Assembly: GCA_014799565.1 (NCBI GenBank)
Contig: JAAVHT010000034.1
Span: forward strand, 15,021-51,987
From: Clostridiales bacterium
GTDB lineage: Bacteria > Bacillota > Clostridia > Oscillospirales > Oscillospiraceae
Direction of reading: 5' to 3'
Length of the DNA: 36,967 nt
The translations under genes and the position numbers were made by a program. Of this stretch, positions 1-36,967 are shown in pieces; positions within the stretch are counted from its first letter, which is position 1, and every line of letters starts with the position of its first letter. The notes beneath the pieces are model-generated. The model was not told the DNA's origin. It saw only the letters and a program-made list of their open reading frames with translations, and ran no database searches.

Positions 1-1349
1 CTCTCGGGCAGGGGCACCCAGCCGCACTTCTCGCAGTTCACCATGGGGATGGGCTCGCCCCAGTAGCGCTGGCGGGAGAACACCCAGTCGCGCAGCTTGT
101 AGTTCACCTTGGCCTCGCCGATGCCCTTCTCCTCCAGCCATTTGGTGATGACGGGGATGGCGTCCTTGACGGTCAGGCCGTTGAGGAACTCGGAGTTGAC
201 CATGATGCCGGTGTCGTCCTTGGCGGTGAAGGCGGCTTTCTGCACGTCCTCGCCGCCGGACACCACTTCAATGATCTCACAGCCGAACTTCTTGGCGAAC
301 TCCCAGTCACGGTCGTCGTGGGCGGGAACGGCCATGATGGCCCCGGTGCCGTAGGTGGCCAGCACGTAGTCAGAGATGAAGATGGGGATCTCCCGGCCGT
401 TCACCGGGTTGACGCCCCGCACGCCGTCCAGGCAGACGCCGGTCTTTTCCTTGTTCAGCTCGGTGCGCTCCAGGTCGGACTTGGAGGCGGCGGCCTTCTG
501 GTAGGCGGTGACCTCGTCGGCGTTGGCCAGCTTGCCAGCCTCCAGCCAGCCCTTGACCAGGGCGTGCTCGGGGGACAGCACCATATAGGTCGCGCCAAAC
601 AGGGTGTCGGGACGGGTGGTGAACACCACGATGTCGTCCCCGGTGGTGGCCTTGAAGGTGACCTCCGCGCCGGTGGAGCGGCCGATCCAGTTGCGCTGCT
701 GGATCTTGACCCGCTCGATGAAGTCCACGTCGTCCAAATCGTCGATGAGCCGCTGGGCATACTCGGTGATTTTCAGCATCCACTGGGACTTCTCCTTGCG
801 GATGACGGGGGAGCCGCAGCGCTCGCACACGCCCTCCACGACCTCTTCGTTGGCGAGGACGCACTTGCAGGAGGTACACCAGTTCACCGGCATGGTGGCC
901 TTATAGGCCAGACCCTTTTTATAGAGCTGGAGGAAAATCCACTGGGTCCACTTGTAGTAGTTGGGGTCGGTGGTGTCCACCACCCGATCCCAGTCAAAAC
1001 CGTAACCCAAGCGCTTGAGCTGCTCAGTGAAGCGGGCAATGTTGTTTTTGGTCACCACGGCGGGGTGAATGTGGTTCTTGATGGCGTAGTTCTCCGTGGG
1101 CAGGCCGAAGGCGTCGAAGCCCATGGGGAACAGCACGTTGAACCCGTCCATCCGCTTTTTGCGGGTGACGATATCCATGGCGGTGTAGGGCCGGGGATGG
1201 CCCACGTGGAGCCCCTGGCCGGAGGGATAGGGGAACTCAATAAGGCCGTAGAACTTGGGCTTGTCACTGTGGTCGGCGGCGGCGTAGACCTTGGCCTCCT
1301 CCCAGCGCTTTTGCCACTTGGGCTCAATGGCGGCGAAATCGTATTTCAA
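1..1349 (-). CDS. leuS: Leucyl-tRNA synthetase, N-terminal part (cut by window edge)
   Basis: Class I aminoacyl-tRNA synthetase that charges tRNA-Leu in the cytoplasm. About 449 N-terminal residues are present; the C-terminal half lies outside the window. The protein shows the HIGH-type motif HVGHPRPYT, the bacterial LeuRS stretch [20 protein letters not shown], a four-cysteine zinc knuckle (CTSCK...CERC), and the editing-domain segment [19 protein letters not shown]. The start is taken as TTG at 1349 because AAGGGAG lies 8 nt upstream. The in-frame GTG at 1358 overlaps that ribosome site and is less likely. A strong sigma-A promoter lies just upstream. No T-box leader is present: the 5' UTR is only about 35 nt. 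Identification is secure; the exact start is likely. Confidence 0.96.
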
Positions 1350-1388
1350 GCTGAACACTCCCTTGGGTGATTTTTCTCAAGTCAAAAT

Positions 1389-1417
1389 ATTATATAGGAA
1401 AAATACCGGGATTGCAA
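1389..1417 (-). promoter_or_regulatory. Sigma-A promoter of leuS
   Basis: Read on the minus strand: TTGCAA (1417-1412), a 17-bp spacer, then a perfect TATAAT (1394-1389). Transcription should start near 1382, giving a leader of about 35 nt, too short for a T-box. Confidence 0.85.
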
Positions 1418-1448
1418 GGGCCTGGTTCGGAAAAGGCTGGGTGGATGA

Positions 1449-1482
1449 TGAAAAAACTCCCCGGCGCGGACGCCGGGGAGTT
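1449..1482 (-). terminator. Rho-independent terminator after the hydrogenase gene
   Basis: A perfect 12-bp stem (1455-1466 with 1471-1482) and a 4-nt loop, followed on the minus strand by TTTTTT. It lies 27 nt past the hydrogenase stop codon and separates that gene from the leuS promoter. Confidence 0.88.
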
Positions 1483-1509
1483 CTGCCTATTAAGAAAAGA
1501 GGTTCAAGC

Positions 1510-3009
1510 TCAGGCTTGTTCAGCGGCTACCCGGTTCTTCTCCACAGCTCCGCCGGGCTTCGTTTCGCTGCTGGTGGGCTCCGTCGAGCCTCCGGCGTTG
1601 TTGACGGCTTCGTTGATGGTGCGCTCTCCCGCCTGCTTGGCGTGCTTGGTCACCTCAACCTTGTTTTTGGGGCTGCGCATGATGACGGCGGGGCCCTGGA
1701 CACAGCCGCCCTGGCAGGCCATGCCCTCGATGAAGTTCTCGGGCAGCACGCCCTTGGACATCTTCAGCAGGGCGATCTTGCACTCCTCAATGCCGGAGCA
1801 GGGCAGGGTCTTGGCTTCCACGGAGCTGCCCATCTCCTTCAGCGCCTGGCCCACCGCCGCCGCCACGCCGCCGCTGGCGGCAAAGCTGCGGCCAAAGCCG
1901 CTGGCATGATCCAGGGGCGCCTCGGGCATCTGGGTCACGTCGATGTCCTTGGCGGCCAGCATGGAATACAGCTCCTCAAAGGTAAGCACATAGTCGATGG
2001 AGGAGCGGGTGCGCCCCAGATGGAACTCCCGCTTTTTGGCCACGCACGGGCCGATGAATACCACCCGGGCCAGGGGATCCCGATCCTTAATGTATCGGCC
2101 CAGCATGACCATGGGAGAGGGGGTGGTGGACACTCTGGGCACCATGTCGGGCATATGCCGCTCCACGAAGGCCACGAAGGCCGGGCAGCAGGAGGAGGTC
2201 ATGGGCTCGCCGCCCCGCTCATCAAACTCGGCGGCCTCCGCCTTGGCGGTCAGGTCGGCGCCCAAGGCTACCTCTCCTACGTCGTAGAAGCCCATCTCCT
2301 TCAGCGCGGCGGCCATCTGACCGGGGGTGCAGTCGAACTGCCCCACAAAAGAGGGGGCTAGAATGGCGTACACGTGCAGGCCCCACTTGTCCGCGCCCAT
2401 CAGCATCTGGATCACGTCCACGATGTAGGACTTGTCCATAATGGCACCGAAGGGGCACTGGATGACGCACTCGCCGCAGGAGATGCACTTGGTGGCGTCG
2501 ATGCTGGCCTTGCGATCCTCACCCATGGAGATGGCCTTGACCGGGCAGGCGCGCTCGCAGGGGCGCACATTCTTGGTGATGGCGCCGTAGGGGCAGGCCT
2601 GGATGCACTTGCCGCACAGCACGCACTTGGAGTGGTCGATGACAGAGCGGTGGTTCTCAATGCGGATGGCCCCCTTGGGGCACGCCTCCATACAGCGGTG
2701 GGCGATACAGCCCCGGCAGGACGGGCCTACGCTGATCTCGGTGACAGGGCACTCGTCACAGGCGATAGGCATGACTTCCACCAGAGAGGGGTTGGCCCGG
2801 TCGCCGCCCATGGCCATCTTCACCCGGCTGGTGACCACGGCCCGCTCTTTGTAGATGCAGCAGCGCATCTGGGCCTCGGGGCCGGGGACGATCTCCTCTG
2901 GGATATTCAGCAAATCATTGCCCTGAAGCTTGTCGTTCCAGGCCAGACGGGCTACGGCGGTAAGTACCTTGTCCTTCAGCTCCTGGACGGTAGTTTCGTA
3001 ATGACGCAT
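1510..3009 (-). CDS. Monomeric [FeFe]-hydrogenase with N-terminal ferredoxin domains (group B-like)
   Basis: 499 residues, cytoplasmic. It is expected to interconvert protons and H2 using reduced ferredoxin. The N-terminal third carries several [4Fe-4S] motifs: CRGCIAHRCMEACP near residue 98, CVLCGKCIQACP near 129 and CISCGECVIQCP near 175. The H-cluster domain shows TSSCCPAF (about 271-278), GPCVAKKRE (about 320-328) and EGMACQGGCVQGP (about 428-440), so all four H-cluster cysteines are present. The GPC form of the second motif and ACQGGCVQGP instead of ACPGGC resemble the less-studied group B enzymes; that assignment is from memory. The last ~45 residues are a low-complexity tail. Start at 3009: GGAGGAGGA lies a few bases upstream. 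An earlier in-frame ATG at 3120 would start upstream of the promoter. Single-gene transcript with its own promoter and terminator. Confidence 0.9.
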   Translation of the reverse strand: MRHYETTVQELKDKVLTAVARLAWNDKLQGNDLLNIPEEIVPGPEAQMRCCIYKERAVVTSRVKMAMGGDRANPSLVEVMPIACDECPVTEISVGPSCRGCIAHRCMEACPKGAIRIENHRSVIDHSKCVLCGKCIQACPYGAITKNVRPCERACPVKAISMGEDRKASIDATKCISCGECVIQCPFGAIMDKSYIVDVIQMLMGADKWGLHVYAILAPSFVGQFDCTPGQMAAALKEMGFYDVGEVALGADLTAKAEAAEFDERGGEPMTSSCCPAFVAFVERHMPDMVPRVSTTPSPMVMLGRYIKDRDPLARVVFIGPCVAKKREFHLGRTRSSIDYVLTFEELYSMLAAKDIDVTQMPEAPLDHASGFGRSFAASGGVAAAVGQALKEMGSSVEAKTLPCSGIEECKIALLKMSKGVLPENFIEGMACQGGCVQGPAVIMRSPKNKVEVTKHAKQAGERTINEAVNNAGGSTEPTSSETKPGGAVEKNRVAAEQA

Positions 3010-3047
3010 GGCAGCTCCTCCTCCAAAAACTAGAAAAGTAGTATGAT

Positions 3048-3073
3048 TTGTTAAAAAATTATCGAACGATAAT
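3048..3073. promoter_or_regulatory. Operator-like palindrome with overlapping Rex-like site at the hydrogenase start point
   Basis: A perfect inverted repeat ATTATCG-AA-CGATAAT (3058-3073) overlaps the predicted transcription start. An overlapping 18-mer, TTGTTAAAAAATTATCGA (3048-3065), has one full half-site of the clostridial Rex consensus TTGTTAA-N4-TTAACAA and a degraded second half (5 of 7). The position suits repression. Which protein binds is not shown by the sequence. Confidence 0.55.
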
Positions 3074-3076
3074 GGA

Positions 3077-3105
3077 ATTATATCGTTTCTAATCCTTTGC
3101 GTCAA
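3077..3105 (-). promoter_or_regulatory. Sigma-A promoter of the hydrogenase gene
   Basis: On the minus strand: TTGACG (3105-3100), 17-bp spacer, TATAAT (3082-3077). The start point should fall near 3070, inside the palindrome at 3058-3073. Confidence 0.85.
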
Positions 3106-3231
3106 GCCATAAAGCGACATATTTCAGGTGAAAATTTGTGGCGGATCTGCCAGCTGGGAAGAGCGGGGCATCACACTGGGAAAATATGAGAGGCAGCCAA
3201 CAAAAATGACGGATTTCCGGGCCATTTTCCC

Positions 3232-3260
3232 TTGACAATTCCGCCCGGGCCATGTTATAT
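3232..3260 (+). promoter_or_regulatory. Sigma-A promoter of the sugar ABC ATPase gene
   Basis: TTGACA (3232-3237), 17-bp spacer, TTATAT (3255-3260). It leaves an unusually long leader of about 230-260 nt before the gene. Confidence 0.82.
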
Positions 3261-3267
3261 TTTTACC

Positions 3268-3493
3268 AGTACCATAGCGTTCATCTGCAATGATGGATCC
3301 GGCGGAGCTTATGAGCCGCTTTTCCATACCAGCGCCTGCGGGCGCACTAAATTGACGGGCCGCGGACTACTCCATTCAAATAGTCCGTGGTACTGAAAAA
3401 AGGAGGAAAAAATACCGCTGCGACTTGCGGTGCGGCAGTGTGGAGACCTGTCGCAAAGTTCCCGGAACATATGCGTCCGGGAATGAGGTGGAG
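3268..3493 (+). promoter_or_regulatory. Long structured 5' leader of the sugar ABC ATPase gene
   Basis: The leader has three visible hairpins: GGCGG...CCGCT near 3300-3320, GCGCC/GGCGC near 3333-3346, and a 10-bp stem with one G-U pair (3360-3369 with 3381-3390, 11-nt loop). Right after the last stem is AGGAGG (3401-3406) with no ATG, GTG or TTG at normal spacing. I do not recognise a known riboswitch class. Confidence 0.45.
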
Positions 3494-3526
3494 ATGGCGG
3501 AGGCCGCTCCATCAAAGTCGGGTACT

Positions 3527-4717
3527 ATGGCCGGTTTGTCCCTGAAGAACATCATGAAGATCTATCCCCACAGCGGCGACCAGAAGAAGGCGAAGAAGAA
3601 GAAGGGCGAGCCCGAGAAGAAGACCAATCTGCAGGTCACGGAAGAGGGCGTCATCGCCGTTCAGAAGTTCAACCTGGAGATCGCGGACAAGGAGTTCATC
3701 GTGCTGGTCGGCCCCTCCGGCTGCGGCAAGTCCACCACCCTGCGCATGGTGGCCGGCCTGGAGGAGATCTCCGGCGGCGAGCTGTACATCGACGGCAAGC
3801 TGATGAACGACGTCGCCCCCAAGGATCGCGACATCGCCATGGTGTTCCAAAGCTACGCTCTGTACCCCCACATGACCGTGTATGAGAACATGGCCTTCCC
3901 CCTGAAGCTCCGCAAGATGCCCAAGGATCAGATCGACAAGGCCGTGCGCGAGGCGGCTGAGACCCTGGACATCACCCAGTATCTGGATCGTAAGCCCAAG
4001 GCCCTGTCCGGCGGCCAGCGTCAGCGTGTGGCCATCGGCCGCGCTATCGTCCGTGAGCCCAAGGTGCTGCTGATGGACGAGCCGCTGTCCAACCTGGACG
4101 CCAAGCTCCGTAACCAGATGCGCGCCGAGATCATCAAGCTCCGCCAGAAGATCAACACCACCTTCATGTACGTCACCCATGACCAGACCGAGGCCATGAC
4201 CCTGGGCGACCGTATCGTCATCATGAAGGACGGCTTCATCCAGCAGATCGGCACCCCCCAGGAGGTGTTCGACCATCCCGCCAACCTGTTCGTGGCCGGC
4301 TTCATCGGCACCCCGCAGATGAACTTCTTCGATGCCAAGCTGGTTAACGAGGGCGGCAAGTACGCCGTGTCCGTGGGCGGCTGCAAGGTGGTTCTCTCCG
4401 AGGAGAAGCAGAAGAACCTGTCCGCCAAGAAGGTGGCCGCGCAGGATGTCACCATGGGCGTTCGTCCCAGCCACATGGTGCTGTCCAAGGATCCGGCCAA
4501 CACCCTGTCCGCCGTCATCGAGGTGTCCGAGCTGATGGGCAGCGAGGTTCACTTCCACGCCAACGCCAATGGCAAGGATGTGGTCGTGATCGTTCCCACC
4601 ATGGATGCCGACGGTGAGCGCATCGACTCTTACCACTCCGGCGACAAGCTGAACCTGACCTTCAGCGGCAATGTGTGCCATGTCTTCGACAAGGACGGTA
4701 AGAACCTGGAGTTCTAA
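3527..4717 (+). CDS. Sugar ABC importer ATPase, MsmK/MsmX/UgpC family (orphan)
   Basis: 396-residue cytoplasmic ATPase that would power carbohydrate ABC importers. It has Walker A GPSGCGKST (about 62-70), Q-loop FQSYALYPHMT, signature LSGGQRQRVAIGRA, Walker B VLLMDEPLSNLDAKL and the switch-histidine segment TFMYVTHDQTEAM, followed by the C-terminal TOBE-type regulatory domain typical of MalK/UgpC. A lysine-rich insert of about 26 residues (roughly 15-40) sits between the first two strands. No permease or binding-protein gene is nearby, so it may serve several importers, as MsmX does in Bacillus. MAGLSLKN at 3527 is chosen because family homology starts there, although no ribosome site is clear. 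ATG at 3494 (11 residues longer) is the alternative, with AGGTGG only 2 nt upstream. Confidence 0.92.
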   Translation: MAGLSLKNIMKIYPHSGDQKKAKKKKGEPEKKTNLQVTEEGVIAVQKFNLEIADKEFIVLVGPSGCGKSTTLRMVAGLEEISGGELYIDGKLMNDVAPKDRDIAMVFQSYALYPHMTVYENMAFPLKLRKMPKDQIDKAVREAAETLDITQYLDRKPKALSGGQRQRVAIGRAIVREPKVLLMDEPLSNLDAKLRNQMRAEIIKLRQKINTTFMYVTHDQTEAMTLGDRIVIMKDGFIQQIGTPQEVFDHPANLFVAGFIGTPQMNFFDAKLVNEGGKYAVSVGGCKVVLSEEKQKNLSAKKVAAQDVTMGVRPSHMVLSKDPANTLSAVIEVSELMGSEVHFHANANGKDVVVIVPTMDADGERIDSYHSGDKLNLTFSGNVCHVFDKDGKNLEF

Positions 4718-4730
4718 TTCCAAACAGCGC

Positions 4731-4770
4731 AACAAAAAGAGCGGCACGCCTGAGGCGTGCCGCTCTTCTC
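4731..4770. terminator. Bidirectional terminator between the ABC ATPase gene and malQ
   Basis: A perfect 14-bp stem (4737-4750 with 4754-4767) and a 3-nt loop. It is followed by TTTTTG on the minus strand (malQ) and by a weaker TCTCATTT on the plus strand. The malQ stop codon overlaps its edge. Confidence 0.88.
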
Positions 4771-6268
4771 ATTTGGTTGTGACCGCTTTCCTGGGCAGAC
4801 GCTGGTAGACCTCCATCTCCCGACGCAGGCGGTGGGCCAGCTGGGGGGTAAATACGCCGGGCAGAGCCCGCCATTTCCAGTTCTCGCCAAGGGTGGAGGG
4901 GATGTTCATCCGGGCCTCGGTGCCCAGACCCAGCAGATCCTGGGCCTGCATGATCGCCAGATCGGCGGGAGACGCCCAGGCGCCGCGCATCATGCCCCAG
5001 TGGTAGCCCTCCCGGCTGGACAGACGGAGGTATGCCTTGGCAAAGGATACGTCCTTTTTGGGGGCGGTGGCCATCCAGCCCAGGATGGTGTCGTTGTCAT
5101 GGGTGCCGGTATACGCCACGCAGTGGGTGGGATAGCAGTGGGGCAGGTAATCGCTGCCGGTGTCCCGGCTGTCAAAGGCGAACTCCAACACCTTCATGCC
5201 GGGATAGCCGGTGTCCCGCAGCAGCTCGCGCACCGAATCGGTGAGGAAGCCCAGATCCTCGGCGATGATATCCTGCTCGCCCAGCCGTGCGTTGACCGCC
5301 TTGAAGAAGTCCAGGCCAGGGCCGGGACGCCAGCGGCCGTTTTTGGCAGTGGTATCCCCATAGGGAATGGCGTAGTAGGCGTCAAAGCCCCGGAAGTGAT
5401 CGATGCGCAGGGTGTCGTAGAGCTGGAACTGGAACGCGATCCGCCGCAGCCACCACTGGTAGCCGTCCTGCTTCATCCGATCCCAGTTGAACAGCGGATT
5501 GCCCCACAGCTGGCCGTCGGCGGAGAAGCCGTCGGGGGGGCAGCCCGCCACTTCGGTGGGCAGGCCGTTCTCGTCCAGCTGAAATTGATCGGGATTGGCC
5601 CAGACGTCGGCGCTGTCCCCGGATACGTAGATAGGCACATCGCCGATGATGGAGATTCCAAGCCCGTTGGCATAGGACTTTAAGGCGTTCCACTGGCGGA
5701 TGAACAGGAACTGAACCGCTTTCCAGAAGTCGACCTCGTCCGCCAACTCTTTTTTGGCGGCGGCCAGGGCGGACTTGCGGCGCAGCCGGATGTCCGGCTC
5801 CCAGGTGAACCAGGACGCGCCGCCGTGCTTGTCTTTCAAGGCCATGAACAGAGCGTAATCGTCCAACCAGGTGGAGGTTTTGCAGAACATTTTGTACTCA
5901 TGGGGCGGATTGGCCAGCAAACGGCGGGCTGCCTTTTTCAGCACCTGATACCGGGTGATGTACATCAGGCCATAATCCACGCTCTGCGGGTCGCCGCCCC
6001 AGTTCAGACTCTGGTATTCGTCCGGTTCCAGCAGTCCGTCCGCCGCCAGATCGTCCAGGTCGATGAAATAGGGGTTGCCGGCAAAGGAGGAGAAGGACTG
6101 GTAGGGAGAGTCGCCGTAGCTGGTGGGACAGATGGGCAGGACCTGCCAATAGGTCTGTCCCGCCGCCGCCAGAAAGTCCGCGAATTCCCGGGCGGCCGCG
6201 CCCAGCGTGCCGATACCGTAAGGAGAGGACAGAGAGGAGATGGGCATCAGGATTCCCGCTGTTCTCAC
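4769..6268 (-). CDS. malQ: 4-alpha-glucanotransferase (amylomaltase, GH77)
   Basis: 499 residues, the usual length for GH77. It transfers alpha-1,4-glucan segments between maltooligosaccharides and releases glucose, in cytoplasmic starch/maltodextrin use or glycogen turnover. N-terminal GILMPISSLSSPYGIGTLG and YWQVLPICPTSYGDSPYQSFSSFAGNPYFIDL are typical. The catalytic segments are LRIDHFRGFDAYY (nucleophile Asp), IIAEDLG (acid/base Glu) and GTHDNDTILGW (third acidic residue). The start is GTG at 6268, with AAGGGG 10 nt upstream. It is transcribed alone, converging on the sugar ABC ATPase gene, which fits a shared role in oligosaccharide use. Confidence 0.95.
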   Translation of the reverse strand: MRTAGILMPISSLSSPYGIGTLGAAAREFADFLAAAGQTYWQVLPICPTSYGDSPYQSFSSFAGNPYFIDLDDLAADGLLEPDEYQSLNWGGDPQSVDYGLMYITRYQVLKKAARRLLANPPHEYKMFCKTSTWLDDYALFMALKDKHGGASWFTWEPDIRLRRKSALAAAKKELADEVDFWKAVQFLFIRQWNALKSYANGLGISIIGDVPIYVSGDSADVWANPDQFQLDENGLPTEVAGCPPDGFSADGQLWGNPLFNWDRMKQDGYQWWLRRIAFQFQLYDTLRIDHFRGFDAYYAIPYGDTTAKNGRWRPGPGLDFFKAVNARLGEQDIIAEDLGFLTDSVRELLRDTGYPGMKVLEFAFDSRDTGSDYLPHCYPTHCVAYTGTHDNDTILGWMATAPKKDVSFAKAYLRLSSREGYHWGMMRGAWASPADLAIMQAQDLLGLGTEARMNIPSTLGENWKWRALPGVFTPQLAHRLRREMEVYQRLPRKAVTTK

Positions 6269-6385
6269 GTTGTGAAATCCCCTTTCTCAATGGATTTTGG
6301 TCAATCGGACGGGTGTGGAACACGGCCCGGCTCAGCCGGACGACGCCTCAATGGCCGTGGGTGCCCATCCCTTTTGCAATTAAAT

Positions 6386-6414
6386 ATTTTACCTTATAAC
6401 CGCTTGAGTTGCAA
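6386..6414 (-). promoter_or_regulatory. Sigma-A promoter of malQ
   Basis: On the minus strand: TTGCAA (6414-6409), 17-bp spacer, TAAAAT (6391-6386). The leader is about 110 nt. Confidence 0.82.
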
Positions 6415-6452
6415 CCCCTTTTTATGATTCAGCTCCTCCCCTTAACGCGTTT

Positions 6453-6483
6453 GCGCCCCCGCTTTCATGGAAAGCGGGGGCGC
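6453..6483 (-). terminator. GC-rich hairpin after lexA, without a U-tract
   Basis: A perfect 14-bp stem (6453-6466 with 6470-6483) and a 3-nt loop, 24 nt past the lexA stop. Neither strand has a T-run after it, so it may act as a 3'-end stabiliser or a weak terminator. Confidence 0.5.
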
Positions 6484-6507
6484 CTGACGGTAACATACGG
6501 GGGCGCG

Positions 6508-7110
6508 TCAATAGCGGCGGATGACCGCCACCACGCGGCCCAGGATGGAGCAGCCCTCGCCGTCGATGGGCTGGTATTCCGGGCTGGAGTTCTCGGGATA
6601 GAGCCAGATGTGGCCGTCGCTCTCCCGGCGGAAGGTCTTGACGGTGGCCTCGTCCTCGAACAGCGCCACCACGATATCGCCATTGCGGGCCAGATGCTGC
6701 TGGTGGATCACCACCAGGTCGCCGGGGAGTATGCCCGCCTCGATCATGGACTCACCCCGAACCTTCAGGGCGAAGTGTTCCCCGGTGAGGCCGCCGGTGT
6801 CAAAGGTGAGGTACTCCTCAATGTTCTCCTGGGCCAGGATGGGGGAGCCCGCCGCCACATAACCCACCAGGGGCACCTGATCCTTGCGGCCGTGGGTGGG
6901 GTCGGTGATGGTGATGGCCCGGGTCTTGCCCTCGGCCTGGGAGATGCAGCCCGCCTCCCGCAGGCCCTTCAAGTGGAAGTGGACGGTGGCGGGGGACTTC
7001 AGCCCCACGGCCTCGGCGATCTCCCGCACCGAGGGGGGATAGCCGTGTTCATCGGCGAAGGCCAGAATATAGTCGTAGATCTGCTGCTGTTTTGGGGTCA
7101 ATTTAGCCAT
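6508..7110 (-). CDS. lexA: LexA repressor, SOS response
   Basis: 200-residue self-cleaving repressor of DNA-damage genes. The N-terminal winged helix contains PPSVREIAEAVGLKSPATVHFHLKGL. The cleavage site is the Ala-Gly bond in YVAAGSP (about 87-88). The catalytic serine is in GESM (about 121) and the lysine in ATVKTF (about 158). The start at 7110 has GGAAGGAG 8 nt upstream. The longer frame that adds MEGACA has no such site. It has its own promoter, overlapped by a LexA box, so autoregulation is expected. Confidence 0.97.
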   Translation of the reverse strand: MAKLTPKQQQIYDYILAFADEHGYPPSVREIAEAVGLKSPATVHFHLKGLREAGCISQAEGKTRAITITDPTHGRKDQVPLVGYVAAGSPILAQENIEEYLTFDTGGLTGEHFALKVRGESMIEAGILPGDLVVIHQQHLARNGDIVVALFEDEATVKTFRRESDGHIWLYPENSSPEYQPIDGEGCSILGRVVAVIRRY

Positions 7111-7209
7111 GGCGCAAGCTCCTTCCAAAGTCGTCCCATGACGGGGGACGCTGAACGTTTTCGGCTGTGCCTTACGGTCTGCAACAGGCGCTTTTTAGCT
7201 CATGTCAGC

Positions 7210-7248
7210 ATTATAACACAGAGCGTTCGAAATGTCAAACGTTCGTTC
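7210..7248 (-). promoter_or_regulatory. lexA promoter with overlapping LexA box
   Basis: On the minus strand: perfect TTGACA (7238-7233), 17-bp spacer, perfect TATAAT (7215-7210). The 12-mer GAACGAACGTTT (7248-7237) matches the Firmicutes/Clostridia box GAAC-N4-GTTY and overlaps the -35 element, as expected for autorepression. The box also touches the stop codon of the upstream gene. Confidence 0.85.
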
Positions 7249-7913
7249 TAAATTTTCTTTGATTTTGTGCGGATGAGGTCAAACGTGCTGAGGGCGGCGC
7301 AGCCCAGCACCAGAATGGCCAGGATCAGGATGGCGCAGTTGCGGAAAAAGGCTTCGGGCAGGATATTGATGATCTGATCCTGGGCGGGGTCAAACAGCCA
7401 GTTGTCCTTGCCGGGGAAAAACAGGGCGTGGAACACCACAAAGGCCCGGTCAAAGTCCAGGGCGGCCAGGGCGGCGACGATGAGGAACACGATCCCCAGT
7501 CCGGCTCCCGCCCAGAAGGCGGGCCCCCGGCCCAGCAGACGGGCGGGCCTTGTCCGGCCCTTCCAGATGAGGTAGGCCAACGCCCCCAGCGTGCCCAGGG
7601 CGCAGGCCAGGGCGGTCAGATCCAGCAGGAACAGCCTCCGCACATCGGTAAAGTGACTCCTGCCGCTGTCAGACCACTTCAGCACGCCGGTGGAGAACTG
7701 GTCGCGCTGGCCCAGGCAGTAGTCCAGCATCTCGCCGTAGGCGGTCTTGATCTCATCCCGGGTCAGGCCGGTGCGCTCCTCCAGCGCCAGCGGGCCGATG
7801 TGGGCGTAGTAAAAGGGGCGGCAGAGGATGGGCGCGGCGATGGCCCCGGTGAGCAGGGCCAGGGCCGTCATGACGGCCAGGAGGACGGAGAGGGGTTTAC
7901 TGGTTTTCTTCAT
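7248..7913 (-). CDS. TIGR01906/DUF1461-like integral membrane protein
   Basis: 221 residues with about five hydrophobic segments: near the N-terminus (LSVLLAVMTALALLTGAIAAPILC), two in the middle (LFLLDLTALACALGTLGALAYLIW; FWAGAGLGIVFLIVAALAAL) and one at the end (FRNCAILILAILVLGCAAL). The layout and the segment ALFFPGKDNWLFDPAQDQIINILPEAFF look like the TIGR01906 (DUF1461) membrane family, whose function is unknown to me. Start 7913: AAAGGAGG lies 6 nt upstream. Its start overlaps the end of the preceding gene by 17 nt, so it is the last gene of the dus operon. No terminator separates it from lexA, whose promoter begins inside its stop codon. Confidence 0.75.
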   Translation of the reverse strand: MKKTSKPLSVLLAVMTALALLTGAIAAPILCRPFYYAHIGPLALEERTGLTRDEIKTAYGEMLDYCLGQRDQFSTGVLKWSDSGRSHFTDVRRLFLLDLTALACALGTLGALAYLIWKGRTRPARLLGRGPAFWAGAGLGIVFLIVAALAALDFDRAFVVFHALFFPGKDNWLFDPAQDQIINILPEAFFRNCAILILAILVLGCAALSTFDLIRTKSKKI

Positions 7914-8604
7914 GGGAAACCTCCTTTTCGGGCAGGGCGGACAGGGCAATCAAAACCTGGGAGGGCAGATAGAACAGCCACATCCCCACCGCGGCGAAAA
8001 AGTACAGCATCAGGTTGAGTATCTGGACGTTATACAGCCCCACGCAGATGTCGCACCCCACGAACAGGGTGAGGCCCAGGGCAAAGCGCCGCCAGCGCTT
8101 CCCTTTCAGCGTCCAGGCCGCGATGGTGTTGGACAGCAGTTGGGTAAAATACACCGCCGCCAGCAGATTGACCAGCAGATTTTCCGGGGAGAACAAATCG
8201 GTGTGCCAAGCTGACTGCTCCACGACGAACGCCGCTGCCCCGGCCAGCGGCACGACCCCCACCCGGATAGGCCACAGGCTGGGCGCCCCGGCCCGGCGCA
8301 GGCGGAGAAAATAAACCGTCTGGACGCACAAAAACAGGGCGACACCCAGGGCGTAACAGTCGTTTCGCACCAGCAGGAACCAGTCGGCGCAGGCGGTGAG
8401 GGTCAGGGCGATGGGAACCAGCCGGTCGCCGCCCCCCAGCGCGCACAGCAGGGCGAAAGCCAGGCATAGCAGGACGCCCGCGTATTTGACGAAGACTGTG
8501 TCCCCTCCATAGCCGGTGAGATCCATGTTCAGAAAAGAGACATATAAAATGCCCTCCACAGCCAGAAAAGCGTCGGTAAGCTGGGAAAGCCTGCGCTCAT
8601 CCAT
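7897..8604 (-). CDS. Polytopic membrane protein of unknown function
   Basis: 235 residues with about seven or eight hydrophobic segments, so it should sit in the cytoplasmic membrane. The pattern of a TM helix with an internal Asp ([19 protein letters not shown]) weakly recalls the YhhN/lysoplasmalogenase fold, but the similarity is too loose to name it. The ATG at 8604 lies inside the last codons of dus (8-nt overlap), which points to translational coupling. Its own end overlaps the next gene by 17 nt. Middle gene of the three-gene dus operon. Confidence 0.75.
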
Positions 8605-9592
8605 GGTCCGCTTCCTCCGGGTCAGACAGATCCCGCTTGATGCCGGCGACCACCTGATGGAATTCCTCTGGGGTGGAGATTTTGCAGGCCCGCTCCTTCC
8701 AATAGGAGGCGTAGGGCACGCCCTTGAGATACCAGGCCAGGTGCTTGCGCATCTCCAGACAGGCAATCTTCTCCCCCTTGTGGGCCAGGGCCAGCTCGAA
8801 CTGCCGGGTGGCGGTGTCCATCCGCGCTGACAGCGGGGGCAGGGGCGGGATGTCCCGCCCCTCCAGGGCGGCGGCGCACTGCTCCAGCAGCCAGGGGTTG
8901 CCAAAGGCTCCCCTGCCCACCATGGCCATGTCCGCGCCGGTATAGGTCAGAATCCGCACCGCGTCCTTGGGGGAAAATACGTCCCCGTTGGCGATGACCG
9001 GGATGGACACGGCGTTTTTTACCTCCCGGATGTAGTCCCAGTTGGCGGAGCCGGAGTACATCTGGGTCTTCGTCCGTCCGTGGACGGCCACGGCGGACAC
9101 CCTCGCGTCCTCCATGCGCTTGGCGAACTCCACGCAGTTGATGGAGCCCTTGTCCCAGCCCAGGCGGCACTTCACGGTGACGGGCCTCCCCGCCGCGCCC
9201 CGCACCACCGCCGCCGCCACGCGCGCGGCCTTCTTCGGATCCCGCATGAGGGCGGAGCCGTCCCCGGAGTTGGCCACCTTGGGGACGGGACAGCCCATGT
9301 TGATGTCGATGATGTCCGCCCCGGAGCGCTCCAGGGCCAGTGCCGCGCCCTTCTCCATAAAGGGCTCGTCGCAGCCGAAGATCTGGACGGCGGCGGGATG
9401 CTCTCCCTCACCCAGCTTCAGCAGGGTGGGGGTCTTTTTGTCCCCGTAGCACAGGGCCTTGGCGCTGACCATCTCAGACACGGTATAGCAGCCCGACAGC
9501 TCCCGGCACACCGTGCGGAAGGCCAGGTCGGTCACCCCCGCCATGGGGCCCAGGGCCAGCCGGGTGTTCAGCTCCACATTGCCGATTTTCAT
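8597..9592 (-). CDS. dus: tRNA-dihydrouridine synthase (Dus family)
   Basis: 331 residues. FMN-dependent enzyme that reduces specific uridines in tRNA. The TIM-barrel start [19 protein letters not shown] and the motif DIINMGCP-type segment [21 protein letters not shown], with the catalytic cysteine, are present. [32 protein letters not shown] and [11 protein letters not shown] complete the DusB-like set. The start at 9592 (MKIGNVELN) has AGAGGA close upstream; the longer frame from 9652 runs through a strong hairpin and is unlikely. First gene of an operon with two membrane proteins. Confidence 0.93.
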
Positions 9593-9606
9593 GGGTTCCT
9601 CTTTCT

Positions 9607-9641
9607 TTTCCGTCCCCGCCCCTGCGGGGCGGGGACGGAAA
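9607..9641. promoter_or_regulatory. Perfect 16-bp hairpin in the dus 5' leader
   Basis: A 16-bp perfect stem (9607-9622 with 9626-9641) with a 3-nt loop sits between the dus start point (near 9651) and its ribosome site. No U-tract follows in either direction, so it does not look like a terminator. It may protect the mRNA 5' end or modulate translation. Confidence 0.6.
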
Positions 9642-9657
9642 CCAAAATTCATGTGTT

Positions 9658-9686
9658 ATCATACCAAATTTTCCCCCAAAAGGCAA
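9658..9686 (-). promoter_or_regulatory. Sigma-A promoter of the dus operon
   Basis: On the minus strand: TTGCCT (9686-9681), 17-bp spacer, TATGAT (9663-9658). Confidence 0.75.
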
Positions 9687-9722
9687 GACAGGTTCCGACT
9701 GCCTTTTCCAATGGGCCTGTCC

Positions 9723-9728
9723 TATAAT
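9723..9728 (+). promoter_or_regulatory. Candidate -10 element of spoIIE
   Basis: A perfect TATAAT lies 60 nt before the spoIIE start, without a recognisable -35 at 17 bp. A missing canonical -35 fits a Spo0A-activated promoter, as for spoIIE in Bacillus. No intact TGTCGAA box is visible; TTCCGAC at 9693 is only a partial match. Confidence 0.45.
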
Positions 9729-9787
9729 GACGGAGTTACCATAATATGGAACTCTTTACATATGACTCGACCACGGAGGGATGCGCC

Positions 9788-12106
9788 ATGACGGCAAACG
9801 AGGGAACCAAACGGGAAAAGCAGAGACGGAGCCTGCCCGTGCCGATGATGATGCGGCTGTCCGACTGCGGGGTGCGCTTCCTGCTCTCGGCGGTGCTGGC
9901 GGGGGCGGAGCTGATGGGAGGGCACTCCCTGTTCGCCCTGGCGCTGGTGGGGGTGTGCCAGCCGGGGATGGAGGGGTTTGCGGCCCTGCTGGGCGCGGCG
10001 CTGGGTTACCTGTCCTTCCGGGGGGTGGTGGAGGGCCTGCGCTACATCGCCGCCTCCATGATGGTGTGCGCCGTGGCCCTGGCCATGGGGGAGTTTGAGA
10101 TCTACCACCGCCCCTGGTTCATGCCGGTCGTGGCCGCCGCCCTCAACGGCATGGTGGGCTTTGTCTACCAGTCCGCCGCCGGGTGGGGCAGGGGATCGGC
10201 GGTGGGCTTTGTCACCGAGGTGGTACTTACCGCCGGGACGGTATACCTGTACCGTCAGGCGTTCGATCTTTGGGAGAAGCGCCGACCCGGTGGGGAGATC
10301 TCGGTGCGCCAGATGGCGGGGGGCGTCGCCCTGGCCGCCACCCTGATGATGACCCTCACCCGGGTGACGGTGGCGGGGGACTACTCGCTGGGCCGGGTGT
10401 TGTGCGTGCCCATCGTACTGATCGCCGCGTGGAAGGGCGGCGTGGGCCTGGGGGCCGCCGCCGGGGTGGCGGCGGGGCTGGCCATGGGCTTTTCCGCCGG
10501 ACTGCCCACTTATTACACTTTGATCTACGCCCTGCCGGGGCTGATCGCGGGGATTTTTGTGAAGCAGAGCCGCCTGATGTGCGCCGCGGGATACGCCCTG
10601 AGCGGGGCGGCGGCCATCCTGTGGACGTGGGAGCTGGGGCCGGGAAGCGCCGCGGCCTGGGAGCTGGCGGCGGGGACGGCCGTATTCCTCCTGCTGCCGG
10701 ACAAGCTCCTCCGGCGGCTGTCCGCCCTGGTGCGCCAGGAGGAGCCGGAGGAGGAGAGCGTCCACGCCCGCAGATTTGCCGCCGACCGCCTGAAGCAGAC
10801 CGCCGAGGCGTTCCGGGCGGTGTCCGGGGGGCTGCGCACGGCGTTCCAGGCCCCCGCCGCCCCCAACGACGGGGACGCGGCCCGCATCTTCGACCGGGCG
10901 GCGGATCGGGTGTGCGTCAAGTGCAAGCAGAAGGAGCGATGCTGGCAGCGGGAGTACCAGGTCACCAAGACCGCCCTGGCCGACGCCCTCACCCCCATGC
11001 TGGACCGGGGGGCGGGGGCACTGGAGGACTTCCCGCCCCACTTCTCCAGCCGGTGCATCCGGTTCGAGACGTTTTTGGTAGCCGCCAACGGGGAGCTGTC
11101 CGCCCTGCTGCAACGGCGGCGGTACGACAGCCGGGTGCGGGAGAGCCGGGCGGCAGTGTGCGCCCAGTACGGACACATGGCCTCGGTGCTGGATCGGGCG
11201 GCGGTGGAGCTGGCCCAGGAGCCGGCGGTGGACGTGCGCCGTCAGCGGCTGGTGAAGCAGCGCCTGGCCGCCCTGGGGCTGGAGGGCCGGTGTACGGTGT
11301 ACGCCGATCAGTACGGCCACCTGCAATTGGAGGTAGAGGGCTCCGGCGCGGAGCAGCTCAGCCGGGAGGGGGAAATCGGCCGCCTGTCCGCCATTTTGGG
11401 TTGCCCTCTTCGGGACGCGGACAGCTGCCGGGGACACGCCCACCTGACCCAAAAGGAGCCCCTGATGGCCATTGCCGGGGTGGCGGGGGCAGACCGCCAG
11501 GGCCAGAGCGTCAGCGGCGACGCAGGGGTGTGGTTCAAGGACGACTCCGGCAAGCTGAATTTCTTGCTGTGCGATGGCATGGGCAGCGGCCCCGCCGCCC
11601 GGGAGGACAGCGAGACCGCCCTGCGTTTGATGGAAAAGTTTCTCCGAGCGGGACTGGAGCCGGAGGAGGCGCTGACGACCGTGGGCGAGGCCCTGGCCCT
11701 CCGGGGCGAGGAGGAGGGGGGATTCACCACGGTGGATCTCCTCCAGATCGATCTGTTCAGCGGAACCAGCGCGGTGTACAAGCTGGGAGCGGCCCCCACC
11801 TATCTCCGCCGGGGCGGCAGTGTGGAGCGGCTTTGCGGCGAGTCCCTGCCGGCGGGTGTGGCCGCGGGGGCAATGGCAGGGCCTGACGCCTTCCCCTTGT
11901 CGCTGGACGCAGGGGACTGCGTCCTGCTGGTCAGCGACGGGGTGACCACCGGCAAGGATGACCGCTGGGTGCGCAAGCTGCTGGCCGACTTCGACGGGCT
12001 GTCCCCCCAGGCGCTGGCGGCCCAGGTGCTGCGGGAGAGCGGCGAGCGCTCGGGCAGCGGGGACGACCGCACGGTCATCGCCATCAAATTGGACGTGAGG
12101 ACATGA
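9788..12106 (+). CDS. spoIIE: Stage II sporulation protein E (membrane serine phosphatase)
   Basis: 772 residues, slightly shorter than the Bacillus protein (about 827). It dephosphorylates the anti-anti-sigma factor SpoIIAA in the forespore and so activates sigma-F. About ten hydrophobic segments fill residues ~25-330. A cytoplasmic linker follows, with the cysteine motif VCVKCKQKERCW. The C-terminal PP2C phosphatase domain contains FLLCDGMGSGPAAREDS (near residue 595), FTTVDLLQIDLFSG and VLLVSDGVTTGKDD, the metal-binding aspartate segments. The start at 9788 has GGAGGG 7 nt upstream. It is followed by its own terminator, so it is a single-gene transcript. Its presence says the organism can probably sporulate. 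Confidence 0.96.
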   Translation: MTANEGTKREKQRRSLPVPMMMRLSDCGVRFLLSAVLAGAELMGGHSLFALALVGVCQPGMEGFAALLGAALGYLSFRGVVEGLRYIAASMMVCAVALAMGEFEIYHRPWFMPVVAAALNGMVGFVYQSAAGWGRGSAVGFVTEVVLTAGTVYLYRQAFDLWEKRRPGGEISVRQMAGGVALAATLMMTLTRVTVAGDYSLGRVLCVPIVLIAAWKGGVGLGAAAGVAAGLAMGFSAGLPTYYTLIYALPGLIAGIFVKQSRLMCAAGYALSGAAAILWTWELGPGSAAAWELAAGTAVFLLLPDKLLRRLSALVRQEEPEEESVHARRFAADRLKQTAEAFRAVSGGLRTAFQAPAAPNDGDAARIFDRAADRVCVKCKQKERCWQREYQVTKTALADALTPMLDRGAGALEDFPPHFSSRCIRFETFLVAANGELSALLQRRRYDSRVRESRAAVCAQYGHMASVLDRAAVELAQEPAVDVRRQRLVKQRLAALGLEGRCTVYADQYGHLQLEVEGSGAEQLSREGEIGRLSAILGCPLRDADSCRGHAHLTQKEPLMAIAGVAGADRQGQSVSGDAGVWFKDDSGKLNFLLCDGMGSGPAAREDSETALRLMEKFLRAGLEPEEALTTVGEALALRGEEEGGFTTVDLLQIDLFSGTSAVYKLGAAPTYLRRGGSVERLCGESLPAGVAAGAMAGPDAFPLSLDAGDCVLLVSDGVTTGKDDRWVRKLLADFDGLSPQALAAQVLRESGERSGSGDDRTVIAIKLDVRT

Positions 12107-12167
12107 CAAAAGGGCCCGGAGGGTGTTGGATTCCCCCTGACAAGGGCATCTGCGATTTGGGAAAGTA

Positions 12168-12211
12168 CCCTGGCAGGAATCACGCTGAGATTTCCTGCCA
12201 GGGCTTTTCTT
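12168..12211 (+). terminator. Rho-independent terminator of spoIIE
   Basis: A 12-bp stem (12168-12179 with 12192-12203), then CTTTTCTT. It lies 62 nt past the stop codon. Confidence 0.88.
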
Positions 12212-12481
12212 GTCCTGCCGGACGGTGCCGTCGGATCTGTGCTGGCCTGGTGCTTTGAAGCAAACCATACACCGTGCCTACAGGGCACGGAAAGGAAAAA
12301 ATGGAAAGATTTTTGTGCAGTTGACGAAATGACCGGGAACTGATAAACTTGTAACGACATCTGGTTCAGCAGAAAGCTGAGAGGATGGCTTGCCATTTCC
12401 CCTTGATTTGTCAAGGGGCTTCTGTGCCTTTGTGGGGATTTATCCGCTCAAAAGCACGTTTTGGAGGTGATGCCGGTGGTG
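12212..12481 (+). promoter_or_regulatory. Sigma-factor operon promoter region and leader
   Basis: A sigma-A-type promoter TTGACG (12321-12326), 17-bp spacer, TAAACT (12344-12349) precedes a leader of about 125 nt. The leader has an 8-bp hairpin (12399-12406 with 12411-12418) followed by CTTCTGTGCCTTTG. Overlapping the promoter is GGGAAC (12335-12340), 14 bp, CGACAT (12355-12360). This resembles ECF-type promoters and recurs upstream of the AP2 gene. No coding capacity is seen in this stretch. Confidence 0.65.
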
Positions 12482-13000
12482 ATGATTTATCTCAGCACCA
12501 TAGAGAGCCCGGAGGAAAAAATCAAATTCGAGGAGCTCTATAATAAGTACCGGGGCTTTATGCTCAAGGTCGCTTCCCGCATCCTGCGGGGAGAACAGGA
12601 TGCGGAGGACGCCGTACACAATGCCTTTTTGAGCCTGGCGAAAAATATGAAGCTTGTTCCCGAACTGGATTCTCTCAAGCTGCGGGGGTTCCTCTATATC
12701 GTTACCGAGAACAAGGCGATTGATATTCTCCGGGAACGGAAACGGCGGGATCTGGAGGAGTCTCTGTACGAGGACCAGCCCCTCTACGCCCCTGTTGACG
12801 ATGGGGAGCAGGATCTGGCCTGGTGCATCTCCCAGCTGCCGCCCCGGTATCAAGAGGTTATCCTGCTGAAATACAGCCATGGATACACGACCAGGGAGAT
12901 TGCCTCTATCCTGGGAATATCCTTCGCCGCGGCCAGCAAGCTGGATCAGCGGGCGAAGGCCAGACTGAAAGAACTGTGCGAAAAGGAGGGACTTCTGTGA
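12482..13000 (+). CDS. ECF-type RNA polymerase sigma factor
   Basis: 172 residues. It directs RNA polymerase to alternative promoters, usually after an envelope signal. Region 2 is FEELYNKYRGFMLKVASRILRGEQDAEDAVHNAFLSLAKN in outline (about 16-55), and region 4 is PPRYQEVILLKYSHGYTTREIASILGIS in outline, with a helix-turn-helix (about 120-150). Region 3 is absent, as in ECF factors. Several in-frame starts exist: GTG at 12476 has the best spacing (8 nt) to GGAGG at 12463-12467. ATG at 12482 fits the usual family start MIYLS. Its TGA overlaps the GTG of the next gene (GTGA), so sigma and anti-sigma are translationally coupled. Confidence 0.9.
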   Translation: MIYLSTIESPEEKIKFEELYNKYRGFMLKVASRILRGEQDAEDAVHNAFLSLAKNMKLVPELDSLKLRGFLYIVTENKAIDILRERKRRDLEESLYEDQPLYAPVDDGEQDLAWCISQLPPRYQEVILLKYSHGYTTREIASILGISFAAASKLDQRAKARLKELCEKEGLL

Positions 13001-13686
13001 TTTCGGACAAGGAATTGCGGGAGGCGGCGCGGCGGCACGAAAAAGCTCTGCTGCGTACCCTGCCGGAGCCGGAGGACTGCGAGGCCGTCTTCTCGCCGGA
13101 CTTTGAGCGCAAAATGAAAAAGCTGATCTTCCGGACGGATCATCCGATCCTGTACTGGCTGCCCCGGCTGCTTGGGGTTCTGCTGGCGCTGCTGGCCGCA
13201 GGATCGGTCGCCGCCGCCATGCTGTCGGCGAAACAGGCCGTCTATGTAAAGGAGCCGCCTGTGCACACGGAAAGGTCGGCTCCCACGGCTCCCACCGCCC
13301 CCACGGAGCCGCCATTCCCATCGGTGGAATCCCAGGAGCCGGAACCTGCGGCGCGAGCCATCGTTTACCGCCCCATCTGGCTGCCGGAGGGCTGCGAGTG
13401 GGATCGGGAGGCGCTATATGAGAACGAGGGCATGATCGTTTACCGTACCCCCGGCGGCACGGAGGCCGTGTTCCTCTACGACCTCACCGGCGCGGAGCGG
13501 GAGGCCGAAGGCAGGGAAGTCTCTGTGGGAGACGGGATCGGGACGCTCCTGCTGGGCCAGAACAAGGAGGAGCTCAACGAGCTGTTCTGGTCCGACGAAA
13601 AGGCCGGGGTTTCTTTCTGGCTGTCCGCGCCCTTTGAGGAGGAGGACATGATCCGCGTGGCGGAGAGTGTGAAGGCGGAAGAATGA
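12997..13686 (+). CDS. Membrane-anchored anti-sigma factor (DUF4367-like)
   Basis: 229 residues. A cytoplasmic N-terminal segment (1-50) is followed by one transmembrane helix (about 52-76), then a Pro/Thr-rich extracellular linker (85-120: APTAPTAPTEPP) and a C-terminal extracellular domain (120-229) like the DUF4367 domains found behind Firmicutes sigma factors. Position after the sigma gene with a 4-nt overlap, and this topology, make it the likely cognate anti-sigma factor that releases the sigma factor on an envelope signal. Start GTG 12997, AGGAGGG 6 nt upstream. No zinc-type HxxxCxxC motif is seen. Confidence 0.8.
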   Translation: MISDKELREAARRHEKALLRTLPEPEDCEAVFSPDFERKMKKLIFRTDHPILYWLPRLLGVLLALLAAGSVAAAMLSAKQAVYVKEPPVHTERSAPTAPTAPTEPPFPSVESQEPEPAARAIVYRPIWLPEGCEWDREALYENEGMIVYRTPGGTEAVFLYDLTGAEREAEGREVSVGDGIGTLLLGQNKEELNELFWSDEKAGVSFWLSAPFEEEDMIRVAESVKAEE

Positions 13687-13791
13687 CCCCCCAAAAAATT
13701 TTTTAAAAATTTTCAAACCAGGTGTCCAAAATCGTCATGTCTCCAACGCCAAATAGAGTAGGAGGACGAATCTCGAAAGGCGGTGGACACC
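13687..13791 (+). promoter_or_regulatory. AP2-gene upstream region with ECF-like promoter candidate
   Basis: No good sigma-A promoter is visible here. TCAAAC (13713-13718), 14 bp, CGTCAT (13733-13738) matches the spacing and form of the element before the sigma gene (GGGAAC-N14-CGACAT). The A6T6 tract at 13693-13704 is not a convincing terminator. If the candidate is not used, the downstream genes must read through from the sigma operon. Confidence 0.4.
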
Positions 13792-14127
13792 ATGGAAGAA
13801 CAGGAGAACCACAGCCCCCTCCATGGGCAATCCCTCGCCGAAATCGGTCGGGCCAGCCTGACCTTCATTGACGGAACCTGCGTGGAGATGCTGCGGGCCA
13901 AGACGGTCCGTTGCAACAACACCAGCGGCGTGCCCGGGGTGGAGTGGCGGAAGTCCAAGCAGCGCTGGCGCGCCAGCATCTGCTTCAAGGGGAAGCGCCA
14001 CTACCTGGGCAACTACGCCCGCTTCGAGGACGCCGTCAAGGCTCGAAAACGAGGAGAGGAGGATCTCCACGACAAATTTCTGCGTGAATTTGATGAGCAA
14101 AACGGGCAATCCAAGACAAGACCGTAG
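13792..14127 (+). CDS. Small AP2-domain DNA-binding protein
   Basis: 111 residues. Residues about 42-90 form an AP2/ERF-like three-strand-plus-helix domain: NNTSGVPGVEWRKSKQRW, then ASICFKGKRHYLGNY and the helix ARFEDAVKARKRGEEDL. In bacteria such domains are mostly found fused to HNH nucleases or integrases, or alone in small proteins of unknown role. Here there is no nuclease or integrase domain, so it may be a regulator or architectural DNA binder. The start at 13792 has AAGGCGG 8 nt upstream; GTG at 13783 is inside that site. It sits between the sigma/anti-sigma pair and the c-di-GMP riboswitch array with no promoter visible after it, so its mRNA probably runs into the array. Confidence 0.82.
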   Translation: MEEQENHSPLHGQSLAEIGRASLTFIDGTCVEMLRAKTVRCNNTSGVPGVEWRKSKQRWRASICFKGKRHYLGNYARFEDAVKARKRGEEDLHDKFLREFDEQNGQSKTRP

Positions 14128-14223
14128 GGATCGCACCTGAAGCGGCAGATTCACCGGGGAAGGGAGGGGCTCCACACGATCATCCGCCGCCAGACGCGCC
14201 GGGACGGCGGGTGGGACAGACCG

Positions 14224-14333
14224 GGCGCATGGGCAAACCATTGGAAACAATGGGACGCAAAGCCAGAGGCTGTCGGACGGTGACCTTCGCGAAACGCGGG
14301 CCCGTCCTACGCTCGTTCGGCTGTACTTATGTA
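14224..14333 (+). ncRNA. Cyclic-di-GMP-I (GEMM-I) riboswitch aptamer 1
   Basis: Hallmarks: GGGCAAACC (14231-14239), a perfect hairpin CATTG-GAAA-CAATG with GNRA loop, GGGACGCAAAGCC (14252-14264), then AGAGGCT, a long GC-rich arm (GGACGG...CCGTCC around CGCGAAACGCG) and the closing GTTCGGCTGTAC. The order matches the Vibrio and Clostridium GEMM-I consensus. Ends are approximate. Confidence 0.88.
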
Positions 14334-14340
14334 ACCCTCG

Positions 14341-14434
14341 AGAGAGATTTGGCAAACCATGGGAAACTGTGTGTGCGCAAAGCTACGGGACTAAGGCGCG
14401 AGAGATTCTTACGCTATGTTCGCCGGGCTGCACC
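14341..14434 (+). ncRNA. Cyclic-di-GMP-I (GEMM-I) riboswitch aptamer 2
   Basis: Hallmarks: TTGGCAAACC (14349-14358), the hairpin CATGG-GAAA-CTGTG, GCGCAAAGCTACGGGACTAAGG (core at 14376-14383), a variable arm, and CGCCGGGCTGCACC. It starts about 20 nt after aptamer 1. It is the closest of the three to the clostridial consensus in its ACGGG-CTAAGG part. Confidence 0.85.
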
Positions 14435-14520
14435 CGGCAATCCGTCCGAAAGGGCGGTCGCGCAAAGCCAGAGGCTAAAGTGCGGGCCTGTCCCGCGCCA
14501 TGCTCGTTCGGCTACCAGAT
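14430..14520 (+). ncRNA. Cyclic-di-GMP-I (GEMM-I) riboswitch aptamer 3
   Basis: Hallmarks: CCCGGCAATCC (14433-14443), the hairpin CCGTCC-GAAA-GGGCGG, CGCAAAGCC (14461-14469), AGAGGCTAAA, a GC-rich arm (TGCGGG...CCCGCG) and GTTCGGCTACC. It departs from consensus by CAATCC instead of CAAACC. It abuts aptamer 2 directly and ends about 40 nt before the surface-protein ATG. Confidence 0.82.
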
Positions 14521-14521
14521 A

Positions 14522-14550
14522 CTTTGCGTCTGAATATTGCAAAGAAAGGA
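14522..14550 (+). promoter_or_regulatory. Putative riboswitch expression platform and ribosome site
   Basis: CTTTGCG (14522-14528) can pair with GCAAAG (14539-14544), which touches the ribosome site AAAGGA (14545-14550). It can instead pair with CGCAAAG (14461-14467), the conserved ligand-pocket strand of aptamer 3. The two pairings exclude each other, as expected for a translational switch. No U-tract terminator is seen between the array and the ATG. Confidence 0.5.
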
Positions 14551-14558
14551 AAATTATC

Positions 14559-16271
14559 ATGAAAAAAATGAGTAAACTGCTGTCCGTTATCATTGCCCTG
14601 GTGCTGTGCGTCAGCATGGTCACACCCGCGATGGCCATCGATCTTACTGAGGATTATCTTAGTAACCTTGAGCAGAAAACGCATACGGATGGTTACAAGT
14701 ATGTCGATCTGAAGGTTGAGAAGGATGAGAATGGCAACGTTACCGATAATACGTTCAATATGACCGGCGATCTCAACATTGACTACACACTGCGGTTCAG
14801 CGGCAAGGACGATGTTGTGCTCAACATGAACGGCCATACCCTGAATCATGAGGGAGCTTCCGGGTCGGTGATTCGTACTGAGAAGACCAACCTGACCATC
14901 AATGGCGAAGGCGAAGACGGCAGCATGGGCACCATCACCGGCGGCAACGCTGTATCCGATGGAAACACCTATAGCGAAAACGGCGGCGGTGTCGCTGCCA
15001 ATGGCGGTGATCTTACCGTAAACAATGTGCATATCACTGGAAATGTGGCGGAGAAAGGTGGCAGTGCCATATGGGCCAAGGGCAGCGATAATGTAACGCT
15101 GGATAACGTTCTTGTTGACAATGCCGAAACTGGAACGAATGAGAAAGGTGAACCCAATGCCACTGGTGGAACGGTGTATTGTAAAGACGTCAACAAGGTT
15201 ACAGTCAAGGACAGTACAATCACGGATAACACGGCCGCCAGTGCCGGCGCGGGGCTTGCCTTCAATGACTGCAATGACGTCACTGTAGAAAACACCGTGA
15301 TTTCCAATAACACATCCACCGGCGTAGGCTCTGACGATGATCAACCTCTTGATGAGCCAGTTCCCTTTGGCGCTGGTGTGATTGCCCAGAATGTTAAAAA
15401 CCTCAACATGACGGGTGTCACCATCTCTGGCAATACCGCCGATACCGCGAATGGGACTGGCGGCGGTATGTACGCCTATAATGTTGACAAGATCAGCATG
15501 GATGAGGTCACCATCTCTGGCAACAAGGCGTACTACGGCGGCGGTGTGTATACCAACAATGTTGGATCGATTGAGATGAATAACACCCAAATAACCGGGA
15601 ACACCGCGGGCGGTGCCTATGGCGGAGGTATGTATATCTACAGCGACAGTACTTCGACTACTGTTAATGGTACCAATACCGTGATTGCCGACAATACGTT
15701 TTATGGCGGCAGCTCCGCTAACGATGTATTTGCGTATGCGAATGGCGTAACCATTGACATGAAGTTCGGGCCTACGACCTATGGCGACAAGGAGTTCGAC
15801 GGCTGGAGCAAGAGTTTTGAGACTTCGGAGTTTGTGCGTGAAGGGGAAGAGGCCGATGAAGATGGAGTCTTTGGGAACAACTATTCCAACAATTGGGGCT
15901 GGATGACCTTCCACTGGACCGAGCAGCCCGAGCAGCCCGACGAGGGCGACAAGACCCCTGTGCCTCCCGTGCTTCCCGAGCCCCCCGTGGTTCCCGTGAA
16001 CCCCACTCCCGATCCGGATCCCGAGGAGCCCGTGGAGATCGAGGAGCCTGAGACCCCGCTGGGCGAGCTGCCCGATGATCCCGTGGAGATCGAAGAGCCC
16101 GAGGTTCCGCTGGGCGAGCTGCCCGAGATCGAGATCGACGAGCCCGACGTGCCCCTGGGCGATGTACCCCAGACCGGCGAGGCGTCCACTATGATGTTTG
16201 TGGTCGTATTGCTGGCCTGCAGCATGGGCCTGGTGTATGTGAACACCGGCAAGCGCAAGGAAAACGCGTAA
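14559..16271 (+). CDS. Sortase-anchored surface protein with beta-helix domain (putative adhesin)
   Basis: 570 residues. Signal peptide 1-26 (KKMSKLLSVIIALVLCVSMV, then TPAMA). Residues about 45-430 are a right-handed beta-helix of Asn/Gly/Thr-rich rungs (for example VTISGNTADTANGTGGGMYA, VTISGNKAYYGGGVYTNN), like pectin-lyase or Pmp-type repeats. A Pro/Glu stalk (455-535) holds three near-identical 17-residue repeats. VPQTG at 536-540 is followed by a hydrophobic anchor and the basic tail KRK. No catalytic lyase residues are evident, so an adhesin or structural role is inferred. Base composition in the beta-helix is visibly lower in GC than its neighbours. The start at 14559 has AAAGGA 8 nt upstream. 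The leader is the triple c-di-GMP array; a sortase gene follows. Confidence 0.88.
   Translation: MKKMSKLLSVIIALVLCVSMVTPAMAIDLTEDYLSNLEQKTHTDGYKYVDLKVEKDENGNVTDNTFNMTGDLNIDYTLRFSGKDDVVLNMNGHTLNHEGASGSVIRTEKTNLTINGEGEDGSMGTITGGNAVSDGNTYSENGGGVAANGGDLTVNNVHITGNVAEKGGSAIWAKGSDNVTLDNVLVDNAETGTNEKGEPNATGGTVYCKDVNKVTVKDSTITDNTAASAGAGLAFNDCNDVTVENTVISNNTSTGVGSDDDQPLDEPVPFGAGVIAQNVKNLNMTGVTISGNTADTANGTGGGMYAYNVDKISMDEVTISGNKAYYGGGVYTNNVGSIEMNNTQITGNTAGGAYGGGMYIYSDSTSTTVNGTNTVIADNTFYGGSSANDVFAYANGVTIDMKFGPTTYGDKEFDGWSKSFETSEFVREGEEADEDGVFGNNYSNNWGWMTFHWTEQPEQPDEGDKTPVPPVLPEPPVVPVNPTPDPDPEEPVEIEEPETPLGELPDDPVEIEEPEVPLGELPEIEIDEPDVPLGDVPQTGEASTMMFVVVLLACSMGLVYVNTGKRKENA
16029..16175 (+). repeat. 51-nt repeat, three copies, encoding the Pro/Glu stalk
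   Basis: In-frame repeat with a 51-nt period (units start near 16029 and 16080; the third is degenerate). The units end in PLGELP, PLGELP and PLGDVP, the last running into the sorting signal. Copy number could vary between strains and change stalk length. Confidence 0.75.
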
Positions 16272-16278
16272 CGACAAA

Positions 16279-16309
16279 GGGGGCCCGGATATTCCGGGCC
16301 CCCTGTTTT
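16279..16309 (+). terminator. Hairpin terminator or attenuator between surface protein and sortase
   Basis: An 11-bp GC-rich stem (16279-16289 with 16293-16303), 3-nt loop, then TGTTTT. The sortase ATG is only 13 nt further on and no promoter lies between. It therefore probably trims rather than stops transcription, lowering sortase relative to substrate. Confidence 0.75.
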
Positions 16310-16322
16310 GAGGAGGTGCGCC

Positions 16323-17135
16323 ATGAACAGGCGGCTTCGCATGATCCTGAATATTGTCCTGCTTCTGGCGGTGCTGGTCTGCGCCGGGGTTCTGCTGCGG
16401 CAGCAGCTCCAGTGGCGGGACAGCGCCGAAGCCACGAAAAAGGCGGCGGAGATCGTCCATGCCAGACCCGCGCCGTCGGCAGAACAGGGGGACGCCTCCG
16501 CCGCGCCGGCTCTGGAGCCGGCCACAGGATCCGGGGACACGGATCCTGTGGTGAATGAGCTTTCATGTCTGGATCTGGCCGCCCTGCGGGCGGTCAACCC
16601 GGACGTGGCGGCCTGGCTCACCGTTCCCGGCGCGGACATCTCCCACCCGATCCTCCAGGGCCCGGACAACGACTACTATTTGCATCATACCTGGGAGAAA
16701 AAGTGGAACGGCGGCGGGTCCATCTTCCTGGACTGGCGCAGCAGCCCGGATTTTGAGGGGTTCCATACCATCATCTACGGCCACCGGATGCAGAACGGCA
16801 CCATGTTCGGCCCTCTGCACCGATACGCGGAGCAGGACTTCTGGACGGAGCACCCCTATGTCTATATAGCGGACGGCAAGTGCGTGCGCCGCTATCAGAT
16901 TTTCGCCGCCTGGGAGCCCAGTGTCACCAGCGCAGTCTACGCGCAGGATCTGGACAGCGAGGAGGCGCGTCAGGAGCTGATCGACCAGTGTCTGCGCGGC
17001 TCCGTGATCGACACGGGGGTGGTTCCCGGCCCGGAGGACAAACTGCTGACTCTCTCCACCTGCACCGGCAGCGGCCATGAGACCCGCTGGGTGGTTCAGG
17101 CGCGGCTGGAGGAGATATACCCGGCGCAAGAGTAA
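16323..17135 (+). CDS. Class B sortase
   Basis: 270 residues. Membrane transpeptidase that cleaves a sorting motif and links the protein to peptidoglycan. An N-terminal anchor (about 8-26) is followed by an extracellular linker and the SrtB fold: DVAAWLTVPGADISHPILQGPDNDYYLHH in outline, with catalytic His154 in YGHRM, Cys247 in TLSTCT and Arg255 in ETRWVV. The tandem location after a VPQTG protein marks that protein as its likely substrate. Start 16323: GGAGG lies 6 nt upstream. Followed by a strong terminator. Confidence 0.93.
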   Translation: MNRRLRMILNIVLLLAVLVCAGVLLRQQLQWRDSAEATKKAAEIVHARPAPSAEQGDASAAPALEPATGSGDTDPVVNELSCLDLAALRAVNPDVAAWLTVPGADISHPILQGPDNDYYLHHTWEKKWNGGGSIFLDWRSSPDFEGFHTIIYGHRMQNGTMFGPLHRYAEQDFWTEHPYVYIADGKCVRRYQIFAAWEPSVTSAVYAQDLDSEEARQELIDQCLRGSVIDTGVVPGPEDKLLTLSTCTGSGHETRWVVQARLEEIYPAQE

Positions 17136-17139
17136 TCAA

Positions 17140-17178
17140 GGAGAGACCCCGCGATATGCGGGATCTCTCCTTTTGTTG
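17140..17178 (+). terminator. Rho-independent terminator of the sortase gene
   Basis: A stem GGAGAGA + CCCGC with GCGGG + TCTCTCC (17140-17170, one internal mismatch), then TTTTGTTG. Confidence 0.88.
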
Positions 17179-17217
17179 TTGCTCTTATGTGGGGCGGGCC
17201 CTGCCTCCGGGCCGCTT

Positions 17218-18495
17218 TTATTCTGTGGGGATGATGCCCCGGTCGATCTTCAGCCGCAGCACCCGCAGCACGCTCTCGTCCAGCCGCTCCTGGGTGATCG
17301 TTCCATTCTCCACCGCCTGGGTGAGGGCATTGACGGCCTCCTCCAGGTTTTGGGGGCACAGCAGCAGATCCACCCCCGCCTGGATGGCGCCCACGGCGAT
17401 GTCGCCGCTGCCGTAGTGGTCGGTCATGGCTTGCATTTTCAAGCTGTCGGTGATGACCACGCCGTCAAAGCCCAGTTCCTCCCGCAGCAGCTCCGTGACG
17501 ATTTTGTGGGAGAGCAGGGCGGGCTGGTCGTCCACGTCGGCGATGATGAGGTGGCCCATCATCACCGCGTCCGCCCCGGCGGCGATGCCCGCCCGGAAGG
17601 GCTTGAATTCCGCCTCCCGCAGCTCGTCCAGGGTCTTGTAGACGTACACCGAGCCGTAGTGGCTGTCGGCGGAGGTGTCGCCGTGGCCGGGGAAGTGCTT
17701 GAGGGTGCAGGCCACGCCGCCGGCGTGGAACCCCTCCACGGCGGCGGCCACCAGTCCGGCGGCCTGGTCAAAGTCGTCGCTGTAGGCCCGGTCGCCGATA
17801 ACGGTGTTGCTGGGGTTGGACCACACGTCGGCCACCGGGGCCAGATCCATGTTGAAGCCGCAGGAGCGCAAGTCCTGGGCGATGGTCCAGGCGTTGTCTC
17901 TGGCTGTTTTCCCGTCCTGATCCTTGTAGTCCAGCATGGGGCCGATATAGGTGGTGCCGATGGTGTGCATCAGACGGTTGACCCGCCCGCCCTCCTCGTC
18001 GCAGGTGAGGATAAGGGGGATCTTGGTATAGGTCTGGACGGTGGACAGCATGGTTTTGGTCTGTTCCATGGAGACCAGATTGGTGGCGTCGTACAGCAGT
18101 CCCGCCACGGGATAGCGCTCCAGAGCCTGCTGGGTGGCCTCTCCCGCCGCCGTCACCTTGGACACTCCCGTGATGTCGGAGGGCTGGACGATGAACAGCT
18201 GGCACACCTTCTCATAGAGGGTCATCCCCGCCAGCAGCTCCTCCGCCGGGTCGGGGGCGGGCTCTGGGGTGGGTTCCGGAGTAGGCTCAGTGAAGGGCGT
18301 TTGGCCGGGTGGCTGAGAGTTCTGGAGAAGCAGGGGCGGAGTGGGCTGTTCCGGCTGGGGCGGCTGGGCCGTGTGCCGCGTTAAAACCAAGACAGCAAAT
18401 GCGATTGCGGCCAGCAGAAGGACGGCCAGGGCCGCGGCGGCGGGCAGCAGCCATCCGGGCCGGGAGGGGTGGGCGGTTCGTTTTCTTTTGTACAC
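17218..18495 (-). CDS. Membrane-anchored GH3 beta-N-acetylhexosaminidase (NagZ-like)
   Basis: 425 residues. It probably removes GlcNAc from muropeptides outside the membrane, in cell-wall recycling. There is a basic N-terminus, one hydrophobic anchor (about 17-39) and a Pro-rich linker with PTPEPTPEPAPDPAEE. The GH3 barrel follows: LTCDEEGGRVNRL, NMDLAPVADV, KHFPGHGDTSADSHYG (the Asp-His dyad of NagZ enzymes) and VVITDSLKMQAM with the nucleophile Asp near residue 350. There is no second GH3 domain, as in NagZ. The start is GTG 18495, GGAGG 8 nt upstream. Divergent from the ATPase gene. Confidence 0.92.
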   Translation of the reverse strand: MYKRKRTAHPSRPGWLLPAAAALAVLLLAAIAFAVLVLTRHTAQPPQPEQPTPPLLLQNSQPPGQTPFTEPTPEPTPEPAPDPAEELLAGMTLYEKVCQLFIVQPSDITGVSKVTAAGEATQQALERYPVAGLLYDATNLVSMEQTKTMLSTVQTYTKIPLILTCDEEGGRVNRLMHTIGTTYIGPMLDYKDQDGKTARDNAWTIAQDLRSCGFNMDLAPVADVWSNPSNTVIGDRAYSDDFDQAAGLVAAAVEGFHAGGVACTLKHFPGHGDTSADSHYGSVYVYKTLDELREAEFKPFRAGIAAGADAVMMGHLIIADVDDQPALLSHKIVTELLREELGFDGVVITDSLKMQAMTDHYGSGDIAVGAIQAGVDLLLCPQNLEEAVNALTQAVENGTITQERLDESVLRVLRLKIDRGIIPTE

Positions 18496-18528
18496 GGCGG
18501 TATCCTCCGTATATCATGTGAATGGGGG

Positions 18529-18568
18529 GCAGTTTCGATGAGAAGCTGCCCCCCAATTTTATACCATT
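18529..18568 (-). promoter_or_regulatory. nagZ-like gene promoter -10 and 5' hairpin
   Basis: On the minus strand TATAAA (18563-18558) is a likely -10; the -35 is poor. A stem of at least nine pairs (GGGGGGCAG with CTGCCCCCC, about 18526-18554) starts at about the predicted first transcribed base. Read on the plus strand the same hairpin is followed by AATTTTAT. Confidence 0.5.
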
Positions 18569-18773
18569 TCCGCCCTTACCGCAAGGGCAGGTTGGGTTAT
18601 TTTGGGCTGTCCACGGCGCATACGGGACTTGCTGGGGGAAATAGGGTAGAAGGGGGTGGGAAAGGAGGGGATCCCCGCACCATTTCCGCCCGATCCACAT
18701 AGATTGAAGTGAATTGAAAAGGCGGAGCCGCCCACAGGTTTGTGCCCCGCCGGAACTTGGAGGAGGCTTTCGG

Positions 18774-19853
18774 ATGCCCAACATACAATACTTCCTGGGC
18801 GGCAACACGCCCGCGGGGTTTTATTCTCTCTATCATCAGCTGTCCGACCCCGCCCGGATGCGGGCGCTGTACATCATCAAAGGCGGGCCGGGCAGCGGCA
18901 AGTCCACCCTCATGCGCCGGGTGGAGCGCCACGCCCAGGCCGCCGGGCTGGAGACGCAGCAGGTGCTGTGCTCCGGCGACCCGGACTCTCTGGACGCGGT
19001 CATCATCCCGGAGCTGGGAGCCGCGCTGGTGGACGGTACCGCCCCCCACGTGGTGGAGCCCAAATGCCCCGGCGTGGTGGAGCGATACATCGACCTGAGC
19101 GAGTTCTATGACCGCAGGGGGCTTCAGCCCCTGAAACAGGACATATTGGCAGCTACAGCGGAATACCAGGGCCACTACAAGCGGGTGTATCGCTGCCTGG
19201 GCGCGGCGGGGGAGCTGCGCCGGGACATGAACGAGCTGCTGGATACGGAAAACGTCCGGCAGCGGTTGGCCAAACGGGCGGCGGGCATCATCAGCCGTGA
19301 GCTCAAGCGCCCCGCCCAGGGGGAGGGCCGCGCGGATCAGCGCTTTGTCTCCGCCGTCACCCACAAGGGCGCCATCACCCTCTGGGACACCGTGTCCGCC
19401 CAGGCGGAGCGGGTGTATGAGCTGGCGGACAGCTATGGTCTGGCCCACCATCTGCTCAGCCCCATCCTGACTGCGGCGCTGGCCGTGGGTCACGATGCTA
19501 TCGCCTGCCCCGACCCCATGGCCCCCGACCGGCTGGCCCACGTGATTTTCCCCGGCCTTTCGCTGGCTTTTGTCACCTCCAGCCAGGAGGATCCCTGGCC
19601 CCACCACGCCCACCGCCGCCTGCGGCTGGACGCTATGGCGGACGCTGACGTCTACCGCCTCAACCGCCCCCGCCTGCGCTTCACGAAGCGGGTGGCGGCG
19701 GCCCTGCTGGAGGAGGGGATTGCCGGGCTTGCCCAGGCGAAGGAGGCCCACGACCGGCTGGAGAAGCTCTATAACCCCTATGTGGATTTTGACGGCGTGG
19801 CCCAGACGGCGGATCGCCTGGCGGATCAGGTGCTGGCGCTGAGAGACGAATAA
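18774..19853 (+). CDS. P-loop ATPase, PRK06851-like, unknown function
   Basis: 359 residues, cytoplasmic. Walker A is IIKGGPGSGKSTLMRR near residues 32-47. The overall pattern (MPNIQYFLGGNTPAGFYSLY start, VLCSGDPDSLDAVIIPELGAALVDGTAPH, ERYIDLSEFYD) is that of a conserved Firmicutes ATPase family listed as PRK06851, whose role is not known to me. The family normally has a second, related ATPase half. Here the C-terminal half lacks a clear GxxGxGKS. Start 18774: GGAGGAGG lies 7 nt upstream. Divergent from the GH3 gene; I see no clear promoter in the 280-nt gap. Confidence 0.82.
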   Translation: MPNIQYFLGGNTPAGFYSLYHQLSDPARMRALYIIKGGPGSGKSTLMRRVERHAQAAGLETQQVLCSGDPDSLDAVIIPELGAALVDGTAPHVVEPKCPGVVERYIDLSEFYDRRGLQPLKQDILAATAEYQGHYKRVYRCLGAAGELRRDMNELLDTENVRQRLAKRAAGIISRELKRPAQGEGRADQRFVSAVTHKGAITLWDTVSAQAERVYELADSYGLAHHLLSPILTAALAVGHDAIACPDPMAPDRLAHVIFPGLSLAFVTSSQEDPWPHHAHRRLRLDAMADADVYRLNRPRLRFTKRVAAALLEEGIAGLAQAKEAHDRLEKLYNPYVDFDGVAQTADRLADQVLALRDE

Positions 19854-19858
19854 AAGGA

Positions 19859-19891
19859 AAAGGGCGGGGGAAATCAATTTCCCCGCCCTTA
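19859..19891. terminator. Terminator hairpin between ATPase gene and the 89-residue gene
   Basis: A 10-bp stem (19860-19869 with 19881-19890). On the minus strand it is followed by TTTCCTTTTA; on the plus strand no T-run follows. It probably serves both converging genes. Confidence 0.65.
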
Positions 19892-19998
19892 TGGCGCTGA
19901 TCTATATCTATATTCAGTACCGGTCGGACAGTAGAACCCATCGGGCAAATCCGTCTTATAGGTTTTTAGGGCCAGTAGGACGGTACGGCAAAAGCCTG

Positions 19999-20268
19999 CT
20001 AAAGCCAGTCGAGCACAACATCGCGCAGGGTCGTAGGCGTCACGCCGTTGCGCACCAGCAGGCCGCTGAGCTCGTCGATGCGGGAGGCGCTGCACGTGAT
20101 ATTGGGCACAGACGCCTGCCCGCCGCCCTGCTCGGAGATCCTGACGCCATAGCTCTCGCAGGCATAAGGGCCTACGTCCATCTCTCCAATGAGGATGGAG
20201 TAGTCAAAGCGCCGGACTGCGCCGTTCTGGTCGGCCAGCTCCACGGTTTCAAGGAATAATTCCCGCAT
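19999..20268 (-). CDS. Small conserved protein (possibly DUF6514), Spo0A-linked promoter
   Basis: 89 residues, soluble, no signal or TM segment. The sequence (MRELFLETVELADQNGAVRRFDYSI in outline, YACESYGVRISE, then a short helical end TPTTLRDVVLDWL) resembles small clostridial proteins labelled DUF6514; this is a tentative recognition. Start 20268 has GAGAGGTGA 9 nt upstream. Its promoter has three phased 0A boxes directly upstream, so it is probably switched on by Spo0A~P at the start of sporulation or stationary phase. Single gene with a terminator near 19860. Confidence 0.75.
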   Translation of the reverse strand: MRELFLETVELADQNGAVRRFDYSILIGEMDVGPYACESYGVRISEQGGGQASVPNITCSASRIDELSGLLVRNGVTPTTLRDVVLDWL

Positions 20269-20305
20269 ATCTTCGGTTCACCTCTCTTTCGCTTTTCTCA
20301 AGAAT

Positions 20306-20334
20306 ATTATCCACATAGTAATCATTCTGCGCAA
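20306..20334 (-). promoter_or_regulatory. Promoter of the 89-residue gene
   Basis: On the minus strand: TTGCGC (20334-20329), 17-bp spacer, GATAAT (20311-20306). Start point near 20299. Confidence 0.72.
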
Positions 20335-20344
20335 GGGGGAACCG

Positions 20345-20371
20345 TTCGACAGTATTCGACAAAATTCGACA
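20345..20371 (-). promoter_or_regulatory. Three tandem Spo0A boxes, 10-bp period
   Basis: Perfect 0A boxes TGTCGAA on the minus strand at 20351-20345, 20361-20355 and 20371-20365. They occupy about -46 to -72 relative to the promoter at 20306-20334, all on one DNA face, the usual place for Spo0A activation. Confidence 0.82.
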
Positions 20372-20461
20372 GGAATACAAGATGTGGAAATCCAAAAGTG
20401 CCTTGAAATACCAGCGCTGGGTGCCCTACATATTTTAGCCAAAAATTTATGCAAAATTGCA

Positions 20462-20499
20462 CAAAAAGTCCAGGGCGGAACACCAGTTCGCCCTGGACT
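20462..20499 (-). terminator. Terminator of the crt-hbd operon
   Basis: An 11-bp stem (20467-20477 with 20489-20499), extended inside by GAAC/GTTC, then TTTTTGT on the minus strand. It lies 115 nt past the hbd stop. Confidence 0.82.
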
Positions 20500-20553
20500 C
20501 TTTAGTGGAATAAAATCCCTGTTAATTTTTGCTAGCTCCGTTCAACACACCGT

Positions 20554-20560
20554 TGTCGAA
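20554..20560 (+). promoter_or_regulatory. Isolated Spo0A box downstream of hbd
   Basis: TGTCGAA in the context GTTGTCGAATTTTT, a very good 0A-box match. No promoter or gene start is evident next to it. It lies 183 bp from the three-box cluster, in a non-coding stretch that otherwise holds only the operon terminator. Confidence 0.55.
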
Positions 20561-20613
20561 TTTTTTGAGATTACTTTGCGTAATGGAAGAAGTCTCTATC
20601 CGGCCTGGGATCC

Positions 20614-21486
20614 TTACAGCTCGTCAACAGCGGTCTTGGTGCGGTCGGCATTGTAGACGTAGAAGCCCTTGCCGGACTTGACGCCCAGGTTGCCGCCGCG
20701 GACCATCTTCCGGATCAGCGGGCAGGCGCGGTACTTGCTGTCGCCGGTCTCGTTGTACAGCACGTCCATGATGGCAAGGCAGATGTCCAGGCCGATGAAG
20801 TCGCCCAGCTCCAGGGGACCCATGGGATGGTTGGCGCCCAGCTTCATGGCGGCGTCGATGCCGGCGATGTTGGACACGCCCTCCATCTTGATGAAAGCGG
20901 CCTCATTGATCATGGGGATCAGGATGCGGTTGACCACAAAGCCGGCGGCCTCGTTGACCTGCACGGGGGTCTTGCCCAGCTCCTTGGAGATCTCGGTGAT
21001 CTTGTCCACGGTCTCGGCGGGGGTGTTGGCGCCGGCGATGACCTCGATGAGCTTCATGCGGTCGGCGGGGTTGAAGAAGTGCATACCGATCAGGGGACGG
21101 CTCAGGCCTTTGCCGATCTCGGTGATGGACAGGGAGGAGGTGTTGGAGGCGAAGATGCAGCCCTCTTTGCAGATCTTGTCCAGCTCGCCGAAGGTGGTCT
21201 GCTTGACCTTCATGTCCTCGAAGGCGGCCTCCACGATCAGGTCGCAGTCGGCGCACAGATCCTCTTTCAGGCCCGCGGTGATGGCGGCGCAGATGGCGTC
21301 CACCTTCTCCTGATCCATCTTGCCCTTTTCCACCAGCTTGGCGTAGCCCTTCTGGATCTTGGCCTTGCCGCCGTCAGCCCACTCCTGCTTGATGTCGCAC
21401 AGGGCGACAGTCCAGCCGCTCTGGGCGAACGCCTTGGCGATGCCCTGACCCATAGTGCCGGCGCCGATGATACCAACTTTGCTCAT
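20614..21486 (-). CDS. hbd: 3-hydroxybutyryl-CoA dehydrogenase
   Basis: 290 residues. Reduces acetoacetyl-CoA to 3-hydroxybutyryl-CoA with NAD(P)H in the butyrate pathway. Rossmann motif GIIGAGTMGQGIAKAFAQSG at the N-terminus, SNTSSLSITEIG, and the catalytic His-Glu pair in GMHFFNPADRMKLIEVI. The C-terminal helical domain has LGANHPMGPLELGDFIGLD and ends GGNLGVKSGKGFY. Start 21486 with AAAGGAAG 8 nt upstream. Second gene of a two-gene operon after crt (37-nt gap). Confidence 0.96.
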   Translation of the reverse strand: MSKVGIIGAGTMGQGIAKAFAQSGWTVALCDIKQEWADGGKAKIQKGYAKLVEKGKMDQEKVDAICAAITAGLKEDLCADCDLIVEAAFEDMKVKQTTFGELDKICKEGCIFASNTSSLSITEIGKGLSRPLIGMHFFNPADRMKLIEVIAGANTPAETVDKITEISKELGKTPVQVNEAAGFVVNRILIPMINEAAFIKMEGVSNIAGIDAAMKLGANHPMGPLELGDFIGLDICLAIMDVLYNETGDSKYRACPLIRKMVRGGNLGVKSGKGFYVYNADRTKTAVDEL

Positions 21487-21523
21487 GATAAAAACTTCCT
21501 TTCAAATAATATTGTGGGTTGTC

Positions 21524-22309
21524 TTAGTTGTTCGTGAACACGGCCTTGGGCTTGGGCTTCTCCCTGGACAGGAAGCAGGCCATGCCCTCCACCTGGTCGT
21601 GGGTCTCGAAGCAGTCGCCGAAGAGCTTCTCCTCGATCTCCACGGCCTTGTCGATGGACACCTGCATCCCCTCGTTGACGGCCTTCTTGCAGGCGCGGAC
21701 AGCGATGGGGGCGTTCTTGGCGATGGTGTTGGCCATCTTGACGGCGGTTTCCATCAGCTCCGCCTGGGGGACCACGGCGTTGACCAGGCCGATGCGCAGG
21801 GCCTCGGTGGCGTCGATGTTCCGGGCGGTGTACAGCAGCTGCTTGGCCATGCCCAGGCCCACGATGCGGGGCAGACGCTGGGTGCCGCCGAAGCCGGGGG
21901 TGATGCCCAGGCCCACCTCGGGCTGGCCGAACATGGCGTTGTCGGAGCAGATGCGGATGTCGCAGGACATGGCCAGCTCACAGCCGCCGCCCAGGGCAAA
22001 GCCGTTCACCGCGGCGATGACGGGCAGGGGGAAGCTCTCGATCGCCAGGAAGATGTCATTGCCCAGCTTGCCGAAGGCCTCGCCCTCGGCCTTGGTCATG
22101 GTGGACATGGAGCCGATGTCGGCGCCCGCCACGAAGCTCTTGTCGCCCGCGCCGGTGAGCACCACGCAGCGCACGGTATTCTGGTCAATGCTCTCGAAGG
22201 CGGCCTTCAGGTCGGCCAGCACGTCGGGGTTCAGGGCGTTGAGGGCCTTGGGGCGGTCGATGGTGAGGACAGCCACAGCGCCCTGTACTTCACAATTCAC
22301 AAATGACAT
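21524..22309 (-). CDS. crt: Crotonase (3-hydroxybutyryl-CoA dehydratase)
   Basis: 261 residues. Dehydrates 3-hydroxybutyryl-CoA to crotonyl-CoA. The oxyanion-hole segments SFVAGADIGSM and NGFALGGGCELAMSCD and the two catalytic-glutamate segments (GGGCELA and GQPEVGLGITPGFGGTQRLPR) are intact. With hbd beside it a butyrate role is much more likely than fatty-acid oxidation. Start 22309: AAGGAGG lies 7 nt upstream. The thl, bcd and etf genes usually in this cluster are not in the window. Confidence 0.95.
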   Translation of the reverse strand: MSFVNCEVQGAVAVLTIDRPKALNALNPDVLADLKAAFESIDQNTVRCVVLTGAGDKSFVAGADIGSMSTMTKAEGEAFGKLGNDIFLAIESFPLPVIAAVNGFALGGGCELAMSCDIRICSDNAMFGQPEVGLGITPGFGGTQRLPRIVGLGMAKQLLYTARNIDATEALRIGLVNAVVPQAELMETAVKMANTIAKNAPIAVRACKKAVNEGMQVSIDKAVEIEEKLFGDCFETHDQVEGMACFLSREKPKPKAVFTNN

Positions 22310-22371
22310 CAGTTTGCCTCCTTAAATGTAAAAGAATGTGGGAAAACAGCGAACGACGCCCCGGCCCATGC

Positions 22372-22389
22372 TCGACATTTTTTTAACAA
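22372..22389 (-). promoter_or_regulatory. Rex-like site in the crt leader
   Basis: On the minus strand TTGTTAAAAAAATGTCGA, with one full TTGTTAA half-site. It agrees at 15-16 of 18 positions with the element at 3048-3065 by the hydrogenase promoter. It lies about 90 nt after the crt start point. Confidence 0.5.
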
Positions 22390-22483
22390 ACCAGGGGAAA
22401 AGGGGCACGGCAAGGAGCCGGACAGCCTTTGCCGGTCATGCCGCGTGAGGAGGGGTGGAAATCGTTCCCTATATTCTTCTATC

Positions 22484-22512
22484 AGTATACCGCCTTTGCC
22501 CGCCTATTGCAA
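22484..22512 (-). promoter_or_regulatory. Sigma-A promoter of crt-hbd
   Basis: On the minus strand: TTGCAA (22512-22507), 17-bp spacer, TATACT (22489-22484). The leader is about 165 nt and GC-rich with a CGGCAA...TTGCCG stem; I recognise no riboswitch class. Confidence 0.83.
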
Positions 22513-22553
22513 GGCTTTTATTTGAACTTCTTGCCTCAATTTCCGTGCGGTGT

Positions 22554-22620
22554 CAAAAAAACGCCGCCCCGAAGCCGGGGAAGTCCGCTTTGTGGAACTC
22601 CCGGATGTTCGGGGGCGGCG
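22554..22620 (-). terminator. Terminator of the rbfA-nrnA-truB-ribF-DUF554 operon
   Basis: On the minus strand an outer GC-rich stem (22608-22620 with 22562-22573) encloses an inner CCCCG-GCTT-CGGGG hairpin, then TTTTTTT. It lies just after the DUF554 stop. Confidence 0.8.
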
Positions 22621-22627
22621 GAAAGGG

Positions 22628-23347
22628 TCAGAACAAATTGATGGACAGCCCGCTGAGCCAGTCGGCCAGCGGTATGTAGGCGATGGGCAGGAAAATCGCC
22701 GGGAGCATATTGCCCACCTTGATCTTCTCCTTTCCCAGTCCCAGCATATTGATGGCGATGGCGATGATGAGCGCGCCGCCCACGGCGGTCATCTCGGTGA
22801 TGACGGCCTCGGGCAGGTACGGCCCCACCCAGCCCGCCAGCAGGGTGATGCCCCCTTGGTAGATCAGCAGAGGGATAACGGAGAACATCACCCCCACCCC
22901 CATGGTGGCGGCGAAGGAGATAGAGGTCACCCCGTCGATGACGCCCTTGGAGATGATGATCTCATAGTTGTGGTTCAGGCCCGCCTCGATGGAGCCGGTG
23001 ATGGCCATGGCCCCCACGCAGAACAGCAGGGCGGCGTTGACAAAGCTCTCGGTGAAGCGGCTGCCGCCCTCCTCCTTGACCACTCTGGCCCGGAGAAAGT
23101 TCCCCGCGCCCTCCAGGCGGCGTTCGATGTCGATGGCGTTGCCGATCACCGTGCCGACCACCATGCACACGACGACGCACAGCATATTTTGGGTGCCGAT
23201 GGTGTTGCCGATGCCGATGCCAAGCACGCACAGCCCCAGGGCGTGGGTGAGGATGGACATGAGCCGGTCGCTGATGAGATTTTTGAACAGCAGGCCCAGC
23301 CCGCCCCCCAGCAGGATCAGGAGCATATTGATGAATGTTGCCAGCAT
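22628..23347 (-). CDS. DUF554 integral membrane protein
   Basis: 239 residues with about seven hydrophobic helices. It begins MLATFINMLLILLGGGLGLLFKN and contains IGNAIDIERRLEG, ESFVNAALLFCVGAMAITGSIEAGL and IDGVTSISFAATMGVGVMFSVIPLLIYQG, the pattern of the DUF554 (YdfK/YqgA) family. The function is unknown; transport is often suggested. Start 23347 with GAGGTGA 6 nt upstream. The start lies 6 nt after the ribF stop, so it is the last gene of the operon. Confidence 0.9.
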   Translation of the reverse strand: MLATFINMLLILLGGGLGLLFKNLISDRLMSILTHALGLCVLGIGIGNTIGTQNMLCVVVCMVVGTVIGNAIDIERRLEGAGNFLRARVVKEEGGSRFTESFVNAALLFCVGAMAITGSIEAGLNHNYEIIISKGVIDGVTSISFAATMGVGVMFSVIPLLIYQGGITLLAGWVGPYLPEAVITEMTAVGGALIIAIAINMLGLGKEKIKVGNMLPAIFLPIAYIPLADWLSGLSINLF

Positions 23348-23353
23348 GGCGCG

Positions 23354-24259
23354 TCACCTCGGCGCTTTCTCAAAGTAATCCCGGGTCTGTTGGGCGTTTT
23401 CCAAAATGGCGTCCCGCAGGGCCTGAACTGAGGGAAATTTCCGCTCCGGCCGCAGGCGGGTGTGGAACTCCACCCGGATATCCTGACCATACAGGTCGCC
23501 GTGATAGTCCAGAATCCAGGGCTCCACCGTGACGGCGGTTTTGTCCTCATTCACCGTGGGGCGCACACCCACGTTGGTCACCGCCAGGTATGTCCCCTCC
23601 GGCAGAATGGCGCGGGTGGCGTATACCCCGAAGGCGGGAGCGATGACTCCTTCCGGGACCAGCAGATTGGCGGTGGGAGTGCCCAGGGTGCGGCCCAGCT
23701 CGCTGCCGTGAACCACCTCTCCGGACAGGGTGTGGGGGTGGCCCAGGAACCGGGCGGCCCCCTCCATATCCCCGGCCGCCACCAGCATACGGATGTACGT
23801 GGAGGATACGGTGATCTCGTCCAGCTCCACCTTGGGGATAATGTCGCAGCCAATCCCGAGCTGGCTGCACTTTGACCTCAGCCGCTGGGGGGTGCCCTCT
23901 CCCCGGTAGCCGAAGTGGAAGTCGTGTCCCGCTACCACGTGGATGACGCCCAGCTCCTTTTGCAGATACTGGGCCACAAAGTCCTGCCAGTTCATCTGCC
24001 GCATCACGTCAAAGGGAGCCACGATGACCTCCTGAATGCCATACAGCTCCCGCATCAGCCCGCCCCGGTCGTCCACGCCGCTGAGCAGGGGAACGGTCTT
24101 TCCCGTGAGGGCGGCGGCGGGGCTGCGGTCAAAGGTGAAGGCGCAGGGGGTGGCATCCAGCTCCCGCGCCTGCTCCGCCACCCGGCGCAGCAGCGCCCCG
24201 TGGCCTAAATGCACCCCGTCAAAGAAGCCCAGGGCGATAACTTTGCGTCGATTATCCAT
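23354..24259 (-). CDS. ribF: Bifunctional riboflavin kinase / FAD synthetase
   Basis: 301 residues. Makes FMN from riboflavin and FAD from FMN. The N-terminal nucleotidyltransferase has ALGFFDGVHLGHGALL and VAGHDFHFGYRGEGT...VSSTYIR. The C-terminal kinase has LSGEVVHGSELGRTLGTPTANL (the GxPTAN motif), GVYATRA and AVTNVGVRPTV. Start 24259 with GAGGTG upstream. It begins 6 nt after truB and ends 6 nt before the DUF554 gene, the common truB-ribF order of Firmicutes. Confidence 0.96.
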   Translation of the reverse strand: MDNRRKVIALGFFDGVHLGHGALLRRVAEQARELDATPCAFTFDRSPAAALTGKTVPLLSGVDDRGGLMRELYGIQEVIVAPFDVMRQMNWQDFVAQYLQKELGVIHVVAGHDFHFGYRGEGTPQRLRSKCSQLGIGCDIIPKVELDEITVSSTYIRMLVAAGDMEGAARFLGHPHTLSGEVVHGSELGRTLGTPTANLLVPEGVIAPAFGVYATRAILPEGTYLAVTNVGVRPTVNEDKTAVTVEPWILDYHGDLYGQDIRVEFHTRLRPERKFPSVQALRDAILENAQQTRDYFEKAPR

Positions 24260-24265
24260 GCGGTA

Positions 24266-25153
24266 TTACACCTCGAAAAAGCTTTTGATGAGCCGAAGGC
24301 GGGAGCCCTCGCTGCTGCCCAGGCCCAGAAACTCCCCGCTCTCACTGTAGACGCGGCACTCCCCCTCCACGCCGGGGGCGGAGACATCGCTGCCGTTGCG
24401 CAGCCGCTTCTCGGCGGCGGGGCGGACGGTGACGGCAGCCTTCCAGCCGTTCCGCTCAAAATAGGTATCCACCGGCAGGAGCAGAGACTCCCCCTCGCCC
24501 TGGTTCACCGCCTCCTGGACAGTCTCCAGCGTAACAGAATCAGCCAGGGTAAAGCCAGCGGCCTTCACACGTCGGAGGGAGCTCATGCACCCGCCGCAGC
24601 CCAGGGCCTGTCCGATGTCGTGGCACAGGGTGCGCACGTAAGTACCCTTGGAGCAGTGGATGCGGAGCTGAAAATCCTCCCCCGCGTTCGGCCAGTCCAG
24701 CAGCTCCAGCTCATGGATGGTGACGGGGCGGGGCTTGCGCTCTACCTCTTTGCCCTTCCGGGCCAGCTCATATAGCTTTTTGCCGTTGATTTTAATGGCG
24801 GAGTACATGGGGGGCACCTGCTCAATGTCTCCAGTGAACCGGGGCAGCACCGCCTCCAGGGAACTTCGGGTGACGAAAGCCTCCTGCTCCTCCAGCACAT
24901 CCCCGGTGGTGTCCTGGGTGTTAGTGACAACGCCTAGTTTTAATCCGGCGATATACTCCTTGTCGGAATCGGCGGCGAACTCCACCGCACGGGTAGCTCG
25001 GCCAATGAACACGGGCAGCACCCCGGTGGCCATGGGATCCAGCGTCCCGGCGTGGCCTACCCGTTTTTCGTGGAACGTCCCCCGCAGCTTGGCGCACACG
25101 TCCATGGAGGTCCATCCGGCAGGTTTATCAATGACAATGATACCGTTTGGCAT
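24266..25153 (-). CDS. truB: tRNA pseudouridine(55) synthase
   Basis: 295 residues. Makes pseudouridine-55 in the T-loop of tRNAs. [21 protein letters not shown] at the N-terminus and [21 protein letters not shown] with the catalytic Asp are diagnostic. [21 protein letters not shown] and [18 protein letters not shown] follow, and the last ~60 residues are a PUA-like tail. Start 25153 with AAGGAG 9 nt upstream. In the operon after nrnA (16-nt gap). Confidence 0.96.
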
Positions 25154-25169
25154 AAAGGGAAACTCCTTG

Positions 25170-26129
25170 TCAATCCTGGGTGGGCTGGGCCAGCTGGTCG
25201 TCAATGGCGGTCAGGATGGCGGTCTCCGCTTCGGCCACTGTACCCGTTACAGTGCAGCCGGAGGCGGCCTTGTGGCCGCCGCCCCCCAGCCGGGCGCAGA
25301 CCTTCGTCGCGTTCAGCAGATCGGCCTTGGTGCGCACGGAGATGCGGCACTCGCCGCCCTCGTGCTCCCGGATGGTGGCGGTGTGGAGCACCCCCTCGAT
25401 CTGGCCCAGGAAGGCCGCCAGATCGTCGGTGTCCTCCGAGGTAGCCCCGGCCTCGTCCATCATGGCCAGGGAGATGGGAGCCACCGCCACCGTGCCGCCG
25501 TGGTACAGGTGCATATTCTGCAAAATCAGGCTCTCCAGCTTCATCCGACGCATGGACTTGGTGCGGAAGTGCCGCTTGTTCAGCGCCTGGAAAGGAATGC
25601 CCTGCTCCATCAGCGCCGCCGCCACCTTGTGGGTGTGGGGGGTGGTGTTGGCGTACACGAAGCAGCCACAGTCGGTGGACACCGCCACATACAGCGGCGC
25701 GGCAATGTCCCCGTCCATGACGCCCAACTCATTGCAGATCTTCCAGATAATCTCCCCGCAGGCGGCCTTGTCCGCCTCCAGGCAGGTCTCCTTGGCGAAG
25801 AACTCCTGGGAGGGGTGGTGGTCGATGGCCAGATCAATGCGCTCTTGATAGGGCATTGCGTTGTCCGGCAGAAGCCCCAGTGCGGCGATATCTGTGCTGA
25901 CCACCGTGTCGGGTGCAAAGTCCTCCGGGGCGGTGAGGCCGTCCAGGTAGCTTGCCAGCAGGGTGGTGGCGTCCTCGTTGGGCAGAATGTGGGCGGTCTT
26001 GCCCAGTTTGCGTAGGGCGCGGCACAGCCCGGCGGCGCAGCCAATGGTGTCGCCGTCGGGGCGCTTATGGGTCAAAATCAGGTAATTGTCGTGGGCCTTC
26101 AGAAATTCAGCCGCTTCCCGGTAGTCCAT
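25170..26129 (-). CDS. nrnA: DHH/DHHA1 phosphoesterase, NrnA-like (nanoRNase / pAp phosphatase)
   Basis: 319 residues. Degrades 2-5-nt RNAs (including pGpG, the product of c-di-GMP hydrolysis, in related proteins) and dephosphorylates pAp. The metal-binding motifs are [28 protein letters not shown] and VSTDCGCF. The DHHA1 domain ends with [12 protein letters not shown]. The start at 26129 has GAGGAGG 10 nt upstream, which overlaps the rbfA stop region (5-nt gap). Confidence 0.93.
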
Positions 26130-26134
26130 GGCCG

Positions 26135-26530
26135 TTAATCCTCCTCGTCCAGGATGATGTGGGCATTGGCGGGGTTGGCGGGCTTGACCACCTCGGGGTT
26201 GCGCAGCATATCCAAAATGTGCGCCCCCTTGTCAATGGAGTCGTCCCGCACAAAGGACAGCTCGGGGGTGTTGCGCAGATTCAGCGCACGGCCCAGCTCC
26301 CGGCGGAGATAGCCGGAGGCGGATTTCAGCCCCTTCAGCACCTGGGCGGAGGCGGACTTGTCCAGCACGCTGACATAGATTTTGGCGTATTTCAGGTCGG
26401 GGGTGGTCTCCACGGCGGTGACGCTCACCATGCCCGCGTCCACCACCCGGGGATCCTTCACGGTGCGGATGAGGGAGGACATCTCCCGCTGTATCTCCTC
26501 GTTAATGCGTCCGATGCGATTGCTTGGCAT
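26135..26530 (-). CDS. rbfA: 30S ribosome-binding factor A
   Basis: 131 residues, a single KH-like domain with NRIGRINEEIQREMSSLIRTVKDPRV and ELGRALNLRNTPELSFVRDDSIDKG. It matures the 30S subunit by acting on the 16S rRNA 5' end. Start 26530 with AAAGGAGG 8 nt upstream. Normally it follows infB directly; here an XRE gene lies 15 nt upstream and no other promoter is seen, so rbfA must be read from the XRE promoter. Confidence 0.96.
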   Translation of the reverse strand: MPSNRIGRINEEIQREMSSLIRTVKDPRVVDAGMVSVTAVETTPDLKYAKIYVSVLDKSASAQVLKGLKSASGYLRRELGRALNLRNTPELSFVRDDSIDKGAHILDMLRNPEVVKPANPANAHIILDEED

Positions 26531-26545
26531 AGTGTTTTCCTCCTT

Positions 26546-26764
26546 TTACTGCCTCTCCCGCACGTCAGACCGGCCCACGAGATAGTCCAGGCTGACGTCG
26601 AAAAAATCGGCAATGGCAATCAGTTTAGCCACCTCCGGGTAGGATTCCCCGTATTCGTAGCCTTGATAAGTGCGCAGCTTCACAGAAAAAAAATCCGCGA
26701 GTTCCTGTTGCTTCATGCTTCGCTCTTTGCGCAGTTCCTTCATACGTGAAGAAAAATTTGACAT
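26546..26764 (-). CDS. XRE-family helix-turn-helix regulator
   Basis: 72 residues, essentially one helix-turn-helix domain: MKELRKERSMKQQELADFFSVKLRTYQGYEYGESYPEVAKLIAIADFFDVSLDYLVGR in outline. It is phage-repressor-like, but no phage genes lie near it. Start 26764 with GGAGGG 4 nt upstream. It is inserted between infB and rbfA and is divergent from a small gene; the shared region has repeats that could be its operators. There is no terminator before rbfA, so it heads that operon. Confidence 0.9.
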   Translation of the reverse strand: MSNFSSRMKELRKERSMKQQELADFFSVKLRTYQGYEYGESYPEVAKLIAIADFFDVSLDYLVGRSDVRERQ

Positions 26765-26779
26765 TGTTCCCTCCAAGTA

Positions 26780-26834
26780 TTGACACGCGGATAATTTTCG
26801 TGTATCATAAAACACGCAAATAATTCACGTATAT
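26780..26834. promoter_or_regulatory. Divergent promoters with direct-repeat operators (XRE / small gene)
   Basis: Plus strand: TTGACA (26780-26785), 17-bp spacer, TATCAT (26803-26808). A minus-strand -10 TATGAT (26809-26804) overlaps it face to face. Two 15-nt direct repeats, ATAATTTTCGTGTAT (26791-26805) and ATAATTCACGTATAT (26820-26834), and an inverted CGTGT...ACACG (26799-26816) cover both promoters, a likely XRE binding region. Confidence 0.7.
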
Positions 26835-26857
26835 AAATTATCATGGGAGTGGTGAAA

Positions 26858-27115
26858 ATGCAAGAGATAATCCGCATCCTCTGGGAATACGCCGGCCAAT
26901 ATCGTCTGGACGGCTTCTACGACCGCGACGCCCAGCAAAGCCGGGAAGAATGCGCCCGCGCGGTATGCCGCAACCGGGAGGCGCTGGAACAAGCCTGTCC
27001 GCCCGACGTATTCAAACGCGTGTCCGCCATCTGCGACTGCGCGGAAGAACTGCGCCTGCGGGACATGGAGGCGGCGTTTGCCTGCGGGTTCCGGCTTGGC
27101 TCGTCCCTGCGGTAG
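26858..27115 (+). CDS. Small helical protein (DUF6809-like), divergent from the XRE gene
   Basis: 85 residues, soluble, no signal peptide. The sequence MQEIIRILWEYAGQYR...REALEQACPPDV...AICDCAEELRLRDMEAAFACGFRLGSSLR ends with a GFRLG motif typical of small clostridial DUF6809 proteins (tentative). Start 26858 has GGGAGTGG 8 nt upstream; ATG 26843 lies before that site and is less likely. Driven by the promoter at 26780. Likely a partner of, or controlled by, the XRE protein; the function is unknown. Confidence 0.75.
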   Translation: MQEIIRILWEYAGQYRLDGFYDRDAQQSREECARAVCRNREALEQACPPDVFKRVSAICDCAEELRLRDMEAAFACGFRLGSSLR

Positions 27116-27116
27116 A

Positions 27117-27146
27117 GAAAACGGGGCGGGCGAAGCCGCCCGCCCC
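27117..27146. terminator. Shared GC-rich hairpin between the small gene and the infB operon
   Basis: A perfect 10-bp stem (27123-27132 with 27137-27146), 4-nt loop. GTTTTCTC follows on the minus strand; no T-run follows on the plus strand. Confidence 0.7.
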
Positions 27147-27152
27147 TGTCAC

Positions 27153-27299
27153 CTAGTCCTCTAATGTTTTTTGCAGATTTTCCATGATCTCTGCCAGTTT
27201 TTCCGCCTTTTTCTGCGGGTCACTCTCGCGATCCATGTCCTTCAAATCCCCCAGCAGAAAACGCACCCAACTTTGAAATTGCTTATCAGTCATTCCCAT
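27153..27299 (-). CDS. 48-residue protein after infB
   Basis: Encodes 48 residues starting MGMTDKQFQSWVRFLLGDL and ending ENLQKTLED, mostly charged and predicted helical. AGGAG lies 9 nt before the ATG at 27299; ATG at 27293 is an alternative. It starts 33 nt after the infB stop, just before the shared terminator, so it is probably the last gene of the rimP-infB operon as now arranged. Short proteins beginning MTDKQF(Q)S are common in Clostridia, often near XRE/DUF6809 genes; that is from memory. Function unknown. Confidence 0.68.
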   Translation of the reverse strand: MGMTDKQFQSWVRFLLGDLKDMDRESDPQKKAEKLAEIMENLQKTLED

Positions 27300-27331
27300 A
27301 GTCGCAGTCTCCTTTCCGAAACATCGAAGGT

Positions 27332-29692
27332 TTATACCTCTATCTGCTCCATCACAAAGGCCTCAATGATGTCGCCTTCCTTGATGTCGCTGTACTTCTC
27401 GATGCCGATGCCGCACTCGTAGCCGCGGGCGACCTCCTTCACGCTGTCTTTGAAGCGCTGGAGGGAGTTCATCACGCCCTCGTGGATGACGATGCCGTCC
27501 CGCACCAGACGAATCTGGGCGTTCCTCGCCACCTTGCCCTCGGTGACGTAGCAGCCGGCCACGAAGCCCACGCCGGTGATCTTGTACACCTGGCGCACCT
27601 CGGCCTCGCCCAGGGATACCTCCTTGAACTTGGGAGCCAGCATACCCTTCATGGCGGACTCGATCTCGTTGATGCAGTCGTAAATGACCCGGTACATCCG
27701 CATATCCACCTTGTTGCGGGCGGCGGAGTCGGCGGCGTTCTTGTCCGGGCGGACGTTGAAGCCCACGATGATGGCGTTGGAGGTGGTGGCCAGCATCACG
27801 TCGTTCTCGCTGATGGCGCCCACGGCGCAGTGGATGACCCGGACGCGCACTTCCTCGTTGGAGATCTTCTCCAAACTGGCCTTGACCGCCTCGGCGGAGC
27901 CCTGGACGTCGGCCTTGACGATGACGTTCAAGTCCTTCATCTCGCCGGCCTGGATCTGGCTGAACAGCTCCTCCAGGGACACCTTCTGCTTGGCCGCGCC
28001 GGTGGTGGCGTTCTTCATCTCCGCCTTGCGCTGCTCCACCAGCTCCCGGGCCATGCGCTCGTCGGCCACGGCGTGGAAGTCGTCGCCCGCGCCGGGCACC
28101 TCGCCCATGCCGATGATCTCCACGGGGACGGAGGGGCCGGCCTCGGTGACTTTATTGCCGCGATAGTCGGTCATGGCGCGCACGCGTCCCACCGCCATGC
28201 CGGCGATGATGACATCGCCCTGACGCAGGGTGCCGTTCTGCACCAGCAGGGTGGCCACGGGGCCGCGGCCCTTGTCCAGCCGTGCCTCGATGACCGCGCC
28301 GTGGGCGGTGCGGTTGGGGTTGGCCTTCAGCTCCTGCACCTCGGCGGTGAGGGTGACCATCTCCAGCAGGCTCTCGATGCCCATGCCGGTTTTGGCGGAA
28401 ATGGGGCAGATAATCGTCTCGCCGCCCCACTCCTCGGGCACCAGCTCGTACTCGGTGAGCTGTTGCTTGATGCGCTCGGGGTTGGCCTCCGGCTTATCCA
28501 TCTTGTTGATGGCCACGATGATGGGGATATTGGCGGCCTTGGCGTGGTTGATGGACTCCACGGTCTGGGGCATGATGCCGTCGTCGGCGGCAACCACCAG
28601 AATGGCGATATCGGTGACCATGGCGCCGCGAGCGCGCATAGCGGTGAATGCCTCGTGGCCCGGCGTGTCCAGGAAGGTGATGGGCTTGCCATTTACCTCA
28701 ACCTGGTAAGCGCCGATGTGTTGGGTGATGCCGCCCGCCTCGCCGGACACCACGTTGGCGTGGCGGATATAGTCCAGCAGGGAGGTCTTGCCGTGATCCA
28801 CGTGGCCCATGACCACCACCACGGGGGCGCGGGACTCCAGATCCTCTTCCTTGTCCTCGGCGGTGTCGATGAGCCGCTCCTCGATGGTGACGATGACTTC
28901 CTTCTCCACCTTGCAGCCCAGCTCCATGGCCACCAGAGCGGCGGTGTCGTAGTCGATGATGTCGCTGAGGGAGGCCATCACGCCGTTGCGGATCAGGCAC
29001 TTGACCACCTCGGCCCCGGTCTTTTTCATGCGGCTGGCCAGCTCGCCCACGCCGATCTCGTCGGGGATCTTCACCGTCAGCGGGGCCTTTTTGGCGATCT
29101 CAAGCTGGAGGCGGCGCATCTTCTCCGCTTCCTCCTGCTTGCGCTTGCTGCCGAAGTTCTGGTTGCGGTTCTTGCCCCCGCGGTTCTGGAACTTCTGCTT
29201 GCCGGTCTGCATCCGGTTGGCCTTGTCGGGAGCCAGATCCTCCAGGCGCTGGTCGTACTTCTCCAGGTTCACACCGCCGCCCTTGCGGGTGTCCACCACC
29301 TTTTTCTCGGGGGTGCGGCTGACGGGCTTGGAGGGGGCAGCCTGCTTGGGCTGTTCCTTCTGTCCCTGGGGGGCGGGGGCGGGTTTGCCCTCCTTTTGGG
29401 GCGCGGGAGCGGGCTTGCCGTCCTTCTGGGCGGGCTTGGCCTGCTCGGCCTTGGGGGCGGGAGCCTCCTCCTGCTTGGGCTCGTGATACACGTCGGCGTA
29501 GATGGACTCGATGGAGTCCACCTGATTGTGCTGGGTCAGGTGCTCAAAAATAATGGACAGCTCCCGATCCGTTAAAATCTTGGTGGGAGACACCGTCTCT
29601 TTGGTGTGCTCGGTCAAAATGGCGGTAATGGCTTTGGCTTGCATCCCAAAGTCCTTGGCCACGTCCCGGGCGTTCAGTTTCGCAAGGCTCAA
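27332..29692 (-). CDS. infB: Translation initiation factor IF-2
   Basis: 786 residues. GTPase that places initiator tRNA on the 30S subunit and promotes subunit joining. IF2-N subdomain at the start ([17 protein letters not shown]), a Lys/Pro/Gln-rich linker (~65-200), a second IF2-N-like domain ([19 protein letters not shown]), then the G domain: [11 protein letters not shown] (about 296), [32 protein letters not shown]. Domains II-IV follow to QIEV. TTG 29692 is preferred since GGAGG lies 8 nt upstream; GTG at 29701 abuts that site. In the operon after ylxQ (12-nt gap). Confidence 0.97.
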
Positions 29693-29704
29693 ACAGGCCA
29701 CCTC

Positions 29705-30100
29705 CTATGATTCGCGTGGAGCGGGCTTCTTTACGGCCCGCGGTTTCTTTTTCTCGGTCAGCAGGGGTTCCAGGGCGGAGCGCAGACCCTCGTCTGTCTG
29801 GATCAGCTTCTCGGCCAGCGCACTTGCCAGCCCCTGATCGGTGAGGGCGGCCACGGCACACAGCTTTCGGCCCAGCGCGCCTCCCAGGGTTTCTTTGTCC
29901 CAGGGAAGGCGGATCCAGGGCACGCCGCCCGTCTCCGCCATGCGTCCGGCGCGGTCAACGCTGTTCTGGGCGGCGTCCGCGGCGGACATCACCAGCCGCG
30001 CCCGGTGGGTTTTGCAGGCTTCCTCCACCGGCTCCTCGCCCACGGCGAGATTGCTCCCCCGCAGGGCCAGACCCAGCAGGGATAGGGCGCTGTCAGTCAC
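29705..30100 (-). CDS. ylxQ: L7Ae-family RNA-binding protein YlxQ
   Basis: About 131 residues. The L7Ae/L30e-like part (SLLGLALRGSNLAVGEEPVEEACKTHRARLVMSAADAAQNSVDRAGR) would bind kink-turn RNA. A basic tail KKKPRAVKKPAPRES follows. The start is taken as GTG 30100, since AAGGCGG lies 9 nt upstream; GTG 30109 abuts that site. It overlaps the end of ylxR by 8 nt. Standard place between ylxR and infB. Confidence 0.85.
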   Translation of the reverse strand: MTDSALSLLGLALRGSNLAVGEEPVEEACKTHRARLVMSAADAAQNSVDRAGRMAETGGVPWIRLPWDKETLGGALGRKLCAVAALTDQGLASALAEKLIQTDEGLRSALEPLLTEKKKPRAVKKPAPRES

Positions 30101-30368
30101 CGCCGTCACCCGCCTTCATCTGCGCCTCCAGCGCCTCCCAGACCTCCGGGGCCACCTGGGCGGACAGCGCCCGCTCAATGGCACGGCTCTTTTTCGCCCG
30201 GGCCAGACACGCAGGGTCGGGGCACAGGTAAGCCCCCCGGCCCGGTTTCTTTCCCCGGAAATCCAACGACAATTCCCCTTCGGGGGAGCGCACCACCCGA
30301 ATCAGCTCAGGCTTGGGCTTCATCTCCCGGCAGCCAAGGCATTGGCGCATGGGTATCTTTTTGGGCAT
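30093..30368 (-). CDS. ylxR: YlxR family RNA-binding protein (DUF448)
   Basis: 91 residues: MPKKIPMRQCLGCREMKPKPELIRVVRSPEG, with the CxxC pair, then GKKPGRGAYLCPDPACLARAKKSRAIERAL, the family signature GRGAYLC. Reported in other bacteria as a nucleoid- or RNase P-associated RNA-binding protein. Start 30368 with GGAGGG 6 nt upstream. Confidence 0.94.
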   Translation of the reverse strand: MPKKIPMRQCLGCREMKPKPELIRVVRSPEGELSLDFRGKKPGRGAYLCPDPACLARAKKSRAIERALSAQVAPEVWEALEAQMKAGDGGD

Positions 30369-30391
30369 TACGCTCCCTCCTCTCTGAAGGA

Positions 30392-31534
30392 TTACTCCGT
30401 GATCTCGATATCTTCCTCGTCGCTGTCCGGCTCATCCTCAGGGGGCTCGGGAGCGCTGGCAGGACGGATGTCGATCTTAAAGCCCGTCAAACGGGCGGCA
30501 AGCCGGGCGTTCTGGCCCTCCTTGCCGATGGCCAGGGACAGCTGATCGTCAGGGACGACCACCCGGCAGCTTCCCGGCTCCAGCTCCACCACGCTGATGA
30601 CGTCGGCGGGAGCCAGGGCGGCGGCCACATATTGGCTGGGGTCGTCGGAGTACTTGATGATGTCCACCTTTTCGCCCCGCAGCTCGGTGACCACGGCGTT
30701 CACCCGCTGGCCCCGGGGGCCCACGCAGGCGCCGATGGGATCCACGTTCTCGTCCTCGCTCCACACGGCCAGCTTGGTGCGGCTGCCCGCCTCCCGGGCG
30801 ATGGACTTGACGATCACGGTGCCGTCGTAGATCTCGGGCACCTCCAGCTCAAACAGCCGCTTGACCAGTCCCGGATGGGTGCGGGAGATGAGCACCTGGG
30901 GCCCGCGGGTGGCCTGACGGACTTCCACCACGTACACCCGAACCCGGTCGCCCTCGTGGATGACCTCGCCCTTGACCTGCTCCCCAGCGGACAGGAACGC
31001 GTCGGTGAACTCGGAGCCGGAGGTGAGCCGGATGGCCACCGAGCCGTTGCGCTCGTCCACCCGGGTGACGGTGCCGGTGAGGATCTCGTGCTCCTTGGAG
31101 GAGAACTCGCCGAATACCATGTCCCGCTCCGCCTCGCGCATACCTTGAATAATAACTTGACGGGCGGTCTGGGCGGCGATGCGGCCGAAGTTTTTGGGCT
31201 TGATCTCAATGCGCAGCACGTCGCCAAGCTGGGCGCGGGGGAGGGCCTTCTGGGCGTCCTCCAGGCTGATCTCGGTGTGGGGATTATCCACCACCTCCAC
31301 CACGTCCTTCTTGACGAACATCCGGACGGATTCCAGCTCCTCGTTGGCGTCCACCACCACGTTGTCGGTGATGCCCTCGTGATCCCGCTTGTAGGCGGCC
31401 ACCAGGGCCAGGGTGATCTTCTCCAGCATATAGCTTTTGGGGATGCCCTTTTCCTTCTCAATATCGGAGATGGCGGCGAAAAATTCCTTGGCGTCCAGCT
31501 CCGTGCTCTTTGCGGCGATCTTTTTCTTAGCCAT
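30392..31534 (-). CDS. nusA: Transcription termination/antitermination factor NusA
   Basis: 380 residues. It binds RNA polymerase and nascent RNA and modulates pausing, termination and antitermination. The N-terminal polymerase-binding domain is followed by an S1 domain (ILTGTVTRVDERNGSVAIRL) and two KH domains (DPIGACVGPRGQRVNAVVTEL and LSLAIGKEGQNARLAARLTG). The acidic C-terminal tail (EPPEDEPDSDEEDIEITE) replaces the repeats found in E. coli. Start 31534 with AAGGAG 9 nt upstream. 14-nt gap to rimP. Confidence 0.97.
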   Translation of the reverse strand: MAKKKIAAKSTELDAKEFFAAISDIEKEKGIPKSYMLEKITLALVAAYKRDHEGITDNVVVDANEELESVRMFVKKDVVEVVDNPHTEISLEDAQKALPRAQLGDVLRIEIKPKNFGRIAAQTARQVIIQGMREAERDMVFGEFSSKEHEILTGTVTRVDERNGSVAIRLTSGSEFTDAFLSAGEQVKGEVIHEGDRVRVYVVEVRQATRGPQVLISRTHPGLVKRLFELEVPEIYDGTVIVKSIAREAGSRTKLAVWSEDENVDPIGACVGPRGQRVNAVVTELRGEKVDIIKYSDDPSQYVAAALAPADVISVVELEPGSCRVVVPDDQLSLAIGKEGQNARLAARLTGFKIDIRPASAPEPPEDEPDSDEEDIEITE

Positions 31535-31548
31535 ATCGTTTAGCTCCT

Positions 31549-31992
31549 TCAAAACTCGACGTGCAGCCGAACCTGGGCCACGTCTTTCTTATCAAAGCGT
31601 ATGCCGTCCACGCTGACGGCTCCGTCCTCGTATCCGGTGAGGGTTCCCGTGCGCTCCTTGCCGCCGTCCACCGGGCGGTAGAGCTTCAGATCCACCTTCT
31701 GGCCCATGCACTGCTGAAAATGCTCGGGCTTTTTCAGCGCCCGATCCAGCCCGGCGGAGGACACCTCGAAGGTGTAACTGCCCTGGATGGGGTCGGCCTC
31801 GTCCAGCGCGTCGGACAGCGGGCGGGAGACCGCCTCGCAGCAGTCGATGTCCACGCCGCCCTCCCGGTCGATGTAGACCCGGAGGAACCACTCCCCGGCC
31901 TCCTTGACGTATTCCACGTCCCACAGTGTGCAGCCCGCCCGCTCCACAATGGGCAGAGCCAGCTCGGCCACCGCGTCGGTCACCTTTGCCAT
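31549..31992 (-). CDS. rimP: Ribosome maturation factor RimP
   Basis: 147 residues. Needed for 30S assembly. Segments LPIVERAGCTLWDVEYVKEAGEWFLRVYIDREGGVDIDCCEAVSRPLSDALDEADPI and YTFEVSSAGLDRALKKPEHF in outline are the family core; the C-terminal SH3-like part is DLKLYRPVDGGKERTGTLTGY. Start 31992 with GAGGAG 10 nt upstream. First gene of the nusA-infB operon. Confidence 0.96.
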   Translation of the reverse strand: MAKVTDAVAELALPIVERAGCTLWDVEYVKEAGEWFLRVYIDREGGVDIDCCEAVSRPLSDALDEADPIQGSYTFEVSSAGLDRALKKPEHFQQCMGQKVDLKLYRPVDGGKERTGTLTGYEDGAVSVDGIRFDKKDVAQVRLHVEF

Positions 31993-32014
31993 TTGGCGTC
32001 AGCTCCTCTTCATC

Positions 32015-32047
32015 TCAAAAGAAGGAGTGAGGCGCGCGCCTCACTCC
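32015..32047 (-). terminator. Terminator-like hairpin in the rimP-nusA leader
   Basis: A perfect 24-nt palindrome (32024-32047; effectively a 10-bp stem with CGCG loop), then TTCTTTTG on the minus strand. It lies about 15 nt downstream of the predicted rimP start point and 72 nt past the argS stop, so it could end argS transcripts and also attenuate the nusA operon. Confidence 0.7.
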
Positions 32048-32069
32048 CTTCTACCTTACATACAACCGT

Positions 32070-32098
32070 AGTTTACCACGGTTTGCCATCAATTGCAA
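32070..32098 (-). promoter_or_regulatory. Sigma-A promoter of the rimP-nusA-infB operon
   Basis: On the minus strand: TTGCAA (32098-32093), 17-bp spacer, TAAACT (32075-32070). It sits between the argS stop and the leader hairpin. Confidence 0.8.
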
Positions 32099-32118
32099 GC
32101 CCTGGAAGAAAATTTTTC

Positions 32119-33867
32119 CTACATCTTTACCGGCGCGTCGACGCCCAGCAGGCCCAGCCCGTTGGCCAGCACCAGCCTGGTGCAGTCGGCCAGCTTGAGG
32201 CGGGCGGACTGGAGGGCGGCCTCCTCGCCCTTCATGCGGCAGGCGTTGTAGAAGCGGTGGAAGTCCCCGGCCAGGGTGGTGAGGTAGCGGTTGATGCGGC
32301 TGGGGTCGTAGTCCCGGGCAGCCAGCCGGATTTCCTCCGGGTACTGGGCCAGGGTCTTGACCAGGGAGCGCTCCTCGTCGGTGGACAGCAGGGCGGGGTC
32401 GACCTGGGCGCAGACGGGCACAGCCGCTCCGTCCTCGGCCAGATTGGCGATGAGGGAGCAGATCCGGGCGTGGGCGTACTGCACATAGTACACCGGGTTG
32501 TCGCTGTCCTGACGCACCGCCAGATCCAGGTCGAAGTCCAACGGGCTGGTGGCCGCCCGGTTATTAAAGTAGTACCGCGCCGCGTCCACGCTGATCTCGT
32601 CCAGCAGGTCGTGGAGGGCGATGGCTTTGCCGGTGCGCTTGGACATCCGCACCGGCTTGCCGTCCTGCAAGAGGTTCACCAGCTGCATCAGCACGATGAC
32701 CAGCCGGTGGGAGCCGTCCAGCCCCAGGCCGTCCAGCGCCGCCTGGAGACGGGCCACATGGCCGTGGTGGTCAGCGCCCCACACGTTGATGACCTTGTCA
32801 AAGCCCCGCTTTTCGAACTTGTTGCGGTGGTAGGCGATGTCGGCGGCAAAGTAGGTGTAGAACCCGTTGGCCCGGCGCAGCACATCGTCCTTCAGATCCA
32901 GTTTGTCCGCCTGCTCCCGGGTCTTGCCCTCCCGGATGAACTTCTCCTTCAAAAGCGCTGTGGTGTTCAGCCACAGGGCCCCTTCCTTTTCATACGTCCA
33001 GCCTTTCTCGGTGAGCAGAGCCACCGTCTCGGCCACGTAGCCGGTGTCGTGCAGCTCCGACTCGAAGAACCACTGGTCGTACTCGATGCCGTACTTGCGC
33101 AGGTCGTCCTTCATCTTGGGGATGTTGCGCTCCAGGCCGAAGGCGCTCATATCGTCCAGCCATTTGTCCTCGGGGGCATCCTTGTAGGCGTCGCCGTGAG
33201 CCTCATAGAACGCCTGGGCCAGCTCCCGGATATCCTCGCCCTGGTAGCCGTCCTCGGGAAAGGGATAGTTGTCCTCACCCAGAATGAGCTGCATATACCG
33301 GGCGTGGATGGACATGGCGAACTTGTGGATCTGGTTGCCCGCGTCGTTGACGTAGAACTCCTTCCAGGCGTCCCAGCCCGCGCGTGAGAGCACGTTGGCC
33401 AGGGTGTCGCCCAGCACGCCGCCCCGGGCGTTGCCCATGTGCATGGGGCCGGTGGGGTTGGCGGACACGAACTCCACCATGACCCGCTGGCCCTGGCCCT
33501 CATCGCAGGCGCCGTATTTGTCCGTCTCGGCCTCCACCGCCGCCAGCACCTCGCCGTACCAGCGGGGGGCGTAAAAGAAATTGAGGAAGCCTGGACCGGC
33601 GATCTCGGCCCGCTGGAACAGGGTGCCCTCCAGTTCCAGGTGATCCAGGATGATCTGAGCGATCTGCCGGGGGGCCATATGCAGGGCCTTGGCCCCCGCC
33701 ATGGCGAAGGAGGAGGCGAAGTCCCCGTTTTTGCTGTCTTTCGGAACCTCAACGGTGCCGTGAATCTCCTGCCCCGCCGGGAGCAGCCCCTGGGCGGCGG
33801 CCTTTTCATAAGCGGCTTGCGTGAGCTGGGCCACCTGTTCCCGGGCGGCCTGGATCAGATTCGCCAT
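32119..33867 (-). CDS. argS: Arginyl-tRNA synthetase
   Basis: 582 residues. Class I synthetase for tRNA-Arg. The N-terminal Arg-S additional domain precedes VEFVSANPTGPMHMGNARGG (the HIGH motif as HMGN). Later come INVWGADHHGHVARLQAAL and PVRMSKRTGKAI (the KMSKS motif as RMSKR), then a DALR anticodon domain (YAHARICSLI...RFYNACRM). Start 33867 with AAAGGAG 8 nt upstream. It follows the DUF1934 gene by 27 nt, as ywiB-argS do in Bacillus. Confidence 0.97.
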   Translation of the reverse strand: MANLIQAAREQVAQLTQAAYEKAAAQGLLPAGQEIHGTVEVPKDSKNGDFASSFAMAGAKALHMAPRQIAQIILDHLELEGTLFQRAEIAGPGFLNFFYAPRWYGEVLAAVEAETDKYGACDEGQGQRVMVEFVSANPTGPMHMGNARGGVLGDTLANVLSRAGWDAWKEFYVNDAGNQIHKFAMSIHARYMQLILGEDNYPFPEDGYQGEDIRELAQAFYEAHGDAYKDAPEDKWLDDMSAFGLERNIPKMKDDLRKYGIEYDQWFFESELHDTGYVAETVALLTEKGWTYEKEGALWLNTTALLKEKFIREGKTREQADKLDLKDDVLRRANGFYTYFAADIAYHRNKFEKRGFDKVINVWGADHHGHVARLQAALDGLGLDGSHRLVIVLMQLVNLLQDGKPVRMSKRTGKAIALHDLLDEISVDAARYYFNNRAATSPLDFDLDLAVRQDSDNPVYYVQYAHARICSLIANLAEDGAAVPVCAQVDPALLSTDEERSLVKTLAQYPEEIRLAARDYDPSRINRYLTTLAGDFHRFYNACRMKGEEAALQSARLKLADCTRLVLANGLGLLGVDAPVKM

Positions 33868-33894
33868 GGTAAAAACTCCTTTTCTTGCCCGCCC

Positions 33895-34335
33895 TTACTG
33901 GCGCAGGGACGGATTTTTCTTCACGTTCATGCGGAACAGGTTCTGCCCCGCCAGCAGGTTGTCGATCTCGATGGCGTAGTCGATCTCCAGATCGCCCCCC
34001 GCCTCGCCCAGAGTGGAGCGCATCCGGCGGGTGTTCACCCCGATGGACAGCTCCCCGTAAGGGGTCTCGTACATGGACAGGTGCCGCCTGCCCTCCTCGA
34101 ACACCATCTGGGAATTGATGTTCCCCTCCCGCAGGAGGGTCACCTTGCCGCCGTGTATGTGCAGCTTGGTGGTGGTGCCCTCCAGGCCGGTGAGCTCGCT
34201 CTCCTGGTAGGAGACGGTGAAGCCGCCCAGGCCGTCCCGCTTCAGGGTGCCGGAGGTGACCAGCTCGATTTCATCGGGGCTGCTCTCGGCGTACAGCTGC
34301 TTTCCTTTGATGGATATAATCACGTTGTCAGTCAT
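33895..34335 (-). CDS. DUF1934 (YwiB-like) beta-barrel protein
   Basis: 146 residues: VIISIKGKQLYAESSPDEIELVTSGTLKRD, TKLHIHGGKVTLLREGNINSQMVFEEGRRHLSMYETPYGELSIGVNTRRM and EIDYAIEIDNLLAGQNLFRMNVKK in outline. It is a conserved lipocalin-like family (YwiB) usually next to argS; the function is unknown. Start 34335 with GAGAGGA upstream. Between murI (34-nt gap) and argS. Confidence 0.9.
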   Translation of the reverse strand: MTDNVIISIKGKQLYAESSPDEIELVTSGTLKRDGLGGFTVSYQESELTGLEGTTTKLHIHGGKVTLLREGNINSQMVFEEGRRHLSMYETPYGELSIGVNTRRMRSTLGEAGGDLEIDYAIEIDNLLAGQNLFRMNVKKNPSLRQ

Positions 34336-34369
34336 GGTTATCCTCTCTATTGGCTGTTCTCGCGCTGCG

Positions 34370-35185
34370 TTAATAGGCTGTGATGTCGATCTGTTCCACT
34401 TCGCCGGACACGTCCTCCCCTAAAAAAATGGAGGCCTGGGCGGAGAAGTCCTCAGTGCTGTCGCTGACGTAGTAGCGGTGCTTGCCCGCACCGGGGCGCT
34501 CGTTGCGCAGGCCGTTCCACTCCAGCTGCTTTTTTACCCATCGGGCGCACTGCTCCCCCACATCCACCAGGGTCACGTCCGGGCCCATATACGCGCCCAT
34601 CAGCGGCTTCATCAAGGGGTAGTGGGTGCAGCCCAAAATCAGGGTATCCACCCCCGCGGCCTTCACGGGGGCTAAGTACTCGGAGACCATGGTTTCCGCC
34701 ACGATGTCCCCGGGCTGGAAGCGGCCGTTCTCCACCAGGGGAACCAGCAGGGGGCAGGCCCGGGCGGTGATGGCAGCGCCGGGGTACAGGGCCTCCAGGG
34801 CGCGCTCGTAGGCTCCGGAGCTGATAGAGGTTCTGGTAGCGACAAGACCCACCCGCCCATTCCGGGTCACATGGGCGGCGGCCTGGGCGGCGCTCTCCAC
34901 CACGCCGAAGACGGGGATGTCGTTTTCCTCTTGGAGTACGTCCAGGGCGGTGGTAGACACGGTGCCGCAAGCGACGACGATGGCCTTGGGGTCGAAGGTG
35001 CGCAGGAAAGTCATGTCCTGCTGGGCGTATTTCACCAAAATGTCCTTGGAACGGTTGCCGTAAGGCAGCCGGCCTGTGTCGCCGAAGTAGACCAGATCCT
35101 CCTCCGGCATGATTCGGGCCAGCTCCCGCAGTACGGTGAGCCCCCCAAGGCCGGAATCGAATACGCCGATGGGTCGTGTATCCAT
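34370..35185 (-). CDS. murI: Glutamate racemase
   Basis: 271 residues. Makes D-glutamate for peptidoglycan. GVFDSGLGGLTVLREL, VYFGDTGRLPYGNRS, IVVACGTVSTTALDVL (first catalytic Cys) and LILGCTHYPLMKPL (second catalytic Cys) are present. The usual ACNTAS motif reads ACGTVS here, a change seen in some clostridial members as far as I recall. Start 35185 with GGGAGG 6 nt upstream. First gene of murI-DUF1934-argS. Confidence 0.94.
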   Translation of the reverse strand: MDTRPIGVFDSGLGGLTVLRELARIMPEEDLVYFGDTGRLPYGNRSKDILVKYAQQDMTFLRTFDPKAIVVACGTVSTTALDVLQEENDIPVFGVVESAAQAAAHVTRNGRVGLVATRTSISSGAYERALEALYPGAAITARACPLLVPLVENGRFQPGDIVAETMVSEYLAPVKAAGVDTLILGCTHYPLMKPLMGAYMGPDVTLVDVGEQCARWVKKQLEWNGLRNERPGAGKHRYYVSDSTEDFSAQASIFLGEDVSGEVEQIDITAY

Positions 35186-35220
35186 ACGCGTCCTCCCTTT
35201 CCCTGACTAGAAACTATGAT

Positions 35221-35249
35221 ATTATATGCTATTCCTCTCCCAAAAACAA
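35221..35249 (-). promoter_or_regulatory. Sigma-A promoter of murI
   Basis: On the minus strand: TTGTTT (35249-35244), 17-bp spacer, TATAAT (35226-35221). Confidence 0.8.
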
Positions 35250-35306
35250 GAGTGGATTTTTGATAGGGCGTAACATAATTGTAATCTTGCTTCAAGCGAT
35301 TTTCCC

Positions 35307-35335
35307 TTGCATTCGAGCGGGCGATGTGGTATGCT
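35307..35335 (+). promoter_or_regulatory. Sigma-A promoter of smpB
   Basis: TTGCAT (35307-35312), 17-bp spacer, TATGCT (35330-35335), 37 nt before the smpB ATG. Confidence 0.8.
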
Positions 35336-35371
35336 GTCATACTACGATGGTACAAAGGAGGGACGCCGGAC

Positions 35372-35833
35372 ATGGGCAAGCAGTCGACAAAGCAAATCGC
35401 CTCCAACCGGAAGGCGTTCCACGATTACTTCATCGAGGATAAGTACGAGGCAGGCATTGAACTGGCGGGTACGGAAGTCAAATCCATCCGCCTGGGCGCC
35501 GTCAATCTGCGGGACTCCTTCTGCTCGGTGAAGGACGGGGAGATGTTCCTGTACGGGATGCACATCTCTCCCTATGAGAAGGGCAACATCTTCAATAAGG
35601 ATCCCCGGCGCACCCGGAAGCTACTGCTCCACCGCAGGGAGATCCGCAAGCTCCAGGCCAAGGTGCAGCAGGACGGTTATTCGCTGATCCCGCTGTCGCT
35701 GTATTTTTCCGGGCCCCGGGTGAAGGTGGAGCTGGCGCTGGCCAAGGGCAAGAAGCTGTACGACAAGCGGGAGGCGGCCGCCCAGCGGGACGCCAAGCGT
35801 GAGATGGATCGGGCCTCACGGGGCCGCTATTAA
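35372..35833 (+). CDS. smpB: SsrA-binding protein SmpB
   Basis: 153 residues. It escorts tmRNA to stalled ribosomes. [64 protein letters not shown] and [29 protein letters not shown] are the family core. The basic C-terminal tail, which mimics mRNA, ends RASRGRY. The start at 35372 has AAAGGAGG about 9 nt upstream; the 16-residue longer frame starts at the promoter -10 and is not real. Close to ssrA, as in many Firmicutes. Confidence 0.97.
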
Positions 35834-35854
35834 AAGAGAAAGGGATGGTAAGCA

Positions 35855-36373
35855 ATGAGCAATCCCATCGTCACCATTGAAATGGAAGACGGCGGCGTGA
35901 TGAAGGCGGAGCTGTACCCCGAAATCGCGCCCAACACGGTAAAGAACTTTGTCTCCCTGGTGCAGTCCGGGTTCTATGACGGGCTGATCTTCCACCGGGT
36001 GATCCCCGGCTTTATGATCCAGGGAGGCGACCCCAACGGCACCGGTATGGGAGGCCCGGGGTATTCTATCAAGGGCGAGTTTGCCCAGAACGGCTTTCAG
36101 AACGACCTGATCCACGAGCGGGGCGTGCTGTCCATGGCTCGCACCATGGATCCGGACTCGGCGGGCAGCCAGTTTTTCGTCATGGTGGATGACGCACCCC
36201 ACCTGGACGGCGCTTATGCCGCGTTCGGAAAGGTGATCGAGGGCATGGAGACGGCGGATGCCATCGTGTCCGCCAAGCGGGACTGGAATGACCGGCCCAA
36301 GAAGGATCAGAAGATGAAAAAGGTGACCGTGGACACCCAGGGCGTGGACTATCCCGCGCCGGAGAAAATCTAA
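35855..36373 (+). CDS. Cyclophilin-type peptidyl-prolyl cis-trans isomerase
   Basis: 172 residues, no signal peptide, so cytoplasmic. It speeds proline isomerisation in protein folding. FVSLVQSGFYDGLIFHRVIPGFMIQGGDPNGTGMGGPGYSIKGEF, GVLSMARTMDPDSAGSQFFVMVDDAPHLDGAYAAFGKVIEGM in outline contain the cyclophilin active-site residues (FHR, QGGD, GSQFF, FG). Start 35855; AAAGGGATGG upstream. It begins 21 nt after smpB with no terminator between, so the two are cotranscribed. Confidence 0.95.
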   Translation: MSNPIVTIEMEDGGVMKAELYPEIAPNTVKNFVSLVQSGFYDGLIFHRVIPGFMIQGGDPNGTGMGGPGYSIKGEFAQNGFQNDLIHERGVLSMARTMDPDSAGSQFFVMVDDAPHLDGAYAAFGKVIEGMETADAIVSAKRDWNDRPKKDQKMKKVTVDTQGVDYPAPEKI

Positions 36374-36406
36374 GACCCAGCACTGGCGGCTAACGTCCAA
36401 CGGGGC

Positions 36407-36547
36407 CCCCGCAAAGCCGTCCCTCAGGCTTTGCGGGGAGAGGCCTACTACAGTGTTTTGAGAAACTGACAGGCGGTGTGGGCCGTCATTCGTCGGCAAC
36501 CTTCGGTTGCCTACCGAACGACCGGCCCCGCGGCCTGCCGGCCGCGA
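36407..36547 (+). other. Hairpin-rich spacer between cyclophilin gene and ssrA
   Basis: Three perfect hairpins: 36407-36438 (12-bp stem), 36495-36511 (7-bp stem) and 36529-36546 (7-bp stem), the last ending 1 nt before mature tmRNA. None has a U-tract, and no convincing sigma-A promoter is seen. ssrA may be processed from the smpB transcript. Confidence 0.5.
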
Positions 36548-36893
36548 GGGGGCGTACTGGTTTCGACGGGGGTACAGAAGCAGGAATAGCGAGCGGATGC
36601 GCCTGACATCCTAAAAACGGGCAATTATAAATTAAAGAACGACGATAACGTAGTTCTCGCCGCGGCTTAACGCGGCCGTCCCGCCCGGAAGGACCACGAG
36701 CCGGGTCGGGGCGTCATTTGAGTGGTGCCCGTGAGTACGGAAAGAGTTGACCGTGCCACGCATCATGACTCTACCAAGCCCAGTAGTGTGACGACCCACG
36801 CCTGAGTAAGGGAATGTAAACGATCGTCTGCGCTCGGAGAGGTTCCTGTGGAAGCGCTTTCGGACAGGGGTTCGACTCCCCTCGCCTCCACCA
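36548..36893 (+). ncRNA. ssrA: Transfer-messenger RNA (tmRNA)
   Basis: 346 nt. The 5' end GGGGGCG pairs with CGCCTCC before the encoded CCA (36891-36893). The T-arm is AGGGGTTCGACTCCCCT. The tag starts at GGC 36621 and ends at TAA 36669-36671, giving (A)GNYKLKNDDNVVLAAA, with the typical LAA-type degradation end. It frees stalled ribosomes together with SmpB, encoded 1.2 kb upstream. Confidence 0.97.
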
Positions 36894-36895
36894 AT

Positions 36896-36939
36896 GAAGT
36901 CGGCAAATTTCGACAAGAAATTTGCCGACTTCCCCTTTT
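36896..36939 (+). terminator. Rho-independent terminator of ssrA
   Basis: A perfect 16-bp stem (36896-36911 with 36917-36932) and 5-nt loop, then CCCTTTTG, directly after the tmRNA. Confidence 0.9.
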
Positions 36940-36967
36940 GCTGAGATGTTTTTCTGTGGTATCCAAA

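Follow-up and report, generated by a model that had tools for sequence, protein, structure and literature searches.

A close-packed array of three c-di-GMP-I aptamers ahead of one putative pseudoknot platform and a surface-protein gene in a Clostridiales bacterium

Riboswitches whose pseudoknots regulate translation are familiar from the preQ1-I type, in which an H-type pseudoknot acts as a translational switch with its 3' strand running into the Shine-Dalgarno sequence. To our knowledge, no c-di-GMP system has been described before in which a single output has to serve several aptamers. The closest described relative of the locus presented here is Bc3-5 of Bacillus thuringiensis, which according to the available text of PMC4759541 consists of three complete class-I riboswitches, with units 160 nt apart that each carry a predicted terminator. 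A 2022 survey counted 347 doublets and 12 triplets of c-di-GMP-I riboswitches and, in its accessible portion, files them under multiple expression platforms, with glycine, guanidine-II and NAD+-I among the classes that place several aptamers on a single platform (PMC9481103). A further analysis found adjacent aptamers enriched for glycine and in Pseudomonadota, and c-di-GMP riboswitches enriched as separate tandem units (PMC12452182, accessible text). The array described here resembles Bc3-5 in placing three class-I aptamers ahead of one gene or operon, but its aptamers are close together and are followed by one non-terminator platform. It shares homologous adjacent aptamers and a single platform with the tandem glycine riboswitch, treated under 'cooperative riboswitch aptamers' in PMC9481103 as far as that text is available, but the ligand class is different, up to five aptamers occur in relatives, and cooperativity is putative. 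Like preQ1-I switches, it has a candidate pseudoknot that would run into the Shine-Dalgarno sequence, but here the pseudoknot would act as the platform instead of forming the ligand pocket. Compared with RF01051 (c-di-GMP-I, GEMM-I), each aptamer scores over the family cut-off and keeps G20 and the core, whereas several close-packed aptamers precede one platform, so that the array appears to be a family member in a new arrangement. No description of packed arrays, of the pseudoknot platform or of the associated leader was found in the titles and abstract openings searched in the open-licence literature, although the supplementary lists of PMC9481103 may hold some such arrays. The layout recurs in relatives and, judged from sequence, seems to be a multi-sensor gene switch of a kind not described before.

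The window, the whole 36,967-nt stretch of DNA that was analysed, carries all features of the array on its forward strand. Its three aptamers are real RF01051 matches and not chance. Aptamer 1 (14231-14324; match 14222-14328, 46.7 bits) and aptamer 2 (14350-14431; match 14341-14435, 49.2 bits) were reported by cmscan at the gathering threshold, and aptamer 3 (14435-14515) scored 42.0 bits at C34:29446-29539, equivalent to 14426-14519 of the window, in a whole-genome search keeping overlaps; the cut-off is 35 bits. The original prediction of three tandem GEMM-I aptamers at 14224-14333, 14341-14434 and 14430-14520 is borne out with match ends that agree to within 5 nt each, and in place of the fewer than two significant covariance-model matches that it had named as its refuter, three lie above the cut-off. 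Default cmscan at the gathering threshold returned two of the three, and at low threshold over 14100-14700 the place of aptamer 3 held a variant-family match alone (RF03167, 16.5 bits, 14437-14515). This is because same-clan overlaps are dropped and aptamer 3 overlaps aptamer 2 by 10 nt; we therefore rejected its absence from the cmscan output as an artefact of overlap removal, which can make RF01051 counts from default cmscan too low wherever aptamers are packed. The same loss was observed for the window and loci L054-L072 when default cmscan was compared with a trimmed aptamer model. That model, R1, gave 71.2, 71.3 and 63.9 bits for aptamers 1 to 3, scores that are partly circular since R1 was built in part from the window's own aptamers. 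In a 40-sequence alignment of array aptamers, 13 of 16 pairs change on both sides, a level reached by none of 500 shuffles and far above slid controls, and on this covariation the aptamers of these arrays are real helices.

The spacing of the aptamers leaves little room for separate outputs. Counted from base 92 of one aptamer to G20 of the following one, the first gap is 26 nt and the second 4 nt, corresponding to 12 nt and a 10-nt overlap between Rfam match ends. By these match ends the array falls under the definition of adjacent aptamers in the accessible text of PMC12452182, aptamer domains separated by fewer than 20 nt with a single platform behind the last. In named loci, among the matches listed, linkers from C92 to the next G20 measure 1-11 nt in 115 of 126 cases and 1-15 nt in 118. 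Neither intrinsic terminators nor sigma-70-type promoters were found in 14100-14600, and with gaps of this size and an empty terminator search over that interval, an expression platform for each aptamer is not seen in the window; the 26-nt linker could accommodate a short terminator, but the search showed none there. A candidate hairpin, GCCGGG-CUGCA-CCCGGC (14422-14438, -11.1 kcal/mol), connects the 3' end of aptamer 2 with the 5' core of aptamer 3 and, from its predicted pairing, cannot coexist with both aptamers folded. It is the strongest among 128 distinct junctions with linkers of at most 12 nt. As a general rule such a hairpin was rejected, with only 19 of the 128 junctions below -6 kcal/mol; mean junction folding energy is -3.92 kcal/mol against -2.84 for shuffles, about 1 kcal/mol apart, and the window is the extreme case.

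Directly after the last C92, the arrays share an element with the consensus CGGAY-N-CUUUGC-RUCCG-N4..14-GCAAAG-AAAGGA. In the window, both the platform pattern and a blind pseudoknot search place a first stem, S1, with its 5' strand CAGAU at 14516-14520, a double-changed variant of CGGAY/RUCCG, and its 3' strand GUCUG at 14528-14532. Strand B (CUUUGC, 14522-14527) is complementary to the core hexamer GCAAAG of the aptamer as well as to strand C (GCAAAG, 14539-14544), with which it would make an H-type pseudoknot; the last two bases of strand C are the first two of an extended Shine-Dalgarno sequence, AGAAAGGA (14543-14550), and AAAGGAA precedes the gene start at 14559. Across 120 distinct platforms S1 has 4-5 bp and starts on the base right after the last C92, stem 2 (B:C) has 6 bp, L1 spans 1-2 nt in 116, L2 is 0 nt, L3 spans 4-14 nt and strand C reads GCAAAG in 118, a geometry that is descriptive because L2 and a large part of strand C are set by the pattern and many loci were collected through the platform pattern itself. 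These are the proportions of a potential H-type pseudoknot. The blind search was confined to loci fetched via RF01051 alone, with distinct 60-nt tails and with tails cut by a locus end dropped. Of 61 multi-aptamer arrays searched in this way, 56 have an H-type pseudoknot behind the last aptamer, where base shuffles predict 0.08; the corresponding figures for 27 single-aptamer tails are 4 and 0.06 (kinship ignored). Among the five failures, the last aptamer was probably misassigned in L055 and L117, the tail of L070 ends in a T run, the platform element of L068 is degenerate, and in L138 loop and partner are both altered (UGCUG/CAGCA). S1 carries the double change CAGA/UCUG in the window, and two G-U variants also exist; since S1 and B:C are more conserved than covarying, support for the pseudoknot is mainly geometric.

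The hexamer CUUUGC thus has two partners, the aptamer core and strand C, which we regard as the sign of a switch. Strand B together with the 3' strand of S1 (11 nt) pairs with the last core at a mean of -12.3 kcal/mol, compared with -5.1 kcal/mol for the remaining 15-mers of that aptamer (117/120); B:C reaches -5.3 kcal/mol, a value for hexamers that is not on one scale with the pairing of 11 against 15 nt. L138 lacks the B:core match too, and platforms with AUCC have one mismatch to the common core. The 8-mer AGAAAGGA, which we take to be complementary to the extended 3' end of 16S rRNA, is found in 100 of the 120 platforms, and the last two bases of strand C begin the extended Shine-Dalgarno sequence in 112. 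The 16S 3' end motif was detected in three of eight genomes searched, namely three of the four reached via platform-bearing named loci, and gave no match in the array's own assembly, which is 78% complete. Inspection of related loci by eye revealed no conserved stretch able to mask the Shine-Dalgarno sequence in an unbound state.

The gene that follows supports the earlier claim that a surface-protein gene stands behind the array. It encodes a 570-aa beta-helix protein (14559-16271, PF13229, 8.6e-10), the putative regulated product, which looks secreted, with a signal-peptide-like start and a C-terminal VPQTGE sorting signal (both recognised by eye), and a sortase gene (16323-17135, PF04203, 3.4e-14) is probably in the same operon. 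Most of the proteins scanned behind such arrays have domains of surface or adhesin type (SLH, SHIRT, beta-helix, MucBP, LRR); that of L020 had no domain match in the scan. On the 5' side, a small protein directly precedes the array (13783-14127, forward strand) with an AP2-domain-like stretch at 24.9 bits, short of the Pfam cut-off of 33.3, and further upstream come an ECF-type sigma factor and, behind it, a DUF4367 protein that may be its anti-sigma factor (together 12461-13686, forward strand). The window also contains a malK-I RNA (RF03069, 148 bits) at 3352-3532 on the forward strand.

The genome itself (2.51 Mb in 92 contigs) holds a series of such arrays. RF01051 gave 18 matches at E<=10, 14 of them over the cut-off and 16 at E<=0.0011, the remaining two, at 13-14 bits, being left out as chance. 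The 16 make up seven arrays, of which three are triple, three double and one single, and each is followed by a platform element and a start codon, including the single aptamer on C22. Six of the seven proteins behind them begin with MKK and a similar hydrophobic stretch, the one at L019 being different. In the genus, 18 of 42 genomes have RF01051 matches (E<=0.1), amounting to 142 aptamers that cluster at <=350 nt into 63 arrays, 14 single, 25 double, 18 triple and 6 quadruple; some of these contain gaps of roughly 100-150 nt, which suggest missed aptamers. The view that triple arrays are rare therefore fits the 12 triplets in the accessible part of the PMC9481103 survey and fails for this genus. 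At family level, 47 of 150 genomes in a sample have RF01051 matches (E<=0.01), and contig G070:C12 (apparently CANSAE010000012.1) holds five closely packed aptamers. The platform pattern occurs in at least 115 stretches of GTDB genomes, and the matches listed include Oscillibacter sp. 1-3, Flintibacter muris, Pseudoflavonifractor sp. 60 and the lachnospiraceous Acetatifactor muris. Among the matches listed, 103 platforms from 100 of these at least 115 stretches, scanned with the aptamer model, follow chains of 0 (5), 1 (10), 2 (60), 3 (20), 4 (6) or 5 (2) aptamers. Of those with none, L162 and L202 appear to be chance matches within coding sequence (L202 also lies near a contig end), L216 and L251 are at contig ends, and the aptamers of L233 are about 131 nt away, just past the limit. 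The distance from the last aptamer to CUUUGC, again among the matches listed, is 6-9 nt in 91 platforms and 102-125 nt in seven, probably because a long-P3 aptamer was missed there. Four genus loci (L140, L141, L147 and L148, in G174, G175, G177 and G179) have single class-I aptamers whose platform, judged by eye, is of the terminator type. A GGDEF match is present in all 11 genus genomes that carry an array of at least two aptamers, compared with 16 of 31 others (Fisher p 0.0035, kinship ignored); in G177 and G179, where the riboswitches are single and terminator-type, none was found at E<=1e-6.

In the binding pocket, with numbering that we mapped through the Rfam consensus and the accessible text of PMC4759541, G20, A47 and C92 are all kept in aptamers 2 and 3, and aptamer 1 keeps G20 and has U at the C92 position (14324), reading GGCUGU where relatives read GGCUGC. 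Seven of 142 genus aptamers end in a base other than C, aptamer 1 included, and the other six appear by eye to be weak, truncated or misplaced match ends. In the accessible texts, G20A shifts class-I aptamers towards cGAMP (PMC9481103, PMC6274999, PMC7288161) and G20A/C92U is connected with c-di-AMP (PMC6274999, PMC7288161). The altered selectivity once suggested for aptamer 3 from its CAATCC core finds no support: G20 (14436) and C92 (14515) are unchanged, and the T (14441), at the A25 position, is absent from the contacts given in the available text of PMC7288161 and PMC9049102. We accordingly rejected cGAMP selectivity for this aptamer, its G20 being kept; A20, the mark of 3',3'-cGAMP-selective variants, is absent from all three window aptamers, whereas it occurs in 36 of the 114 last aptamers counted in platform arrays. 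Base 20 in those last aptamers is G in 66, A in 36 and C in 12 (for example L115, L119 and L123), and in 159 upstream aptamers G in 138, A in 17, C in 3 and T in 1, so that A or C stands in 48/114 against 20/159 (Fisher p 2e-5 for A20 and 0.003 for C20, kinship ignored). These counts drop matches without GC after base 20, six last and one upstream; unfiltered, the last aptamers give G 66, A 41 and C 13 of 120. The genome's one GGDEF match, in a protein with HD-GYP and a canonical GHxxGD motif (by eye, in the 78% complete assembly), makes c-di-GMP the expected ligand. Of six non-standard core strings, four are changes at or beside A47 in first aptamers (the pattern caught 126 of 142 aptamers), and core mutations affect the first aptamer in each of L019, L107, L115 and L123. 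With the C92U of the window, these A47-region changes mean that upstream aptamers may be inactive.

Upstream of aptamer 1 lies a hairpin, P0 (14180-14214; arms 14180-14193 and 14200-14214, loop 14194-14199; 13 bp by RNAfold), and P0-like hairpins are seen by eye before many related arrays. The flank GGGCGC (14223-14228) is a candidate partner of the P0 loop, with a weak pairing of 4 bp by script and 5 by eye (GCGCC, 14196-14200). Across 117 arrays, hairpin loops pair with their flanks at a mean of 9.87 compared with 8.31 for permuted flanks (z 7.9, kinship ignored), and within the genus z is 2.1 (n=43), where automatic hairpin choice often failed. Of 118 arrays with upstream room, 101 have a Shine-Dalgarno sequence and start codon, chosen blind to what follows, and CCNCCNTGG, encoding Pro-Pro-Trp, falls in frame 0 of 30 arrays, frame 1 of one and frame 2 of none (kinship ignored). 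CCNCCN alone falls in frames 0, 1 and 2 of 71, 43 and 6 arrays, its frame-1 count probably stemming from the downstream hairpin. Third bases of the Pro codons vary in 64 aligned cases (G 41, C 10, A 10, T 3; and G 27, C 22, T 10, A 5), the peptides MTEAIPPWYC, MNEAIPPWMR and MEEAIPPWNG recur, and the hairpin begins about 6 nt past the Trp codon in leader-bearing arrays; the short ORF looks like one for a ribosome-arrest leader peptide. Leader ORFs with a Shine-Dalgarno sequence stand some 75-80 nt before aptamer 1 in, for example, L020, L064, L153 and L200, and some leaders carry Pro-Pro-Gly or Pro-Pro-Val just before the hairpin in place of Pro-Pro-Trp. Four of the seven arrays of this genome have a leader (C20 with PPW, C14 and C1 with PPG, C35 with PPV). 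That the PPW leader is tied to arrays only was not borne out, the pattern giving 98 matches in 21 genomes, about 14 places of which are beside arrays, against six matches for the reversed pattern. No canonical leader start codon was recognised in the 5' region of the window array, which keeps the hairpin, and the leader is therefore a property of related arrays and not of the window's.

Taken together, these features make it probable that the array is a multi-aptamer, single-platform c-di-GMP-I riboswitch controlling translation of the surface protein. This reading as a switch draws on sequence, namely the aptamers, their spacing, the pseudoknot potential, a terminator not found and the adjacency to the Shine-Dalgarno; the order of switching, the coupling of aptamers and the sign are what we infer from it. 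In the absence of ligand, strand B would pair with the core GCAAAG of the last aptamer and leave the ribosome-binding site open. Binding of c-di-GMP would occupy the core and release B, with S1 stacking directly below C92, and the released B could then pair with strand C, the copy of the core hexamer, to close an H-type pseudoknot over the first bases of the extended Shine-Dalgarno. The last aptamer would thus pass its state to the single platform through the contest of its core and strand C for B, and upstream aptamers, coupled to it via short junctions, would sharpen the response; in the window, the competing hairpin at 14422-14438 might add to this coupling. A steeper response to c-di-GMP from stacked aptamers, as originally predicted, is plausible. 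Translation would be OFF at high c-di-GMP, a sign towards which the predicted structure tips us by a little. Adhesins are usually promoted by c-di-GMP, and an ON switch would be expected, consistent with most scanned targets, though not that of L020, being of surface or adhesin type. The pseudoknot might then, for example, hold B away from other partners in the ribosome-binding region or shield the mRNA from decay, a sign that we hold to be a real contender at somewhat under even chances, against which stand the overlap of strand C with the extended Shine-Dalgarno and, by eye, the lack of a conserved blocker for the unbound state.

How many of the aptamers contribute, and to what, can be read in other ways. 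The characterised triplet Bc3-5, of the same class and likewise in tandem, works as independent, pseudo-cooperative riboswitches with a platform each (PMC4759541, available text), yet its mutated positions G11, G171 and G331 lie 160 nt apart, the gaps in the window and in 118 of 126 linkers among the matches listed are mostly too short for a terminator, and the terminator search of 14100-14600 found none, so that we regard independent units as very improbable here. It is unlikely, though less so, that the last aptamer alone regulates while those upstream are decaying duplicates or non-binding 'ghost' aptamers aiding its folding. The C92U of aptamer 1, the altered first cores in four other loci, the single aptamer of C22 on the same platform and the pseudoknots in 4 of 27 single-aptamer tails all fit that picture, but G20 is kept in 138 of 159 upstream aptamers, array aptamers show covariation in P2 and P3, and arrays of two to five aptamers occur in several genomes. 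The excess of A or C at base 20 in last aptamers, along with the cGAMP shift attributed to G20A in the accessible texts cited above, would suit a mixed-ligand logic device whose aptamers prefer different cyclic dinucleotides. We consider this quite improbable, as all window aptamers have G20, the one GGDEF match of the genome is canonical, A20 may merely weaken c-di-GMP binding, and the base-20 counts ignore kinship.

A broader and more speculative reading joins these parts into a composite and hitherto undescribed RNA regulator of Clostridia, in which an arrest-type PPW leader, a 5' pseudoknot, two to five coupled aptamers and one adhesin-gating pseudoknot would work together, the leader ribosome touching the 5' pseudoknot beside aptamer 1 and the last aptamer often having another specificity. 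We view this as doubtful; aptamers, 5' hairpin and platform of such an assembly are all present in the window array, which has no recognisable leader start codon. If true, it would be a device sensing the translation state together with several nucleotide signals.

In summary, returning to the single-platform riboswitch that we favour, our analysis offers a natural series of one to five aptamers on one platform, in which the gain from tandem arrangement, be it cooperativity, ghost aptamers or mixed ligands, could be tested. If this reading is true, c-di-GMP would be linked to surface proteins across a large group of Clostridia.
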